Source: Synechococcus sp. BO 8801 | Lineage (GTDB): Bacteria; Cyanobacteriota; Cyanobacteriia; PCC-6307; Cyanobiaceae | Direction: 5' to 3' | Assembly (NCBI RefSeq): GCF_002252675.1 | Contig: NZ_NQKY01000003.1 | Coordinates: 1-64,000, forward strand | DNA length: 64,000 nucleotides | Shown here: piece by piece, positions 1 through 64,000 of the stretch | Position numbering within the stretch: the first letter of the stretch is position 1 | Layout of the letters: every line of letters begins with the position of its first letter | Position numbers and translations under genes: made by a program | The notes under the pieces: model-generated | What the model saw: only the letters and a program-made list of their open reading frames with translations | Databases searched by the model: none | What the model was told of the DNA's origin: nothing

Positions 1-1
1 T

Positions 2-1363
2 CCCATCCCGTCGCGGACGGGGCCGGCCCGCCGCGGCCCGGCCCTGTTCCGGGACGCTGACCGCGCCCCGCGCCCCTTCCAGGGCCGCAGCGGCCCCGAG
101 CGGCCGGAGTCCGACGGCTCCGATGTCGATTTCCGTGGCGCGGCGGAGGCCTTCGCCGCCTCCGCCCCCACCGACCTGATCTGGGGCCGTCACACCACCC
201 AGGCCACCCTGGAGAGCGGCCGGCCGATCCACCGGGTGTGGTGCACGCCCGAGATGCGCTTCAACCCCCGGTTCCTGCAGCTGCTGCGGGAGGCCAAGGC
301 CTCCGGCGTGCTGGTGGAGGAGGTGACCTGGGCGCGCCTGGGCCAGCTCACCGGCGGGGCCGTGCACCAGGGCATCGTGCTCCAGCCCGCCGCCGCCGAG
401 ACCCTCGACCTGACCAGCCTGATCGAAGGCTGCCGCAGCATCGGTGAAGCACCCCTGCTGATCGCGGTGGACGGCCTCACCGATCCCCACAACCTCGGCG
501 CCATCGTCCGCAGCGCCGAGGCCCTGGGGGCCCATGGCATGGTCCTGCCCCAGCGACGCAATGCCGGCCTGACCGGCTCGGTGGCGAAGGTGGCGGCCGG
601 CGCCCTCGAGCACCTGCCGGTGGCGCGGGTGGTGAACCTCAACCGCTCCCTCGACACCCTCAAGCAGGAGGGCTACCGGGTGGTGGGTCTGGCCGAGGAG
701 GGCACGGTCAGCCTGGAGGAGGTGGACCTGGAGGGGCCGCTGGTGGTGGTCACCGGTTCGGAGGGGGACGGCCTGTCGCTGCTCACCCGCCGCTCCTGTG
801 ACCAGCTGGTGCGCATTCCCCTGCGGGGCGCCACTCCGAGCCTCAATGCCTCCGTGGCCACGGCGCTGCTGCTCTACGAAGTGGCCCGGCGCGGCTGGAT
901 GCGGGGCCTGACGGGCACCGCCCCCGCCCCCAGGATCGTGCGGCCCTCGATGCCGGCGCCCCCCGACCCCGAGCCGGAGACCCGGCCCGAAGCTGTGGTG
1001 CTGCCGGAGACGGAGGCCATGCCGGACGTGGAGGGTGCCCCGGACGCGGAGGTCATGGCCGAACTGGATGCCCCGTTCCTGGACGAAGCAGCGGCTGAGG
1101 AGCTCGACGAGGAGCTCGATGGTGACAACGGCCCTGCCTGGAGCCACCAGGAGGCTGAGGCCGAACCGGTAGCCACCGAGTCGCCCGAACCGGCCGCCGC
1201 CGAGCTGGCCGAACCGACCGCCGCCGAACCCGACCCGGAAGACCTCCCGGTGCTGCCGGAAGCGACGGCTGCGCCGCTCGCCGAGCCCCAGGCGAACCCC
1301 CTGGAGCCCTTGCCCTACCTGCCATCGGCCCAGCCGGGCTTCGACGGTGACATCCGCCTCTGA
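2..1363 (+). CDS. rlmB: TrmH-family 23S rRNA 2'-O-methyltransferase (RlmB type), 5' partial
   Basis: SPOUT-class methyltransferase, expected to 2'-O-methylate a guanosine of 23S rRNA. The reading frame is open to the left edge, so the N-terminus lies outside; an IWGRH motif near base 180 marks the usual start of the substrate-binding domain. The SPOUT knot motifs are clear: DPHNLGAIVRSAEALG, then GSEGDGL and IPLRGATPSLNASVATALLLYE. After the catalytic domain (about base 900) there is a roughly 150-residue tail rich in Glu, Ala and Pro with no recognisable fold, which most RlmB proteins lack. The visible N-terminal part is also Arg/Pro-rich. Family assignment is firm; the exact target nucleotide is inferred. 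Confidence 0.93.
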   Translation, partial: PIPSRTGPARRGPALFRDADRAPRPFQGRSGPERPESDGSDVDFRGAAEAFAASAPTDLIWGRHTTQATLESGRPIHRVWCTPEMRFNPRFLQLLREAKASGVLVEEVTWARLGQLTGGAVHQGIVLQPAAAETLDLTSLIEGCRSIGEAPLLIAVDGLTDPHNLGAIVRSAEALGAHGMVLPQRRNAGLTGSVAKVAAGALEHLPVARVVNLNRSLDTLKQEGYRVVGLAEEGTVSLEEVDLEGPLVVVTGSEGDGLSLLTRRSCDQLVRIPLRGATPSLNASVATALLLYEVARRGWMRGLTGTAPAPRIVRPSMPAPPDPEPETRPEAVVLPETEAMPDVEGAPDAEVMAELDAPFLDEAAAEELDEELDGDNGPAWSHQEAEAEPVATESPEPAAAELAEPTAAEPDPEDLPVLPEATAAPLAEPQANPLEPLPYLPSAQPGFDGDIRL

Positions 1364-1426
1364 TGGCACCGGAGGGGGCGGCCCAGCCGCCCCCCAGAAT
1401 GGCCACCTCGCCTCCCCCTCCCCTTC

Positions 1427-1678
1427 ATGAACCCACTGCTCTGGCCCACGCGCGGCATCGCCAATGGGTTGGGCCTGGCCTGGTGGGCGCGGGTGGAGAC
1501 CCACTCCCCCGACGCGGTGTACTGGTTCGGGCCCTTCGTGCGTCGGCGGACGCTGGAGCAGGCGCTGCCCGCCTTCCTGGACGACCTTCGGGCGGAGTCA
1601 CCGGCTTCCCTGGAGCACCAGTGCCTGCGCACCGGTCGCAGCGAGCCGTTCACCGAATTTTCCGATCTGGCCGGCTGA
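1427..1678 (+). CDS. DUF1816 domain protein
   Basis: An 83-residue protein matching the cyanobacterial DUF1816 family by its WWARVET core, the phrase VYWFGPF and a C-terminal acidic segment ending in FSDLAG. Members are small soluble proteins of unknown function, some linked to CpcD-like phycobilisome linker modules. It starts with ATG 63 bases after the methyltransferase stop and is probably co-transcribed with it. The stop codon lies inside an imperfect tandem duplication (1664-1690). Confidence 0.72.
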   Translation: MNPLLWPTRGIANGLGLAWWARVETHSPDAVYWFGPFVRRRTLEQALPAFLDDLRAESPASLEHQCLRTGRSEPFTEFSDLAG

Positions 1679-1690
1679 TTCTGGCCGACT
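1664..1690 (+). repeat. Imperfect 13/14-nt tandem duplication at DUF1816 stop
   Basis: GATCTGGCCGGCT is followed directly by GATTCTGGCCGACT. The first copy overlaps the end of the DUF1816 gene and the second lies between it and gatA. It resembles other short tandem duplications at gene boundaries in this window. Confidence 0.7.
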
Positions 1691-1722
1691 GATAGCGTCC
1701 ATCGCAGCTGGCTAGCGGTTGG

Positions 1723-3195
1723 ATGGGCATCGCCGAATGGCGGGAGCAGCTTCAGCGGGGCGAGGTGTCGGCCCGGGAGCTCACGGATCGCCACCTGGCA
1801 CGCATCGCGGCGGTTGATCCCACCGTGCATGCCTTTCTGGAGGTCACCGCCGAGCGGGCGCGGGCCGATGCCGATCGCATCGATGCGGCACGGGCGGCCG
1901 GTGAGGCCCTGCCCCCCCTGGCCGGCATTCCCCTGGCCATCAAGGACAACCTCTGCACCAAGGGGATCCGCACGACCTGCTCCAGCCGCATGCTGGAGAA
2001 CTTCGTTCCCCCCTACGAATCCACGGTGACCGATCGGCTCTGGCGGGCCGGTGCGGTGCTCCTGGGCAAGACAAACCTCGACGAGTTCGCCATGGGCAGC
2101 TCCACCGAGACCTCGGCCTTCGGTGCCAGCCGCAACCCCTGGAATCCGGACCGGGTGCCCGGCGGCAGCTCCGGCGGCAGTGCGGCCGCCGTCGCCGCCG
2201 GTGAATGCATCGGCTCGCTGGGCTCCGACACCGGCGGTTCGATCCGCCAGCCCGCCAGCTTCTGCGGGGTGGTGGGCCTCAAGCCCACCTACGGCCGGGT
2301 GAGCCGCTGGGGTCTGGTGGCCTTCGCCTCCTCCCTCGACCAGGTGGGCCCGTTCAGCAGCAGCGTGGCCGATGCCGCCGAGCTGCTGCAGGTGATCGCC
2401 GGGGAGGACCCGCGCGATGCCACCTGTCTGCGGGCGCCGGTGCCCGACTACGCGGCCGAGCTGGAGACGCCCATCAAGGGCCTGCGGGTGGGGCTGATCC
2501 GTGAGTGCTTCGACCAGGAGGGGCTGGACCCTGCTGTGAAGGCCTCGGTGCTGGCGGCCGCCGCCCAGCTGGAGGCCCTGGGCTGTGAGCTGGTGGATGT
2601 GAGCTGCCCCCGTTTCAACGACGGCATCGCCACCTACTACGTGATCGCCCCCTCGGAGGCGTCCGCCAACCTGGCCCGCTACGACGGCGTCAAGTACGGC
2701 TTCCGGGCCGCTCCCGGCGAGCCCGGCAGCGATGGGCTGGCGGCGATGACCGCCCGCAGCCGGGCCGAGGGCTTCGGCGAGGAGGTGCAGCGGCGCATCC
2801 TGATCGGCACCTATGCCCTCTCCGCCGGCTACGTGGATGCTTACTACCGCAAGGCCCAGCAGGTGCGCACCCTCATCCGTCGCGATTTCGACCGCGCCTT
2901 CGAGACCGTCGACGTGCTGCTGACCCCCACCTCGCCCACCACCGCCTTCCCCAGCGGCGCCCACGCCGGCGATCCCCTGGCCATGTACCTGGCCGATCTG
3001 CTCACCATCCCCGCCAACCTGGCCGGCCTGCCGGCCATCAGCGTGCCCTGCGGCTTCGACGCCCAGGGCCTGCCGATCGGCCTGCAGCTGATCACCGGCG
3101 TGCTGGAGGAGCCCAAGCTGCTGCGGGTGGCCCATCAGTACGAGCAGGCGGCCCGGGTGATGGACGCCCGGCCCGCGGCGGCGCTGGTGGCCTGA
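1723..3195 (+). CDS. gatA: Asp-tRNA(Asn)/Glu-tRNA(Gln) amidotransferase subunit A
   Basis: Amidase subunit of GatCAB, which releases ammonia from glutamine to convert Glu-tRNA(Gln) and Asp-tRNA(Asn) to the amidated forms. It is 490 residues, normal for GatA. The Ser-cisSer-Lys triad is visible: the Lys in LAIKDN (about residue 74), the [14 protein letters not shown] glycine/serine loop and the nucleophile region [16 protein letters not shown] (about 165-180). ATG start at 1723. gatB and gatC are not in the window. Confidence 0.97.
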
Positions 3196-3277
3196 GCGGG
3201 AGGCAGCATCCCCACCCTGCTGGATGGGCCAGGGGACGCGACCGTAAGGTTGCTGTCTTGATCGGGTGTCGCCGGCG

Positions 3278-3676
3278 ATGAACCCGGACGAAGCGGCGAT
3301 CCGAAACGTGCTGGATCGGTGGGCCGAGGCCACCCGCGAAGGTCGGCAGGACGAGGTTCTTGCCCATCATCAGGACGATCTGGTGATCTTCGATGTCCTG
3401 TCGCCGCTGCGGTACACCTCGGCGGCGCAATACCGGGACAGCTGGGAGTCCTGGCAGCCCGACGCCCTGGGCCCCCTGACCTTCGCGTTGCAGGATCTCG
3501 CTGTCGAGGCGGGAGCTGATGTGGGTTATGCCTTTGGTCTGCTCCAATGCGGGGGGACACTCCCGGACGGACAGACGTTCAGCGATACCGTCCGCATCAC
3601 GTTCTGCCTGCGCAAGGGTGATGGGCAATGGAAGGTTGCCCACCAGCACGTCTCCAAACCGATCGAAAGAGGCTGA
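3278..3676 (+). CDS. NTF2-like (SnoaL/DUF4440-type) small protein
   Basis: A protein of about 132 residues with the layout of the SnoaL-like NTF2 superfamily: an N-terminal helix (AAIRNVLDRWAEATREG), then HHQDDLVIFDVLSP, and a C-terminal strand ending WKVAHQHVS. These are usually small ligand-binding or isomerase-like domains; no substrate can be named. ATG 3278 is chosen; an in-frame GTG at 3266 is possible. Third-position composition looks less GC-rich than in gatA or dnaE on either side, suggesting later arrival. The stop is immediately followed by the next start. Confidence 0.75.
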   Translation: MNPDEAAIRNVLDRWAEATREGRQDEVLAHHQDDLVIFDVLSPLRYTSAAQYRDSWESWQPDALGPLTFALQDLAVEAGADVGYAFGLLQCGGTLPDGQTFSDTVRITFCLRKGDGQWKVAHQHVSKPIERG

Positions 3677-4129
3677 TTGATCGTGCGAGCCGCCATCGAG
3701 ATCCAGAGGAAGCGCTGCCTGGCCGTCCTGCTGGTCCTGTTCACCGCAGCCTCGCCTGTCCGGGCTGATCAGGACAATGTCCGCTGTCTGCGATCCATCG
3801 GGGTGGAGCCTCTTCAGAGACTTCAGTTCGGCCTTCGAGCCAACAGTGATTCCAGCGCCTACGCCCTCTACCAGGGGAGTCCCGGCCCCATCCCCCTGAA
3901 ACTGTTGAAGGTGACCGAGCTCAGGCGGGTCGAAGGGGGAAGGCCATCGGAGTTCGAGACGCAGTGGATGGAAGTGACGGCCCCGGCTTCCGCAGGGCGC
4001 TTTGTCTACACCAACCAAGGCGCTCTGCTCGATGATTTCCATTACATCGACAACGATGGAAGGATCGTCAGATTCGTCGATGATGCCGATGTCCTGGAGG
4101 TCGGCCGCTGCAGCTGGGCACCGCCCTAG
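3677..4129 (+). CDS. Secreted hypothetical protein
   Basis: A protein of about 150 residues with an N-terminal signal peptide: basic residues (EIQRKR), a hydrophobic core ([12 protein letters not shown]) and a likely cleavage after SPVRA. The mature part contains two Cys, near its start and end (NVRCLRS, VGRCSW), which could form a disulfide. I recognise no family. The start is unclear: TTG 3677 directly abuts the upstream stop, and GTG 3683 is the next option. Like its neighbour it looks less GC-rich than the flanking genes, and the two probably form one transcript. Confidence 0.62.
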
Positions 4130-4153
4130 GCCGTCCATGGCGAGCTGATTCCG

Positions 4154-4183
4154 CCGGGGCACCAGATCTGGTGTTTCCCCCGG
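4154..4183. promoter_or_regulatory. Nested palindrome upstream of dnaE
   Basis: A perfect 12-bp palindrome ACCAGATCTGGT (4161-4172) is flanked by CCGGGG (4154-4159) and its complement CCCCGG (4178-4183). A TAATGT hexamer that could act as a -10 element follows at 4184-4189. The arrangement suits an operator or a transcript hairpin just ahead of dnaE; function is inferred only from symmetry and position. Confidence 0.4.
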
Positions 4184-4224
4184 TAATGTGGGCACCTCAT
4201 GTGGTGGCGCTGCCCGCCGACGCC

Positions 4225-7200
4225 GTGGCCTTCGTCCCGCTCCACAACCACAGCGACTACAGCCTGCTGGACGGGGCCTCCCAGCTGCCCGCGATGGTGC
4301 ACCGGGCCGTGGAGCTGGGCATGCCGGCCCTGGCCCTCACCGACCACGGGGTGATGTACGGCGCCATCGAGCTGCTGAAGCTCTGCACCAAGGCGGGCAT
4401 CAAGCCGATCATCGGCAATGAGATGTACGTCATCAACGGCTCGATCGAGGATCCGCAGCCGAAGAAGGAGCGTCGCTACCACCTGGTGGTGCTGGCCAAG
4501 AATGCCGTCGGCTACCGCAACCTGGTCAAGCTCACCAGCATCAGCCACCTGCGCGGCATGCGTGGCCGGGGGATCTTCTCGCGGGCCTGCATCGATAAAG
4601 CCCTGCTGCGGCAGTACAGCGAAGGGCTGATGGTGGCCACCGCCTGTCTGGGCGGTGAGATTCCCCAGGCGATCCTGCGCGGTCGCCCGGAGGTGGCCCG
4701 GGAGGTGGCGAGCTGGTACCGGGAGGTGTTCGGTGACGACTTCTACCTGGAGATCCAGGACCACGGCGGCCTCGAGGACCGCATCGTCAACGTCGAGATG
4801 GCGCGGATCAGCGCCGAGCTGGGCATCCCCCTGATCGCCACCAACGACGCCCATTACCTCACCAGCAACGACGTCGAGGCCCACGACGCCCTGCTGTGCG
4901 TGCTCACCGGCAAGCTGATCAGCGACGAGAAGCGCCTGCGCTACACCGGCACCGAATACATCAAGAGCGAGGCGGAGATGGCCCGGCTCTTCGCCGACCA
5001 CCTCGAGCCGGAGGTGATCGCCGACGCCATCGCCAACACCGCCCGGGTGGCCGAAAAGGTGGAGGACTACGACATCCTGGGGCGCTACCAGATGCCCCGC
5101 TTCCCGATCCCCGAGGGCCACACCGCGGTGAGCTACCTCAGCGAGGTGGCCCACCAGGGCCTGCGGGACCGGCTGGGGATCGCTGCCGGTGCCGCCATCG
5201 ATCCGGCCTACGGGGAGCGGCTGGCGTTCGAGCTGCAGGTGATGGAGCAGATGGGCTTCCCCACCTACTTCCTGGTGGTCTGGGACTACATCCGCTTCGC
5301 CCGCGAGAACGGCATCCCGGTGGGGCCGGGCCGGGGCTCGGCCGCCGGCTCGCTGGTGGCCTATTCCCTCGGCATCACCAACATCGATCCGGTGGAGCAC
5401 GGCCTGCTGTTCGAGCGCTTCCTCAACCCGGAACGCAAGTCGATGCCTGACATCGACACCGACTTCTGCATCGAGCGCCGCGGTGAGGTGATCGAGTACG
5501 TGACGCAGCGCTACGGCGAGGACAAGGTCGCCCAGATCATCACCTTCAACCGGATGACCTCCAAGGCGGTGCTCAAGGACGTGGCCCGGGTGCTCGACAT
5601 CCCCTACGGCGAAGCCGACCGTTTGGCCAAGCTGATTCCCGTGGCCCGGGGCAAGCCCGCCAAGCTCGCCGAGATGATCGGCGCCGAGTCGCCGGTGCCG
5701 GAGTTCCGCGAGAAGTACGAAAACGACCCGAAGGTGCGCCACTGGGTCGACCTGGCCCGCCGCATCGAGGGCACCAACAAGACCTTCGGTGTCCACGCCG
5801 CCGGCGTGGTGATCGCCGCCGAACCCCTCGACGAACTGGTGCCCCTGCAGCGCAACAACGACGGCCAGGTGATCACCCAGTACTTCATGGAGGACGTCGA
5901 AGCGATGGGCCTGCTGAAGATGGACTTCCTGGGCCTCAAGAACCTCACCATGATCGAGAAGACGATCGAGCTGGTGGCCCAGGCCGAGGGGGAACGGCTC
6001 GACCCCGATGCCCTGCCGGCCAACGATCCGGGCACCTACGCCCTGCTGGCCCGGGGCGATCTGGAGGGCATCTTCCAGCTCGAATCCAGCGGCATGCGCC
6101 AGATCGTCCGCGATCTCAAGCCATCCTCCCTGGAGGACATCTCCTCGATCCTGGCCCTTTATCGGCCGGGCCCCCTCGATGCGGGCCTAATCCCCAAGTT
6201 CATCAACCGCAAGCATGGCCGCGAGGCCATCGATGTGGCCCACGCCAAGCTGGAGCCGATCCTGAAGGAGACCTACGGGATCATGGTCTACCAGGAGCAG
6301 ATCATGCGGATCGCCCAGGATCTGGCGGGCTACTCCCTCGGTGAGGCCGACCTGCTGCGGCGGGCGATGGGCAAGAAGAAGGTGTCGGAGATGCAGAAGC
6401 ACCGCCACCAGTTCGTCACCGGCGCCAGCGAACGGGGTGTGGAGGCCGCCATCGCCGACGCGCTGTTCGACCAGATGGTGCTGTTCGCCGAGTACTGCTT
6501 CAACAAGAGCCACTCCACCGCCTACGGCGCCGTCACCTACCAGACCGCCTACCTCAAGGCCCACCATCCGGTGGCCTACATGGCGGCCCTGCTCACGGTG
6601 AATGCCGGCACCACCGACAAGGTGCAGCGCTACATCGCCAACTGCCAGGCGATGGGCATCGAGGTGATGCCGCCGGACGTCAATGCTTCCGGCATCGACT
6701 TCACCCCCGTGGGCAAGAAGATCCTCTTCGGCCTCTCCGCCATCCGCAACCTGGGCGATGGCGCCATCCGCCAGTTGATCGAGGCCCGCGCCAGCGGCGG
6801 CCCCTTCCTGCACCTCGCCGATCTCTGCGACCGGATCCCGGGCCAGCAGCTCAACCGCCGGGCGCTCGAGTCGCTGATCCACTGCGGCGCCCTCGATGGC
6901 CTGGAGCCCAAGGCCAACCGGGCTCAGTTGATGGCGGACCTCGATCTGGTGCTCGACTGGGCCAGCTCCCGGGCCCGCGACCGGGCCAGCGGCCAGGGCA
7001 ACCTGTTCGATCTGTTCGGCGGCGGGGCTGCCGGGGCTTCGGAGGGCGCCGCTGCCGTGGAGGCCCCCGCCCCGCCGAAGGCCGCTCCGGTGCCCGATTA
7101 CCCCCCCACCGAGAAGCTGAAGCTGGAGAAGGAGCTGCTGGGCTTCTACATCTCCGACCACCCCCTGCGCCAGCTGGCGTCCCAGGTGCGGCTGCTGACC

Positions 7201-7755
7201 CCGATCGGCCTGGCCAATCTCGAGGAGATGGCCGACAAGGCCAAGGTGAGCGTGGTGGTGATGGTGAGCGAGATCCGCCAGGTGACCACCCGCAAGGGGG
7301 ACCGCATGGCCGTGCTGCAGCTGGAGGACCTCACCGGCTCCTGCGAGGCGGTGGTGTTCCCCAAGAGCTACGCCCGCCTGGCCGACCACCTGATGGTGGA
7401 TGCCCGCCTGCTGCTCTGGGCCGGCGTCGACCGCCGCGACGACCGGGTGCAGCTGCTCGTGGATGACTGCCGCAGCATCGAGGACCTGCAGCTGGTGATG
7501 GTGGAACTGGCGCCTGAGCAGGCCGGTGACATCGCCGTCCAGCACCGCCTGCGGGAATGCCTCACCCGCCACCGGCCTGGCCAGGACGAGGCGGGGGTGC
7601 GGGTGCCGGTGGTGGCGCTGGTGAAGCACCAGGACGAAACCCGCTTCGTGCGCCTGGGGGGTCAGTTCTGCGTCGCCGACGCGCCTGCGGCCGTGCAGAC
7701 CCTGGCCTCGGCCGACTTCAGGGCCTGGCTGCGCTCACCCCTGGGGAGTGCCTGA
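4225..7755 (+). CDS. dnaE: DNA polymerase III alpha subunit
   Basis: Replicative polymerase catalytic subunit of about 1,176 residues. An N-terminal PHP domain begins [15 protein letters not shown]; the catalytic acidic motif PDIDTDF sits near residue 410; a helix-hairpin-helix region and an OB-fold (near [13 protein letters not shown] and after) complete the C-terminus. GTG 4225 gives the usual N-terminus ([10 protein letters not shown]); in-frame starts at 4171 or 4186 would add up to 18 residues. The last 21 bases overlap the convergent PAM68 gene. Confidence 0.97.
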
Positions 7756-8160
7756 TCCTGAACCGGTGCCCGAAGCGCCCTGGCGCATCGCCCGCACCGA
7801 CGCCCGCACCCGGCCGATGTTGACGCCGATCTGCTCGAAGCCCAGCAGGCTGCCGGGAGCGTCCTCCCAGCTGGCCGAAAGCACGCCGTAGCTGAGGCCC
7901 AGCAGGCCGAGCAGGAAGAAGGCCCCGGAGCCCACCAGGGTGAGGCCGGGGGGGATGTCGAGCACCCCGCGGCTCACCAGCAGGTAGCTGGCGACGAACA
8001 CCCCCATGCCGAGCACCGTGGGGGTGCCGGTGGCGATGGCGATGCGCCGCACCATGCGGTTGGCCACCGCATCCGGGATCACCTGCTGGCGGGGCGCCCT
8101 GGCCGGGGTCGGCACGGGGCGGTCCGCCCCGAAGGATTTCGGCTTCGGCCGACGGGCCAT
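7735..8160 (-). CDS. PAM68 family photosystem II assembly protein
   Basis: A 141-residue membrane protein of the PAM68 (DUF3464) family, an assembly factor for early photosystem II intermediates in cyanobacteria and chloroplasts. It has a basic N-terminus ([11 protein letters not shown]), two transmembrane segments (about [18 protein letters not shown] and [20 protein letters not shown]) and the conserved [13 protein letters not shown] motif. It lies just downstream of rpsO on the same strand (10-base gap), probably in the same transcript. Confidence 0.9.
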
Positions 8161-8170
8161 GGATCCGTCC

Positions 8171-8440
8171 TCAGCCGCGGATGCCGAGCTTCTTGATCAG
8201 TTCGGCGTAGCGGGTCTCGCTCTGGGCGCGGAGGTAGCCGAGCAGGCGCTTGCGGCGGCCGATCATCTTGAGCAGCCCCTGGCGCGAGGAGAAGTCGTGG
8301 ATGTTCTTCTGCAGGTGGCCACTGAGTTGCTGGATCCGCTCGCTCAACATCGCGACCTGCACTTCCACCGAGCCGGTGTCGGTGCCGTGGGCCTGATGGG
8401 AATTGATCAGTTCCTGTTTCTGGGTGGTGGTGAGCGGCAT
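8171..8440 (-). CDS. rpsO: 30S ribosomal protein S15
   Basis: An 89-residue S15, which binds 16S rRNA helices 20-22 in the central domain. Hallmarks are [12 protein letters not shown], the [25 protein letters not shown] core and a C-terminal KKLGIRG. ATG 8440 gives the expected MPLTTTQKQ start. A possible -10 (TTAAGG read on the minus strand, about 8480) lies in the 77-base gap to ruvA. Confidence 0.97.
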
Positions 8441-8517
8441 GGGCGGATCTGAGCCCGAACGGTGCAAACCAACACCTTAACGTGCGGCCCGTTGACCCTC
8501 CCCAGGACCGACCCGAT

Positions 8518-9168
8518 TCAGGCCACGGCGCGGGACAGCCAGCGCAGACTTTCCCGGATCCAGTCGTCGGCGCCGGCGGACCCATCGATCCCCGCGGCTA
8601 CGGCCCGCAGGGCCCGGTGGATTTCCAGGGGCTCGTAGCCGAGGGCCACCAGGGTGATCTGCACCTCCTCGCGGCATGGGGCCGAAGGGACGCCGTCGAC
8701 CCCATCGCCAGGCTCCCCGTCGTCCTCCAGGGGATCCACCAGGCCGCTGAAGCGCTCCTGCAGGCGGGCTCGCAGCTCCACCGACAGGCGCTCGGCCGTG
8801 CGCTTGCCCACCCCCGGAGCCAGGCAGAGGCTGCGCAGGTCGGCGTGGACGATGGCGCGCACGAGATCGGGCACCTCCAGCGCCCCGAGCAGGCCCAGGG
8901 CCATCTGGGGGCCCACGCCGCTCACGGCCACCAGTTCGCGGAACAGGTCCCGCTCACGCCGATCGGGGAAGCCGTAGAGGGTCCAGCCGTCGTCGCGGAT
9001 GCTGTGGTGGATGTGCAGGACCAGTTCGCTGCCCTCCTCCGGCAGGCGGCGCCACTGCCGCAGGGTGAGCTGCACCTCGTAACCCACCCCCTGGCAGATC
9101 AGCAGCGCCCCGCAACGGTGAGCCTGCTGCCATGGTTCGGCCAGTCGCCCCTGCAGCCAGCCGATCAT
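8518..9168 (-). CDS. ruvA: Holliday junction branch migration protein RuvA
   Basis: A 216-residue subunit that binds Holliday junctions and loads RuvB. It starts MIGWLQGRL, with an N-terminal OB-fold, then two helix-hairpin-helix motifs (LVAVSGVGPQMALGLLG and LCLAPGVGKRTAERLSVEL) and a C-terminal RuvB-contact domain (VQITLVALGYEPLEIHRAL) after an acidic linker. The start lies close to the divergent lipoprotein gene. Confidence 0.96.
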   Translation of the reverse strand: MIGWLQGRLAEPWQQAHRCGALLICQGVGYEVQLTLRQWRRLPEEGSELVLHIHHSIRDDGWTLYGFPDRRERDLFRELVAVSGVGPQMALGLLGALEVPDLVRAIVHADLRSLCLAPGVGKRTAERLSVELRARLQERFSGLVDPLEDDGEPGDGVDGVPSAPCREEVQITLVALGYEPLEIHRALRAVAAGIDGSAGADDWIRESLRWLSRAVA

Positions 9169-9190
9169 GGTGAGACGTGCGTCAGCCCCC

Positions 9191-9664
9191 ATGCTGCCCC
9201 TCCTGCCAAGCCCCCCGGCTCGCCTCCCCTCGCTGCCGGCCCCGGTGCCGGCGCTGCTGCTGGCGGGGCTGCTGGCCGTGCTGCTGCTGCTGGGGGGCTG
9301 CGGCAGGGTCGGCCAGCCCCCCAGGAGCGTGCTGCTGGACGCCCTTTCCCTGCAGATCCAGCTCACCCAGGGGGCCATCGCCCAGGCCCTCGATCTCCAG
9401 GCGGACGGCCTGCCTGAGGTGAGCCGGGTGCGGGTCGATGCCCAGGATGCCGTTGCCATCGGGGCGGACCGCGGCCTGCACCTCACCGGTCGCTTCGACT
9501 GGCGGCTGCCGGGGGATGCCATCCGGGTCGACAGCCCCTTCGAGCTCTACCTGCAGCCGGGCTCCAGGGGGGAGAGCTGGCGACTGGCCCGCCCCAGCGG
9601 CAGCAGCGACGGCAGCAGCCAGGACTGGATCACCGATCCCCTGCCCCTGCGCTCACGCGGCTGA
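9191..9664 (+). CDS. Predicted lipoprotein
   Basis: A protein of about 157 residues with a long hydrophobic N-terminal segment ending in a plausible lipobox (LLLGGC), so probably lipid-anchored. The mature part (LQIQLTQGAIAQALDL and later GLHLTGRFDWRLPGDAIRVDSPF) looks beta-rich; I recognise no family. ATG 9191 avoids overlap with ruvA; ATG 9167 would overlap the divergent ruvA start by 2 bases. The 3' end overlaps the convergent antiporter gene by 12 bases. Confidence 0.72.
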   Translation: MLPLLPSPPARLPSLPAPVPALLLAGLLAVLLLLGGCGRVGQPPRSVLLDALSLQIQLTQGAIAQALDLQADGLPEVSRVRVDAQDAVAIGADRGLHLTGRFDWRLPGDAIRVDSPFELYLQPGSRGESWRLARPSGSSDGSSQDWITDPLPLRSRG

Positions 9665-11071
9665 AGGCTCCCCGTCGGAGAGCCGCAGCCAGCGGGCCAC
9701 GTGCGGCAGGGTGAGGCCCTGCACCAGCAGGTTGATCACCACGACGCAGAAGACGATGCCGCCGGCGTTCTGCACCAGGGACGGCACCGCGGCCGGGTCG
9801 ATGCCGCGCACCCTGGGGATGGCGTCGACCATCTCGAAACTCAGGGCCAGGGGAACGGCCCCCCGCAGACCGCACCAGGACACCAGGAGCGAATCCCGCA
9901 GAGTGAAGGGGGAGAAGCGCTGCAGCAGCAGCACACTCGCCGGCCTGGCCACCAGCATCATGGCGAGGGCGACAACGATGCCCTCGGGCAGCGCCGGCAG
10001 AAGTTCGAGCGGATGGACGCTCAGACCGAAGATCAGGAAGACGGTGATCTCGGTCATGTTGTTGAACGGCAGCAGGGTCTGCTGCAGGGCCTCCGGTGTG
10101 ATCCGTTCGTTGCTGTAGGTGTGGTTGCGCAGCATCAGGCCCGCCACGTAGGCGCTGATGAAGCCGGATCCACCCATCAGCTCCGCCACGCCGTAGGAGA
10201 TCAGGCTGATGGCGATGCCCAGGATCAGCAACTGGTTGCTCTCCCGCACCAGCCGGTTGAGGCTGAAGCGCCCCAGATAGCTCACGCAGACCCCGATCAG
10301 CAGACCGGAGCCGATCTTCTGCAGGAAGGTCTGCAGCTGCTCCACCACCACGACCTGCTGCCCGCCGCTGGCCCCCTCCAGGGTCGTCAGGCCGATCACC
10401 ACGCCCAGAAACAGGATGCCGGTGGGATCGTTGACGGAGGATTCGAACTGCACCAGGGCCGCCAGCCGCCGTGGGATCGCCCGCTCCACCAGCTGCAGCA
10501 CATTCATCGTGGCCCCGGCGTCGGTCGACCCCAGACAGGCGGCGATCAGCATCGCCACGGCCAGCGGCACCTGCCGGAAACCGAGTTCGATGCCGGCCGC
10601 ATCGGGGGAGGCCACAAACCAGATGATCAGACCCAGCATCAGGCTGGAGATGATTACCCCTCCCACCGCCAGGATGATGCCGTATTCCAGAAAGCCGCGA
10701 ATCGAGCGGATATCGGTTTCCAGTCCGGCGTTGAACAGCAGGATCGACAGACTCAGAACCTGCAGTCGCAGGATCGTGTCATGGCTGAACAGGGTGACGG
10801 AGGGGTTGATCAGCAGGCCGAACAACAGAACGCCGAGAATCGCCGGCACTCCGATCTTGAGCGAAAAGCGACTGATCGCCAGGGTGCCGAGAAAGATGCC
10901 GCCGATGGTCAGCATCATCAGCGGCAGGGGGACGATGCCGGGCGCGATCGGCGGCCTGATCAGTGGCGTCTCCGCTCCCTGACTGAAGCCCGCCACCACC
11001 GTGGCCAGCCAGCAATGGAGCCCAACGGGGAATGGCGGGGACAGCAGAGGGACCCAATCCGGCGGCGTCAT
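9653..11071 (-). CDS. CPA1-type cation/proton antiporter
   Basis: A membrane protein of about 472 residues with a dozen or so hydrophobic segments. CPA signatures are visible: CLGSTDAGAT, QFESSVNDPTG (the acidic Asn-Asp ion-site motif) and WCGLRGAVPLAL. There is no C-terminal RCK/TrkA regulatory domain. It probably exchanges Na+ or K+ for protons across the cytoplasmic or thylakoid membrane; the ion cannot be told from sequence. ATG 11071 overlaps the stop of the upstream EamA gene (ATGA), so the two are translationally coupled. Confidence 0.9.
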   Translation of the reverse strand: MTPPDWVPLLSPPFPVGLHCWLATVVAGFSQGAETPLIRPPIAPGIVPLPLMMLTIGGIFLGTLAISRFSLKIGVPAILGVLLFGLLINPSVTLFSHDTILRLQVLSLSILLFNAGLETDIRSIRGFLEYGIILAVGGVIISSLMLGLIIWFVASPDAAGIELGFRQVPLAVAMLIAACLGSTDAGATMNVLQLVERAIPRRLAALVQFESSVNDPTGILFLGVVIGLTTLEGASGGQQVVVVEQLQTFLQKIGSGLLIGVCVSYLGRFSLNRLVRESNQLLILGIAISLISYGVAELMGGSGFISAYVAGLMLRNHTYSNERITPEALQQTLLPFNNMTEITVFLIFGLSVHPLELLPALPEGIVVALAMMLVARPASVLLLQRFSPFTLRDSLLVSWCGLRGAVPLALSFEMVDAIPRVRGIDPAAVPSLVQNAGGIVFCVVVINLLVQGLTLPHVARWLRLSDGEPSAA

Positions 11072-11982
11072 CGTACGGGCGGCTTCTGCGTCGATGGCAC
11101 CGCCCCGGCGACACCCGGAGGCTTGCCCAGGCAGATCAATGTGGCCACCAGGATCAGGCCCGCCCCAGCCGCCGTGGGCAGATCGATGGCTTCCCCGAAG
11201 ATCCACCAGCCCCAGAGGGCGGCGAATCCCACCTGCACGTAGCTGATCGCCGTCGCCCGGGCCGCCGGCAGCTGGGTGAGGGCCTGGGTGAGCCCCACCT
11301 GGCCCAGCTGGGTGAACACCCCGATCGCCACCAGCCAGAGCAGCTCGGGCGGTGTGGGCAGCACCGGATCCAGCAGCACCGCCGGCAGGCTCAGGGGCAC
11401 GGCCACGAGCGGAAAGTAGAGGATGATCACGGCCGGATGCTCGCTTTCCGCCAGGCGCCGCACGCTCACGTAGGCCACGGCGGTGAGCAGGGCGCCGGCC
11501 ACCGCCACCAGCACCCAGAGCGCCGGCAGGGGGGCGCCGGCCGTGGGCCTGGCCACCAGCAGCACCCCCAGCCAGCCCAGCCCCATGGCCGCCAGCACGC
11601 GCCGCCCCAGCCGTTCGCCCAGCAGCAGCCAGGCCAGCAGCGCCGTGAAGGTGGGGTAGAGGTACTGGAGCACCGTGGCGGCGGCCAGAGGCAGGTGCAC
11701 AACGGCGGCATAGACGCAGAACAGGGCGGCACTGCCCACCAGACCCCGCACCACCAGCAGCCCCCGGCGCTGCCCCCAGGGATCCACGCCGATCCGGCGG
11801 ACCATCGCGTAGCTCAGGGCCAGGCTCACCAGGGCCCGGGCCAGCACCACCTCGGCCAGGGGGAGACGGTCGCCCACCTGCTTGACCCCCACCACCATCA
11901 GGCTGAAGGCGAGGGCGCTCAGCACCATCCAGGCCCCGGCCGGGAGGGCACCAGCGCCGCCGACGGGGCTGATTCGGTTCAC
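11068..11982 (-). CDS. EamA/DMT-family transporter
   Basis: A 304-residue protein with ten predicted transmembrane helices in two EamA repeats: the first from LPAGAWMVLSALAFSLMVVG, the second from PALWVLVAVAGALLTAVAYVS. The family exports amino acids, nucleotides or other metabolites; substrate unknown. Start is GTG 11982. It forms an overlapping pair with the antiporter gene. Confidence 0.88.
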   Translation of the reverse strand: MNRISPVGGAGALPAGAWMVLSALAFSLMVVGVKQVGDRLPLAEVVLARALVSLALSYAMVRRIGVDPWGQRRGLLVVRGLVGSAALFCVYAAVVHLPLAAATVLQYLYPTFTALLAWLLLGERLGRRVLAAMGLGWLGVLLVARPTAGAPLPALWVLVAVAGALLTAVAYVSVRRLAESEHPAVIILYFPLVAVPLSLPAVLLDPVLPTPPELLWLVAIGVFTQLGQVGLTQALTQLPAARATAISYVQVGFAALWGWWIFGEAIDLPTAAGAGLILVATLICLGKPPGVAGAVPSTQKPPVR

Positions 11983-12089
11983 CCGGCGATCTCCAGCGGT
12001 GGTGGCAGGCCCCAGAATGGCGCCAGTCCGACCACCACCGCTGGGGGGCGTGGCGCCCGTTGCTCCACTCCTTACCTCACAAGCCCTTC

Positions 12090-12131
12090 CCCTTGAGCCT
12101 GCACCCTTGAGCCTTCACCCTTGAGCCTTCC
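12090..12131 (+). repeat. Three 14-nt tandem repeats at the dnaG start
   Basis: CCCTTGAGCCTGCA, CCCTTGAGCCTTCA and CCCTTGAGCCTTCC lie head to tail. Each holds a TTG (12093, 12107, 12121), each in a different reading frame because 14 is not a multiple of three. Only the last TTG is in frame with dnaG, so the repeat array includes its initiation codon. Confidence 0.9.
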
Positions 12132-14205
12132 CCGTCTCCACCCCCGCACGATCGAGGCCGTCAAGGAGCGGGCCGACATCGTTGATGTGGTGGGGGAGCA
12201 CGTGGTGCTCAAGAAGAAGGGCCGGGAATTCGTCGGGATCTGCCCGTTCCATGACGACAAATCCCCGTCGATGACGGTGTCGCCCGCCAAGCAGTTCTAT
12301 TACTGCTTCTCCTGTGGGGCCGGCGGCAACGCCATCAAGTTCCTGATGGAGCTGCAGCGCACCAGCTTCAGCGAGGTGGTGCTGGATCTGGCCCGCAAAT
12401 ACCAGCTGCCGGTCGAGACCCTCGATGGTCCCCAGCAGGAGCGGCTGCGCCAGCAGCTCTCCCGCCGCGACCGGCTGCACCGGGTGCTGGCCCTGGCGGC
12501 GGGCTGGTTCCAGGGCCAGCTGCGCGCACCGGAGGGGGCGGCGGCCCTCACCTACCTGCGCCAGACCCGCGGCCTCTCCGAAACCACCCTGGAAGCGTTC
12601 CAGCTGGGCTATGCCCCGGCCGGCTGGGACGGCCTGCTGCAGCACCTGCAGCAGGTGGAGGGCCTGGGCCCCGACCTGCTGGAGGCGGCCGGCCTGGTGG
12701 TGGCCCGCAAGGGGGGCGGTGGCTTCTACGACCGCTTCCGCGACCGGGTGATGGTGCCGATCCGGGACCGCCAGGGCCGGGTGATCGGCTTCGGTGGCCG
12801 GGGGCTGGACGGGGCCGAGCCGAAGTACCTCAACTCCCCGGAAACGGAGGTGTTCGAGAAGGGCAAGCACCTGTTCGGGCTGGATCGGGCCGCCGACCCC
12901 ATCCGCCGCGACGACCGGGCCGTGGTGGTGGAGGGCTACTTCGATGTGATCGCCCTGCACGCCGCCGGCATCACCAATGCGGTGGCAGCCCTCGGCACGG
13001 CCCTCAGCTCCAGCCAGATCACCCAGCTGTGCCGCTGCTGCGACAGCCGGCGCCTGATCCTCAACTTCGACAGCGACGGGGCGGGCATCCGCGCCGCCCA
13101 GCGGGCCATCGGCGAGGTGGAGCAGCTGGCGCTGCAGGGCCAGCTGGAGCTGCGGGTGCTGCACCTGCCCGCCGGCAAGGACCCGGACGAGTTCCTGCAG
13201 CAGCACGGCCCGGGGGAGTACCGCTCCCTGCTGGACCAGGCCCCCCTCTGGCTCGACTGGCAGATCGAGCAGGTGCTCGAAGGCAAGGATCTGGCCCGGG
13301 CCGACCAGTTCCAGCAGGCCGTCTCGGGGCTGGTGCAACTGCTGGGCAAGCTGCCCCAGTCGGCCGTGCGCAGTCACTACCTGCAGCAGGTGGCCGAGCG
13401 CCTCTCCGGCGGCCAGGCCCGGCTGGCCATCCAGCTGGAGGAGGACCTGCGCCAGCAGGTCAAGGGCCAGCGCTGGCACGGCCGTTCGGCGAAATGGGAG
13501 CAACCCGGGGAGGTGGGCCACCGGGAGCGGGCCGAGGCGGAGATCCTGCGTCTCTACCTTCACTGCCCCGCCTGGCGCGGCGTGATCCGCGCCGAGCTGC
13601 GCCGCCGGGAGCTCGATGACTTCGCCCTCCAGCACCACCGCCAGCTCTGGGCCGCCATCGGTGAACTGGAGGAGGACAACCTCGGGGCCGGCCGGCTCGA
13701 GGCCATCAACCGGGGCACCGACCCCGGCCTGGACCTGGCCGACCTCGATCTGCCCCGCCTGCTGGGCGACCGGCTGCTGGTGGAGCAGAGCGCCCTGCTC
13801 AGCCGCCTCACCCCCCTGCTGGAGCCCAGTGAGGTGCAGCGGCTGGCCCTGGCCCACCCACCGCTGCAGCTGCGGGGGGCCACGGCGTCACTGGAGCGCC
13901 AGCGGGTGCTGCGCCGCTGCCGCCACCTGCTCGATGCCTGGTCGAGCCAGCGCCTCCAGACCCTGGAGCACTGCATCGCCCGGCTGCTGGAGGAGGAGCG
14001 CGACGCCCCCCCTGCGGCGGCCGCCCCCCCGGTCACCGGCGCCGGCCTCGACATGGAGACCCGCATCCACGACCTCTTCGACGCGCTCAACGGCGACGCC
14101 CTGCGCTTCCAGGAGGCCTACTACGCCGAACGCCGTTATCTGAATCAGCTGGATGACGGCCGCCGTGCCGGCTACGAGGAGACCCTCACGGCCCCGGCCG
14201 CCTGA
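12121..14205 (+). CDS. dnaG: DNA primase
   Basis: A 694-residue primase that makes RNA primers at the replication fork. It has a CHC2 zinc finger (CPFHDDKSPSM ... YYCFSCGAGG, about residues 40-65), a TOPRIM core (VVVEGYFDVIALHAAG and NFDSDGAG, about 263-318), and a C-terminal helicase-binding region. The start is TTG 12121, giving MSLPRLHPRTIEAVKERADI; no better start fits, since the zinc-finger domain normally begins a few residues in. The codon lies in a 14-nt tandem repeat array. Confidence 0.96.
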   Translation: MSLPRLHPRTIEAVKERADIVDVVGEHVVLKKKGREFVGICPFHDDKSPSMTVSPAKQFYYCFSCGAGGNAIKFLMELQRTSFSEVVLDLARKYQLPVETLDGPQQERLRQQLSRRDRLHRVLALAAGWFQGQLRAPEGAAALTYLRQTRGLSETTLEAFQLGYAPAGWDGLLQHLQQVEGLGPDLLEAAGLVVARKGGGGFYDRFRDRVMVPIRDRQGRVIGFGGRGLDGAEPKYLNSPETEVFEKGKHLFGLDRAADPIRRDDRAVVVEGYFDVIALHAAGITNAVAALGTALSSSQITQLCRCCDSRRLILNFDSDGAGIRAAQRAIGEVEQLALQGQLELRVLHLPAGKDPDEFLQQHGPGEYRSLLDQAPLWLDWQIEQVLEGKDLARADQFQQAVSGLVQLLGKLPQSAVRSHYLQQVAERLSGGQARLAIQLEEDLRQQVKGQRWHGRSAKWEQPGEVGHRERAEAEILRLYLHCPAWRGVIRAELRRRELDDFALQHHRQLWAAIGELEEDNLGAGRLEAINRGTDPGLDLADLDLPRLLGDRLLVEQSALLSRLTPLLEPSEVQRLALAHPPLQLRGATASLERQRVLRRCRHLLDAWSSQRLQTLEHCIARLLEEERDAPPAAAAPPVTGAGLDMETRIHDLFDALNGDALRFQEAYYAERRYLNQLDDGRRAGYEETLTAPAA

Positions 14206-14264
14206 CGCCGGGATCCGCTCGCCGCCTTCCGTTCTGCCTACAGTTTCTGTGGAGGCAAGGTCCC

Positions 14265-15263
14265 ATGGCGTCATATCCGGCCTTTCCCGTCCCCGCCGAT
14301 GAGGACCAGCGGCTCCGCGACCTGGAGCGCTACGGGCTGTTCGAAGCCGACAGCGACGAGCACTTCGACCGGATCCTGGATCTGGCCGCCGCCATCTTCC
14401 GGACGCCCATCGTGGCCCTGTCCCTGGTGGAGGCCGACCGGCAGTGGTTCCTGGCCAAGCGGGGCCTCGACGTGCGCGAAACCCCCCGTGAGATGGCCTT
14501 CTGCGCCCACGCCATCGTCCACGACGACGTGATGGTGGTGCCCGATGCCCGCGCCGACGAACGCTTCCGCAGCAACCCCCTGGTCTTCGCCGATCCCCAC
14601 ATCCGCTTCTATGCCGGCGCGCCCCTGCAGACGCCGGAGGGTCACAACCTCGGCACCCTCTGCGTCATCGACCGGGAGCCCCGGGACCTCAGCGCCGAGC
14701 AGCGCGCCGTGCTGCACCGCCTGGCCCAGCTGGCCATGCGTGAACTGGACCTGCGGCGCCTCGCCCACCTCTGCCCGGTCACCGGCCTGCCCACCCGCCA
14801 CACCTTCCTGACCATCGGCGAGCGGGAGTTCGCCCGTGCCAGCCGCGATCACCATCCCCTGTCGCTGCTGCTGTTCGATGTCGACAATCTGCGGCTGATC
14901 AACAACCGCTGGGGCCACGCCGCCGGCGACCGGGTGCTGGCCGATCTGGTCCAGCTGGCCCGCACCTTCCTGCAGGAGCAGGACTTCGCCGCCCGCCTGG
15001 GGGATGGGGAGTTCGCCCTGCTGCTGGTGGGCATCGACGCGGATCGGGCGATGGCCCTGGCCGAGGCCCTCCGCACCGCCGTCACCCACATGTCCGGGGT
15101 GCACACCCATTCCGACTTCCGCCTGCACATCAGCGGCGGCCTCACCGCCCTGGCCTCCCAGGATCACGCCTTCCCCGACCTGATCCTGCGGGCCGAGCGG
15201 GCCCTTGAGCTGGCCAAGGGCAACGGCCGCGACCAGGTCGCCAGCCTCTTCGAGCGCCCCTGA
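14265..15263 (+). CDS. GAF-GGDEF protein with degenerate signature
   Basis: A 332-residue signalling protein. An N-terminal GAF domain (about 20-165; includes IVALSLVEADRQWFLAKRGL and FYAGAPLQTPEGHNLGTLCV) is followed by a GGDEF fold (about 172-330). The metal-binding FDVDNLRLINNRWGHAAGD segment is present, but the active loop reads RLGDGEF rather than RxGGDEF. The rearranged loop makes c-di-GMP synthesis doubtful; it may be a sensor or binder. Soluble, ATG start. Confidence 0.88.
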   Translation: MASYPAFPVPADEDQRLRDLERYGLFEADSDEHFDRILDLAAAIFRTPIVALSLVEADRQWFLAKRGLDVRETPREMAFCAHAIVHDDVMVVPDARADERFRSNPLVFADPHIRFYAGAPLQTPEGHNLGTLCVIDREPRDLSAEQRAVLHRLAQLAMRELDLRRLAHLCPVTGLPTRHTFLTIGEREFARASRDHHPLSLLLFDVDNLRLINNRWGHAAGDRVLADLVQLARTFLQEQDFAARLGDGEFALLLVGIDADRAMALAEALRTAVTHMSGVHTHSDFRLHISGGLTALASQDHAFPDLILRAERALELAKGNGRDQVASLFERP

Positions 15264-15268
15264 GGGCC

Positions 15269-16549
15269 TCAGGCCCGCACCACCGGCACATCGCTCAGGC
15301 GGGTGGTGGCCGCCCGGGACAGGCGCGAGCGGCGCATCGTCCAGCGGGGCCGCAGGCCGCAGGCGGCCCACTGCACCGTGCCGCTGCCGTAGCGGCGGTT
15401 GAGGCCGTCGACGGCGGCCATCAGGGCCTCGCGCCGCCGCTGCTGCTCCGGCGGCAGCGGCACCAGCAGATGGTGCTGCAGCAGCGTCACCGGCTGCAGA
15501 TCCTGCAGCAGCACCCCCGCCTTCTGCAGTGGCTTGTGGGGCCGGAACAGCCGCTCGGCCAGGGGCAGGGCGGCGGCGAGCAGCACGGCGGTGTCGTTGC
15601 TGGGCAGGGGCAGGGCGACGGTGGCGGCGTTGGCGTAGAAGCGGGTGCCGTTGAAGGGGCTGCTGCGCACGAACACCGTGACGCTGCCCGCCCGCTGCCC
15701 CTGGCGGCGCAGCTTCTCGCCGGCCCGGCTGAGGTAGGTGGCGATCGCCTGCCGCAGGCCCTCGAGGCTGGTGACCGGCTCGCTGAAGCTGCGGCTGACG
15801 CAGGTTTCCTGCTTCGCCGGCGGCACCGCCACCAGGGGCAGGCAGCTGTGGCCGCGCAGCTCCTGCTGCAGACGCACCCCCACGACGCCGCAGCGGTGCC
15901 GCAGCTCGCCGCTCGGCATGTCGCGCAGGGCCCGGGCGTTGGCGATGCCCCGCAGCCGGCACCAGCGGGACAGCTTGCGGCCGATGCCCCAGACGTCCTC
16001 GATGGCGATGGCCTCCAGCCAGGGGCCCGGATCCCCCGCCTGGCCCAGGTCGAAGACGCCGCCATGGGAGGGGTCGCGCTTGGCGATGCGGTTGGCGATC
16101 TTGGCCAGCACCTTGGTGGGGGCGATGCCCACCGCCACCGGCAGGCCCAGCTGGCGGCGCACCTGGCGGCGCAGGTCTGTCCCCCAGGCGCTGAGGTCGC
16201 CGTCGCCGGGCGGGCGGTGCAGGCGACCGAAGGCCTCGTCGATGGAATAGACCTCCAGCTCCTCCACCCAGGCTTCGAGGCTGGCCATCAGCCGCTGGCT
16301 CATGTCGGCGTAGAGGCTGTAGTTGGAACTGCGCACGATCACACCGCGGCGTTCCAGGTCGTGGCGCACCTGGAACCAGGGGGTGCCCATGGGAATGCCC
16401 ATGGCGCGGGCCTCGGCACTGCGGGAGACGATGCAGCCGTCGTTGTTGGAGAGCACCACCAGGGGCTTGCCGATCACGGCGGGATCGAGGGCCGCCTCGC
16501 AGGAGGCATAGAAGTTGTTGCCGTCGATCAGGACTGTGGCCTGGGCCAT
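15269..16549 (-). CDS. umuC: Y-family DNA polymerase V catalytic subunit
   Basis: A 426-residue translesion polymerase. Palm motifs are intact: the first catalytic Asp in LIDGNNFYASCE and the pair in YSIDEAFGRL. The SNNDGCIVSRSAEARAMGI segment and the C-terminal little-finger region with a UmuC-type tail (LMAAVDGLNRRYGSGTVQWA) follow. Start ATG 16549 overlaps the end of umuD by 22 bases, so the two form one operon behind the LexA box at 16944. Confidence 0.95.
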   Translation of the reverse strand: MAQATVLIDGNNFYASCEAALDPAVIGKPLVVLSNNDGCIVSRSAEARAMGIPMGTPWFQVRHDLERRGVIVRSSNYSLYADMSQRLMASLEAWVEELEVYSIDEAFGRLHRPPGDGDLSAWGTDLRRQVRRQLGLPVAVGIAPTKVLAKIANRIAKRDPSHGGVFDLGQAGDPGPWLEAIAIEDVWGIGRKLSRWCRLRGIANARALRDMPSGELRHRCGVVGVRLQQELRGHSCLPLVAVPPAKQETCVSRSFSEPVTSLEGLRQAIATYLSRAGEKLRRQGQRAGSVTVFVRSSPFNGTRFYANAATVALPLPSNDTAVLLAAALPLAERLFRPHKPLQKAGVLLQDLQPVTLLQHHLLVPLPPEQQRRREALMAAVDGLNRRYGSGTVQWAACGLRPRWTMRRSRLSRAATTRLSDVPVVRA

Positions 16550-16917
16550 CGACCTCCCGGCAGCGAACGGATCACGTGCAGGGCCACGCCCCAGAGGCGG
16601 TCGTCGTCGCTGCCGCCGAGGGCCAGGGGCGGGTAGGCGGGGTTGGCCGCCTCCAGCCACCAGCGCGGCCCCCGGCGCACCAGGCGCTTGAGGGTGAAGC
16701 CCCCCTCCAGCAGGGCCACCACGATGCGGCCGGAGCGGGGAGCGACCCCCCGGTCCACGACGAGCAGGTCGCCGTGGCGGATGCCGGCGCCGACCATCGA
16801 ATCGCCGCAGACGCGCAGCAGCAGGGTGCGCTCGGGGTGGAGGTTCAGCTGGGTGTTGAGGTCGACCCCCGGGCCGGGATCGGGGTGACGGGGATCGGGG
16901 TGAGGGGGATCGGGCAC
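16528..16917 (-). CDS. umuD: UmuD-like S24 peptidase lacking the cleavage arm
   Basis: Partner of UmuC in a pol V-type polymerase. The 129-residue protein keeps the S24 core: GDSM with nucleophile Ser near residue 40, the general-base Lys in TLKRL, and GVALHVIRSL at the end. E. coli UmuD places its Cys-Gly cleavage site about 36 residues before the Ser; here that would fall at residue 4, and the region is instead a repeat-encoded leader (PDPPHPDPRHPDPGPG). Start is GTG 16917; an in-frame stop at 16942-16944 rules out an upstream start. It therefore looks like a constitutive UmuD'-form. Confidence 0.9.
   Translation of the reverse strand: MPDPPHPDPRHPDPGPGVDLNTQLNLHPERTLLLRVCGDSMVGAGIRHGDLLVVDRGVAPRSGRIVVALLEGGFTLKRLVRRGPRWWLEAANPAYPPLALGGSDDDRLWGVALHVIRSLPGGRWPRPQS
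16876..16917 (-). repeat. 15-nt tandem repeats encoding the UmuD N-terminus
   Basis: On the plus strand GGGATCGGGGTGACG (16876-16890) and GGGATCGGGGTGAGG (16891-16905) are followed by a partial third copy GGGATCGGGCAC ending at the umuD start codon. With a length divisible by three, the units encode repeated HPDP segments. Confidence 0.85.
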
Positions 16918-16943
16918 GGGCCCCGGGCGACAGACTTCACCTT

Positions 16944-16957
16944 AGTACGAATGTACT
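16944..16957. promoter_or_regulatory. Cyanobacterial LexA (SOS) box upstream of umuDC
   Basis: AGTACGAATGTACT fits the reported cyanobacterial LexA consensus RGTACNNNDGTWCB at every position. It lies 27 bases upstream of the umuD start and just after the stop of the preceding gene, so it most likely controls umuDC induction by DNA damage. Confidence 0.85.
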
Positions 16958-16959
16958 GG

Positions 16960-17430
16960 TCAGTCCCCGTCTTCGAGCAGCAGCTGTTGAAAGGCGGTGT
17001 AGAGCTCCCGTTCGCTGTCGTCGGCCGGGGGGCGCCGGTTCGCCCCGGTCCGGGGGGTCGGGGTGCGACGCCGGGTGGTGGCCCCGGGGGAGGCGCCAGG
17101 GCCGCTCGGGTCGCCACTTGGGCCACCACTGGGGACCGGGCGGGGGCTGCCGGCAGGGGGGCTGCCGGCGGAGGTGGGAGGTGTCTCCAGCTGCCGCAGG
17201 CGCTCCAGCAGATGGGGCGGCACGCTGCCGTCGGCGCTGACGTTCATCAGGGCGCGGAAGAGCTTCTGGGGGTCCTGCTCGGTTTCCACCGGATGGCGAC
17301 GCTCGAGCGCCGATGACCCGGGGGCCGGAGCGCCGGCGGCCGGGGTGGGAGGCGGCGGGGCGGGCAGCGGGCGGGGCAGCTGGCGGCCGAGGGCCTCCAG
17401 CCGCTCGCGGCTGCGGGCATCGAAGCTCAT
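16960..17430 (-). CDS. Low-complexity conserved hypothetical protein
   Basis: A 156-residue protein. It has an N-terminal segment (MSFDARSRERLEALGRQLPRPLP), a conserved-looking middle (VETEQDPQKLFRALMNVSADG, VPPHLLERLRQLE), a disordered Pro/Ser/Gly stretch, and a C-terminal helix (ERELYTAFQQLLLEDGD). I recognise no domain. It lies between the pentapeptide-repeat gene and the LexA box on the same strand. Confidence 0.72.
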   Translation of the reverse strand: MSFDARSRERLEALGRQLPRPLPAPPPPTPAAGAPAPGSSALERRHPVETEQDPQKLFRALMNVSADGSVPPHLLERLRQLETPPTSAGSPPAGSPRPVPSGGPSGDPSGPGASPGATTRRRTPTPRTGANRRPPADDSERELYTAFQQLLLEDGD

Positions 17431-17440
17431 CGGGGCGGGC

Positions 17441-17968
17441 TCAGCTGCAGTTCAGTGTGTCGCGGGTGAGGCGGCCACTGACGGGATTGGTGCCGCTGGC
17501 GGCGGCACAGAGGCTGGTGAGGGCATCACCGCGCAGGGGCACGTTGGTGAAGTCGGCGCCGTCGATGAGCACCCCACGGAACTTGGTGTTGAAGGCGAAG
17601 GCGTCGTCGAGGCGGGCGTTGCGCAGGTCGGTGCCCTCGAACACGGCCGAATCCAGGGTGGCGTCCCGCAGGTCGCTGCCGCTCAGGTCGGCGTCCTGGA
17701 GCTTGGCGCCGAACAGGCTGGCGCCGCGCAGGTCGGCCCCCGAGAGATCGGCGTCGCGCAGGTTGGTGAGGTTGAAGGTGACACCGCGCAGGTCGGCACC
17801 GTGGAAATCGGCCCCGATCAGCACCTGTTTGGCGTAGTCCATCGCCGCCGCCACCGGCATGGGGCGGGCCAGCAGCAGCAGTCCATCCAGCAGCAGGGCC
17901 AGGAGCAGGGCCAGCAGCAGGGCCGGGAACCGGGGCACGGTGGGCGGCGGGGAGAGGGGGCGCGTCAT
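17441..17968 (-). CDS. Pentapeptide-repeat protein, probably lumenal or periplasmic
   Basis: A protein of about 175 residues with an N-terminal signal segment ([21 protein letters not shown], cleavage likely after PVAAA) and then about twenty A(D/N)LxX pentapeptides, such as GADLRGASLFGAKLQDADL, predicting a right-handed quadrilateral beta-helix. The C-terminus has two Cys (LCAAA, LNCS), a pairing seen in thylakoid-lumen pentapeptide proteins. Function in that group is unknown. ATG 17968 is chosen because it starts the signal sequence directly. Confidence 0.85.
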   Translation of the reverse strand: MTRPLSPPPTVPRFPALLLALLLALLLDGLLLLARPMPVAAAMDYAKQVLIGADFHGADLRGVTFNLTNLRDADLSGADLRGASLFGAKLQDADLSGSDLRDATLDSAVFEGTDLRNARLDDAFAFNTKFRGVLIDGADFTNVPLRGDALTSLCAAASGTNPVSGRLTRDTLNCS

Positions 17969-18160
17969 CGGCGATGAAGCGGAGAAGGTCAGCCTAGGCA
18001 AGGGCTCCACGGCGCTCCGAGGCCCGGTGAGGGATGCCGATGGGGAGAGGGCGACTAGCGTGATGCAGGACCGCATCGGCGGCCCGTTCGATCTCCGCAA
18101 CCATTGATGACCAGGGACTTCCAGCCCAGGGCCTTCCGGCGATCAGGGGCCGGCCGCTGG

Positions 18161-18190
18161 CCCCACACCACGGAACCCCACACCACGGAA
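18161..18190 (+). repeat. Perfect 15-nt tandem duplication before EAL gene
   Basis: CCCCACACCACGGAA occurs twice head to tail, ending 5 bases before the ATG at 18196, in the place where a ribosome-binding site would be expected. Confidence 0.9.
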
Positions 18191-18195
18191 CAACG

Positions 18196-19797
18196 ATGGT
18201 GAGCCGTGTCGCCGAGGCAGGGGAGCCAGGGGCCGGAGCGATCGAGGGCCTGCTGCAGAAGATCGAGCGGCCGGCGGCCCTGGCCGATGGACAGGGGGTG
18301 ATCCTGGCGGCGAACGGGGCCTTCTGCCGGCGTTCGGGGCTGGAGCTGGCGGTGCTGCGCCAGCGGTCCCTGCAGGAGCTCTGTGCCGCCGACGTGGCGC
18401 CGCTGCTGGCGGGGACCGTGGCGAGCCTGCGCAGTGATCTGGTCGGTGGGCCTCAGATCGATGGGGCGATTCCCCTGTCGCTCAGCCGCCTGCCCGCCAA
18501 CGCCGGGCCGGGGGCGGTCTGGTGCCTGCTGGAGCTGCTCGACCAGCGGGTGAACCTGGCGGATCTGGATGGCCTGGTGACGGACCGCTACGGGGCCGGT
18601 GCCGTGCTGCTGCATCTGCAGGTGCTGCAGCTCGACCTGGTGCGCGGCCGGCTGGGCATCGCCGCCTGCGAGGCCCTGATCGAGGAGATCGCCCACCGCC
18701 TGGAGGCGGCCCTTCCGGCCGGTGGCTTCTTCTCCCGCCAGGGGGGGGACCGCCTGCTGGCCCTGGTGCCGGGAGCGATGGGCATCGACGCGGTGCGCGA
18801 CATGGCCGGCGAGCTGCTGACCAGCCTGGAGAGCCCCACCACGGTCCTGGAGCACGTCATCGAGCCATCGCTGAACGTGGGCATCAGCCGGGCCCCCGAC
18901 GACGGCAGCGAGTTCTCGGTGCTCCTGGATGCCGCCACCCGGGCGCTGGAGGAAACCCACCGCCAGCCCTTTCCCAGCTGCTGCATCGCGGCGCCGGTGG
19001 AGCGGTCGGTCCAGCTGCAGGAACTGCTGGCCCGTCCGCTCGCCCTGGCGATCGAGCAGGAGCAGCTGGAGCTGGCCTTCCAGCCGATCATCGAGCTGGA
19101 ATCCGGCCGGGTGATCGCCGCCGAGGTGCTCTGCCGCTGGGACGACCCGGTGCTGGGACGCCAGTCCCCCGCCGACTTCATCGACGTGGCCGAGGCCACG
19201 GCCCAGATCTCCTCCCTGGGGCGCTGGGTGATGGAGCGGGCGTTCGAGGCCCTCCGCCGCTGGGACCTCGCCGGGCTGCAGCTGGGCAGGATCTGCGTGA
19301 ACGTCTCGCCGCTCCAGGTGCAGGATCCGACCTGGAGCAGCGACCTGCTGATGGCCCTGGAACGCCACCAGCTGACGCCCGATCGCATTGTCCTGGAGCT
19401 CACCGAAGGCAGCATCCTGGAGATGTCGACCCATGTGGCCGACCAGCTGCGGGATCTGAGGCGGCAGGGGTTCGCGCTGGCCATGGATGATTTCGGCACC
19501 GGCTATTCCGGCCTGCAGCGGCTCACCGAGCTGCCCTTCAGCGAAGTCAAGATCGACCGGAGCCTGATCTCCGCGATCGACTACGACCAGCTGCAGCAGG
19601 CCATGCTCAGCGCCGTGATTCGGCTTAGTGACGCCACCGGGATCATGGTGGTGGTGGAGGGGGTGGAACGCTCCCGCCAGCGGCAGATGCTGCTCACCCT
19701 CGGCTGTCGCCACGGCCAGGGGTACCAGCTCTCGGCCCCGCTTTCCGAACAGGAGCTGGAGGCCCTGCTCCAGAGCCAGATCACACCGGAGGCCTGA
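18196..19797 (+). CDS. PAS/degenerate-GGDEF/EAL c-di-GMP phosphodiesterase
   Basis: A 533-residue protein. The N-terminal ~110 residues resemble a PAS sensor (PAALADGQGVILAANGAFCRRSG). A GGDEF-like domain follows whose loop reads RQGGDRL, so cyclase activity is unlikely. The C-terminal EAL domain (about 280-525) keeps the metal and catalytic residues: EVLCRW in place of EAL, NVSPLQ, LELTEG, DDFGTGYSG, KIDRSL and VVVEGVE. It probably hydrolyses c-di-GMP, perhaps with GTP-regulated activity. No transmembrane segment. Confidence 0.9.
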   Translation: MVSRVAEAGEPGAGAIEGLLQKIERPAALADGQGVILAANGAFCRRSGLELAVLRQRSLQELCAADVAPLLAGTVASLRSDLVGGPQIDGAIPLSLSRLPANAGPGAVWCLLELLDQRVNLADLDGLVTDRYGAGAVLLHLQVLQLDLVRGRLGIAACEALIEEIAHRLEAALPAGGFFSRQGGDRLLALVPGAMGIDAVRDMAGELLTSLESPTTVLEHVIEPSLNVGISRAPDDGSEFSVLLDAATRALEETHRQPFPSCCIAAPVERSVQLQELLARPLALAIEQEQLELAFQPIIELESGRVIAAEVLCRWDDPVLGRQSPADFIDVAEATAQISSLGRWVMERAFEALRRWDLAGLQLGRICVNVSPLQVQDPTWSSDLLMALERHQLTPDRIVLELTEGSILEMSTHVADQLRDLRRQGFALAMDDFGTGYSGLQRLTELPFSEVKIDRSLISAIDYDQLQQAMLSAVIRLSDATGIMVVVEGVERSRQRQMLLTLGCRHGQGYQLSAPLSEQELEALLQSQITPEA

Positions 19798-19809
19798 GGG
19801 AATCCCCGG

Positions 19810-20304
19810 ATGGCCTGGAGCCTCCCCCTGCTGCTGTCCATCGACATCGGCGATGGGCGCTCCGTGGCGGGGCTCTCCAAGGCGATCCAGCTGTCGGTGG
19901 CGCCGGTGTTCCTGTTCACCGGTGTCACCGGTCTGCTGAGCCTGTTCAGCTCCCGGCTGGCCCGGATCATCGACCGCACCCGGGTCCTGCAGGAGGCCCT
20001 GGCGAAGAGCCGGGCGCAGCCGGATCCCGATCCCGAGGACGGGGACCGGCTGGAGCAGGTGCTGGCGGTGCAGCGGCGACGCACCTTCCTGATCAACCGG
20101 GCGATCCTGGCGGTCACCGTCACCGCCCTGCTGGTGGCCGCCGTGGTGGCGGTGCTGTTCATCAGCGCGGTGGCGGCCCTTGATGTCACCGCCATCGTGG
20201 TGCCCCTGTTCGTGGCGGCCATGGGCGCCATGATCGTGGGTCTGCTGCTGTTCCTGTTGGAGGTGCAGCTGGCCATCAGCCAGAACCCGCGCCGGTACTA
20301 CTGA
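19810..20304 (+). CDS. DUF2721 membrane protein
   Basis: A 164-residue protein of the DUF2721 family: AIQLSVAPVFLFTGVTGLLSLFSSRLARIIDRTR, a cytoplasmic linker, RRRTFLINRAILAV, then two more hydrophobic helices. Three membrane segments are expected. Function unknown. It begins 12 bases after the EAL gene and is probably co-transcribed. Confidence 0.85.
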   Translation: MAWSLPLLLSIDIGDGRSVAGLSKAIQLSVAPVFLFTGVTGLLSLFSSRLARIIDRTRVLQEALAKSRAQPDPDPEDGDRLEQVLAVQRRRTFLINRAILAVTVTALLVAAVVAVLFISAVAALDVTAIVVPLFVAAMGAMIVGLLLFLLEVQLAISQNPRRYY

Positions 20305-20352
20305 GCCCCGGCGGCCCTCCGCCGCTCCTGGGTGGGGCGGCTGCGGGGAACC

Positions 20353-20742
20353 ATGGATCAGCCATCCCCACCGGCCATGCCCCCCAGCCCCGCCCAGCGA
20401 CAGGGAGCCTGGGCGGAGCAGCGGGTGCTGCGGCTGCTGCGGCTGCGCGGCTGGCAGCTGCTGGAGCGCAACTGGCGCTGCCGCTGGGGCGAACTGGACC
20501 TGGTGCTCCACAAGCCGGGACGGCTGCTGCTGGTGGAGGTGAAGGGGCGCCGCAGCGGTGGCCTGGATGGCGGCGGGGCGGCGGCCCTGCGCTGGTCAAA
20601 GCGCCAGCGGCTGGCGCGGGCCTGGGACTGCTGGCTGGCGGCCCATCCGCGCTGGGAGCGGACGCCGGTGGAGCAGGTGGCGGCCCTGGTGCCGCTGCCG
20701 CCCTCCCGGGCGCCGGTGCGCTGGATCCGGCTGGGCGACTGA
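20353..20742 (+). CDS. UPF0102 (YraN) nuclease-fold protein
   Basis: About 129 residues, similar to UPF0102/YraN proteins with a restriction-endonuclease-like fold. Key elements are GAWAEQRVLRLLRLRGWQLLERN, WGELDLVL (acidic site) and LLLVEVKGRR (the E-x-K). Cellular role unclear. ATG 20353 is preferred to an upstream GTG at 20332. The gene lies 48 bases after DUF2721. Confidence 0.9.
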   Translation: MDQPSPPAMPPSPAQRQGAWAEQRVLRLLRLRGWQLLERNWRCRWGELDLVLHKPGRLLLVEVKGRRSGGLDGGGAAALRWSKRQRLARAWDCWLAAHPRWERTPVEQVAALVPLPPSRAPVRWIRLGD

Positions 20743-20789
20743 AGCGATCCTCCGCCGAGGTGCGCCCCAGGAGAGGGGAAGCGGGCGAC

Positions 20790-21095
20790 TCAGGGCTGGC
20801 CGGTGGCCGGGGCGGAAGGGGCCGGCGTGGCCGCCGGGGTTGGCGTCATCGTGTAGTACACGGTGCAGCGGTAGCGGGTGTTGTCCAGGCCCACCTCCAG
20901 GTCCTCGCAGACGGTGCGGGTGACCGTGGCGCCCTTGGGCACCTGGCTCCTGGCCTGCTGGCGGGTCGCCTGACGGTCGAAGATCGATTCGGCGGTGACG
21001 CTGCCGGCCCGGGCAGGGACCGCCAGCAGGGCAAGGCCGCCGGCCAGCAGGGCGCCGCTCAGCCCGGCGGCGCTCAGTCGGAAACCACGTGCCAT
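20790..21095 (-). CDS. Secreted small hypothetical protein
   Basis: A 101-residue protein with a clear signal peptide (hydrophobic GLSGALLAGGLALLAV, cleavage likely after PARA). The mature part has two Cys (TVCEDLEV, RYRCTVYY) and ends in a Pro/Ala/Thr-rich tail. I recognise no family. It is divergent from rsmA with a 79-base gap. Confidence 0.72.
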   Translation of the reverse strand: MARGFRLSAAGLSGALLAGGLALLAVPARAGSVTAESIFDRQATRQQARSQVPKGATVTRTVCEDLEVGLDNTRYRCTVYYTMTPTPAATPAPSAPATGQP

Positions 21096-21174
21096 GGCAG
21101 GGAGGGCGAAACGCTGCTCCAGCTCTAGCCAGGCCTGACGGCGCTGCAATCTGGGGAGACCTGCCGGCGCTTCC

Positions 21175-22020
21175 ATGACCTTCAGCGGCCACCGGGCCCG
21201 CAAGCGCTTCGGGCAGCACTGGCTCACCGATGGCCAGATCCTCGATCGCATCGTGGCGGCCGCCGACCTGCGGGGCGACGACCATGTTCTGGAGGTCGGC
21301 CCGGGCCGGGGCGCCCTGACCGAACGGCTGCTGGCGTCGCCGGCGGCCTCGCTGCTGGCGGTGGAACTGGACCGGGACCTGGTGGCGGGCCTGCGGCAGC
21401 GGTTCGGGGGCGACGGGCGCTTCACCCTGATCGAGGGGGACGTGCTGGAGCTGGCGCTGCCCTTCCCCGACCGTCCCGCGCCCACCAAGGTGGTCGCCAA
21501 CATCCCGTACAACATCACCGGACCGCTGCTGGAGCTGCTGGTGGGGCGCCTGGGCCGGCTCGCCCCCTGCCGCTTCGAGCGCCTGGTGCTGCTGGTGCAG
21601 CAGGAGGTGGGCCAGCGGATCCGGGCCCGGCCGGGCAGCAGCGCCTTTTCGGCCCTCAGCGTGCGCCTGCAGCTGCTGGCCCGCTGCAGCAGCGTCTGCC
21701 CGGTGCCGGCCCGCTGCTTCTCCCCGCCGCCGAAGGTCACCTCGGAGGTGATCGTGATCGAGCCCGTCCCGCCGGAGTCCCTGCCGCCGCTGGACCAGGC
21801 CCTGGCGGTGGAGCGGCTGCTGACACGCTGCTTCGCGGGACGGCGCAAGATGCTGCGCACCACCCTGGCGGGACTGCTGCCGGCGTCGGCCCTGCTGGAG
21901 GTGGCCGCCGCCGCCGGCGTCGATCTGCAGCAGCGGCCCCAGGAGCTGGCACCCGATCGCTGGCTGGCGCTCGCCACCGGCTTGAATCGGGCATCGAGCG
22001 CCGATCCCGGCGGAGCGTGA
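21175..22020 (+). CDS. rsmA: 16S rRNA dimethyladenosine transferase
   Basis: KsgA/RsmA dimethylates two adjacent adenosines near the 3' end of 16S rRNA. It is 281 residues, with the N-terminal [14 protein letters not shown] motif [16 protein letters not shown] and the catalytic NIPYNI motif (N-I/L-P-Y). The stop overlaps a possible GTG start of ispE (GTGA), a common pairing. Confidence 0.96.
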
Positions 22021-22025
22021 TCCCG

Positions 22026-22976
22026 ATGGCAGATGTGACGGTGCGGGCCCCCGCCAAGATCAACCTGCACCTGGAGGTGCTGGGCCTGCGGCCGGACGGC
22101 TACCACGAGCTGGCGATGGTGATGCAGAGCATCGACCTGGCCGACACCCTGGTGCTGCGCTCCACCGCCGACGCCACGATCCGGCTGCGCAGCGACAGCG
22201 CGGAGCTGCCCAGTGACGGCACCAACCTGATCGTCAGGGCGGCGGAGCTGCTGCGCTCCCGGGTCGGCCTGCCGGAGCTGGGCGTGGACATCACCCTGCA
22301 GAAGCGCATACCCATCGGCGCCGGTCTGGCGGGGGGCTCGAGCGATGGGGCCGCTGCCCTGGTGGGCCTCGATGCCCTCTGGGGCCTGAGCCTGGGCTCG
22401 GCGCGGCTGCACGGGCTGGCGGCCGAGCTGGGATCCGACATGCCGTTCTGCCTGGAGGGCGGCACCCAGCTCTGCTTCGGCCGCGGTGAGCGGCTCGAGC
22501 CCGTGACGGCCGCCGGGGCGCCTGGACAGGCCGTGCTGCTGATCAAGCATCCCGAGGCCAGCGTCTCCACCCCCTGGGCCTACGGCCGCTGCCGGGACCT
22601 GCGCGGCGATTTCTATCTCGACGCCGAGGAGGACTTCGAGCAGCGGCGCCAGGCCCTGCGCCAGGGTCCCCTGGTGGCGGCCCTGGCCGGCCGGGGCCCC
22701 CTGCCCCACCTGCGCAACGACCTGCAGGCGGTGGTGGAGCCGGAGGTGGAGAGCATCCGCGCCGGCCTCGACCTGCTGCGCCGTGGCCCGGGGGGCCTGG
22801 CCGTGGCGATGAGCGGCTCGGGGCCGAGTCTGTTCGCGCTCCACCCGGATCTGGCCACGGCCGAGGCGGCCCGCGATGCCCTGGCGGAGCCCCTGGCGGC
22901 GCTGGGCTTCGACGCCTGGTGCTGCCGCTGCGGCGGATCCGGTGTCAGCCTGGTGACGGATGGATCCGCGCCATGA
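22026..22976 (+). CDS. ispE: 4-diphosphocytidyl-2-C-methyl-D-erythritol kinase
   Basis: GHMP kinase of the MEP isoprenoid pathway; supplies precursors for carotenoids, the phytyl chain and quinones. About 316 residues with [11 protein letters not shown], the glycine-rich ATP loop [17 protein letters not shown] and the C-terminal [15 protein letters not shown] 22026 is preferred; GTG 22017 is also in frame. Its stop overlaps the next start (ATGA). Confidence 0.96.
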
Positions 22977-23275
22977 CCGACGAACGACCCGCCCCGCCGC
23001 CGCGCAAGGGACCCCTCAGCTTCCTGTCCGGCGCCCTCACCAGCGGCTTGCTGGCCTGGCTGAGCCTGGGGGTGAGCCAGCGGGTGGTGGGCTGGTACGT
23101 GACCCATCCGCCCCACTTCGACTCGGCCTTCGCCCAGAGCATCGCCACCGCCATGAAGACCCTGATGGTGGGCATGTGCTTCCTGGCCACCTTCACCTTC
23201 GCCTTCATCGGCCTGGGGCTGTTCCTGGTGTTCATCCGCAGCCTTTGGCCGGCCGAGGCCGAATCCCCTTCCTAA
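22973..23275 (+). CDS. DUF3082 membrane protein
   Basis: A 100-residue protein of the DUF3082 family found in cyanobacteria and plastids. A short Pro-rich N-terminus precedes two hydrophobic segments ([42 protein letters not shown]) joined by a soluble loop. Function unknown. ATG 22973 overlaps the ispE stop, so it is translated with ispE. Confidence 0.83.
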
Positions 23276-23302
23276 GCTGCCTCCCAGCCGCCCCTCCCCC
23301 CG

Positions 23303-23398
23303 ATGACACCCCACGATCTGGGTCTGCTGGTGGTCCTGCTGCTGCCGGGCATGCTCCTGTCGGTCCTGCTGCTCAGCACCTTCGCCGCCGGCGGCTGA
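23303..23398 (+). CDS. 31-residue hydrophobic small protein
   Basis: ATG 23303 opens a 31-codon frame encoding a single membrane helix ([22 protein letters not shown]) between a polar MTPHD start and a GG end. It sits between DUF3082 and pdhB with short spacers. The composition and placement fit a genuine single-span micro-protein, but similarity cannot be tested here. Confidence 0.5.
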
Positions 23399-23429
23399 GA
23401 TAGGTTGGCCGCGCACAGGCCCCTGCTCC

Positions 23430-24413
23430 GTGGCTGAAACTCTCCTGTTCAACGCCCTGCGCGAAGCCATCGACGAGGAGATGGCCCGCGACCCCCATGT
23501 GTGTGTCATGGGAGAGGACGTGGGCCATTACGGCGGCTCCTACAAGGTCACCAAGGACCTCTGCGAGAAGTACGGCGAACTGCGGGTGCTGGACACCCCC
23601 ATCGCCGAGAACAGCTTCACCGGCATGGCCGTCGGTGCCGCCATGACCGGCCTGCGGCCGATCGTGGAGGGCATGAACATGGGCTTTCTGCTTCTCGCCT
23701 TCAACCAGATCTCCAACAACATGGGGATGCTGCGTTACACCAGCGGCGGCAACTACACGATCCCGGCGGTGGTGCGCGGACCCGGCGGCGTCGGCCGCCA
23801 GCTCGGTGCCGAGCACAGCCAGCGCCTCGAGGCCTACTTCCATGCCGTGCCGGGCATCAAGATCGTGGCGGTGAGCACCCCCACCAATGCCAAGGGCCTG
23901 ATGAAGGCCGCCATCCGCGACAACAATCCGGTGCTCTTCTTCGAGCACGTTCTTCTCTACAACCTCAGCGAGGACATCCCCGAGGGCGACTACATCTGTG
24001 CCCTCGACCAGGCCGAGGTCGTGCGTGAAGGCAAGGACGTCACGATGCTCACCTATTCGCGCATGCGCCACCACTGCCTCAAGGCGGTGGAGCAGCTGGA
24101 GGCCGAGGGGGTCGACGTCGAGCTGATCGACCTGATCAGCCTCAAGCCCTTCGACATGGAGACCATCGCCCGCTCGATCCGCAAGACCCACAAGGTGGTG
24201 GTGGTGGAGGAGTGCATGAAGACCGGCGGCATCGGGGCCGAACTGATCGCCCTGATCACCGAGCACTGCTTCGACGACCTCGACGCCCGGCCGGTGCGCC
24301 TCTCCTCCCAGGACATCCCCACCCCCTACAACGGCAATCTGGAGAACCTCACCATCATTCAGCCCCACCAGATCGTTGCCGCGGCGCACGATCTGAAGGC
24401 GGGTCGTCGCTGA
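23430..24413 (+). CDS. pdhB: Pyruvate dehydrogenase E1 beta subunit
   Basis: The 327-residue E1 beta chain of the pyruvate dehydrogenase complex; with PdhA it decarboxylates pyruvate using thiamine diphosphate. Signatures are [32 protein letters not shown] and the C-terminal [20 protein letters not shown]. The start is GTG 23430. secD begins one base after the stop. Confidence 0.95.
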
Positions 24414-24414
24414 G

Positions 24415-25941
24415 ATGGGACGTCAACAGGGCTGGTTCGCCCTCATCCTCGCCCTCACGATCGCCTCCGGGGCCCTGCTGGCCAACTACGGCCTGCAGCT
24501 GGGCCTCGATCTCCGCGGCGGCAGCCAGCTCACCCTCCAGGTGATGCCCGCCGGGGCCATCACCCGGGTGGACACCGAACAGCTCGAGGCGGTCAAGGAC
24601 GTGCTGGAGCGCCGCATCAACGGCCTGGGTGTGGCCGAATCCACCCTCCAGGCCGTGGGCAGCGACCAGCTGGTGCTGCAGCTTCCGGGCGAGCAGGATC
24701 CCAGCCAGGCGGCCCGGGTGCTGGGCAGCACGGCCCTGCTGGAGTTCCGCGCCCAGAAGCCCGGCACCGAGCAGGAGATGCAAGGCCTGCTGGGCCTCAA
24801 GCGCCAGGCGGAGTCGGTGCTGCGCTCCAAGCGGCCCCCCTCCGCCCTCGATGACCCCACGGCCACACCGCCGCCGCCACCGTCCTCCCTGTCGCCGGAG
24901 GATCTGGCCAAGGCGCTCACCTCCCTCGGAATCAAGGTTCCCGCCGGCGCCAGTGAGGTCGACCAGCTGGAGCTGCTGCTGCGGGAGACCAATCGCCGCA
25001 TCCTTGCCCTCTACGGCCCTCCCCTGATCACCGGCAAGGACCTCACCAGTGCCGGCCGCCAGCAGCAGGCCACCGGATCCGGCTGGGAGGTGACCCTGGG
25101 CTTCAACCGGGAAGGGGGTGAGAAGTTCGCCGCCCTCACACAGTCGATCGCCGGCACCAACCGGGTGCTCGGCATCGTCCTCGATGGGCGGTCGATCAGC
25201 GAGGCCAGCGTCGGCGAGCAGTTCAAGGTGGCCGGCATCACCGGCGGATCCGCTTCGATCACCGGCAACTTCAGCGCCGAGGAGGCCCGTGACCTGGAGG
25301 TCCAGCTGCGGGGCGGCTCCCTGCCCCTGCCGGTGAAGATCGTTGAAGTGCGCACGGTCGGTCCGTCCCTGGGGGCCGAGAACATCCGCTCCAGCCTGGT
25401 GGCCGGCCTCTCCGGCCTGGCCCTGGTGGCGGTGTTCATGGCGGTGGTCTACCGCCTGCCCGGGATGGTGGCGGTGGTGGCCCTGAGCCTCTACGCCCTG
25501 TTCAACCTGGCCATCTATGCCCTGATTCCCGTCACCCTCACCCTGCCGGGCATCGCCGGTTTCATCCTCTCCATGGGCATGGCCGTGGATGCCAACGTGC
25601 TGATCTTCGAGCGGATCAAGGAGGAGCTGCGGGCCGGCAACACCCTGATCCGCTCCATCGACACGGGCTTCTCCCTGGCCCTGTCCTCGATCATCGACGG
25701 CCACGTCACCGGCCTGATCAGCTGCGCTGCCCTGTTCTTCCTGGGCACCGGCCTGGTCAAGGGCTTTGCCGTCACCCTGGCGATCGGCCTGCTGCTCAGC
25801 CTGTTCACCGCCCTCACCTGCACCCGCACCCTGCTGCGGCTGCTGATGAGCTACCCGACCCTGCGGCGCCCCACCTACTTCCTCCCCGCCCGCCAGCTGC
25901 CCCCTCTCCGGGCCGGCGCGGCCCCGGCGGGCGCGGCCTGA
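24415..25941 (+). CDS. secD: Protein translocase subunit SecD
   Basis: A 508-residue partner of SecYEG that uses the proton gradient to complete export. It has an N-terminal membrane segment with LGLDLRGGSQLTLQV, a large periplasmic P1 domain holding a Pro-rich linker near residues 140-165, and six-helix RND-like membrane core (GPSLGAENIRSSL, SMGMAVDANVLIFERIKEEL). It precedes secF by 9 bases. Confidence 0.96.
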   Translation: MGRQQGWFALILALTIASGALLANYGLQLGLDLRGGSQLTLQVMPAGAITRVDTEQLEAVKDVLERRINGLGVAESTLQAVGSDQLVLQLPGEQDPSQAARVLGSTALLEFRAQKPGTEQEMQGLLGLKRQAESVLRSKRPPSALDDPTATPPPPPSSLSPEDLAKALTSLGIKVPAGASEVDQLELLLRETNRRILALYGPPLITGKDLTSAGRQQQATGSGWEVTLGFNREGGEKFAALTQSIAGTNRVLGIVLDGRSISEASVGEQFKVAGITGGSASITGNFSAEEARDLEVQLRGGSLPLPVKIVEVRTVGPSLGAENIRSSLVAGLSGLALVAVFMAVVYRLPGMVAVVALSLYALFNLAIYALIPVTLTLPGIAGFILSMGMAVDANVLIFERIKEELRAGNTLIRSIDTGFSLALSSIIDGHVTGLISCAALFFLGTGLVKGFAVTLAIGLLLSLFTALTCTRTLLRLLMSYPTLRRPTYFLPARQLPPLRAGAAPAGAA

Positions 25942-25950
25942 ATCACTGCC

Positions 25951-26904
25951 ATGACCTCCGTCCCCTCCCCCCGCTTCCGCATCAACCGTCACCGGCGGCT
26001 GGCCTGGCTGGGCTCGGGGCTGGCCTGCGGCCTCAGCCTGCTGGGGCTGGCCCTCTGCTGGCTGAACCCGGCCATCCATGCGCCCCTGCGGCCCGGCCTC
26101 GATTTCACCGGCGGCACCCAGGTGCAGGTGGAGCGGGACTGTGCCCCCTGCAAGCCGGTCACCCCCGTCGAGGTGCGGGAGGGCCTCAGCCGCCTGACCC
26201 TGCCGTCCCCGGAAGGGGAGCGGCCCCCGAGCCTGGGCAGCGCCTCGGTGCAGGTGCTGGACGGCGGCCGCTCCCTGCTGCTGCGACTGCCGGCCCTCGA
26301 CGCCGACCAGAGCACGGCCCTCATCGATGACCTGGGCAAGCGGTTCGGACCGCTGCGCTCCAGCGGCACCTCGGTCAACACGATCGGCCCCACCCTGGGC
26401 TCGCGACTGCTGCGCGGCAGCCTCATCTCCCTGCTGGTGAGCTTCGTGGCCATCTCCGTCTATATCTCCTTCAGCTACAGCGGCATCTTCGCCGTGCTGG
26501 CCCTGCTGTGCCTGGCCCACGACGTGCTGATCACCTGCGGGCTGTTCGCCTGGCTGGGGCTGCTCCAGGGGATCGAGGTGGATTCCCTGTTCGCCGTCTC
26601 CCTGATCACGATCGCCGGCTATTCGGTCAACGACACGGTGGTGGTCTATGACCGGATCCGCGAGCAGCGCCGCAACCTGGCTGATCTTCCCCTGGTGGAT
26701 CAGGTGGATGTGGCCGTGGATGCCACCCTCACCCGATCGCTTTACACCTCGTTCACCACCCTGCTGCCCCTGGTGGCCCTGATCTTCTTCGGCGGCAGCA
26801 CTCTGTTCTGGTTTGCCGTGGCGCTCACAGTGGGCATCGCCGTCGGCAGCTGGTCGAGCATCGGCCTGGCGCCCACCCTGCTGCCGGTGTTCTCGAAGCG
26901 ATGA
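25951..26904 (+). CDS. secF: Protein translocase subunit SecF
   Basis: 317 residues. RPGLDFTGGTQVQVE follows the first membrane helix; the core shows TIGPTLGSRLLRGSL and GYSVNDTVVVYDRIREQRR. It forms the SecDF complex with the preceding gene. Its stop overlaps the start of the next small gene (ATGA). Confidence 0.95.
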   Translation: MTSVPSPRFRINRHRRLAWLGSGLACGLSLLGLALCWLNPAIHAPLRPGLDFTGGTQVQVERDCAPCKPVTPVEVREGLSRLTLPSPEGERPPSLGSASVQVLDGGRSLLLRLPALDADQSTALIDDLGKRFGPLRSSGTSVNTIGPTLGSRLLRGSLISLLVSFVAISVYISFSYSGIFAVLALLCLAHDVLITCGLFAWLGLLQGIEVDSLFAVSLITIAGYSVNDTVVVYDRIREQRRNLADLPLVDQVDVAVDATLTRSLYTSFTTLLPLVALIFFGGSTLFWFAVALTVGIAVGSWSSIGLAPTLLPVFSKR

Positions 26905-27128
26905 GGGGCCCCGACCGCAGCGAGCCGATCCGGCGCGGCGGCTGGCCCCTGCTGCCGGTGGTGCTGCTGGTGCTGGCCCTGATCGACCTGCGGGTCGAGC
27001 TGATCCTGCTCTGGGACCACCTCACCCTGACCTCCCTCACCGCCGCCGTGCGCTCCCACCTCCTGGCCGTCACGGTGCTGGTGGCCCAGCCCTCCCTCTG
27101 GCACCACTACCGACGCGTCCGCGGCTGA
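26901..27128 (+). CDS. Small two-helix membrane protein after secF
   Basis: A 75-residue protein with an N-terminal basic stretch, then hydrophobic LLPVVLLVLALIDLRVELILL and LLAVTVLVAQPSLW, ending HHYRRVRG. It overlaps secF by 4 bases and is thus coupled to secDF translation. I recognise no family. Confidence 0.75.
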   Translation: MRGPDRSEPIRRGGWPLLPVVLLVLALIDLRVELILLWDHLTLTSLTAAVRSHLLAVTVLVAQPSLWHHYRRVRG

Positions 27129-27160
27129 GACGGCCAGCCCCGGCCCCCGGCCGTTCCCGC

Positions 27161-27196
27161 GATCAGGTCCGATCCGGTGATCAGGTCCGATCCCAG
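27161..27196. repeat. 18-nt tandem duplication at a permease stop codon
   Basis: GATCAGGTCCGATCC is repeated with an 18-base period (27161 and 27179). The downstream AI-2E permease ends inside it; read on the minus strand the duplicated unit repeats the last codons and the stop in frame, giving a second Asp-Arg-Thr-stop six codons later. Confidence 0.85.
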
Positions 27197-28188
27197 CGAT
27201 CCATCACGTCCCGGACGAGCACCTCTTCGCAAGCCACCTGCAGGACCACCACCAGGGGCAGGGCCAGCAGCAGTCCGGGAAGTCCCAGCAGGGCCCCCAG
27301 ACTCAGCTGGGCCATCAGGGCCACGGTGGGCAGCAGGTTGACGGTGCGGCTCAGCAGCAGCGGGGTGAGCAGGAAGGCTTCGCCGTTCTGGAGCAGCAGC
27401 CGCAGCACCAGCACCTGGACCACCTTGGCCGGGGAGATCAGCAGGGCGACCGCCAGCGGCAGCAGGGTGGCGGCCGTGGGACCGATGGTGGGCACGAAGG
27501 TGAGCAGGCCGCAGACCAGGCCGCTGAGCAGGGCCAGCGGCACCTGCAGCAGGGCCAGGCCCGCCCAGGTGGTGACGAACACCACCGTGCCCGAGATGGT
27601 CATGCCCGCCAGCCAGCCCCCGAGGGCCTCGCGGCATTCCCCCAGCAGCTGTTGCATGCGAGGGCGGTAGAACCGCGGCGTGGCAGCGATCAGGAGCCGC
27701 TGGTGGCTGGCCGGATCGAGCGCCATCAGGATCGCCAGCAGCAGCATCAGCAGCAGCTGGATGGTGCTGTTGGCTGCACCCCCGGCCACCCCCAGCAGCT
27801 GGCCGCCCAGGGGCTGCAGCCGGTCCCAGAGCGTCCCCTCGGCCAGCTGCCGGTCGAGGTCGCGCAGCAGGGGGGTCTTGGGAACCACATCCCCGAGCCG
27901 ATCCAGCAGTTCGGGGACCAGCTGGCTGAACTGGCGGACCTGGTCGATCAGTTCCGGCAGCAGCAGATTGGCGAGCACCCAGCCGATCACCAGCAGGACC
28001 AGCAGCACCAGCGACAGGGCCGCCCCCCGGTTCAGCGGCGTGAGTCTGCGCAGCAGGCTGGTGGGCACATCGAGGGCCACCGCCAGCACCACGGCGCCGA
28101 AGAGGATCAGCAGCACCCAGCGCAGTTCCCAGAGCAGCAGGAACAGCGCTACCAGGGCCAGGGCCCCGAGCAGGGTGCGTGCCTTCAT
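27181..28188 (-). CDS. AI-2E family transporter, copy 2
   Basis: A 335-residue member of the AI-2E (UPF0118) permease family with the typical seven to eight membrane segments and conserved core LTFVPTIGPTAATLLPL. Family members export diverse small solutes or act as Na+/H+ antiporters; no autoinducer link is implied. It overlaps the preceding paralogue by 4 bases (ATGA). Confidence 0.9.
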   Translation of the reverse strand: MKARTLLGALALVALFLLLWELRWVLLILFGAVVLAVALDVPTSLLRRLTPLNRGAALSLVLLVLLVIGWVLANLLLPELIDQVRQFSQLVPELLDRLGDVVPKTPLLRDLDRQLAEGTLWDRLQPLGGQLLGVAGGAANSTIQLLLMLLLAILMALDPASHQRLLIAATPRFYRPRMQQLLGECREALGGWLAGMTISGTVVFVTTWAGLALLQVPLALLSGLVCGLLTFVPTIGPTAATLLPLAVALLISPAKVVQVLVLRLLLQNGEAFLLTPLLLSRTVNLLPTVALMAQLSLGALLGLPGLLLALPLVVVLQVACEEVLVRDVMDRWDRT

Positions 28189-29258
28189 GTCTGCCGCCGT
28201 TCCCGCTTCCAGGGGTCGAGGATGTCATGGATCAGCACATCCCGCAGCAGCACCTGGAGGCACACCGCCAGGGGCAGGGCCAGCAGCAGGCCGAGGGGGC
28301 CGAACAACAGGGTGAACAAGAGCTGGGCCGTGAGGGTCAGGCCGGGCAGCAGCTGCAGCTGGTGGTGCATCACCGAGGGGGTGATGACGTAGCTCTCCAG
28401 GTTCTGAATGATCACGTAGGTCACCAGGACGGCCAGGGCCTTCCAGGGGGCATCCAGCAGGGCCACCGACATCGGAAAGACCGTGCTCAGGGTGGGTCCC
28501 ACGTTGGGGATGATGTTGAGCAGGCCCGCCAGCAGGGCATTGGCCGCCACCAGCTTCACCCCCAGCAGGGACAGGCCGATGGCCGCCAGCAGGCCCACGC
28601 AGACGGAGCTGATCAGCACCCCCACCATCCAGCTGCTGAGCGCGGTGCCGCAGGCCACCAGCACCTGCCGCAGCCGCCGCCGGTAGAAGGAGGGCGCCAG
28701 CAGCAGCAGGGCCTCCCGATAGCCGGTGGGCTGGGCGGCCACCATCAGGGAGACGGCCACCACGAACAGGGTCTGCAGCAGCCCGGCGCCGAGGTTGCCG
28801 GCCACCCCCACCAGGCCGATCGCGCCGCCGCCCAGCCGGCCCAGCAGGTCGGGGGGCAGGGTGGCGGGAATCTGGAGGGTCGATTTCAGCCAGTCCAGGC
28901 TGCCGTCCCGGCGGCCGTACACCATCTGGGACGCCCCCTCAAGGGCCTGGCGCAGCAGCTTGAGCAGCTCGGCCCAGGCCCGCGGCACCTGCAGCAACAG
29001 TTCGCGGAACTCGGCGATGAAGGGTGGGATCACCACCGTGGCGACCACCAGCACCACCAGGCTGACCAGCAGCAGGGCCAGCAGCAGGGCGACGGGGCGG
29101 GCGACGCCGATCCGCTCCCGGATGGCGCCCACCAGGGTGCAGAGGGCCATGGCAAGCACCACGGCGGCGAACAGGAGGATCAGGGCGTCACGCAGGCTCC
29201 ACAGCAGAACGAGCGCCGCCAGCAGGGCGATCAGGCCCAGCCACTGGCCGAATTTCAA
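28185..29258 (-). CDS. AI-2E family transporter, copy 1
   Basis: A 357-residue paralogue of the next gene, with [20 protein letters not shown] as the corresponding family core and a C-terminal [23 protein letters not shown] that closely parallels the end of copy 2. The two probably arose by tandem duplication. Its ATG overlaps the psb28 stop by 4 bases. Confidence 0.9.
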
Positions 29259-29629
29259 ACGTCCTCCTGCGCCTCCTCGGCCGACTCATCGCCCTGGCCG
29301 GCAAAGCCCAGGCCATGGCCGTCGGCGTAACGCTGGGCGAAGCGCATGAAACGCTCGAAGTCGGCGGTGCTCTTCCAGGTGTAGGTGGCTTCCAGGGCGC
29401 TTGCCTTGCCGTTGACGAAGCGGGCCTTCACCTCCCGGGTCACCATCTCGCCTTCCTCATCGAGCATGAACATGCCGGTGATGTCCCCCATCGACTGGGG
29501 GGCCAGGGCTTCGGGCTCCTCGAACACGAAGGTGGCCTGGCCGGTGCGGCCATCCCGTGAACGGGTCAGGCGGATGTCGGGCACGACCGTCTCGTCCACC
29601 CCGCGGAAGAACTGAATGGCGGCGGCCAT
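29255..29629 (-). CDS. psb28: Photosystem II assembly protein Psb28
   Basis: A 124-residue cytoplasm-facing factor that binds the RC47 assembly intermediate near CP47 during PSII biogenesis and repair. It matches the family through [39 protein letters not shown] and [19 protein letters not shown]. It is the first gene of an overlapping trio with two AI-2E permeases. Confidence 0.95.
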
Positions 29630-29776
29630 GGCACTCGCTCAAAAGGTGACTTTAGGCAGAGCCCGTCACGGCTCTTTGCGGGGCTTCACGGCCGGACCCC
29701 CGGCACCAGGCCAGTGCCCATCGCTCCTGACATAGTGGGTCCCACCCTGCTGCCTTTCCGGCCGGTCGTCTCCCCC

Positions 29777-30523
29777 ATGCTCTCCGGTCCTCCGGTTTCC
29801 AGCACCGTCGATGCCGATCAGCTGCTGGAGCGTTTCCTCACGGGCTCGGCCCGTCAGCGCCGCAGCCTGCTGGGCACCCTTGGACAGGCCGGGTCGGCCC
29901 TGCTGGATCTGATCCCGGACCGTCTCGACCTCCTCGATGCCACCGGAGACGACTGGGCCGCCGGCCACCTGATCCAGCTGCTGCTGGCCTCCGGTGACAG
30001 CGCCCGCCAGGAGGCCCTGCTGGCCCGCCATCCCCAGGGCTGGCTCGCCGTCACCAGCGTCGCCGGACTCGACTACGCGCCGCTGCAGTTGCACCTGATG
30101 CGGCAGGCGTTCGAGGAGGCCGACCGGCTCACCAGCGAGCACCTGCGCCAGCTGGCCGGCGAGGGGGCCGTGCGCCGCGGCTACGTCTATTACAGCGAGG
30201 TGGCTGGCATGCCCGCCACCGATCTCACCAGCCTCGACCGCCTCTGGACCTGCTACTCCCAGGGACGCTTCGGCTTCTCGGCCCAGGCCAGGCTGCTGCA
30301 GGCCTGCCAGGGGCAGTGGGAGCGCCTCTGGCCCCGTCTGGCCTGGAAGACCGAAGGCACCTGGACCCGCTACCCAGGCTCCTTCCAGTGGTCGATCGAG
30401 GCCCCGGAGGGCCACATGCCCCTGATCAACCAGCTCCGGGGCGTGCGCCTCATGGATGCCCTTCTGCAACATCCCGCGATCCAGGCGCGCCTGGAGGAGG
30501 CAGCGGCAGGGCGCCCGCGTTAG
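29777..30523 (+). CDS. gun4: GUN4 domain protein
   Basis: Porphyrin-binding activator of magnesium chelatase. An N-terminal helical bundle (about 1-105) precedes the GUN4 core: LDYAPLQLHLMRQAFEEADRL, TDLTSLDRLWTCYSQGRFGFSAQ, and TWTRYPGSFQWSIEAPEGHMP. Length, about 248 residues, is normal for cyanobacterial GUN4. ATG 29777 starts ahead of the helical domain; an upstream ATG at 29714 would add 21 unlikely residues. Confidence 0.92.
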   Translation: MLSGPPVSSTVDADQLLERFLTGSARQRRSLLGTLGQAGSALLDLIPDRLDLLDATGDDWAAGHLIQLLLASGDSARQEALLARHPQGWLAVTSVAGLDYAPLQLHLMRQAFEEADRLTSEHLRQLAGEGAVRRGYVYYSEVAGMPATDLTSLDRLWTCYSQGRFGFSAQARLLQACQGQWERLWPRLAWKTEGTWTRYPGSFQWSIEAPEGHMPLINQLRGVRLMDALLQHPAIQARLEEAAAGRPR

Positions 30524-30555
30524 GTTCCGGTCAGGCGAATGGGACTACCTGCTTC

Positions 30556-30981
30556 ATGCAGCTCCGCTGGGCCGACTACATCACCCCCTCCACCCTGCAG
30601 CTGGCGCCGCTGGTGGAGTTGCTCCTTGAACCCATCGGCTGCGCTCTGCGCCAGGCGGAGCTTCAGCTCGGTCTCCAGGAGGCCCTGGTCAATGCGGTGC
30701 GACACGGCAACGGCTGCGATCCGGGCAAGTGCCTGAGGGTCCGACGGATCGTCACGCCGCGCTGGGTGATCTGGCAGGTGCAGGACGAGGGGCCCGGCCT
30801 GCCGGCCCACGCTCGCCAGGCCTGCCTGCCCTGCCAGGAGGATGCCCCTTCCGGCCGAGGGCTGTTTCTCATCCACCACTGCTTCGACGACGTGCGCTGG
30901 AGCGGTCGCGGCAACCGTCTGCAGCTGGCGGCCCGTCGGGCGGCGGTCAGCGCCCGTGGGCAGGACAGCCCGGATCGCTGA
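30556..30981 (+). CDS. RsbW-like HATPase (anti-sigma-type kinase fold)
   Basis: A 141-residue single-domain GHKL ATPase. The N box is LGLQEALVNAVRHGN, the G1 box DEGPGLP and the G2-like GRGLFLIHHCFDDV. Such domains act as serine-kinase anti-sigma factors or as partners in partner-switching. No cognate sigma factor or anti-anti-sigma gene is adjacent. It follows gun4 by 32 bases. Target unknown. Confidence 0.85.
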   Translation: MQLRWADYITPSTLQLAPLVELLLEPIGCALRQAELQLGLQEALVNAVRHGNGCDPGKCLRVRRIVTPRWVIWQVQDEGPGLPAHARQACLPCQEDAPSGRGLFLIHHCFDDVRWSGRGNRLQLAARRAAVSARGQDSPDR

Positions 30982-31309
30982 TCTCGGCCCGCAGCCAGGC
31001 CTGGGCGTTCTCCAGCAGGGCGATGGCGCGCAGGCGGCCGTCGGTGGCTGCACTGGCGCCGGGGTCATCGGCGGCGAGCAGCTGCACCAGCGCCGCCGCC
31101 ACCTGTTCGGCAGCCCGCCGGGGCCGCTGACGCTTCAGGGCGTGCCACTCCCGGTCGCCGATGCTGAGCTGGCGGTGCAGGCGCTCGGCCAGGGGCAGGG
31201 CGTCGGCGGGCCAGGAGCGGCTCGCCGGGACGGTGGCGCCGGCCGTGGAAGGCGATCCGGCTGGAGCGGCGGGGGCTTCCACTGGACGATCGGACCGAAG
31301 TGGATCCAT
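30947..31309 (-). CDS. Conserved cyanobacterial small protein (DUF6439-like)
   Basis: About 120 residues. A low-complexity N-terminus is followed by a helical part: LPLAERLHRQLSIGDREWHALKRQRP, AAEQVAAALVQLLA and LRAIALLENAQAWLRAEISDPGCPAHG. It resembles the cyanobacterial DUF6439 group, but this is from memory of the pattern only. The 3' end overlaps the convergent RsbW-like gene by 35 bases. ATG 31309 chosen; GTG 31327 also possible. Confidence 0.65.
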   Translation of the reverse strand: MDPLRSDRPVEAPAAPAGSPSTAGATVPASRSWPADALPLAERLHRQLSIGDREWHALKRQRPRRAAEQVAAALVQLLAADDPGASAATDGRLRAIALLENAQAWLRAEISDPGCPAHGR

Positions 31310-31347
31310 CCTGTCGCTCCAGGTCACGCCCTGTCGATCGCGCCGCC

Positions 31348-31617
31348 ATGAGACGTCCCCAGCGCCCCCGCCGCTCCCCGTCCCCCGGAGTGCTCCACCA
31401 TCTGGCGGCGGTGCTGAGCCTGGCCGGTCGCTCCGGGGCGGTCGCCGCCAGCGGTGTCAGCCTGCGCCGCCGGCGCCAGCGGCTGGAGCTGGCCCAGCGG
31501 CTGCTGGATCCGCTCCCGGAGGCCCTGCTGCCACGCGGGCGCCAAAGCGACCGCTTCTGGACGGCCCTGCGCTGGGGGGGGCTCGGGCTGCTGCTGGCCT
31601 GGTTGCTCAGGCCCTGA
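31348..31617 (+). CDS. Small basic protein with C-terminal membrane helix
   Basis: An 89-residue, Arg-rich protein (RRPQRPRRSPSPG at the start; RRRRQRLELAQRLL in the middle) ending in a single hydrophobic segment (WGGLGLLLAWLLRP). No family recognised. It is divergent from the DUF6439-like gene and ends one base before the convergent glutamine synthetase-like gene. Confidence 0.6.
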   Translation: MRRPQRPRRSPSPGVLHHLAAVLSLAGRSGAVAASGVSLRRRRQRLELAQRLLDPLPEALLPRGRQSDRFWTALRWGGLGLLLAWLLRP

Positions 31618-31618
31618 T

Positions 31619-32890
31619 TCAGGCGTCGGCTTCGCCGACGAACTCGAGCGGATGGGGTCGCTGCTCCAGGGCCTCCACCTCACGGCGCTTCAGGGCGGTC
31701 CAGTCATCGAGAAGCTCCCGGCCGAAGACATCGCCGGCCAGCAGGTAGTCGTGGTCGTCGTCCAGGGCCGCCATGGCGGCGCGCAGGTCGGTGGGCAAGG
31801 TGGCAGACGATGGGGCGGGCTCCCGATCAGCAGGGGGGCCGGGATCGATCTGGTGGCGCACCCCATCGAGGCCCGCCAGCAGCATGGCGCTGAAGGCCAG
31901 GTAGGGATTGGCGAGCCCGTCGCCCTGGCGCAGCACCAGCCGCCGCCGGCCGGGATCGCTGTCCGGCTCGGGAACGGCCACCACGGTGGCGGAGTCGTGG
32001 CGGGCATAGGCCAGGCGGGTCGGCGCCTGGGGCCTGCTCCCCAGCCGCCGGTAGCTGTTGGTGCCGGGGTTGGTGAAGGCGGCCAGCGAGGGGCCATGGC
32101 GCAGCAGCCCCCCCAGGTACCAGCGGGCCGTCTGGGAGAGGTCGCCGTAGGTGCCTTCGCCGGCAAACAGGGGATGGCCCGCCTTCCACAGGCTCTGGTG
32201 CACCGCCAGGCCGGCGCAGGCGCCCTCCAGGGTGGGCCTGGGCAGGAAGGTGGCGCTCCAGCCGTGGCGGCGGGCCACGTTCCGCACCACGTAGCGGCTC
32301 ACCATCAGCGCGTCGGCGGCCCGCAGCGGATCGTCGCTGGCCAGCGTGAGGTGCTGCAGGGGACCGGCCGCCGGCTGGAGCGGCAGCCGGGCCCGGATCC
32401 CCAGGGCCGCCAGGGTCAGCGCCAGCTCGCTGTGCAGAGCCTCCGGCGGAGCGGCCCCGAGGGCGATGCGGTAACCGCAGCCGAGCTCGTCGGCCCCGGA
32501 GGTGAGCTCCTGGAACAGGAAGTAGCCCGACTCGGTGCCGAAGCGGGCGGCATCCGCCAGTCCGCTGCCCGCCAGCAGGGCCAGGGCACGGGCCGCCAGG
32601 GTGCGCGGGCAGTGGCGGAGGCGCCCAGCGCCGTCGGGTGGCCCCTCGACCGCGGCGATCAGGCTCAGGCTCCGGGGGGCGAGGAAAGGGTCGATCCAGG
32701 CGGTGGCCGGGTCCGGATGCAGCACCAGGCCGTCGAGGGCCAGGCCGTGGTGGAAGGCTCCCTCCCCGAGACGATGCGCATCCAGGCCGATCGACTGCCA
32801 GCGCCCCGCCAGGTCCGTCACCTTGAAGTCGAGGCGCTCGATGCCGTCGTCACCGAGGCGGCGCAGAACGTCCTGGGCGGAGGGGGCCAT
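31619..32890 (-). CDS. Glutamine synthetase-fold protein, catalytic residues lost
   Basis: A 423-residue GlnA homologue, recognisable by WIDPFLAPRSL, YVVRNVARRHGWSATFLPRP, FTNPGTNSYRRLG and LANPYLAFSAMLLAGLDG. Compared with type I enzymes, key residues differ: FGTESGYFLF has Gly where the metal-binding Glu of EPEF sits; the HHEVATAGQNEV metal-Glu region reads LPLQPAAGPLQH; GMHVH reads GLAVH (catalytic His to Ala); the Arg of ARNRSAS is Asp; and the Glu of RRIEVR is Val. Synthetase activity is therefore unlikely; a binding or regulatory role is possible. Confidence 0.87.
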   Translation of the reverse strand: MAPSAQDVLRRLGDDGIERLDFKVTDLAGRWQSIGLDAHRLGEGAFHHGLALDGLVLHPDPATAWIDPFLAPRSLSLIAAVEGPPDGAGRLRHCPRTLAARALALLAGSGLADAARFGTESGYFLFQELTSGADELGCGYRIALGAAPPEALHSELALTLAALGIRARLPLQPAAGPLQHLTLASDDPLRAADALMVSRYVVRNVARRHGWSATFLPRPTLEGACAGLAVHQSLWKAGHPLFAGEGTYGDLSQTARWYLGGLLRHGPSLAAFTNPGTNSYRRLGSRPQAPTRLAYARHDSATVVAVPEPDSDPGRRRLVLRQGDGLANPYLAFSAMLLAGLDGVRHQIDPGPPADREPAPSSATLPTDLRAAMAALDDDHDYLLAGDVFGRELLDDWTALKRREVEALEQRPHPLEFVGEADA

Positions 32891-32966
32891 GGCGGGGGGC
32901 GGGTGGGAAGGCTGCCGCCACGATGGTGCCCCCCCGATCCGCCGGTGGCCGCGTAACCGTTTCTGT

Positions 32967-33002
32967 CAGATTCCCCAGAACCAGCCGCAGCACAGGAATC
33001 TG
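32967..33002. promoter_or_regulatory. Inverted repeat upstream of apcF
   Basis: CAGATTCC (32967-32974) and its exact complement GGAATCTG (32995-33002) are separated by 20 bases, about 50 bases before the apcF start in a 163-base divergent gap. It could be a regulator site or a 5' UTR hairpin. Confidence 0.4.
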
Positions 33003-33053
33003 GCGGATTGCGAGTGCTACCTTCCGCTTCAGGTGCGTCGATCCGTTTCGTCC

Positions 33054-33572
33054 ATGCGAGATGCCATCACCGGTCTGATCGGTCGCTACGACCAGCTGGG
33101 CCGCTATTTCGATCGCTCCGCGATCGATCGGATCGATTCCTATTTCGGTCAGGCGGAGTTGCGGCTGGCCGCGGTCGAGCTGATCAACCGGGAAGCCGCC
33201 ACCATCGTCCGGGAGGCGGCCCAGCGCCTCTGGCTGGAGGACCCGGAACTGCTGCTCCCCGGCGGCAACGCCTACACCACCCGGCGTCTGGCGGCCTGCC
33301 TGCGGGACATGGATTACTTCCTGCGCTACGCCAGCTACGCCCTGGTGGCTGACGACTTCACCATCCTCGACGAGCGGGTGCTGAACGGTCTCGACGACAC
33401 CTACAAGAGCCTGGGGGTGCCCACCGGTCCCACCGTCCGCAGCATCGCCCTGCTCGGTGAGGTGATCGCCGAGATGCTGGCCGATGCCGGCATGGTGGAT
33501 ACCGCCCTTGTGCGGGCCCCCTTTGAGCACCTCTGCCGCGGCCTCTCCTCCAGCAACGTCCGGGCCCGCTGA
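33054..33572 (+). CDS. apcF: Allophycocyanin beta-18 subunit (ApcF)
   Basis: A 172-residue phycobiliprotein that replaces one ApcB in the phycobilisome core and sits next to the terminal emitter ApcE. It begins MRDAITGLIGRYD, has NAYTTRRLAACLRDMDYFLRY with the Cys that binds phycocyanobilin, and the SLGVPTGPTVRSI loop. Several substitutions from the usual ApcF (e.g. LWLEDPELLLPGG) look neutral. The gene stands alone, as apcF usually does. Confidence 0.93.
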   Translation: MRDAITGLIGRYDQLGRYFDRSAIDRIDSYFGQAELRLAAVELINREAATIVREAAQRLWLEDPELLLPGGNAYTTRRLAACLRDMDYFLRYASYALVADDFTILDERVLNGLDDTYKSLGVPTGPTVRSIALLGEVIAEMLADAGMVDTALVRAPFEHLCRGLSSSNVRAR

Positions 33573-33634
33573 GGCGACCGTTCCCTAATCTCAGTTCACT
33601 ACTGCCTCCCCGCCAGGTCTTGCCTTCTCTCCCA

Positions 33635-34816
33635 GTGCCTCCATCCGTCAGCAGCGCCCACCGGCTCGCCCTGGACCCCATCGCCACCCCCGAGCGTCTG
33701 CTGCTGGGTCCAGGACCGTCCAATGCCCACCCCACGGTGCTGCAGGCCCTGGCCCGGATGCCGATCGGCCACCTGGACCCCCTCTACATCGACCTGATGG
33801 GTGAGGTGCAGGAACTGCTCCGCTACGCCTGGCAGACCGACAACCGGCTCACCATCCCGATGAGCGGCACCGGCAGCGCCGCCATGGAGGCGACGCTGGC
33901 CAACACCATCGAACCCGGCGACAAGGTGCTGGTGGCGGTGATGGGCTATTTCGGCCAGCGCCTGGTCGACATGGCCGGCCGCTACCGGGCCGAGGTGGTC
34001 ACGATCGAGCGGCCCTGGGGAGAGTCCTTCGATCTGGCCGAACTCGAAGCCGCCCTGACCGCCCACAAGCCCACCATCCTGGCGATGGTGCACGCCGAGA
34101 CCTCCACCGGCGTCTGCCAGCCGATGGAGGGCATCGGCGACCTCTGCCGGCAGCACGACTGCCTGCTGCTGCTGGACACGGTCACCTCCCTGGGGGCCGT
34201 GCCGCTGCACATCGATGCCTGGAAGGTGGACCTGGCCTACAGCTGCAGCCAGAAGGGCCTCAGCTGCCCCCCCGGCCTGGGCCCCTTCACCATGGGCCCC
34301 CGGGCCGAGGCCAAGCTGGCCGCCCGTTCCGGCAAGGTGCCCAACTGGTACCTCGATGTCTCCCTGCTCAACAAGTACTGGGGCAGCGACCGGGTGTACC
34401 ACCACACCGCCCCGGTCAACATGAACTTCGGCATGCGGGAAGCCCTGCGGCTTCTGGCCGAAGAAGGGCTGGAGGCCGCCTGGGCGCGCCACCGTAGCAA
34501 CGCCGAGCGCCTCTGGGCCGGCCTGGAGCGGCTGGGGCTTGAGCTGCATGTCAGCGAGCCCCTGCGGCTGGCCACCCTCACCACGGTCCGGATTCCCGAG
34601 GGAGTCGACGGCAAGGCCTTCAGCCGCCATCTGCTCGACCGCTTCGGCATCGAGGTGGGCGGCGGGCTCGGGGATTTGGCCGGCAAGGTGTGGCGCATCG
34701 GCCTGATGGGCTACAACAGCACCCCGGAGAACGTCGATCGCCTGCTCGCCATCTTCGAGAGCGAACTGCCCGCCTTCCGGCCGTCGCCCGCGGCCGTCGC
34801 GGCCGCCATCGCCTGA
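33635..34816 (+). CDS. Serine/alanine-glyoxylate aminotransferase
   Basis: Class V PLP aminotransferase, probably converting glyoxylate to glycine in photorespiration. About 393 residues. The cofactor region shows SGTGSAAMEATL, LLLDTVTSLGAVPL and the Schiff-base Lys in SCSQKGLSCPPGL. GTG 33635 is chosen; TTG 33620 is 15 bases upstream in frame. The donor amino acid cannot be fixed from sequence. Confidence 0.92.
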   Translation: MPPSVSSAHRLALDPIATPERLLLGPGPSNAHPTVLQALARMPIGHLDPLYIDLMGEVQELLRYAWQTDNRLTIPMSGTGSAAMEATLANTIEPGDKVLVAVMGYFGQRLVDMAGRYRAEVVTIERPWGESFDLAELEAALTAHKPTILAMVHAETSTGVCQPMEGIGDLCRQHDCLLLLDTVTSLGAVPLHIDAWKVDLAYSCSQKGLSCPPGLGPFTMGPRAEAKLAARSGKVPNWYLDVSLLNKYWGSDRVYHHTAPVNMNFGMREALRLLAEEGLEAAWARHRSNAERLWAGLERLGLELHVSEPLRLATLTTVRIPEGVDGKAFSRHLLDRFGIEVGGGLGDLAGKVWRIGLMGYNSTPENVDRLLAIFESELPAFRPSPAAVAAAIA

Positions 34817-34817
34817 G

Positions 34818-35321
34818 TCAGGCCTGGCCCTCTCCCCCGGCCCGGTGCTCCTGATGGGCCCGGCGCCGCTGGCGGAACCAGGTCTCCAGCTGTTCCCCGG
34901 CCCGCTCCCCCAGCACGCCCCCCCTCACCACCATGTGGTGGTGGGCACTGGGGTGGCAGGAGAGATCCAGGCTGCCGCCGAGGCCGCCCCGCTTCGGATC
35001 GGCCGCCCCGTAGATCACCGTGCCCACCCGCGCCTGGATCAGGGCGCCGGCGCACATCGGACAGGGCTCGAGGGTCACCAGCAGGGTGCAGCCGTTGAAG
35101 CGCCAGTCGCCCCGGGCCGCCGCCGCCCGGCGCAGGGCCAGCAGCTCGGCGTGCCCCAGCGGGTCCGCCCGCCGGTGGCGCCGGTTGCTGCCCCAGCCCA
35201 CACAGCGGCCGGCCTCATCCAGCAGGGCCGCCGCCACCGGGATCTCCCCGCCGGCCCCGACCGCGTCGGCGAGGCGCAGGAGCCGGTCCATCCAGAGCTG
35301 GCTGGCGGCGTCATTCAGCAT
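34818..35321 (-). CDS. tadA: tRNA(Arg) adenosine-34 deaminase
   Basis: Converts A34 to inosine in tRNA-Arg(ACG). About 167 residues with zinc-site motifs LGHAELLAL (His and catalytic Glu) and LEPCPMCAGALIQARV (two Cys). ATG 35321 chosen; ATG 35339 is six codons upstream. It is convergent with the aminotransferase gene (1-base gap) and divergent from the decarboxylase. Confidence 0.93.
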   Translation of the reverse strand: MLNDAASQLWMDRLLRLADAVGAGGEIPVAAALLDEAGRCVGWGSNRRHRRADPLGHAELLALRRAAAARGDWRFNGCTLLVTLEPCPMCAGALIQARVGTVIYGAADPKRGGLGGSLDLSCHPSAHHHMVVRGGVLGERAGEQLETWFRQRRRAHQEHRAGGEGQA

Positions 35322-35380
35322 GGACGCGTCATGCAGCATGGACTTCTTCTAGCCATGCCTCCGGAGGGGCAAGCGGCAGA

Positions 35381-36838
35381 ATGCCGAAGCCCCCACCGTC
35401 GCCGTTGGCCAGCGTCCCCCCCGCCCAGCGGCATGCGCCGCCCCCCACGGAGTGCGGCTCCTTTGTGGATCCGTTCCAGGTGGATCCGGCCCTCGAGGCT
35501 TTTCTGCACCAGGCGTCGACCCTGCTGTGCCGCTGGCTGGGTGAGGCCGGCCACGGCACCCCCCTGCCTGGTCTGAGCGTGCTGCCGGCGGTGGAGCCGG
35601 AGGCCGAAGGCCTGGGCAGCGAGCGGCTGCTGGCCGATCTCCAGCTGGTGATGGAGGGGGCCTACAACCCCAACCACCCCGGCGCCCTGGCCCACCTCGA
35701 CCCGCCGCCCCTGTCGGCCTCGATCGTGGCCGATCTGGTCTGCGCCGGGCTGAACAACAACCTGCTGGCCGAGGAGCTCTCCCCCAGCCTGAGCCGCCTG
35801 GAGCGGGCCCTGTGCGCCTGGATGGCGGCGCGTTTCGGCCTGCCCGAGGGTTCCGGCGGGGTGGCCGCCAGCGGCGGTAGCCTCAGCAACCTGATGGCCC
35901 TGGTCACCGCCCGCCACCAGCGGGGCCTGGCGACCCGGTCCGACGCGGTGGTGCTCTGCAGCGAGGAGGCCCACGTCTCGCTGATCAAGGCCGTCGCCGT
36001 GATGGGCCTGCCGGCCGAGGCCCTGGTGCGGCTGCCGGTGACCGCTGCCGGCGACCTCGACCCCCTGGCCCTTGAGGAGCGGCTGGCCCGGCTCGATCGG
36101 GCCGGCATCCCCGTGATCGCCGTGGTGGCCACCTCCGGCACCACCGTCCGGGGCGCCCTCGATCCCCTGGAGCCCATCGCCGCCCTCTGCCGTCGCTACG
36201 GCCACTGGCTGCACGTGGACGGGGCCATCGGGGCGATCTTCGCCTTCAGCGAACGACTCCGGCCCCTGCTGGGCGGCCTGGGGCTGGCCGATTCCATCAC
36301 GGTCAACCCCCAGAAGCTGCTCGGCATCACCAAGACCTCCTCCCTGCTGCTGCTGGCCGACCCCCGCCACCTGCAGCGGGCCTTCAGCACCGGCCTGCCC
36401 TACATGGAGCCCAGCTGGGGCGGCGGCCACCAGGGGGAGTCGGGCCTGCAGGGCACCCGGCCGGGGGAGATCCTCAAGCTCTGGCTGGGGCTGCGCCAGC
36501 TCGGCCTCGACGGCATGGCCGCCCTGATCGAGGCGGCCGTCCAGCGCCGCAGCGAGCTGGAGCGGCGGCTGCGGGCGATCGGTGGCCTGACCCTCTGCAG
36601 CGGTCCCCTGCACCTGCTTGCCTTCCGCCCCGAGCGCTCAGGCGCCGCCGGCGCCGAACGCTGGAGTGCGGCCACCCGGGCGGCCCTGCTGGGGGAGCAG
36701 CTGATGCTGTCGCGGCCCGTCTACCGGGGGCTCCACCACCTCAAGGCGGTGCTGGGCAACCCCCACACGGGCAGCGAGCACCTGGAGCGCCTGGCCCTGG
36801 TGGTGCAGCGGAGCCTGGCGGAGGCGGCCGATGGCTGA
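35381..36838 (+). CDS. Group II PLP-dependent amino acid decarboxylase
   Basis: 485 residues, fold type I. The N-terminal region GAYNPNHPGALAHLDPPP and NNNLLAEELSPSLSRLE are typical of the glutamate/aspartate/diaminobutyrate decarboxylase group; cofactor residues occur in SEEAHVSLIKA, HVDGAIGA and the internal aldimine Lys in VNPQKLLGITKTSS. NPQK rather than DPHK points away from aromatic amino acid decarboxylases and towards acidic or diaminobutyrate substrates; the substrate is undetermined. Confidence 0.88.
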   Translation: MPKPPPSPLASVPPAQRHAPPPTECGSFVDPFQVDPALEAFLHQASTLLCRWLGEAGHGTPLPGLSVLPAVEPEAEGLGSERLLADLQLVMEGAYNPNHPGALAHLDPPPLSASIVADLVCAGLNNNLLAEELSPSLSRLERALCAWMAARFGLPEGSGGVAASGGSLSNLMALVTARHQRGLATRSDAVVLCSEEAHVSLIKAVAVMGLPAEALVRLPVTAAGDLDPLALEERLARLDRAGIPVIAVVATSGTTVRGALDPLEPIAALCRRYGHWLHVDGAIGAIFAFSERLRPLLGGLGLADSITVNPQKLLGITKTSSLLLLADPRHLQRAFSTGLPYMEPSWGGGHQGESGLQGTRPGEILKLWLGLRQLGLDGMAALIEAAVQRRSELERRLRAIGGLTLCSGPLHLLAFRPERSGAAGAERWSAATRAALLGEQLMLSRPVYRGLHHLKAVLGNPHTGSEHLERLALVVQRSLAEAADG

Positions 36839-37064
36839 ACCGAAGCCGGAGCCGGTGGCGCCCCAGCGCCCCGCCAACGACCGCCGCGGCCACTGGGTGG
36901 CGATCCTCACCGGTGCCCTCTCGATCCTGATCGGGGTGGCCTATCTGGTGCTGATCACCGTCCTGGATTCCCGCGGTCCTCTCCAGCCCCCGCCCCCCGA
37001 GGCCCTGGGCGTGGCGGCAGCCGCCGCGCCTGCCGCTGCTGCAGCGGTTCCACCACCCGGCTGA
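36831..37064 (+). CDS. Small single-span membrane protein
   Basis: A 77-residue protein: a Pro/Glu N-terminus, a basic NDRRGHWV flank, one hydrophobic helix (AILTGALSILIGVAYLVLITVL), then a Pro/Ala-rich tail. It overlaps the decarboxylase by 8 bases at its start and the convergent GTPase gene by 110 bases at its end. The helix and flanks look real; the tail lies in an area where both overlapping proteins are low-complexity. Confidence 0.68.
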   Translation: MAEPKPEPVAPQRPANDRRGHWVAILTGALSILIGVAYLVLITVLDSRGPLQPPPPEALGVAAAAAPAAAAAVPPPG

Positions 37065-38550
37065 GGGCCGTCTCCAGGAAACGGCGCAGCATCCCCTCCC
37101 GCTGGTTGAGGTCGTACTCGCGCTGCAGCACTTCCTGCAGCCCGCCATCCCCCCAGTCCTGGTTCTGGCGGAAGTAGGTGATGAAGCTGCGGCCCGCCAC
37201 CCGGGTGAGCCAGGCCGCGCTCACCGCCTGTACCGCCCGGCTGACCACCAGGGCCGGAAGGCTGAGGCTCAGGGCCGAGGTGATCAGGCCCACCCCCCCC
37301 TTGATCAGGCCGAGGCCCGCCAGGGTGCGGCCCACGGAGAGCGCCAGGTCCTGGGCGTTCTCGCGGCTGAGGCTGACGCCGTAGACGCGGCCGATCTCCA
37401 CCACCATCTGGGCGTTCACCGCCGCGGTGGCCAGCAGGTCGATGCCCGGCAGCGGCGTCACCATCACCACCCCGGCGCCGATCCACATGTAACGGTCGAC
37501 GATCGTGCCGGCATCGCTGCGGCGTTGGCGGTCGAGCAGATCCTGGCTGGCCTGGCTGAGGCGACGGCACTGCAGCAGCAGGTTGTCGGCGATCAGCTCC
37601 TCCCCGTCGGCATGCAGGACGGCGGCGATGCGGCGCAGCAGGGCCTCCACCTCCGGCGCCGGCTGCAGCGGCTTGCCCCCCGGCATTGGCACGCTCTGGG
37701 GGGCGGCGCTGGCGGGGATCACATCCTCCGGGCCGAGGCGTGCGGCGCAACGCTGCCGCAGCAGTGCCAGCAGGCGACGCTCCTCCTCTTCGCCGCGCAG
37801 GTCGCATTTGTTGAGCACCAGCAGCAGCCGCTTGCCCAGCCCCGCCAGGGCTTCGAACACCTCCAGCTCGCTGGCCCGCAGGTCCCCGTCCAGCACCAGC
37901 AGCAGCAGGTCGGCCCGGGCGGCCAGTTCCCGGGCCACGCGCTCCCGCTCGCGGCCCTCGCGCCCCGCTTCGAGAATCCCCGGGGTGTCCTCCAGGATCA
38001 CGGCCCGGGGCAGATCCTTCAGCCGCAGCCGGTAGCGGGTGGCGGCCGTGGTCGAGCCCATCGGCGCCCCCACCTCCCCCACCAGCTCCTGCAGCAGGGC
38101 GCGGATCAGGGAGGTCTTGCCGGTCGAGCCGGTGCCGAAGACAACGATCACCAGGTCGCCCCGCTCCAGCTCCGCCTCCATCCGCTGCCGTTCCTGACGC
38201 AGGGCCTCCCGCTCCACCGCGTCGCGCACCTGGGCCAGGGTGCGGTCGATGGAGCCCAGGTTCCGCTGGGCCGCCTCCCGGCGGCTGGAGGGCACCGCAG
38301 CGGGGGCGGATTTCCCGGGGCCCATCGTCCCGCCCTGCCGCAGCCGGCGCAGCCAGGGCCAGCCCACCTGGGCCAGGGCCACCACCAGGGCCGCCAGCAT
38401 GATCAGCATCAGCGGCCCCACCATCCAGTAGGGCAGCCAGGTGCTCAGGGTCCATTGCAGCTGCTGGATCGCCTGCAGCACCATGCCCAGCACCACCAGC
38501 GCCAGCAGACCCAGAAAGACCCAGATCCAGAGCCGCTGCGGCAGCTTCAC
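36955..38550 (-). CDS. DUF697-type membrane GTPase
   Basis: 531 residues. Two N-terminal membrane helices (about 8-28 and 42-62), a coiled-coil stretch (98-130), then a TRAFAC GTPase: P-loop GTGSTGKT (139-146), DTPG and NKCD. The C-terminal half carries the DUF697 domain with more hydrophobic segments (MWIGAGVVMVTPLPGIDLLATA). Relatives are YcjF-like and cyanobacterial GTPases of unknown role, possibly in envelope organisation. Its start overlaps the PBP stop (ATGA). Confidence 0.9.
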   Translation of the reverse strand: MKLPQRLWIWVFLGLLALVVLGMVLQAIQQLQWTLSTWLPYWMVGPLMLIMLAALVVALAQVGWPWLRRLRQGGTMGPGKSAPAAVPSSRREAAQRNLGSIDRTLAQVRDAVEREALRQERQRMEAELERGDLVIVVFGTGSTGKTSLIRALLQELVGEVGAPMGSTTAATRYRLRLKDLPRAVILEDTPGILEAGREGRERERVARELAARADLLLLVLDGDLRASELEVFEALAGLGKRLLLVLNKCDLRGEEEERRLLALLRQRCAARLGPEDVIPASAAPQSVPMPGGKPLQPAPEVEALLRRIAAVLHADGEELIADNLLLQCRRLSQASQDLLDRQRRSDAGTIVDRYMWIGAGVVMVTPLPGIDLLATAAVNAQMVVEIGRVYGVSLSRENAQDLALSVGRTLAGLGLIKGGVGLITSALSLSLPALVVSRAVQAVSAAWLTRVAGRSFITYFRQNQDWGDGGLQEVLQREYDLNQREGMLRRFLETALSRVVEPLQQRQARRLPPRPGPRGAGAGEDRGNPGR

Positions 38551-40733
38551 GGTCCCGGCGGTGCGGAGCGCACGATCTCGCCGAACAGGGAGGCGGCCAG
38601 GGAGCTGCTGGCGGTGGTGGGGCTGTTGTCATCGTTGCCCAGCCAGATGCCGATCACCCACTGGCGCCTGGGGGCATAGCCCACGAACAGCAGGTCCCGG
38701 CCCTCGTTGGTGGTGCCGGTCTTGCCCCAGCTGCCGGCGCCCACATAGGCGGCGCTGCCGGTGCCGCCGCTGACCACCGCCTCCAGCAGCGTCCGCATCG
38801 CCTTGGCGGTGGCGGGACTCATCACCCGCCTCCCGGGGTTGCTGATGGTCCTGGAGCTGCCGGCGGAGGCCCGGCAATCGGCCCCGCCCCGTTCCCCCGG
38901 CGCCTGGGAGGCGCCGCAGGCCTCGGCATCGGTGAGCCGCCGGATCGTGGTCGGGGCACGCCAGAGCCCGTCGGCGGCGACGGCCGCATAGGCCGCCGTG
39001 AGCTCCAGCAGGGTCACCTCGCTCTGGCCCAGGGCCAGGCCCGGCACCGGGGCCAGGGGGCTGGTGAACCCCAGGTCCCGGCCCTTGCCCACCACGGCGT
39101 CGAGGCCATCCCGGCGGGCCAGCCGCAGGGCGGCGGTGTTGCTGCTGATCGCCATGGCCTGGCGCAGGCTGAGGCTGCCGCCGCAGCCGCTGCTGAAGTG
39201 CTGGCCGCCCCAGTCCAGCGGTCCGCAGCCGATCCGGTCCCCGGGCCGGGCGCCCCGCTCCAGGGCGACGACGTAGGGCACCAGCTTGAAGGTGCTGCCG
39301 GGCTGGCGCAGGGCCATCGAGGCGCGGTTGAACTGGCTCTGCAGATAATCCCGGCCGCCGGCGATGGCGCGGATGCCTCCGGTGCGGCTGTCGAGAATCA
39401 CCACCGCCCCCTGGCTCACCCCCAGGGATCGGCTGGCGTCGATGCGCTGGCGCAGCAGCAGCTCGACCCGCTCCTGCAGCAGCGGATCGAGGTGGGTGTC
39501 GATCAGGAAATTGCCCTCGGCGGCCACCGCTTTGCCCACCTGGTTCTCCAGGTCGCGGCGCACCTGGTCGGTGTAGAAGGGCGCCCCGCGCTGCTGGGCG
39601 GAGCGGCAGGCATCCGCGGCCAGGCGGATCGACTGGCGCCGGGCCCGCCGGGCCTGGTCGGCGGAGATGCGGTTGGTGGCCGCCATCTTGTCGAGCACCT
39701 GGTTGCGGGAGGCGAGGGCCGCCGCGGGATCGACGCAGGGGTCGTAGCCGTTCGGGGAGGGGAGCAGGCCCACCAGCAGGGCGGCCTCCTCGAGCTTCAG
39801 CGCCGAGGCCGGACGGTTGAAGAAGCGCCGGGAGGCGTCCTCGAACCCCCAGACGGCCCCCAGATAGACCCGGTTGAGGTAGCTGAGCAGCAGCTCCTCC
39901 TTGCTGAAGCGGGCCTCCAGCTGCAGGGCCACCAGCAGCTCCCGCCACTTGCGCCCCAGGGTCTCCCCCTGCCCCACCTGCTCCGGGTACAGGCTGCGGG
40001 CGATCTGCTGGGTGAGGGTGCTGCCGCCTTCGAGCACCCGGCCCCCCAGCAGGTTGGTGACCAGGGCCCGGGCGGTGCCGATCGGGTCCACGCCGGGGTG
40101 CCACCAGAAGCGATTGTCCTCACTGGCCAGCAGGGCATCGATCAGCACCGGGGGGTAGGCGCCGAGCTCGGCAAGCTCGCGGCGCTTGCGATCGGCCACG
40201 GAGGCCACCGGTCGATCCTGGCGGTCGTAGAGGAGCAGGGGGCCCCGCACCGTCGCCAGGCTGCCGCGGGTGGGCACCTGGAGCAGGGACAGGGCCAGCA
40301 GCAGGCTGCCGCCGCCGGCCACGGCCGCCGCGGCCCGCGCCCCCCAGCGGCCGATCCGGTCGAGGCGGGTGCTGCCGTCGCGCTCGAACAGCAGCGTGGG
40401 CAGATCCGCCTGATCGGCGGGCCCGAAGCGCACCCGGTCCCCCTCGCGCAGCACCAGCTCCCGCACCCTCCGGCCCCGCCACCACAGCCCGTTGGTGGAG
40501 CCGGCGTCGCTCAGCAGCCAATGCCCGCCGTGGTTCTCCAGCAGGGCGTGGTGGCGGCTGACCGCCGTGTGGTCGATGACGATGGCGTTGTCGGCGGCGC
40601 GGCCGATCCGATACAGGCTGCCGTGCAGGGGCTGCTCCAGATCCGGCAGGCCCGGCCGCTGCACCGTGAGCCGGGGGCCGGGAGCCCGGGGCCGCAGCCG
40701 CTGCTCCAGCCCTTCAAGGATGGCGGTCGGCAT
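38547..40733 (-). CDS. FHA-fused class A penicillin-binding protein
   Basis: A 728-residue bifunctional peptidoglycan synthase. An N-terminal FHA phosphothreonine-binding domain (about 35-100) has RIGRAADN, SRHHALLE and GSTNGLWW. A membrane helix (about 135-155) follows, then the transglycosylase (SEDNRFWWHPGVD, GGSTLTQQ) and transpeptidase domains with STFK, SSN and KTGTTNEG. The N-terminal FHA suggests control by Ser/Thr kinases. ATG 40733 overlaps lspA by 20 bases. Confidence 0.95.
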   Translation of the reverse strand: MPTAILEGLEQRLRPRAPGPRLTVQRPGLPDLEQPLHGSLYRIGRAADNAIVIDHTAVSRHHALLENHGGHWLLSDAGSTNGLWWRGRRVRELVLREGDRVRFGPADQADLPTLLFERDGSTRLDRIGRWGARAAAAVAGGGSLLLALSLLQVPTRGSLATVRGPLLLYDRQDRPVASVADRKRRELAELGAYPPVLIDALLASEDNRFWWHPGVDPIGTARALVTNLLGGRVLEGGSTLTQQIARSLYPEQVGQGETLGRKWRELLVALQLEARFSKEELLLSYLNRVYLGAVWGFEDASRRFFNRPASALKLEEAALLVGLLPSPNGYDPCVDPAAALASRNQVLDKMAATNRISADQARRARRQSIRLAADACRSAQQRGAPFYTDQVRRDLENQVGKAVAAEGNFLIDTHLDPLLQERVELLLRQRIDASRSLGVSQGAVVILDSRTGGIRAIAGGRDYLQSQFNRASMALRQPGSTFKLVPYVVALERGARPGDRIGCGPLDWGGQHFSSGCGGSLSLRQAMAISSNTAALRLARRDGLDAVVGKGRDLGFTSPLAPVPGLALGQSEVTLLELTAAYAAVAADGLWRAPTTIRRLTDAEACGASQAPGERGGADCRASAGSSRTISNPGRRVMSPATAKAMRTLLEAVVSGGTGSAAYVGAGSWGKTGTTNEGRDLLFVGYAPRRQWVIGIWLGNDDNSPTTASSSLAASLFGEIVRSAPPGP

Positions 40734-41190
40734 GGGGTCGCAGCAGGTCGATGAGGAAGCAGGCCACGGCCAGGTTGATGGCGACGTCGGCGAGGTTGAA
40801 GATCGGGAAATGGATCGGGACGAACTCCAGGAAGTCCACCACGGCCCCATGGCGCCAGCGGTCGATGCCGTTGCCGACGGCGCCCCCGAGCAGCAGTCCC
40901 AGGGCCAGCACGTTCCAGAGGCCGGCGGGAGGACGCCACAGGATCCAGAACAGCAGGCCGAGGCTCACCAGGGCGCTCACCAGGCCCAGCTGGTTCGGCG
41001 CCCCGGCGAAGAGGCTGAAGGCCGCCCCGGTGTTGCTGACGCGCTGCAGCTGCAGCAGGCCGGGCAGCAGGGGCTCAATGCTGCCGCTGGCCAGGTTCTC
41101 GACGGCCCAGCGCTTGCTGAGCTGATCCAGCCCCACGGCGACGGCCGCCAGCAACAGGGGGGTCAGCCGCTGGCGCAGTGTTCGTGTCAT
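40714..41190 (-). CDS. lspA: Lipoprotein signal peptidase
   Basis: About 158 residues, four membrane helices. Removes signal peptides from prolipoproteins. Conserved motifs: DQLSKRWA, NTGAAFSLF, GGAVGNGIDR and VVDFLEF... FNLADVAIN with the two catalytic Asp. ATG 41190 shares one base with the bioY stop; a GTG at 41193 is also possible. Confidence 0.95.
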   Translation of the reverse strand: MTRTLRQRLTPLLLAAVAVGLDQLSKRWAVENLASGSIEPLLPGLLQLQRVSNTGAAFSLFAGAPNQLGLVSALVSLGLLFWILWRPPAGLWNVLALGLLLGGAVGNGIDRWRHGAVVDFLEFVPIHFPIFNLADVAINLAVACFLIDLLRPHADRHP

Positions 41191-41771
41191 CACGAGGGCA
41201 CCAGCAGCAGACGGCGCAGCAGCCAGGCCAGGACACCGGCGGCGCAGCAGAGCAGCAGCTGGGGCAGCAGGGCCAGGCTGTAGCCCACCACCAGGGTGAG
41301 GGTGTCGCCGCCCCAGCGGCCGGCCAGGCTGCCCAGGAGGAGGTTGGCGAGGCCGCAGAGATGCAGCACCACCAGGCCGATGGCGGCGGCGCCGGCGAGG
41401 GTCAGGGGATCGTCCATGCCCGGCTGGCGCGCCAGCTTGCCGGTGATCCAGGCGGCCGGCAGGAAGCCCGCCAGGTAGCCGAAGCCCGGATCGAGCAGGT
41501 AGCCGACGCCGCCCCCTTCATGGAACACCGGCAGCTGGAACAGACCGACACTGAGATAGGCCACAGCCGCCAGCGTGGCACTGCGGGGACCGCAGACCAG
41601 GGCCGTCAGGAGCAGGGCCGGCACCTGCAGGGTGATGCCGAGCGGACGCACGGCCCAGCCCGCCGCCTCGTGGACCGGGAAGGCCGCCGGCACCAGACCG
41701 CCGACGAGTATCAGGAGAAGGCCGGCGATCGCTCCGCTCCAGGTGGCAAGGGCCCGCAATGAACCGTCCAT
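41190..41771 (-). CDS. bioY: Biotin transporter BioY
   Basis: S component of an ECF-type biotin transporter, about 193 residues, six helices. Typical features are RPLGITLQVPALLLTALVCGPR, GVGYLLDPGFGYLAGFLPAAW and the C-terminal helix. ATG 41771 begins MDGSLRALATW. First gene of an overlapping bioY-lspA-PBP-GTPase operon; no ECF ATPase is nearby. Confidence 0.92.
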   Translation of the reverse strand: MDGSLRALATWSGAIAGLLLILVGGLVPAAFPVHEAAGWAVRPLGITLQVPALLLTALVCGPRSATLAAVAYLSVGLFQLPVFHEGGGVGYLLDPGFGYLAGFLPAAWITGKLARQPGMDDPLTLAGAAAIGLVVLHLCGLANLLLGSLAGRWGGDTLTLVVGYSLALLPQLLLCCAAGVLAWLLRRLLLVPS

Positions 41772-41876
41772 GGCTGGCGCCCATCCTGCTGCAGCTAGGT
41801 TCGGCTGAGAAGGGCCCCCAGCCCGCCCGCCGGGCACCCTTACCTCCGGAGCCCCCTACCGCCGGACCCCGTACCG

Positions 41877-42161
41877 ATGCCGGATTCAACCCCCACCGAC
41901 CCGCCCGCCGCCGAGGAGATGGCGCCGACGGTTCCGCCGGTGGAGATCCACCTGGGGGATGCGGTGCGGCTGCGCCAGCCGCTGCGCTACCTCAAGACCG
42001 CCGACCCGATGCCGATGCTGCGCCCGCCGGACCTGGTGGATCCGGGGGAGGTGGGCCGCGTGGTGGAGATCCGGGCCCTGGATCTGCGGGCCATCCGCTT
42101 CCGCCGCGGCACCTTCCTGATCAACGCGACGGATCTGGAACCCGCCCCGGCCGACGGCTGA
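41877..42161 (+). CDS. sipA: NblS-interacting protein SipA (DUF3148)
   Basis: A 94-residue protein. After a Pro-rich lead the domain IHLGDAVRLRQPLRYLKTADPMPMLRPPDLV and GEVGRVVEIR matches SipA, which binds the histidine kinase NblS that governs high-light and nutrient stress responses. Small SH3-like beta barrel. The 3' end overlaps the convergent M16 gene by 41 bases. Confidence 0.9.
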   Translation: MPDSTPTDPPAAEEMAPTVPPVEIHLGDAVRLRQPLRYLKTADPMPMLRPPDLVDPGEVGRVVEIRALDLRAIRFRRGTFLINATDLEPAPADG

Positions 42162-43476
42162 GGCCGTGGTTCTGCCAGGCCAGCTGCGCCTGCGCCAGGG
42201 CCGGGGCCGGCCCCACCAGGCTCAGGGACGGGGAGGCGAGCCAGCGGCAGGCGGCCGATCGCAGATCCCCGGCGCCGAGGCCAGGGGCCCGCTCCAGTAC
42301 CCGGCGCACATGGTCGGCGGGCAGGCCCTGGCTGAGCACCAGCGCCAGACGCTCGGCGATCTGGGAGCAGGTCTGGCGCCCCATGGCGTCCTGCCCCTGG
42401 AACTTCGCCAGGGCCAGCAGCCGTGAGCCCTCGTCCAGCGGCTCCTCCAGGAGCCGCTGCCACTCGTCCAGCAGGCAGGTGGTGGCTTCCGCCACCCGCT
42501 CGGCCGAGGTGGACAGGTGCATGACGAACGGCGCTCCGCCGGCATGGGCCGGCAGGTGCACACCGACGTCGTAGGCCAGACCACGCTCCTCCCGCATCGT
42601 GATGAACAGGCGGCTGGACATGCCGAGGCCCAGGTGCGCCTGCAGCAACCGCAGGGCCAGGGCGTCGTGGTGGGCCAGGGGAACGGTGGCGGCCCCCAGC
42701 ATCAGCACCACCTGTTCGGTGTCCTGCACCTGCTGGCCCAGGTGACCGGTGGCCGGCGGCGGACCGGCGAAGGGCTGGGTCACCGGGGCGTGGGTGTTCC
42801 AGGGGGACGCCGCCAGTTCCCGTTCCAGCACCTCCCCCAGGGCGGCGGGGGCGTCGCCGCAGAGAACCAGGACGGCGCCGTCGCTGCCGAGCCGTTCCAC
42901 CAGGGGGCGCAGATCGTCCGGCCCGAGGCCGGCCAGTTCCGCTTCGATCCCGAGGGGGTCATGGCCGTAGGGCCCGTCGCCGTAGAGCAACCGGCGCAGC
43001 TGGTCGTGGGCCAGCTGGAAGGGGTCCTCCTTCTGGCGCTGCAGCATCTGCAGGTTGAGCTGGCGCTCGATCGCCACCTGGTCGGCCTCCAGCCGGGGCC
43101 GCCGGGCCATCGCCAGCAGCAGGGGCACCAGGGTGGTGGCGTCGTCGGCGGCGCACTTCAGGGCCAGCACCAGGCCATCCTCGTGGGCCTCCACCCGCAG
43201 GGCGGCACCGGCCCCCTCGACACAGTCGGCGAGGGCCTCGGCATCGAGGTCCCCGCAGCCCCGCGTCATGGTGCCGGCCAGCAGCTGGTGGGCGCCGCGG
43301 GCACCGGCGGGGTCGCGGCCGCTGCCGCCGGGGATGGCGAGGCGGGCCGCCAGGATCGCCGGCCCGGGCCGGTGCAGGATCCGCAGGGGCAGGCCGCCCT
43401 CCAGGACGCGGCTGTCTTCGCTGCCGGACGGGTGGCTGCCGGGGGATTGGCTGCCGGGGGGTGGCGCGATGCTCAT
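42121..43476 (-). CDS. M16 peptidase-like protein, inactive subunit
   Basis: A 451-residue insulinase-family protein. The zinc-site HxxEH is missing: the equivalent region reads [13 protein letters not shown]. The C-terminal half retains ERGLAYDVG. It is encoded directly after an active homologue with a 4-base overlap (ATGA), the pattern of heterodimeric M16B peptidases in which one subunit only shapes the chamber. ATG 43476. Confidence 0.88.
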
Positions 43477-44747
43477 GCCGGCACCGCCTCGAGCACGCAG
43501 GCCCGGGCCGGATCCAGCAGGGGCAGCGTCTGCTCCTGGAGCCGCTGGGGCGACCAGCGCTCCAGCAGTTCCAGGGGATGGCCGAGGGGCTGGGGCCGGC
43601 CCCAGAGGCGGCTGCTGCCGATCAGGGAGGCCACGCCGCCGGGGGATTCCAGGGAGAAGCGGTAGCCGTTGGCGACGAGGCGCCGGGCCCGTCCCCACTC
43701 CTGTTCATCCAGGGAGTCCTGGCGGAGCTCCTGCCACACCTGGTCGATGGCCTGCCGCACCTCGCCCAGCTCCTCGGGATCGCAGACGGCCTCCAGCAGG
43801 GCGATGCTGCCGCCCTCCATGGCATGCAGGTCCAGATCGATGCTCTCCACGATCTGCAGCTGCTCCCGCAGCCGCTCCACCAGACGGCTGCGGCGTCCTT
43901 CCGCCAGCACGGTGGTGCCCAGGTCGGCCCCGGCCATGGCCTCCAGATCGGCGGCGGGCGGCAGCCACCACAGCATCAGCAGGCGGGCGGCCTCGAGCCG
44001 CGGCACCGCCAGCCGGTGCACCCCCGGGGTGACGCTCAGCTCCGCCGGCACCATCGGCGCGCCGCTGGCCGCCAGGGCCGCGAGGGGGCCGCTGGCGGCC
44101 CGATCCATCAGGGCGCCATCGCCGACGGCACCGGCGAGGGACAGGACGCAGCGGCCGGCGGCGTACTGGCGGTTGTGGAAGGCCGCCATGGCGGCCGGGT
44201 CATGGTCGAGCAGGGCCTGGCGCCGCCCCAGGATCGGCAGACCGTAGGGGTGGTCGGGACAGGCCAGGGACAGCAGCCGCTGCAGGGCCACCTCCTCGGG
44301 CTGGTCCTCACTCTGGGCCAGCTCCTCCAGCACCACCTGCCGCTCCATGGCGAAGCTGTCGGGGTCGAGCCGGGGCTGCAGCACCAGATCCATCAGCAGA
44401 TCAAGGGCCTCGGCCCCCCCCTCCGGGGGCATCAGGGCGTGGAAGTGGACGTCGTCGAAGCCGGTGGCGGCATTGCTGCTGCCCCCCAGGGCCTCGATGC
44501 GGCGATCGAACTCCCCGGCCGCAAGCCCGTCACTGCCCTTGAACACCATGTGCTCGAGGAAGTGGGCCAGGCCGCTCTCCGCGGGCGTCTCGAAGGCGCT
44601 GCCGGCCCGGCACCAGAAATCGAGGCAGACCAGGGGGGCGTCCTCCAGGTCGAGCTGCACCAGTTCGACCCCGTTGGCGAGGGTGTGGCTGACGGGGACG
44701 GCCAGACCGGGCAGCAAGGACCCGCAACAACCCAGGGAATCGCTCAC
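43473..44747 (-). CDS. M16 zinc metallopeptidase, active subunit
   Basis: 424 residues with the inverted zinc motif HFLEH in [15 protein letters not shown] and the downstream Glu region [14 protein letters not shown]. Family members degrade peptides or process precursor proteins. GTG 44747 is chosen because it precedes a plausible N-terminus; the frame stays open further upstream within the divergent pcyA, so coding must start about here. Partner of the following inactive subunit. Confidence 0.9.
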
Positions 44748-44789
44748 GGATGCATGGCAGGATCCGCATTCTGCTGTGACGACGTGTCC

Positions 44790-45542
44790 ATGGGTGAGGT
44801 CGCACCGGCCGTTGACGGTGGCATCCATCCCCTGGTGGATTCCCTGGCGGAGCGGATCCGGCTCTGTCGCCATGCTCTGCCGGATCTGGCCCCCCTGGCC
44901 ATCGACCCGGAACTGGAGGCGATCAGCGGCAGCCTGGACGGGGATGCCCTGTTCATCCGCAACGAGGTGCACCGCTGCCGCGGGCTGCGCAAGCTGCACC
45001 TGGAGACGGCGCGCCTCGGGGCCGGGCTGCAGATCCTCCACTGCGTCTTCTTCCCCGATCCCCGCCACGACCTGCCGGTCTTCGGCGCCGACATCGTCGC
45101 CGGCAAGGCCGGGGTCAGCGCCGCCATCGTCGATCTCTCCCCCGTTGGGGAGACCCTGCCGGAATCCATCGCGGAGGCCCTGGCCGGCCGGGAGCGGCCC
45201 GCCTTCGCCCAGGTGCGCGATCTGCCCCCCTGGGGATCGATCTTCTCCCCCCACGTGCTCTTCGTGCGGCCGGAGTCGGAGGCGGAGGAAAAGGGGTTCG
45301 TCGAGGAGGTGGCGACGTTCCTCGGCGTGCTGGCCACAGCGGCGGCGGCGAGCCCTTCCCAAGCCCATGACGATCCGGCTACGGTTGCGCGATGGCGCGG
45401 GCAGCTGAGGTATTGCAAGCAACAGAAACAAAACGACAAGACCCGGAGGGTGCTGGAGAAGGCGTTCAACCCCCAGTGGGCGGACCGCTACATCGAGGAC
45501 CTGCTCTTCGACGACCCACCGGTCCCTGGCGCAACGGCCTGA
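44790..45542 (+). CDS. pcyA: Phycocyanobilin:ferredoxin oxidoreductase
   Basis: A 250-residue ferredoxin-dependent bilin reductase; converts biliverdin IXalpha to phycocyanobilin. Active-site residues can be placed in IRNEVHRC (Glu), LRKLHLE (His) and [11 protein letters not shown] (Asp). The end, [20 protein letters not shown], is typical. ATG 44790; a GTG at 44784 is alternative. Divergent from the M16 pair with 42 bases between. The 3' end overlaps the exporter gene. Confidence 0.94.
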
Positions 45543-46420
45543 TCGTCGCCGGCGTGGCGGGTCTGCTGGTGGGCGGTGTCGTCTTGTACCAGCGCCTGCA
45601 GCCCGCCAAGCCTCCGGCCGCCGCTGTCGCCCGTCCGCCGGCCCCGGTGGAGGCCGTCGCGGCCCTGGGCCAGCTGGAGCCCGACGGCGACGTGCGCATC
45701 CTGGCGGCGCCGATCACGGGCATCGGCGGCAGTCCCCGCATCACCGAGCTCCTGGTGGCCGAGGGTGACCGGGTGCGGGCGGGCCAGCTGCTGGCCCGTT
45801 TCGACAACCAGCCCCTTCAGCGGGCGGAACTCGAGCTGATCCGCACCCGGATCGCCAACCTCAGCCGCCGGCTCACCATCCAGACCCGCGACCTGGCGCG
45901 CTATCGCAAGCTGGCCAGCGACGGCGCCTATTCCGCCGCCGATCTGGATGTGCTTGAGCAGCGCACCCTGGAGCTCCAGGGGCAGCTGCAGGAGGCCAGG
46001 GCCTCCCTGGTCAAGGCCAGCACCGACCTGGTCAACACCGAACTGCGGGCCCCGATCGACGGAACGGTGCTGCGCATCCAGTCCCGCGTCGGCGAACGGC
46101 CCGGCGACAAGGGCATCCTCGAGCTGGGGGCCAGCGATCGCATGGAAGCCTCGATCGAGGTCTACGAAAGCGACATCGATCGGGTGCGGGTCGGCCAGGC
46201 CGTCACCCTCACCAGTGAGAACGGCGGCTTCGACGGCACCCTCCGGGGCACCGTGCGGCGCATCAGTCCCCAGGTCCGCCAGCGGGAGGTGCTCTCCACC
46301 GATCCCACCGGCGATGCCGATGCCCGCGTCGTCGAGGTGCGGGTGCGGCTCGATCCCCAGGATGGGGCGAAGGTCGCCGACCTCAGCGGCCTCAAGGTCA
46401 TCGCCCGCATGCAGCCATGA
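45476..46420 (+). CDS. devB: DevB-type ABC exporter membrane-fusion protein
   Basis: An HlyD-like adaptor of about 314 residues: an N-terminal membrane helix ([18 protein letters not shown]), a lipoyl/barrel-sandwich motif ([30 protein letters not shown]), a helical hairpin and a beta-barrel domain ([19 protein letters not shown]). The start is uncertain: GTG 45476 overlaps pcyA by 67 bases; ATG 45392 would overlap by 151. It overlaps devC by 4 bases. Confidence 0.88.
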
Positions 46421-47583
46421 GCCTCTGGCAGGGACGCCGCATCCCGCTGGCCTGGCTGCTGCTCACCCGCCAGCCGATGCGCCTGGCGGTGGCCCTGGCC
46501 GGGATCACCTTCGCCGGGATCCTGATGTTCATGCAGCTGGGCTTCCGCGACGCCCTGTTCGACTCCAGCGTCACGGTGCACAAGCTGTTCGACACCGATC
46601 TGGTGCTGCTCAGCCCCCGCAGCAAGAGCTCGATCAGCATGACCGGCTTCCCCGAGCGACGGCTGGTGCAGGCCAAGGCCGATCCGGACGTGACCGGCAT
46701 CACCCCAGTGCACTGGAACCTGCTGCTCTGGCGCAACCCCCAGACCAAGGGCACGCGCTCGATCCTGGCCCTGGGTTTTGAACCGGGGGATCCCCTGTTC
46801 CTCGATCCGGCCGTCACCGCCATGGCGCCCCGCCTCACCCAGAAGGGCCGGGTGCTTTTCGACGACCTCTCCCGTGACGAGTTCGGACCGGTGGCGAAAT
46901 GGTTCCGGGAGGGCCGAACCGTCGAGAGCGAGGTGGCGGGCAAGCGGCTGCGGGTGGCGGGCCTGTTCAGTTCAGGGCCCTCCTTCGGTGCCGACGGCAA
47001 CCTCCTCACCAGCCGGGAAACCCTGCTGAGCCTGGTGCCGAACAACCCGCCCGGCAGCATCGAACTGGGTCTGATCCGGCTCCGCCCCGGGGCCGACCCC
47101 GCCCAGGTGGTGGACCGCTTGCGCCGCCTGCTGCCGGAAGACGTGACCGTGCTCACCAAGCAGGGCTTCCTGGATCTGGAGATGGACTACTGGCGCACCA
47201 GCACCGCCATCGGCTTCATCTTCACCCTTGGCGCCGCCATGGGCTTCGTGGTGGGCTGCGTGATCGTCTATCAGATCCTCTACTCCGACGTCAGCGACCA
47301 CCTGCCGGAGTACGCCACCCTGATGGCCATGGGCTACAGCCTGCTCACCCTTCTGGGGGTTGTGGCGCGCGAGGGGCTGCTGCTGGCGATCTTCGGCTAC
47401 GTGCCCGCCTACCTCGCCGGCCAGGTGCTGTATGCCGCCATCCATGCCGCCACCAAGCTGCCGGTGGCGATGGCCGGTGACCGGTCCATGACCGTCTTCC
47501 TGATGATCCTGGTGATGTGCATGGGGTCGGCGGCGATGGCGATGCGCAAGCTGGGCGACGCCGATCCGGCCGACATTTTCTGA
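46417..47583 (+). CDS. devC: DevC-type ABC exporter permease
   Basis: A 388-residue FtsX/MacB-like permease: one N-terminal helix (AVALAGITFAGILMFMQLGF, typical of DevC), a large extracytoplasmic domain, and three C-terminal helices (TAIGFIFTLGAAMGFVVGCVIV onward). With DevB and DevA it would form a type I-like exporter. In heterocyst formers DevBCA exports envelope glycolipids; the cargo in a unicellular species is unknown. Confidence 0.92.
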   Translation: MSLWQGRRIPLAWLLLTRQPMRLAVALAGITFAGILMFMQLGFRDALFDSSVTVHKLFDTDLVLLSPRSKSSISMTGFPERRLVQAKADPDVTGITPVHWNLLLWRNPQTKGTRSILALGFEPGDPLFLDPAVTAMAPRLTQKGRVLFDDLSRDEFGPVAKWFREGRTVESEVAGKRLRVAGLFSSGPSFGADGNLLTSRETLLSLVPNNPPGSIELGLIRLRPGADPAQVVDRLRRLLPEDVTVLTKQGFLDLEMDYWRTSTAIGFIFTLGAAMGFVVGCVIVYQILYSDVSDHLPEYATLMAMGYSLLTLLGVVAREGLLLAIFGYVPAYLAGQVLYAAIHAATKLPVAMAGDRSMTVFLMILVMCMGSAAMAMRKLGDADPADIF

Positions 47584-47602
47584 GCCATTCCTTCCTGAGC
47601 CG

Positions 47603-48346
47603 ATGACCACGCTCCACACCGGTTCCGCCCCGCCCGTCGCCGGCACGGCCGATGGCCTCGCCACGGTGTCGGTGAGGGGTCTCAGCCACTGGTACGGCTC
47701 CGGCGCGATGCGGCGCCAGGTGCTCCAGGGCATCGATCTGGAGATCCACCCCGGCGAAGTGGTGCTGCTCACGGGGCCCTCCGGCTGCGGCAAGACCACC
47801 CTGCTCACCCTGGTGGGGGCCCTGCGCCAGGTGATGGAGGGGTCGGTGCGGGTTCTGGGCTGCGAGCTGAACGGCTCCAGCCGCCATGAGCGCCAGCTGC
47901 TGCGCCGCAACGTCGGCATGATCTTCCAGGGCCACAACCTGCTCCGGTGCCTCACCGCCGAGCAGAACGTGCAGATGGGGGCCGACCTGCTGCCGGATCT
48001 GGGCTACCGCGCCCGTCGCGACCTCTCCCGCGAGTGGCTGCGGGCCGTGGGCCTCTCCGACCACCTCGGCAAGCTCCCCCACGACCTCTCCGGCGGACAG
48101 AAGCAACGGGTGGCGATCGCCCGGGCCCTCGCCGCCCACCCCCGCCTGCTCCTGGCCGACGAACCCACCGCCGCCCTGGACAGCCGCACCGGCCGGGAGG
48201 TGGTGGAACTGCTCCAGCGCCTGGCCCGGGACGAGGGCTGCGGCGTGCTGATGGTCACCCACGACCCCCGCATCCTCGATGTGGCCGACCGCCTGGTGCG
48301 GATGGAGGATGGCCGGCTGTGGGCCGGTGAGGCCGTGGTCGGGTGA
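47603..48346 (+). CDS. devA: DevA-type ABC exporter ATPase
   Basis: 247 residues with Walker A GPSGCGKTT, Q-loop FQGHNLL, ABC signature LSGGQKQRVAIARAL, Walker B LLLADEPTAALD and H-loop MVTHD. It energises the DevBC exporter encoded just upstream. Confidence 0.94.
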   Translation: MTTLHTGSAPPVAGTADGLATVSVRGLSHWYGSGAMRRQVLQGIDLEIHPGEVVLLTGPSGCGKTTLLTLVGALRQVMEGSVRVLGCELNGSSRHERQLLRRNVGMIFQGHNLLRCLTAEQNVQMGADLLPDLGYRARRDLSREWLRAVGLSDHLGKLPHDLSGGQKQRVAIARALAAHPRLLLADEPTAALDSRTGREVVELLQRLARDEGCGVLMVTHDPRILDVADRLVRMEDGRLWAGEAVVG

Positions 48347-48388
48347 GTAGGGTGGAACCTCACAGTCTTTTCAAGGCTCGCATCACCT

Positions 48389-48544
48389 ATGTCGAAACGC
48401 AGGAACCTCAAGAAGGAAAAGCAGGAGCGCAACCGGGCCTACGCCCGCAAGTTCAAGAAGCGCAAGCTGCGTAACGACGGCCGCGGTGAAGGGGCCGGCA
48501 ACGGCGTGACCGGCACGGCCAACAACGGCGGCGCCGCCGACTGA
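48389..48544 (+). CDS. 51-residue highly basic small protein
   Basis: An ATG at 48389 opens a 51-codon frame starting MSKRRNLKKEKQERNRAYAR with a very Lys/Arg-rich first half (KFKKRKLRN) and a Gly/Asn/Ala tail. The basic half resembles a small conserved protein I have seen in other picocyanobacteria; function unknown, nucleic-acid or ribosome binding would fit the charge. A strong terminator follows 25 bases after the stop, which supports an expressed unit. Confidence 0.72.
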   Translation: MSKRRNLKKEKQERNRAYARKFKKRKLRNDGRGEGAGNGVTGTANNGGAAD

Positions 48545-48568
48545 CCGGCGCGATCCGGCCAAGGCACC

Positions 48569-48598
48569 GGGGGGATTCGCTGCGGATCCCCCCTTTTT
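48569..48598 (+). terminator. Rho-independent terminator
   Basis: GGGGGGATTCG pairs with CGGATCCCCCC (one T-G wobble) to make an 11-bp stem with a CTG loop, followed directly by five T. It ends the devBCA/small basic protein unit. Confidence 0.88.
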
Positions 48599-48609
48599 CA
48601 TGGCCCCTC

Positions 48610-48637
48610 CACCGTGGTCCCCGCACCGTGGTTCCTC
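48610..48637 (+). repeat. 14-nt tandem duplication before glycosyltransferase start
   Basis: CACCGTGGTCCCCG and CACCGTGGTTCCTC lie head to tail, followed by a partial third unit CACCGTCACCCG that runs up to the ATG at 48650. Confidence 0.82.
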
Positions 48638-48649
48638 CACCGTCACCCG

Positions 48650-49588
48650 ATGTTCATCAGCGTCGTCATCCCCACCTACAACCGTCTGCCGATCCTGCGC
48701 CAGTGCCTGCAGGCCCTGGAGCTCCAGGAGATCGACGGCCCCCTGCAGGCCTACGAGGTGGTGCTGGTGGACGACGGCTCCACCGACGACACGGTGCGCT
48801 GGCTGGATGCCCATGCCACCGCCTTCCCCCATCTGCGCCTGATCCGCCAGGACCACGGCGGCCCCGCCGAGGGGCGCAACCGCGGCGTGGAGGAGGCCCG
48901 TGGCGATGTGATCGTCTTCATCGACAGTGATCTGGTGGTGACGGAGCGGTTCCTGCTGCACCACGCCACGGCCCTAGCGCGGGCCTGGCAGGAGAGCGGC
49001 GACCGGCTCTGCTTCACCTACGGCGCCGTGATCAACACCCACAACTTCGAAGCGCCCACGTCGGAGCCCCACAAACTGCGGGATCTCTCCTGGGCCTACT
49101 TCGCCACCGGCAACGTGGCGATCGACCGCCGGGTGCTGGAGCAGTCGGGCCTGTTCGACACCGGCTTCCGCCTCTACGGCTGGGAGGATCTGGAGCTCGG
49201 GGAACGGCTGCGCCGCATGGGCGTGCGGCTGGTGCGCTGCCCCGAGGCCGTGGGCTACCACTGGCACCCGCCCCTGAGCCTCGAGCAGATCCCCGATCTG
49301 GTGCGGGTGGAGCGGGAACGGGCCAAGATGGGCCTGGTCTTTTACCGCAAGCACCCCACCCGGCGGGTGCGCTTCATCATCCAGTACACCTGGCTGCATC
49401 TGGCGCTCTGGGAGCTGCTCACCCTCGGCGGCCTGATCAATGAACGGACCCTGCGGCCCCTGCTGCGCTGGCTGATCCGCCACGGCAAGGCGGGGCTGGC
49501 GATGGAGCTGCTGCGGCTGCCCCTCAACCGCTTCGGGGTGAGGGCCCTCCATGCCGAAGCCCGCCAGCAGGGCCATTTGGTAGGTTGA
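48650..49588 (+). CDS. Family 2 glycosyltransferase
   Basis: A 312-residue GT-A fold enzyme: ISVVIPTYNRLPILRQCLQ, the VDDGSTDDT nucleotide motif, FIDSDL as DXD equivalent, and a second domain with GWEDLELGERLRRMG (galactosyltransferase-like C-terminus). It transfers a sugar from a nucleotide donor to an unknown acceptor, probably for envelope polysaccharide. ATG 48650 follows a short tandem repeat. Confidence 0.9.
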   Translation: MFISVVIPTYNRLPILRQCLQALELQEIDGPLQAYEVVLVDDGSTDDTVRWLDAHATAFPHLRLIRQDHGGPAEGRNRGVEEARGDVIVFIDSDLVVTERFLLHHATALARAWQESGDRLCFTYGAVINTHNFEAPTSEPHKLRDLSWAYFATGNVAIDRRVLEQSGLFDTGFRLYGWEDLELGERLRRMGVRLVRCPEAVGYHWHPPLSLEQIPDLVRVERERAKMGLVFYRKHPTRRVRFIIQYTWLHLALWELLTLGGLINERTLRPLLRWLIRHGKAGLAMELLRLPLNRFGVRALHAEARQQGHLVG

Positions 49589-49609
49589 CCCGGTCACACC
49601 AACACCGCA

Positions 49610-49684
49610 CACCTGCACGTTTCGGGTGATCCGCCCCCCTTTCCTGGGAGCGGCATCCCTGGCAGGTGGAGGCCAACCCGAAAC
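49610..49684 (+). promoter_or_regulatory. Structured rpsB leader with interlocked stems
   Basis: Two perfect stems interlock: CACCTGC (49610-49616) with GCAGGTG (49662-49668), and GTTTCGGGT (49619-49627) with ACCCGAAAC (49676-49684). The order a-b-a'-b' gives either a pseudoknot or two exclusive folds. A further hairpin (CCGC 49631-49634 with GCGG 49650-49653) nests between. The last arm ends 12 bases before the rpsB ATG, and there is no obvious Shine-Dalgarno sequence. Autogenous control by S2 is known in E. coli; the same role here is inferred. Confidence 0.65.
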
Positions 49685-49696
49685 CCCACAACCCCA

Positions 49697-50413
49697 ATGG
49701 CTGTCGTCACTCTCGCCGAGATGATGGAAGCTGGTGCCCACTTCGGACACCAGACCCGTCGCTGGAATCCCAAGATGTCGCGCTACATCTATTGCGCGCG
49801 CAACGGAGTCCACATCATCGATCTCGTGCAGACCGCCGTCTGCATGAACAACGCCTACAAATGGACCCGCAGTGCCGCTCGCAGCGGCAAGCGCTTCCTG
49901 TTCGTCGGCACCAAGAAGCAGGCCTCCGAGGTCATCGCCCAGGAAGCCGCCCGCTGCGGCGCTTCCTACGTCAACCAGCGATGGCTGGGCGGCATGCTCA
50001 CCAACTGGAGCACGATGCGGGCCCGCATCGACCGCCTCAAGGACCTGGAGCGCATGGAGTCCTCCGGTGCCATCGCCATGCGGCCCAAGAAGGAAGCCGC
50101 CGTGCTGCGGCGTGAGCTCGACCGTCTGCAGAAGTATCTGGGCGGCCTCAAGAACATGCGCCGCCTGCCCGATGTGGTGGTGCTGGTGGATCAGCGCCGC
50201 GAGACCAACGCCGTGCTCGAGTGCCGCAAGCTCGACATCCCCCTGGTGTCGATGCTTGACACCAACTGCGATCCCGATCTCTGCGACGTTCCCATCCCCT
50301 GCAACGACGACGCCGTGCGTTCCGTGCAACTGGTGCTGGGCCGGCTGGCGGATGCCATCAATGAAGGCCGCCATGGAGCGCAGGATCAGCGCGGCGGCGA
50401 CGACGACGCCTGA
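49697..50413 (+). CDS. rpsB: 30S ribosomal protein S2
   Basis: 238 residues. [39 protein letters not shown] and [19 protein letters not shown] are family signatures. Part of the classic rpsB-tsf pair. Preceded by a structured leader. Confidence 0.98.
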
Positions 50414-50421
50414 GCCGTTCT

Positions 50422-50450
50422 CTCCCTCCCGACCTCCCTCCCTCCCGACC
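50422..50450 (+). repeat. 13-nt direct repeat abutting the tsf start
   Basis: CTCCCTCCCGACC occurs at 50422-50434 and 50438-50450 (16-base period); the second copy ends one base before the tsf ATG. Confidence 0.85.
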
Positions 50451-50451
50451 C

Positions 50452-51111
50452 ATGGCTGAGATCACAGCGAAGCTCGTCAAGGAACTGCGCGACAAGACCG
50501 GCGCCGGCATGATGGACTGCAAGAAGGCCCTCACCGAGTCCGGTGGGGATGCCACCAAGGCCGCCGAATGGCTGCGCCAGAAGGGCATCGCCACCGCCGA
50601 GAAGAAGGCCGGCCGTACGGCGGCCGAAGGGGCCGTCGGCAGCTACATCCACACCGGTGCCCGCGTCGGCGTGCTGGTGGAGGTGAACTGCGAGACCGAC
50701 TTCGTGGCCCGCGGCGAACTCTTCCAGGAGCTGGTGCGCAACGTGGCGATGCAGATCGCCGCCTGCCCCAACGTGGAATACGTCAGCACCGACGACATCC
50801 CCCCCGAAGTGGCGGAGCGCGAGAAGTCCATCGAGATGGGTCGCGACGATCTCGCCGGCAAGAAGGAGGAGATGAAGGTCAAGATCGTGGCGGGGCGCAT
50901 CGGCAAGCGCCTCAAGGAACTGGCCCTGATGGACCAGCCCTTCATCCGCGACAACACCGTGACCGTCGGTGAGATGGTCAAGTCGGCCGCCGGCAAGACC
51001 GGTGAGAACATCCGGGTGCGCCGCTTCACCCGCTACACCCTCGGTGAGGGCATTGAGGTGGAGCAGTCGGATTTCGCCGCTGAAGTGGCGGCGATGGGCA
51101 AGGCGGCCTGA
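50452..51111 (+). CDS. tsf: Elongation factor Ts
   Basis: A 219-residue nucleotide-exchange factor for EF-Tu. [24 protein letters not shown] (UBA domain) and [14 protein letters not shown] are diagnostic. Single exchange domain as in short bacterial EF-Ts. 38 bases after rpsB. Confidence 0.97.
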
Positions 51112-51121
51112 GCCGGAGCCG

Positions 51122-52222
51122 TTGAGCGACCCGTCCGATTCGATCGATCTGCCGGGTCAGCTCCAGGCCCTGAACCGGCGGCTGACGCAGTCGAACCCGG
51201 AGCTCTACCGCCACGTCGCCCTGTACCTCCAGGTGCTGCGCCAGGCGCTGCCCCAGCAGGTCCGCCAGGCCTGCTTCCATCTCGCCACCCAGGTCCACCC
51301 CCAGCGCTACACCGAACTCCCGCTCGAGCGCCGGCAGCTCCTGCACGGCCAGATCCAGGAGCTGGTGGGGCGCTGCTGCAGCCTGCTCACGGTGGAGCAC
51401 CTGGTGATCCTGGCGGCCCAGATCTCCCGGGAGCGCCAGCGCCGCGACCGTCACGACCGGGAGCAGCTGCTGGAGGAACTCACCTGGGAGGGGGAGAGCG
51501 GGGGCGGAGAACCGGAGCCCCTGCCGCCCGGATCGGTGCAGATCGCCTTCGCACCGCCCCTGGCTGGCGGATCCTTCCTCTGGGGTGCGCTCGGCCATGG
51601 GGAAGCCCCCCCGCCGGACCCCGACGAAGGGGAGCGGGACGATCCGGATGACGCCCAGTTCGACGACCCTGACGAGGATTCCGAGGAGGGCCCCGAGGAA
51701 GGACCCTCGGACGAGACGAAGGGGCGGTCCGAACTGGAGGAGCTGGAGGATTCCCTCTGGCAGGCGGGGCGGCTTCCCGACGATCCCGAGCGGGTGCTGC
51801 GCTGGATGGACGGCATGGAGCTGGCCCTGGCCCGGCGCCTGCGCAACCTCTCCCATGCCATCAATGTGGAGCTGCTGCGTGGTGGTGTGAGCCGCAGCCT
51901 GCTGCCGGTGAGCCTGCTGGATGCGGTGCTGGCCGGCCAGCTGGAGACCATGGCCGCCCCCGCCAACCTGATGCGCTTGCCCCTGCCCTTCCCGGGAGCC
52001 CGCGGCCCCCAGGCCCAGACGCTGGCGGTGCTGCTGCGGCCCACCGATCTGGAGCTGGAGGAACCCCGCCTGCGCACCTGCCGGCGGCGGCTGCAGCAGC
52101 ATCGCCAGGAGGTTCGCAGAATGGCCCAGCAGTTCCGTCGCCTGCAACGGCGGCTACGGATCCATCAGGCCGAACAGCTTTGGCTGCAGGACATCCGCCC
52201 CCCATCGATTCCGACCGACTGA
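51122..52222 (+). CDS. Acidic-centred conserved hypothetical protein
   Basis: 366 residues starting at TTG 51122, 10 bases after tsf. The first third is helical (LNRRLTQSNPELYRHVALYLQ); a strongly acidic linker (about 172-206, DPDEGERDDPDDAQFDDPDED) separates it from a second helical part with VLRWMDGMELALARRLRNLSH and a basic C-terminal coiled-coil-like end. I recognise no domain; from memory, similar proteins lie between tsf and recG in related picocyanobacteria. The 3' end may overlap the recG start. Confidence 0.78.
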   Translation: MSDPSDSIDLPGQLQALNRRLTQSNPELYRHVALYLQVLRQALPQQVRQACFHLATQVHPQRYTELPLERRQLLHGQIQELVGRCCSLLTVEHLVILAAQISRERQRRDRHDREQLLEELTWEGESGGGEPEPLPPGSVQIAFAPPLAGGSFLWGALGHGEAPPPDPDEGERDDPDDAQFDDPDEDSEEGPEEGPSDETKGRSELEELEDSLWQAGRLPDDPERVLRWMDGMELALARRLRNLSHAINVELLRGGVSRSLLPVSLLDAVLAGQLETMAAPANLMRLPLPFPGARGPQAQTLAVLLRPTDLELEEPRLRTCRRRLQQHRQEVRRMAQQFRRLQRRLRIHQAEQLWLQDIRPPSIPTD

Positions 52223-52236
52223 ACGGCACCCCCTCC

Positions 52237-54744
52237 GTGGAAGGTCCGGCCGCGTCCGTGTCCGAAGCCCTGGAGCAGACCCTGGAGCGCTGGTGCACGC
52301 CCCTGCAGCTGGCCTGCCGCCTCGAGGCCGAAGCCGGCTTCGCTGATCTCCAGGGGCGCCGCGATCGCTTCAGCGGCTTCATCGGCAGTTCCCTGGCGGC
52401 GGCGCCGGAGGGGCTCGAGGCCGCCGAGCGCCAGCAGCTGGCCGCCCTGTCCCGGGACTTCGCCGGCTACGGCGCCCTGGCGCTGGCGGGCCGCCAGTCG
52501 CTGGTGCGGCGCCTGCGGCAGGCGCTGCATGAGCTGCGCCGCCGCCGGCAGGAGGTCCGGCCCGTGGGACCCCCACGCCTGCGGCTGGGGCCCCCTGATC
52601 CTGCGGTGGGGCCAACCGCCGGCGCTCCCCGGCGGCTCGATCCCCAGACCCCCCTGGCGGAGGTGCCCGGGATCGGCCCGAAGACCGCCACCCGCCTCGC
52701 CGCCCTCGGCCTGCTGGTGGTGCGCGATCTGGTGCACCACTACCCCCGCGACTACCTCGATTACGCCCATCTGGTGCGGATCGCGGCCCTGGAGCCTGGG
52801 CGGACCGCCACCATCGTGGCGACGGTGCGCCGCTGCCATGCCTTCGGCAGCCCCCGCAACCCCAACCTGGCGATCCTGGAGCTGCAGCTGCAGGACGTGA
52901 CGGGCCGCCTCAAGGTGACGCGGTTCTTTGCGGGTCGCCGCTTCAGCAGTCCCGGCTGGCTCAAGGCCCAGCAGCGCCTGTATCCGATTGGGGCCACGGT
53001 GGCCGTCAGCGGGCTGGTGAAGGACAGCCCCTATGGCCCCTGCTTCGGCGATCCCCTGCTGGAGGTGCTGGAGGCCCCCGGCGCGCCGGTGCGGTCGGAG
53101 CGGATCGGACGGTTCGTGCCCGTGTATGCCCTCACCGAGGGCCTCAGTGGCGAGGCCCTCGCCCGGGTCATCGCCGCGGTGCTGCCGGCGGCGAGCCGCT
53201 GGCCCGATCCCCTGCCGGAGTCCCTGCGCCTGGAGCTGGGCCTGACGGGCCGTGGCGAGGCGCTGCTGGGGCTGCATCGCCCCGCCGACCGCGACGAGCT
53301 GCAGCGCTGCCGCCGGCGCCTGGTCTTCGATGAGTTCCTGCTGCTGCAGCTGGCCCTGGGGCAGCGGCGCGAGCGCCTGCGCCGCTCTCCGGCCCCGCCG
53401 CTGCTCCTGCCCAGCGGCGGCGAAGACCTGGTGAGCCGCTTCCTCGACCTGCTGCCCTTTCCCCTCACCGGCGCCCAGAGCCGCGTACTGGCGGAGATCC
53501 GCGCCGACATGGAGCGCCCCCAGCCCATGGCCCGGCTGGTCCAGGGGGACGTGGGCAGCGGCAAGACGGTGGTGGCCCTGGCGGCCCTGCTGGGGGCCAT
53601 CGCCGCCGGCTGTCAGGGGGCCCTGATGGCGCCCACCGAGGTGCTGGCGGCCCAGCATTTCCACAAGCTGGCCGGCTGGCTGCCCCAGCTCGACGTCAGC
53701 ATCGAGCTGCTCACCGGCTCCACCCCCGCCCGCCGCCGCCGCCAGGTGCTGCAGGACCTGGTCAACGGCCAGGTGAAGCTGCTGGTGGGCACTCACGCCC
53801 TGCTGGAGGATCCGGTCCAGTTCGACCGCCTCGGGCTGGTGGTGGTGGATGAGCAGCACCGCTTCGGCGTGCGGCAGCGCAACCGGCTGCTGGCCAAGGG
53901 GCTCCAGCCCCATCTGCTCACCATGACCGCCACCCCCATCCCCCGCACCCTGGCCCTCTCGATCCATGGCGATCTGGACCTCAGCCAGATCGATGAACTG
54001 CCCCCGGGCCGCACGCCGATCCGCACCAGGCTGCTGCGGGGATCCGAGCGCGCCGGTGCCTGGGAGCTGGTGCGCCAGGAGGTGGCCAAGGGGCAGCGGG
54101 CCTACGTGGTGCTGCCCCTGGTGGAGGAATCGGAGAAGCTCGATCTCCGCTCCGCCGTGGAGGTGCACCGCCACCTCGACGAGGAGGTGTTCCCTGAGCT
54201 CACGGTGGGGTTGCTGCACGGCCGGATGACCGGTGAGGAGAAGCAGCGGGCCATCGGCGCTTTCCAGGAGGGGCGCTCCCAGGTGCTGGTGTCCACGACG
54301 GTGGTGGAGGTGGGAGTGGACGTGCCGGAGGCGAGTGTGATGGTGATCGAACATGCCGAGCGCTTCGGTCTGGCCCAGCTGCACCAGCTGCGGGGCCGGG
54401 TGGGCCGGGGGGCCGCCGCCTCCCATTGCCTGCTGCTGCACGAGGGCGACAACGCCATGGCCCGCCAGCGGCTGGAGCTGCTGGCCCGCAGCAGCGACGG
54501 CTTCGAGATCGCCGAGATGGACCTGCGGCTGCGGGGACCCGGCCAGGTGCTCGGCACCCGCCAGTCGGGCCTGCCGGACCTGGCCCTGGCCAGCCTCAGC
54601 GACGACGGCGCCGTGCTGGAGGAGGCGCGGCTGGCGGCGCGGCGGATCCTGGCGGAGGATCCGGACCTGGCCCGCCATCCGCATCTGAGCGGGGCCCTCG
54701 AAGCCCAGCGGCGCCGCTCGGTGGAGGCGGCCCAGTTGAATTGA
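52237..54744 (+). CDS. recG: ATP-dependent DNA helicase RecG
   Basis: Branch-migration helicase of about 835 residues that remodels stalled forks. An N-terminal extension common in cyanobacteria precedes the wedge/OB domain (about 195-290) and helicase motifs GDVGSGKT (about 440), VVVDEQHRFGVRQR, TMTATPIPRT, STTVVEVGVDVPEA and QLRGRVGRG. The true start is uncertain: TTG 52180 is the longest, GTG 52237 and GTG 52258 are alternatives. Stop overlaps a TTG of the next gene. Confidence 0.93.
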   Translation: MEGPAASVSEALEQTLERWCTPLQLACRLEAEAGFADLQGRRDRFSGFIGSSLAAAPEGLEAAERQQLAALSRDFAGYGALALAGRQSLVRRLRQALHELRRRRQEVRPVGPPRLRLGPPDPAVGPTAGAPRRLDPQTPLAEVPGIGPKTATRLAALGLLVVRDLVHHYPRDYLDYAHLVRIAALEPGRTATIVATVRRCHAFGSPRNPNLAILELQLQDVTGRLKVTRFFAGRRFSSPGWLKAQQRLYPIGATVAVSGLVKDSPYGPCFGDPLLEVLEAPGAPVRSERIGRFVPVYALTEGLSGEALARVIAAVLPAASRWPDPLPESLRLELGLTGRGEALLGLHRPADRDELQRCRRRLVFDEFLLLQLALGQRRERLRRSPAPPLLLPSGGEDLVSRFLDLLPFPLTGAQSRVLAEIRADMERPQPMARLVQGDVGSGKTVVALAALLGAIAAGCQGALMAPTEVLAAQHFHKLAGWLPQLDVSIELLTGSTPARRRRQVLQDLVNGQVKLLVGTHALLEDPVQFDRLGLVVVDEQHRFGVRQRNRLLAKGLQPHLLTMTATPIPRTLALSIHGDLDLSQIDELPPGRTPIRTRLLRGSERAGAWELVRQEVAKGQRAYVVLPLVEESEKLDLRSAVEVHRHLDEEVFPELTVGLLHGRMTGEEKQRAIGAFQEGRSQVLVSTTVVEVGVDVPEASVMVIEHAERFGLAQLHQLRGRVGRGAAASHCLLLHEGDNAMARQRLELLARSSDGFEIAEMDLRLRGPGQVLGTRQSGLPDLALASLSDDGAVLEEARLAARRILAEDPDLARHPHLSGALEAQRRRSVEAAQLN

Positions 54745-54779
54745 GCCAGACACCGGCCCGAGCCGGACCCGCCGCCCCC

Positions 54780-55499
54780 ATGCCGCCCCTGCGCCCCTGG
54801 AGTCCGATCCCCATCGCCGATGGGGGCGAGCCCCTGGGCGACCTGCCGCCGAGCCTGTGGCGTCTGGAGCCCCACCCCTATCAGGCCCTGGGGGCGCCCT
54901 ATGGCGCCGGCGCCAGTCCCTTCCGGCTGCGCCGCGGGGTGATCGATCGGCTGGAGCGGGCCCAGGAGCGGCTGCAGCAGCGCCGGCCCGAGTGGCGGCT
55001 GGCCATCTTCGACGCCTGGCGCCCCATCGCCGTTCAGGCGTTCATGGTGCGCCAGTCCTTCCGTGAGGCCTGCCGCGAGAGGGGCCTCGACCCCGACGCC
55101 TTCGGCCTCCCCCAGCAGGCCGTGGCGGCGGAGGTGGATCGCTTCTGGGCCCCGCCGAGTGCCGATCCGGCCACCCCGCCCCCCCACAGCACCGGCGCCG
55201 CGGTGGATCTCACCCTGGCCGAGGCCAGCGGCCGCCCCCTGGCCATGGGCGGGGAGATCGATGCGATCGGCGCCATCTCCGAGCCCGACCACCACGCCGG
55301 TGCCGCCCCCGGCAGCGAGGCCGCCGAGTGGCACCAGCGGCGCCGGCTGCTGGCGGCGGTGATGGAGGAGGCCGGTTTCGCCCAGCACCCCAACGAGTGG
55401 TGGCATTTCAGCCACGGCGACCAGCTCTGGGCCTGGCGCCGCGGCGAACCGCGGGCCCTCTACGGCGCTGTTGCCGGTGCCGGGGACGGTGCCGGCTGA
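54780..55499 (+). CDS. D-alanyl-D-alanine dipeptidase-like (M15D)
   Basis: About 239 residues of the VanX/DdpX family; hydrolyses D-Ala-D-Ala or related dipeptides. Zinc and catalytic motifs: FDAWRPIAVQ, HSTGAAVDLTL (H-x6-D) and EWWHFSHGD. ATG 54780 is used; TTG 54741 overlaps the recG stop (TTGA). The 3' end overlaps a convergent gene by 40 bases. No export signal, so probably cytoplasmic. Confidence 0.87.
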   Translation: MPPLRPWSPIPIADGGEPLGDLPPSLWRLEPHPYQALGAPYGAGASPFRLRRGVIDRLERAQERLQQRRPEWRLAIFDAWRPIAVQAFMVRQSFREACRERGLDPDAFGLPQQAVAAEVDRFWAPPSADPATPPPHSTGAAVDLTLAEASGRPLAMGGEIDAIGAISEPDHHAGAAPGSEAAEWHQRRRLLAAVMEEAGFAQHPNEWWHFSHGDQLWAWRRGEPRALYGAVAGAGDGAG

Positions 55500-55903
55500 G
55501 CGGTGGCGGGTGCCGGGCTGCTGGTGACCGGGATCACGGTGCCCGGCAGGGTCAGGCCCAGTTCCCGGAACAGCACGCTGGCCTGGGGGCGGGTCAGCAG
55601 TCCCTTCTGGACGCAGCGCTTGAGGCTGGCCAGGGTCATGTCGTCCTGCACGCGGCGCAGCTGGGCCAGCACCGCCGGACTCTGGTCGGCGAAGGGCTGC
55701 AGATGGGTCTTGTAGGCGGCCCTGATGGCGTCCGGCTGGCAGGCCAGGGGATCGGACTGGAAGTACTGCACCGGGGCCTCGGGCGCCCGCGGCCGCTCCG
55801 CCGCCTCACTGGTCCGCCCTGAGCAAGGCAGCAGCCCCGCCAGCACCATGCCAAGGAGGGCGCCCAGAAGGGGCTGGACGGGGCCGGCGGTGGGGCGGCC
55901 CAT
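55460..55903 (-). CDS. Secreted small hypothetical protein
   Basis: A 147-residue protein with an N-terminal signal (PLLGALLGMVLAGLLPCSG) and two further Cys (LACQPD, LKRCVQ) in a helical middle part (DDMTLASLKRCVQKGLLT; ASVLFRELGL), ending in a Pro/Ala-rich tail. The Pro before the first Cys argues against a lipobox. Family not recognised. Its start shares a base with the sir stop, so it is coupled to sir. Confidence 0.7.
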   Translation of the reverse strand: MGRPTAGPVQPLLGALLGMVLAGLLPCSGRTSEAAERPRAPEAPVQYFQSDPLACQPDAIRAAYKTHLQPFADQSPAVLAQLRRVQDDMTLASLKRCVQKGLLTRPQASVLFRELGLTLPGTVIPVTSSPAPATAQPAPSPAPATAP

Positions 55904-57678
55904 CAGGAAGCGGCGAGCAGCCCGGTGACCCGCTCGGCCCCGATCCGCTCGATGAAGTCGCCGAAGCGGCTGCGGGGGCCGCCCTCGTCGCGCCAGGCCA
56001 CCAGCAGGGGCTCCAGGGTGGCCTCGAGCTTCTCCAGAGGCATCTTCTCCAGGTAGGGGCTGGCCAGCCGCGTCAGGCCGTGGCTGCCGCCGAGCCACAG
56101 CTGGTAGGCGTCCACGGCGCTGCCCACCAGACCGATCTCGGCCATGTAGGGGCGGGCGCAGCCATTGGGGCAGCCCGTCATGCGCACCAGCAGCGGTTTG
56201 CGGATCTCCAGCCGCTCCAGCAGGGCCTCGAGGCGGTTGAGCACCTCGGGGAGGATCCGTTCGGCTTCGGTGATCGCCAGGCCGCACAGGGGCAGGGCCG
56301 GGCAGGCCAGGGCATGGCGGGCCAGGGGGGCCGGCGCCTCGGGGGCGGTGAGGCCGAGGGCCGCCAGACCCTCCCGCACCGACGCCCGCTGGGCGCTGCC
56401 GATGTTGCAGAGCAGCAGGTCCTGGTTGGGGGTGAGCCGCACCTCCAGCTGGTAGGTCTCGACGAGACGGCGCAGGCCGCTCTTCAGCTCCCCCTGCAGG
56501 CGTCCGCACAGCACCGGCAGGCCCACGAACCACAGGCCCGGGGACTGGCGATGCCAGCCCAGGTAGTCGGTGAGGACGGCGGGGGGCTCCCGGCGCATCC
56601 CCTTGATCGGATGGGGGAAGTACCGGCCCAGTTCGGTGCGGAACCAGTCCACCCCCCGGTCGTGGATCAGATATTTCATCCGGGCGTGGCGGCGCTGCTC
56701 CCGGTCGCCGTGGTCCCGCTGCAGGGCGACGATCGCCTGCACCAGCTCCAGCACATGGGCGGCGCCGACGTAGCCGAGGGGATCGGCGGTGCGGGCGAAG
56801 GTCTCGTCCTTGTTGTGGGTGCGCCCCATGCCACCGCCCACATAGACGTTGCAGCCCAGCGGCCGGCCGGAGGGGTCGCTGAACAGCACCAGGCCGATGT
56901 CCTGGGTCAGCAGGTCCACCGAGTTGTCCCCGGGGACGGTGACGGCCACCTTGAACTTGCGCGGCAGGTAGGTGGAGCCGTAGAGGGGTTCGGCCGCGTC
57001 ACCGCTGAACACGGCTCCGCTCTCCTGCAGACGGCGCGCCTTCTTCACGGGGCCCTTGGGCTTGATGCGATAGCTCAGGTCGCCGTCGACCCAGAGGTCG
57101 AGGTAGGAGCCCTCGGCGGCCTGGGGGGCCAGCAGGTCGGCGATGCGATCGGCCAGCAGGCGGGCCTCCGGGTAGCCATCGCGCTCGAAGGGGGCGGCCG
57201 GGGCCATCACGTTGCGGTTGATGTCCCCGCAGGCCGACAGGGTGGAGCCCAGGGCCCGCACGATGCCGCCGATCACCTCCTTGAGGTCGGTCTTCTGGAC
57301 GCCGTGCATCTGGAAGGCCTGGCGCGTCGTGATCCGCAGGGTGCCGTTGCCCAGCCGATCGGCGAGGGAATCCAGCGCCAGGTAAAGGGAGGTGGGGATG
57401 CGCCCGCCGGGGTTGCGCAGCCGCAGCATCATCTGCCAGTCCTTGTCGGCGCCCTTGCGGCGTTTGTCCCGGTCGTCCTGCTGGTAACTGCCGTGGAACT
57501 TGAGGATCTGGACGGCGGGATCCGTGAAGCTGGGCAGATCGTTGCCCAGTTCGCCCGCCAGGGGATCATGCAGGTGGCCGCTGCCGGCCTTGAGCGCCTC
57601 CTGCTTGGTGGGGGGCTTGGCGGGGGGAGCCGATGGGAGCGACGTGCTGTCGGCGACCGTCGTCGAGGACATCGGCAT
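55903..57678 (-). CDS. sir: Ferredoxin-dependent sulfite reductase
   Basis: 591 residues; reduces sulfite to sulfide with siroheme and a 4Fe-4S cluster. The cluster cysteines lie in ACPALPLCGLA and MTGCPNGCARPYMAE. The N-terminal half shows LRNPGGRIPTSLYLALD and TTRQAFQMHGVQKTDL. MTGCPNGCARPYMAE favours sulfite over nitrite reductase. Divergent from glyS with 107 bases between. Confidence 0.94.
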   Translation of the reverse strand: MPMSSTTVADSTSLPSAPPAKPPTKQEALKAGSGHLHDPLAGELGNDLPSFTDPAVQILKFHGSYQQDDRDKRRKGADKDWQMMLRLRNPGGRIPTSLYLALDSLADRLGNGTLRITTRQAFQMHGVQKTDLKEVIGGIVRALGSTLSACGDINRNVMAPAAPFERDGYPEARLLADRIADLLAPQAAEGSYLDLWVDGDLSYRIKPKGPVKKARRLQESGAVFSGDAAEPLYGSTYLPRKFKVAVTVPGDNSVDLLTQDIGLVLFSDPSGRPLGCNVYVGGGMGRTHNKDETFARTADPLGYVGAAHVLELVQAIVALQRDHGDREQRRHARMKYLIHDRGVDWFRTELGRYFPHPIKGMRREPPAVLTDYLGWHRQSPGLWFVGLPVLCGRLQGELKSGLRRLVETYQLEVRLTPNQDLLLCNIGSAQRASVREGLAALGLTAPEAPAPLARHALACPALPLCGLAITEAERILPEVLNRLEALLERLEIRKPLLVRMTGCPNGCARPYMAEIGLVGSAVDAYQLWLGGSHGLTRLASPYLEKMPLEKLEATLEPLLVAWRDEGGPRSRFGDFIERIGAERVTGLLAAS

Positions 57679-57785
57679 GCGGAACGGTATCTGAACTGAA
57701 ACTAGCGAACGGGACGTGGCGCACCGCCGGAGGTTCCGGCCGTTTCCCTCCTTTGCATACAGTCGCGTTCTGCCCGCTCCCCTGC

Positions 57786-59951
57786 ATGGCCACCTTTCTT
57801 CTGGAGATCGGAACCGAGGAACTGCCGGCCGATTTCGTGCGCCTGGCCCAGCCCCAGCTGGAGGCGATCGTGGCCCGCGACCTGCGGGAGGCCCGCCTCG
57901 CCTGCGACACGATCAGCACCGGCGGCACCCCCCGGCGACTGGCCGTGACCGTCACCGGCCTGCCCCGGGAGCAGGAGGACCTGGTCGAGGATCGCAAGGG
58001 TCCGCCGGCCCAGCAGGCGTTCCGCGATGGCCAGCCCACCCAGGCCGCCATTGGATTCGCCCGGCGCTGCGGCTGCAGCCCCGACCAGCTGGAAATCCGC
58101 GAGACCGACAAGGGCCCCTTCGTGTTCGCCCGCACCACCGAGGCCGGCCGCCCCACCGCCGAGGTGCTGGCCGGCTGCATTCCCGGCTGGATCCGTTCCC
58201 TGCAGGGGCGGCGCTTCATGCGCTGGGGTGCCGGTGATGGCCGCTTCAGCCGGCCCCTGCGCTGGCTGGTGGCGCTGCTCGACGAGGCGGTGGTGCCGGT
58301 GGCGCTCACCGACGTGGATCCGCCCCTGGCCAGCGATCGCCTCAGCCGCGGCCACCGTCTCCATGACGGAGCGGTGACGATCCCCTCCGCCGCGGGTTAT
58401 GCCGCCGCCCTGGAGGCCGCCGATGTCCAGGTCGACCGGCAGGCCAGGGGCGCCGCGATCCGCACCGCCCTGGAGGCGGCAGCGACAGCGGCGGGGGCCG
58501 AGCTGGATCTGCCGGAAGCCCTGTTCGACGAGCTGGTCGACCTGGTGGAGTCCCCCCGGCTGATCGAGGGCTCCATCGACGCCGACTACCTGGCCCTGCC
58601 CCCGGAGGTGCTCAGCACCGTGATGCGCTCCCACCAGCGCTACGTGCCCCTGCGCCTGGCGGACGCCCCGGCCGATCCCCTGGCCCTGGTGGCCGGGGAG
58701 GCCCTGATGCCCCGGTTCCTTTGCCTGTCCAACGGCCTGGCCGGCGCGGCCGACACGATCCGGCGCGGCAACGAGCGGGTGCTGCGGGCCCGGCTGGCGG
58801 ACGCGGCCTTCTTCCTGGCGGCGGATCGCCGTCAGAGCAGCGCCGAGCGGGTCGAGGCCCTCGAGCGGGTCACCTTCGCCGAGGGGCTCGGCAGCCTGGC
58901 CGATCGCAGCCAGCGCCTGGCCTGGCTGGCGGATCTGGTCTGCTGTCGCCTGCCGGTGGGCGATGCCGCCGCCGTCGCCGCGCGGAGGGCCGCTCCCCTG
59001 TGCAAGCACGACCTGGTCAGCCAGATGGTGGGGGAATTCCCGGAGCTGCAGGGGGTGATGGGGGCCAAGTACCTGCTGGCGGAGGGCGAGACCCGCGCCG
59101 TGGCCCTGGCGGTGCTGGAGCACTACCAGCCCCGCGGCGCCGGCGACGCCCTGCCGGGTTCCGAGGCGGGGGCGGTGCTGGCCCTGGCCGAACGGCTGGA
59201 GCTGCTGCTCAGCATCTTCGCCAGGGGGGAGCGGCCCAGCGGCTCCTCCGATCCCTACGCCCTGCGCCGGGCGGGCAACGGCCTGCTCCAGATCCTCTGG
59301 GATCGGGCCTGGTCGCTCGACCTGGTGGGCCTGATGGCCGAGGCCACCGCCCACTGGCAGCGGCTGCTGCCCGATCTGGCGGTGCAGCCGCTGGCCCTGG
59401 CCGCCGACCTGCTCGACTTCCTGCGCCAGCGCCTGGCCAGCCTGCTGGAGGAGGAGGGCTCCAGCTCCGATCTGGTCCAGGCCGTGGCCGGCGATGGCGT
59501 CTCCCTTGAGCGGCTGCTGCGGGATCCGGCCGATGCCCGGGCCCGGGTGGAGCTGCTGCGACGTCTGCGCAGCGAAGGCAGCCTGCCCCTGGTGCAGGCG
59601 GTGGTGCAGCGGGCCTCGCGCCTGGCCGAACAGGCCGACCTGGCGGCGGATCTGGTCAGCCCCGATGGGGTGGTGGACCCGGATCTGTTCGGTTCCCCCA
59701 GCGAGGCCGCCGTGCTGGCGGTGCTGGAGCGGCTGGCGGTCCATGCCGCCGCCAGCGGAACCGCCCGCTACGAACCGCTGGCCCGGCTGCTGGGGGAGAG
59801 CGGCGCCACCCTGGCCGCCTTCTTCGACGGCCCCGACAGCGTCATGGTGCTCTGCGACGAGCCGGAGGTGCGCCGCAACCGCCTGCGGCTGCTGGCGGTG
59901 CTGCGCAACCAGGCCTCGGTGCTCGCCGACTTCAGCCGTCTGGGGGGCTGA
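57786..59951 (+). CDS. glyS: Glycyl-tRNA synthetase beta subunit
   Basis: The 721-residue beta chain of the alpha2beta2 enzyme. It begins MATFLLEIGTEELPADFV; other markers are GRRFMRWG, RFSRPLRWLVALL, VMRSHQRYVPLR and RSDPYALRR-like SSDPYALRRAGNG. ATG 57786 gives the normal N-terminus. A TGCATACAGT sequence about 30 bases upstream could include a -10 element. Confidence 0.97.
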   Translation: MATFLLEIGTEELPADFVRLAQPQLEAIVARDLREARLACDTISTGGTPRRLAVTVTGLPREQEDLVEDRKGPPAQQAFRDGQPTQAAIGFARRCGCSPDQLEIRETDKGPFVFARTTEAGRPTAEVLAGCIPGWIRSLQGRRFMRWGAGDGRFSRPLRWLVALLDEAVVPVALTDVDPPLASDRLSRGHRLHDGAVTIPSAAGYAAALEAADVQVDRQARGAAIRTALEAAATAAGAELDLPEALFDELVDLVESPRLIEGSIDADYLALPPEVLSTVMRSHQRYVPLRLADAPADPLALVAGEALMPRFLCLSNGLAGAADTIRRGNERVLRARLADAAFFLAADRRQSSAERVEALERVTFAEGLGSLADRSQRLAWLADLVCCRLPVGDAAAVAARRAAPLCKHDLVSQMVGEFPELQGVMGAKYLLAEGETRAVALAVLEHYQPRGAGDALPGSEAGAVLALAERLELLLSIFARGERPSGSSDPYALRRAGNGLLQILWDRAWSLDLVGLMAEATAHWQRLLPDLAVQPLALAADLLDFLRQRLASLLEEEGSSSDLVQAVAGDGVSLERLLRDPADARARVELLRRLRSEGSLPLVQAVVQRASRLAEQADLAADLVSPDGVVDPDLFGSPSEAAVLAVLERLAVHAAASGTARYEPLARLLGESGATLAAFFDGPDSVMVLCDEPEVRRNRLRLLAVLRNQASVLADFSRLGG

Positions 59952-59973
59952 GACGCAGGCCCTCCGGCCCCCC
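59942..59973 (+). terminator. Possible terminator hairpin after glyS
   Basis: GGGGGGC (59942-59948) and GCCCCCC (59967-59973) can form a 7-bp GC stem spanning the glyS stop codon. There is no T tract, so its activity is uncertain. Confidence 0.3.
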
Positions 59974-60002
59974 TGTCGCCGTCCTGCTTACTGTCGTCAT
60001 CC

Positions 60003-61355
60003 GTGCCCGTCACACCGTTGCCGTCTCCTTCGCCGTCGTCGTCCCTGTCGTCGCTGCTGCTGGAAGGCCTGGTGATCGGCGTGCTGATCCTGCTCAACGG
60101 GGTCCTGTCGGGATCCGAGCTGGCCATGATGTCGGCCCGTCGCCTGCGCCTGGAGCAGGAGGCGGAGCGGGGCCACCATCCCGCGCGGGTGGCCCTGCAG
60201 CTGATCCGCTCCCCCAACGACTTCCTCTCCACTGTTCAGATCGGCATCACCCTGATCGGCATCCTCAGCGGCGCCCTCGGTGGCTCCCGGGTGGCCCAGT
60301 CGCTGCAGCCGCTGCTCGAGGCGGTGCCAGCGCTGCGCCCCTGGGCCGAACCCCTCGCCCTGGGGATCGTGGTCACCGCCATCACCTTCCTCTCCCTGGT
60401 GCTGGGGGAGCTGGTGCCGAAGCGCATCGCCCTCAACGACCCGGAACGCATCGCCTGTGCCGTGGCGCCCCCGATGCGGGCCCTGTCGCGCTGGATGGCC
60501 CCCCTCGCTCACCTGCTGGGGGCGTCCACCGATCGCCTCCTCAGCCTCATGGGCATCGGCGAGACCGGTGAGCCGGAGATCACCGAGGAGGAGATCAGGA
60601 CCCTGCTGCGACGGGGAACGGAATCCGGCCTGTTCGAGGTGGCCGAGCACGCCATGGTGGAGCGGGTGTTCCGGCTGGCCGACCGACCGGTCAAGGCGAT
60701 CATGACGCCGCGCACCGACATCTGCTGGCTGGACCTGGCCGAATCGCCCCAGACCCATCTGCAGCGGGTGATGGAGGTGAACCACTCCCTGTTCCCGGTG
60801 GCCCGCGGCAGCCTCGACGCCTGCGTCGGCGTGGTCCGCGGCCGCACCCTGCTGGCGGCCCAGCTCGGCGACGGACCCCGGGACATCGAGGCCCTGCTGC
60901 AGCCGCCCCTCTACGTGGGCGAAAGCACCCGGGCCCTGAAGCTGATCGAGCAGTTCCGCAGCTCGGGGGTCCACATCGCCCTGGTCACCGACGAATTCGG
61001 CGGCATCGAAGGGCTGGTGACCCTCAACGACATGATGGAGGCGATCGTCGGTGATCTCTCCTCAGGCCAGGACCTGGAGGACCCGATGATCATCGTTCGT
61101 CAGGACGGTTCCTGGCTCCTCGATGGCGCCCTGGACATCGCTGATTTCAAGGATCTGGTGGGGAAGGGCCGGCTCCCTGAGGAGGACCGCGGTGGTTACC
61201 AGACCCTGGGGGGCTTCGTGATGCACTACCTCGAGCACATTCCCAAGGCCGGCGACTGTTTCGAGTGGGACGGCCTGAGGGTCGAGGTCGTCGACATGGA
61301 CGGCAACCGGGTCGACAAGCTGCTGGTCAGCCGGATCGAAAAGGAACCGGCCTGA
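60003..61355 (+). CDS. Hemolysin/CorC-family CNNM-CBS membrane protein
   Basis: 450 residues. A CNNM (DUF21) membrane domain (GVLILLNGVLSGSELAMMSARRLR; IGITLIGILSGALGGSRVAQ) is followed by a CBS pair (VKAIMTPRTDICWLDL; EFGGIEGLVTLNDMMEAIVGDL) and a CorC/HlyC C-terminal domain. Relatives are linked to Mg2+ efflux. Start GTG 60003, with a Ser/Pro-rich N-terminus. A perfect hairpin overlaps its stop. Confidence 0.92.
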   Translation: MPVTPLPSPSPSSSLSSLLLEGLVIGVLILLNGVLSGSELAMMSARRLRLEQEAERGHHPARVALQLIRSPNDFLSTVQIGITLIGILSGALGGSRVAQSLQPLLEAVPALRPWAEPLALGIVVTAITFLSLVLGELVPKRIALNDPERIACAVAPPMRALSRWMAPLAHLLGASTDRLLSLMGIGETGEPEITEEEIRTLLRRGTESGLFEVAEHAMVERVFRLADRPVKAIMTPRTDICWLDLAESPQTHLQRVMEVNHSLFPVARGSLDACVGVVRGRTLLAAQLGDGPRDIEALLQPPLYVGESTRALKLIEQFRSSGVHIALVTDEFGGIEGLVTLNDMMEAIVGDLSSGQDLEDPMIIVRQDGSWLLDGALDIADFKDLVGKGRLPEEDRGGYQTLGGFVMHYLEHIPKAGDCFEWDGLRVEVVDMDGNRVDKLLVSRIEKEPA

Positions 61356-61372
61356 GGATGTCCTCAGGCCGG
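61347..61372. terminator. Bidirectional terminator hairpin
   Basis: CCGGCCTGAGGA (61347-61358) and TCCTCAGGCCGG (61361-61372) are exact complements around a TG dinucleotide. The stem includes the CorC-like stop codon and lies between convergent genes. No strong T run. Confidence 0.6.
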
Positions 61373-61394
61373 CTTGTCTCAGGCAGACCCCTTC

Positions 61395-62780
61395 TCACTT
61401 GGCGACCAGCACGGGCTCCTTGACGGCGTCGGGATCGGGATCCACGGGCGGCGTGACGGCATGGACGCCGGCGGGCTTCATCGAGGAGCGGGGCTCGGCG
61501 GCGGCCAGGATCGCTTCGGCTTCCTCGGCTGAGCGCACGGCGCTGGGGACCGGCTTGTAGCCGGCGGGAGCCAGGGCCTGACCCCGCAGCACGGCGCCCA
61601 GGGTGAGCACGGTGAGCTTGATCTGCTGCCAGGGGTTCATCGCCACCACCCGCTTGTAGAGGTAGCTGTCGAAGGTGAGGCGCTGCACGTCCTTGTCATC
61701 GCACATCTCGACGAACGCCTCACGGGCGGCATCGTTGCTGTAGAAAATGTTCTGGAGCAGCTCCAGCACCTTGTAGGTGGCGCCGTACTTGCGGTCCCAC
61801 TTGCGGATGTAGACCTTGAGGTCCTTCTCGGTGGGGATGCGGCTGCCGGAGGCGCTGGCGGCGACGATCTCCTCGGCACACATGCGGCCGCTCTTGGCGG
61901 CGAAGTAGATGCCTTCGCCGGAGCTCTTGGTGACGTAACCGGCCGCGTCGCCCACCAGGGCCATGCGGCCCACCACCCGCCGGGGGCGGGGATGCTCGGG
62001 GATCGGGTGGGCCTCCACCTTGATCACCTCGCCGCGCAGCAGCCGGCGGCTGGCCCGCTCGCGGATGCCCTTCTGGAGCCCCTTGATCAGGGACTGGTTG
62101 GCCTGCATGGTGCCGGTGCCCACCGCCACGTGGTCGTACTTGGGGAAGACCCAGGCATAGAAGTCGGGCGAGACGTCGGTGCCGACGTACATCTCGGCCA
62201 GGTCCTCGTAGTAGGCCATCTCCTCGGCGGGGAGCCGGATCCGCTCCTGGAAGGCGATCGCCACGTTGTAGTCCCCGGCGTCCATGGCCTTGGCCACCCG
62301 GCTGTTGGCCCCGTCGGCGCCGACGATCAGATCCACCTCGAGGGTCTTGAGTTCACCGGTGGGGCCGCCGGAGGAGTAGTCGGCGTAGTGGAGGGTGTAG
62401 GGACCCTGGCGCTGGCTGCCGGTGTCGATGCTCTGCACCAGCCCGTTGACCAGGTGGGCGCCCAGTTCGGCGGCCCGGTTGCGCAGGAAGCCGTCGAGGA
62501 CCTCCCGGCGGCACATGCCGATGTATTCGTTGCTGTTCTCCAGGTGGATGTCCACCTCCCGGTTGGAGGGAGAGATCATCCGCATGTTCCGCACCTTGCG
62601 GTCGATGATCGATTCCGGCAGGTCGAATTCCTCGACCATGCACAAGGGGATCGCCCCACCGCAGGGCTTGGCGTTGTCGAGCTTGCGCTCGAACAGCCAG
62701 GTCTCGATGCCGGCCTTGGCGAGAACTTCCGCAGCACAGGAACCGCTGGGGCCGCCGCCCACGACTGCCACTCGCAACAT
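61395..62780 (-). CDS. chlP: Geranylgeranyl reductase
   Basis: 461 residues; reduces the geranylgeranyl group to phytyl for chlorophyll, tocopherol and phylloquinone. FAD-binding VAVVGGGPSGSCAAEVLAKAG at the start, CGGAIPLCMVEEFDLP, VGADGANSRVAKAMDAG, and the second FAD motif MALVGDAAGYVTKSSGEGIYFA. The C-terminal 40 residues are Pro/Ala-rich. ATG 62780 is chosen; a start 15 codons upstream lacks the normal N-terminus. Confidence 0.96.
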   Translation of the reverse strand: MLRVAVVGGGPSGSCAAEVLAKAGIETWLFERKLDNAKPCGGAIPLCMVEEFDLPESIIDRKVRNMRMISPSNREVDIHLENSNEYIGMCRREVLDGFLRNRAAELGAHLVNGLVQSIDTGSQRQGPYTLHYADYSSGGPTGELKTLEVDLIVGADGANSRVAKAMDAGDYNVAIAFQERIRLPAEEMAYYEDLAEMYVGTDVSPDFYAWVFPKYDHVAVGTGTMQANQSLIKGLQKGIRERASRRLLRGEVIKVEAHPIPEHPRPRRVVGRMALVGDAAGYVTKSSGEGIYFAAKSGRMCAEEIVAASASGSRIPTEKDLKVYIRKWDRKYGATYKVLELLQNIFYSNDAAREAFVEMCDDKDVQRLTFDSYLYKRVVAMNPWQQIKLTVLTLGAVLRGQALAPAGYKPVPSAVRSAEEAEAILAAAEPRSSMKPAGVHAVTPPVDPDPDAVKEPVLVAK

Positions 62781-62921
62781 CTTGAAACCTGCTCCGCCAT
62801 TGGGATGTGGGTTGGAAGCTAACACCGCCGTGCGGGTAACCGCCCGGTAGAGAAACCTATGAAATGACCCCCAACTAGGATCGGTCAGGCCCGGAGCAGA
62901 GGCCGTCTCCGCCCCGCATCC

Positions 62922-62960
62922 GTGATGCTCCTCGGTGATGCCCCTCGGTGATGCCCCTCG
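62922..62960 (+). repeat. Three 13-nt tandem repeats at the M15 peptidase start
   Basis: GTGATGCTCCTCG, GTGATGCCCCTCG and GTGATGCCCCTCG lie head to tail. ATGs at 62925, 62938 and 62951 are in three different frames; only the last is in frame with the peptidase. The first two open 8-codon frames that end at or just after the true start. Confidence 0.9.
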
Positions 62961-63664
62961 GTGACGACATCCCGCTGGCCCGGCGCACCACGCCCCGCCC
63001 GCGCCGGCCGGCCTCCCTCCCCAGGCGGATGGCCCAGGTGGGGCTCACCGGCGCCCTGCTGGCCGGTGGGGCCGTTCTGCTGCTGATCGGCCCCCTGCGC
63101 ACCTGGATCACCCCCACGCCCGTTCCGGGTCTGTCGGCCCGCCTCGGGCCGGACGGTCGGCTCCTCGGCCACTTTCCCTACCCCGAGGCCGCGCCCGCCG
63201 ACCTGGTGGCCATCGCTCCCGGCCTGCGCCTGCGGCCGGACGCGGCCCGTGCCCTCGAGGACATGCGCGCCGCCGCCGATGCCGACGGTGTCGTCCTGAC
63301 CGTGCTGAGTGCCTGGCGCAGCGTTGATCTGCAGAAGCAGCTGTTCTTCGATGTCAAGGCCGAGCGCAACCAGACCTCCGCCGACCGGGCCCGGGTCAGT
63401 GCGCCGCCGGGCTTCTCCGAACACAGCACCGGCTTTGCCGTGGACCTGGGGGACGGTCGCCTGCCGGCCACCAATCTGATGGAGAGTTTCGAGACCACCG
63501 ACGCCTACCGCTGGCTCGATCGCTACGCGGCCCGGTTCCATTTCGTGCGTTCCTTCCCCAGGGGCAACCGCCAGGGGGTGAGCTACGAACCCTGGCACTG
63601 GCGCTTCGAAGGCTCCACCGAAGCCCTGGAGATGTTCGAGCCCGCCCAGCGCCTGGCCCGCTGA
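62951..63664 (+). CDS. VanY-type D,D-carboxypeptidase (M15B)
   Basis: About 237 residues. An N-terminal basic stretch and one membrane helix (LTGALLAGGAVLLLIGPL) anchor a periplasmic peptidase domain with SAWRSVDLQKQLF, the zinc motif SEHSTGFAVDLGD and EPWHWRFEG. It probably trims the terminal D-Ala from peptidoglycan stems. ATG 62951 is in the last of three tandem repeats; GTG 62948 is directly upstream in frame. Confidence 0.9.
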   Translation: MPLGDDIPLARRTTPRPRRPASLPRRMAQVGLTGALLAGGAVLLLIGPLRTWITPTPVPGLSARLGPDGRLLGHFPYPEAAPADLVAIAPGLRLRPDAARALEDMRAAADADGVVLTVLSAWRSVDLQKQLFFDVKAERNQTSADRARVSAPPGFSEHSTGFAVDLGDGRLPATNLMESFETTDAYRWLDRYAARFHFVRSFPRGNRQGVSYEPWHWRFEGSTEALEMFEPAQRLAR

Positions 63665-64000
63665 ACCGGCAGGTTCGGGGACCCGCCGCCGGTGCCGCGG
63701 GAGGGGGTGGGAGTAGGATAAAGATTCGCTTCAACGTTCGCCACATGTCCCACCGGGCCGGCGCGGCAGGGTTCCCCGAAAACCCTGACGAAGCGTCAGA
63801 GCGCTGGTTGGTCCCCGTTCAGGGCCCTGAATCCCCCATTCCGCCCACCTGAACGCCTGGCTGAACGCAACGTTGGCAGCGACATGTCTTCTTCGTCTCG
63901 CCATCAACGCCCCGTTTCCCTGGAAACGACCACCGTCGATTCGATTCCGTCGAACCCCTTCCCTCACCTTCGCAGGACGACATCCCCATGAGCGGCGACA
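63665..64000 (+). other. 336-base intergenic region with hairpins and two short frames
   Basis: The longest non-coding stretch. It holds overlapping hairpins CAGGGTT/AACCCTG (63767-63787) and CTGACG/CGTCAG (63785-63799), a perfect palindrome TTCAGGGCCCTGAA (63818-63831), and repeated TGAACGC. A TAGGAT hexamer (63714) might be a -10. Two 35-codon frames occur, 63745-63852 and 63884-63991; the second ends over ATG 63988 (ATGA), which may start a gene cut by the right edge. Confidence 0.5.

Follow-up and report, generated by a model that had tools for sequence, protein, structure and literature searches.

The rpsB motif (Rfam RF01815) comprises the stem P1, the elements P2 and P3, both variable, and a pseudoknot in which J2-3 pairs with the 3′ extension that follows P1 (PMC2704228). 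It has been published with its pseudoknot, predicted at 5 bp for most groups, for Cyanobacteria among others, in which P2 is short or absent (PMC2704228, Meyer et al. 2009). In Escherichia coli, rpsB is repressed by ribosomal protein S2 via its leader, with S1 assisting, and the ribosome-binding site lies outside the operator; how S2 blocks initiation there was called unclear in a 2024 review (PMC10931766). The leader analysed here lies in a window (the whole stretch of DNA under analysis, 64,000 nt long) from a genome that its nearest rpsB relatives identify as that of a Cyanobium-type picocyanobacterium. Judged from its sequence, this leader represents with near certainty the form that the rpsB motif, already described in 2009, takes in Cyanobacteria; the element is a known kind of system and no new one.

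Organization of the rpsB leader

The leader spans approximately 108 nt on the forward strand, between a glycosyltransferase-like open reading frame that ends at 49588 and the rpsB ATG at 49697. Comparison of leaders revealed a conserved unpaired 5′ flank of P1, CCGCA (49605–49609), which takes the form CGCA or CACA in almost every leader and CACA in E. coli. It is followed by the P1 5′ strand (a, CACCTGC, 49610–49616) and, after a gap of only 2 nt, by the pseudoknot 5′ strand (b, GTTTCGGGT, 49619–49627), which corresponds to J2-3 of the rpsB motif (PMC2704228). The P3 hairpin (49628–49657), assigned by folding, precedes the P1 3′ strand (a′, GCAGGTG, 49662–49668). Downstream of P1 lie the junction GAGGCCA (49669–49675), conserved in the leader comparison and sharing GUGGAGGC with E. 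coli, the pseudoknot 3′ strand (b′, ACCCGAAAC, 49676–49684) and a C/A-rich spacer without a Shine-Dalgarno sequence (49685–49696). All four strands were assigned from sequence and covariation, and their a-b-a′-b′ order defines a pseudoknot.

The first-pass annotation had described perfect 7-bp and 9-bp stems interlocked in this order, a third hairpin inside the pseudoknot, and a last arm placed just 5′ of an rpsB start devoid of a Shine-Dalgarno sequence. Each of these features was found in the window: the hairpin between b and a′ folds at −13.4 kcal/mol, b′ ends 12 nt before the ATG, and none of the strings GGAG, GAGG or AGGA occurs within 22 nt of the start. The GGAGG at 49668–49672 was rejected as a Shine-Dalgarno sequence, as it lies 24 nt from the AUG, belongs to a junction common with E. 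coli and reads GGTGG in some relatives.

The downstream gene rpsB (49697–50413, forward strand), identified by translation and homologues, encodes S2, the presumed repressor and target. It is followed by tsf (50452–51111, forward strand; identified by translation), in a gene order identical to that of E. coli. The gap between both genes (50414–50451) contains a pyrimidine-rich run (CTCCCTCCCGACC), and tsf has no Shine-Dalgarno sequence upstream. Further upstream, TTTGGTAGGTT (49576–49586, forward strand) is a possible extended −10 promoter element, assigned at low confidence from its recurrence in relatives: strings of the TTTGATA, TTTGGTA or TTTGTTA type are found at the same place upstream of picocyanobacterial leaders. 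The candidate element shares bases with the stop codon of the glycosyltransferase-like frame in the window, and a sigma-70 consensus scan returned no match.

Comparison with the rpsB motif and the E. coli operator

As in the described motif (PMC2704228; RF01815), the element is located upstream of rpsB, at the same place as in relatives, and comprises P1 and a variable P3, with P3 following J2-3 and preceding the P1 3′ strand, and with P2 absent or very short. The pairing of J2-3 with the extension after P1 is likewise present and in the same order (GUUUCGGGU/ACCCGAAAC). The picocyanobacterial form differs from the motif in its 9-bp pseudoknot, in the lack of a Shine-Dalgarno sequence and in scoring below the Rfam gathering threshold. 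With the E. coli rpsB–tsf leader, which is the S2 operator (RF00127, t44), it shares CACAC at the entry of P1 and GUGGAGGC..AACCC after P1, and the GGGGU/ACCCC pseudoknot and downstream tsf of E. coli have their counterparts in the window. Unlike the window, the E. coli leader has a hairpin-like (P2-like) insert before the pseudoknot strand and a Shine-Dalgarno sequence, and its pseudoknot lies approximately 20 nt from the AUG, compared with 12 nt here.

The Rfam t44 model aligned in full length and in register to the window (CACAC...GUGGAGGC.UAAC) with 15.0 bits, compared with a gathering score of 44 for RF00127, which is a detection threshold rather than a structural feature. In the other cyanobacterial leaders, on the rpsB strand, RF00127 scored at most 34.7 bits and RF01815 at most 31.2 bits, and the picocyanobacterial leader L125 and that of Synechococcus WH7803 (L065) reached 27.8 and 24.6 bits with RF00127. 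No cyanobacterial leader scanned attained the gathering score of these models, so that the curated Rfam cut-offs miss an element whose two stems are both backed by covariation. Matches to mir-296, Tymo_tRNA-like and other Rfam families at relaxed thresholds in the leader were taken as chance.

In 2 of 74 non-picocyanobacterial leaders (L178 and L181), P1 is separated from the pseudoknot strand by a long P2-like insert of 23–36 nt, so the absence of P2 does not extend to all Cyanobacteria.

Conservation and covariation

Leaders of rpsB were gathered from 80 genome contigs, together with 42 genomes from the genus and 146 from the class. All usable leaders, from 34 cyanobacterial families, carried the element, and the 196 long enough for testing were all anchored, with the element at the same place (196/196). 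Anchoring required GGGT and ACCC, and no usable leader lacked either string. Four poorly anchored rows were left out and two were corrected by hand, and the covariation set comprised 81 distinct combinations in a gapless alignment.

Across these 81 distinct sequences, 97.4% of the P1 cells were paired, with two-sided changes at seven of eight pairs, as exemplified by CACCTGC/GCAGGTG, CACCCGC/GCGGGTG and CATCCAGG/CCTGGATG. The pseudoknot was paired in 87.5% of cells, with two-sided changes at five of nine pairs across Cyanobacteria (UUCGGGU/ACCCGAA, CUACGGGU/ACCCGUAG and AUCGGGU/ACCCGAU), and its GGGU/ACCC core was invariant, which is partly by construction owing to the strings required for anchoring. 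Taken together, both stems showed two-sided changes at 12 pairs and 92.2% of paired cells, compared with 79.4% in shuffles. The covariation score was 0.423 versus 0.179 in shuffles, none of 500 shuffles scored as high, and the score fell to 0.14 or less in a control in which the columns were slid by 1–3 positions. When P1 strands were exchanged between species, 5.98 of eight pairs formed, compared with 7.47 of eight for the native strands.

Picocyanobacterial leaders share an almost unchanged block, CCGCACACCTGC..GUUUCGGGUG..GGCAGGUGGAGGC.AACCCGAAAC, between whose parts the hairpin varies freely. The first-pass annotation had proposed compensatory changes in both stems as support for the structure. 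They were found for both stems across Cyanobacteria and for P1 even within picocyanobacteria, but not for the pseudoknot stem within the latter group, where it is invariant except for one G-U and shows no two-sided change. The structure in picocyanobacteria therefore rests on P1 covariation and on the other cyanobacteria. P3 varies there in both sequence and length, with 18–138 nt from b to a′, and has a mean energy of −19.1 kcal/mol, compared with −11.8 kcal/mol in shuffles (102 picocyanobacterial leaders).

It is this comparative evidence, rather than the complementarity itself, that indicates from the sequences that the structure is real. Perfect stems of this kind had initially been considered unlikely by chance, which was overstated: when the leader was shuffled 100,000 times with its dinucleotides preserved, 230 of the products (0.23%) contained an interlocked 7 + 9-bp pair, and 19 clusters of 108-nt tiles with such a pair, this leader included, were found in the 64-kb window, so complementarity alone is weak evidence. 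Single-strand folding was uninformative, since the fold energy of the region is ordinary (z = −0.28) and a pseudoknot cannot form in such a calculation.

The picocyanobacterial variant

Exactly nine pseudoknot pairs and no Shine-Dalgarno sequence were found in all 102 distinct picocyanobacterial leaders, whereas all 74 leaders from other cyanobacteria have four to nine pairs and a Shine-Dalgarno sequence just after the pseudoknot. A median of 3 nt separates the ACCC core from the start of the latter, which lies partly inside the pseudoknot stem in 24 of these 74 leaders. The GC-rich 9-bp stem of picocyanobacteria has a calculated energy of −13.0 kcal/mol. Shine-Dalgarno usage, sampled in the S10–spc region with starts assigned by alignment, amounted to 8–9 of 19 genes in three picocyanobacteria, compared with 12–14 of 19–20 genes in four other cyanobacteria. 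As usage is lower there too, the complete loss at rpsB among the leaders sampled fits a general trend.

This variant is a modest addition to the known motif. It is conceivable, though on balance doubtful, that the S2 operator was rebuilt in picocyanobacteria as a Shine-Dalgarno-independent switch: the Shine-Dalgarno sequence would have been lost, fixed extra pairs would have come to lie over the same positions, and RNA structure alone, read via S2 and S1, would set rpsB translation. The paired change of a longer pseudoknot and a missing Shine-Dalgarno sequence provides a natural test of the S2 initiation block.

Proposed mechanism and alternative explanations

Overall, the leader is best explained, and very probably so, as an rpsB-motif operator through which S2 would control its own operon, with the pseudoknot blocking initiation. 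Covariation, the match to the rpsB motif and the S2-repressed E. coli counterpart support, by analogy, the S2 autoregulatory element or translational switch suggested in the first-pass annotation. Such an S2 feedback operator is predicted in every testable cyanobacterial rpsB leader, including those of Prochlorococcus and marine Synechococcus. P1 and P3 would hold strand GUUUCGGGU for pairing with ACCCGAAAC just after P1, a pairing backed by covariation. Once S2 exceeds the needs of 30S assembly, it would bind the pseudoknot, probably together with S1, and stabilise it, as expected from homology with E. coli. The stabilised fold would then block rpsB initiation and lower the output of both S2 and EF-Ts. 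The pseudoknot would thereby represent the closed state. Its 3′ strand stops 12 nt short of the AUG, inside the stretch that the 30S subunit must occupy, and would thus exclude the latter.

An S2-independent role of the pseudoknot as a constitutive translation-initiation or mRNA-stability element, which in picocyanobacteria would dock the ribosome in place of a Shine-Dalgarno sequence, is improbable but deserves consideration. In picocyanobacteria, the stem is not only long and invariant but stable enough that it may form without S2, which would argue for a constitutive structure, and its presence coincides with Shine-Dalgarno loss in every one of the 102 leaders. Yet the parts and conserved nucleotides are identical to those of the S2-repressed E. 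coli operator, and other cyanobacteria place the same fold against or over the Shine-Dalgarno sequence, as expected for a repressive structure.

Leader structures can act as attenuators or anti-terminators in ribosomal-protein operons of other bacteria. Such transcription-level control of the rpsB–tsf operon is very unlikely here, as a search of 49400–49760 for terminator-like hairpins followed by a T run found none, the fold ends close to the AUG, and the E. coli counterpart controls translation. That the complementarity arose by chance in a leader rich in GC, as the shuffle frequency, the 19 places in the window and the ordinary fold energy might suggest, is hardly credible and was rejected owing to conservation with two-sided changes over the 81 distinct sequences.

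Covariance-model searches and neighbouring matches

A covariance model built from 36 cyanobacterial leaders scored the window at 52.4 bits and retrieved the E. coli leader with 16.6 bits (E = 0.007), although the P1 5′ strand was misplaced in the latter. In 144 of the 151 genomes of the family, it detected a single copy, located at rpsB. Among the seven genomes without a match, six have an element whose P3 is very long, and the rpsB match is absent from the assembly in the remaining one. The only extra match, a candidate further copy (26 bits) in a single genome, was rejected because it is antisense inside an open reading frame.

In two genomes, rpsB has a tRNA gene as its neighbour (L190, 37–110, and L192, 129–202, both on the minus strand; approximately 60 bits). 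Beside the tRNA match, L192 contains two matches to RF01371, a CRISPR direct-repeat family, at 1–31 and 70–106 (27 and 36 bits, compared with a threshold of 38), which are possibly repeats or chance.
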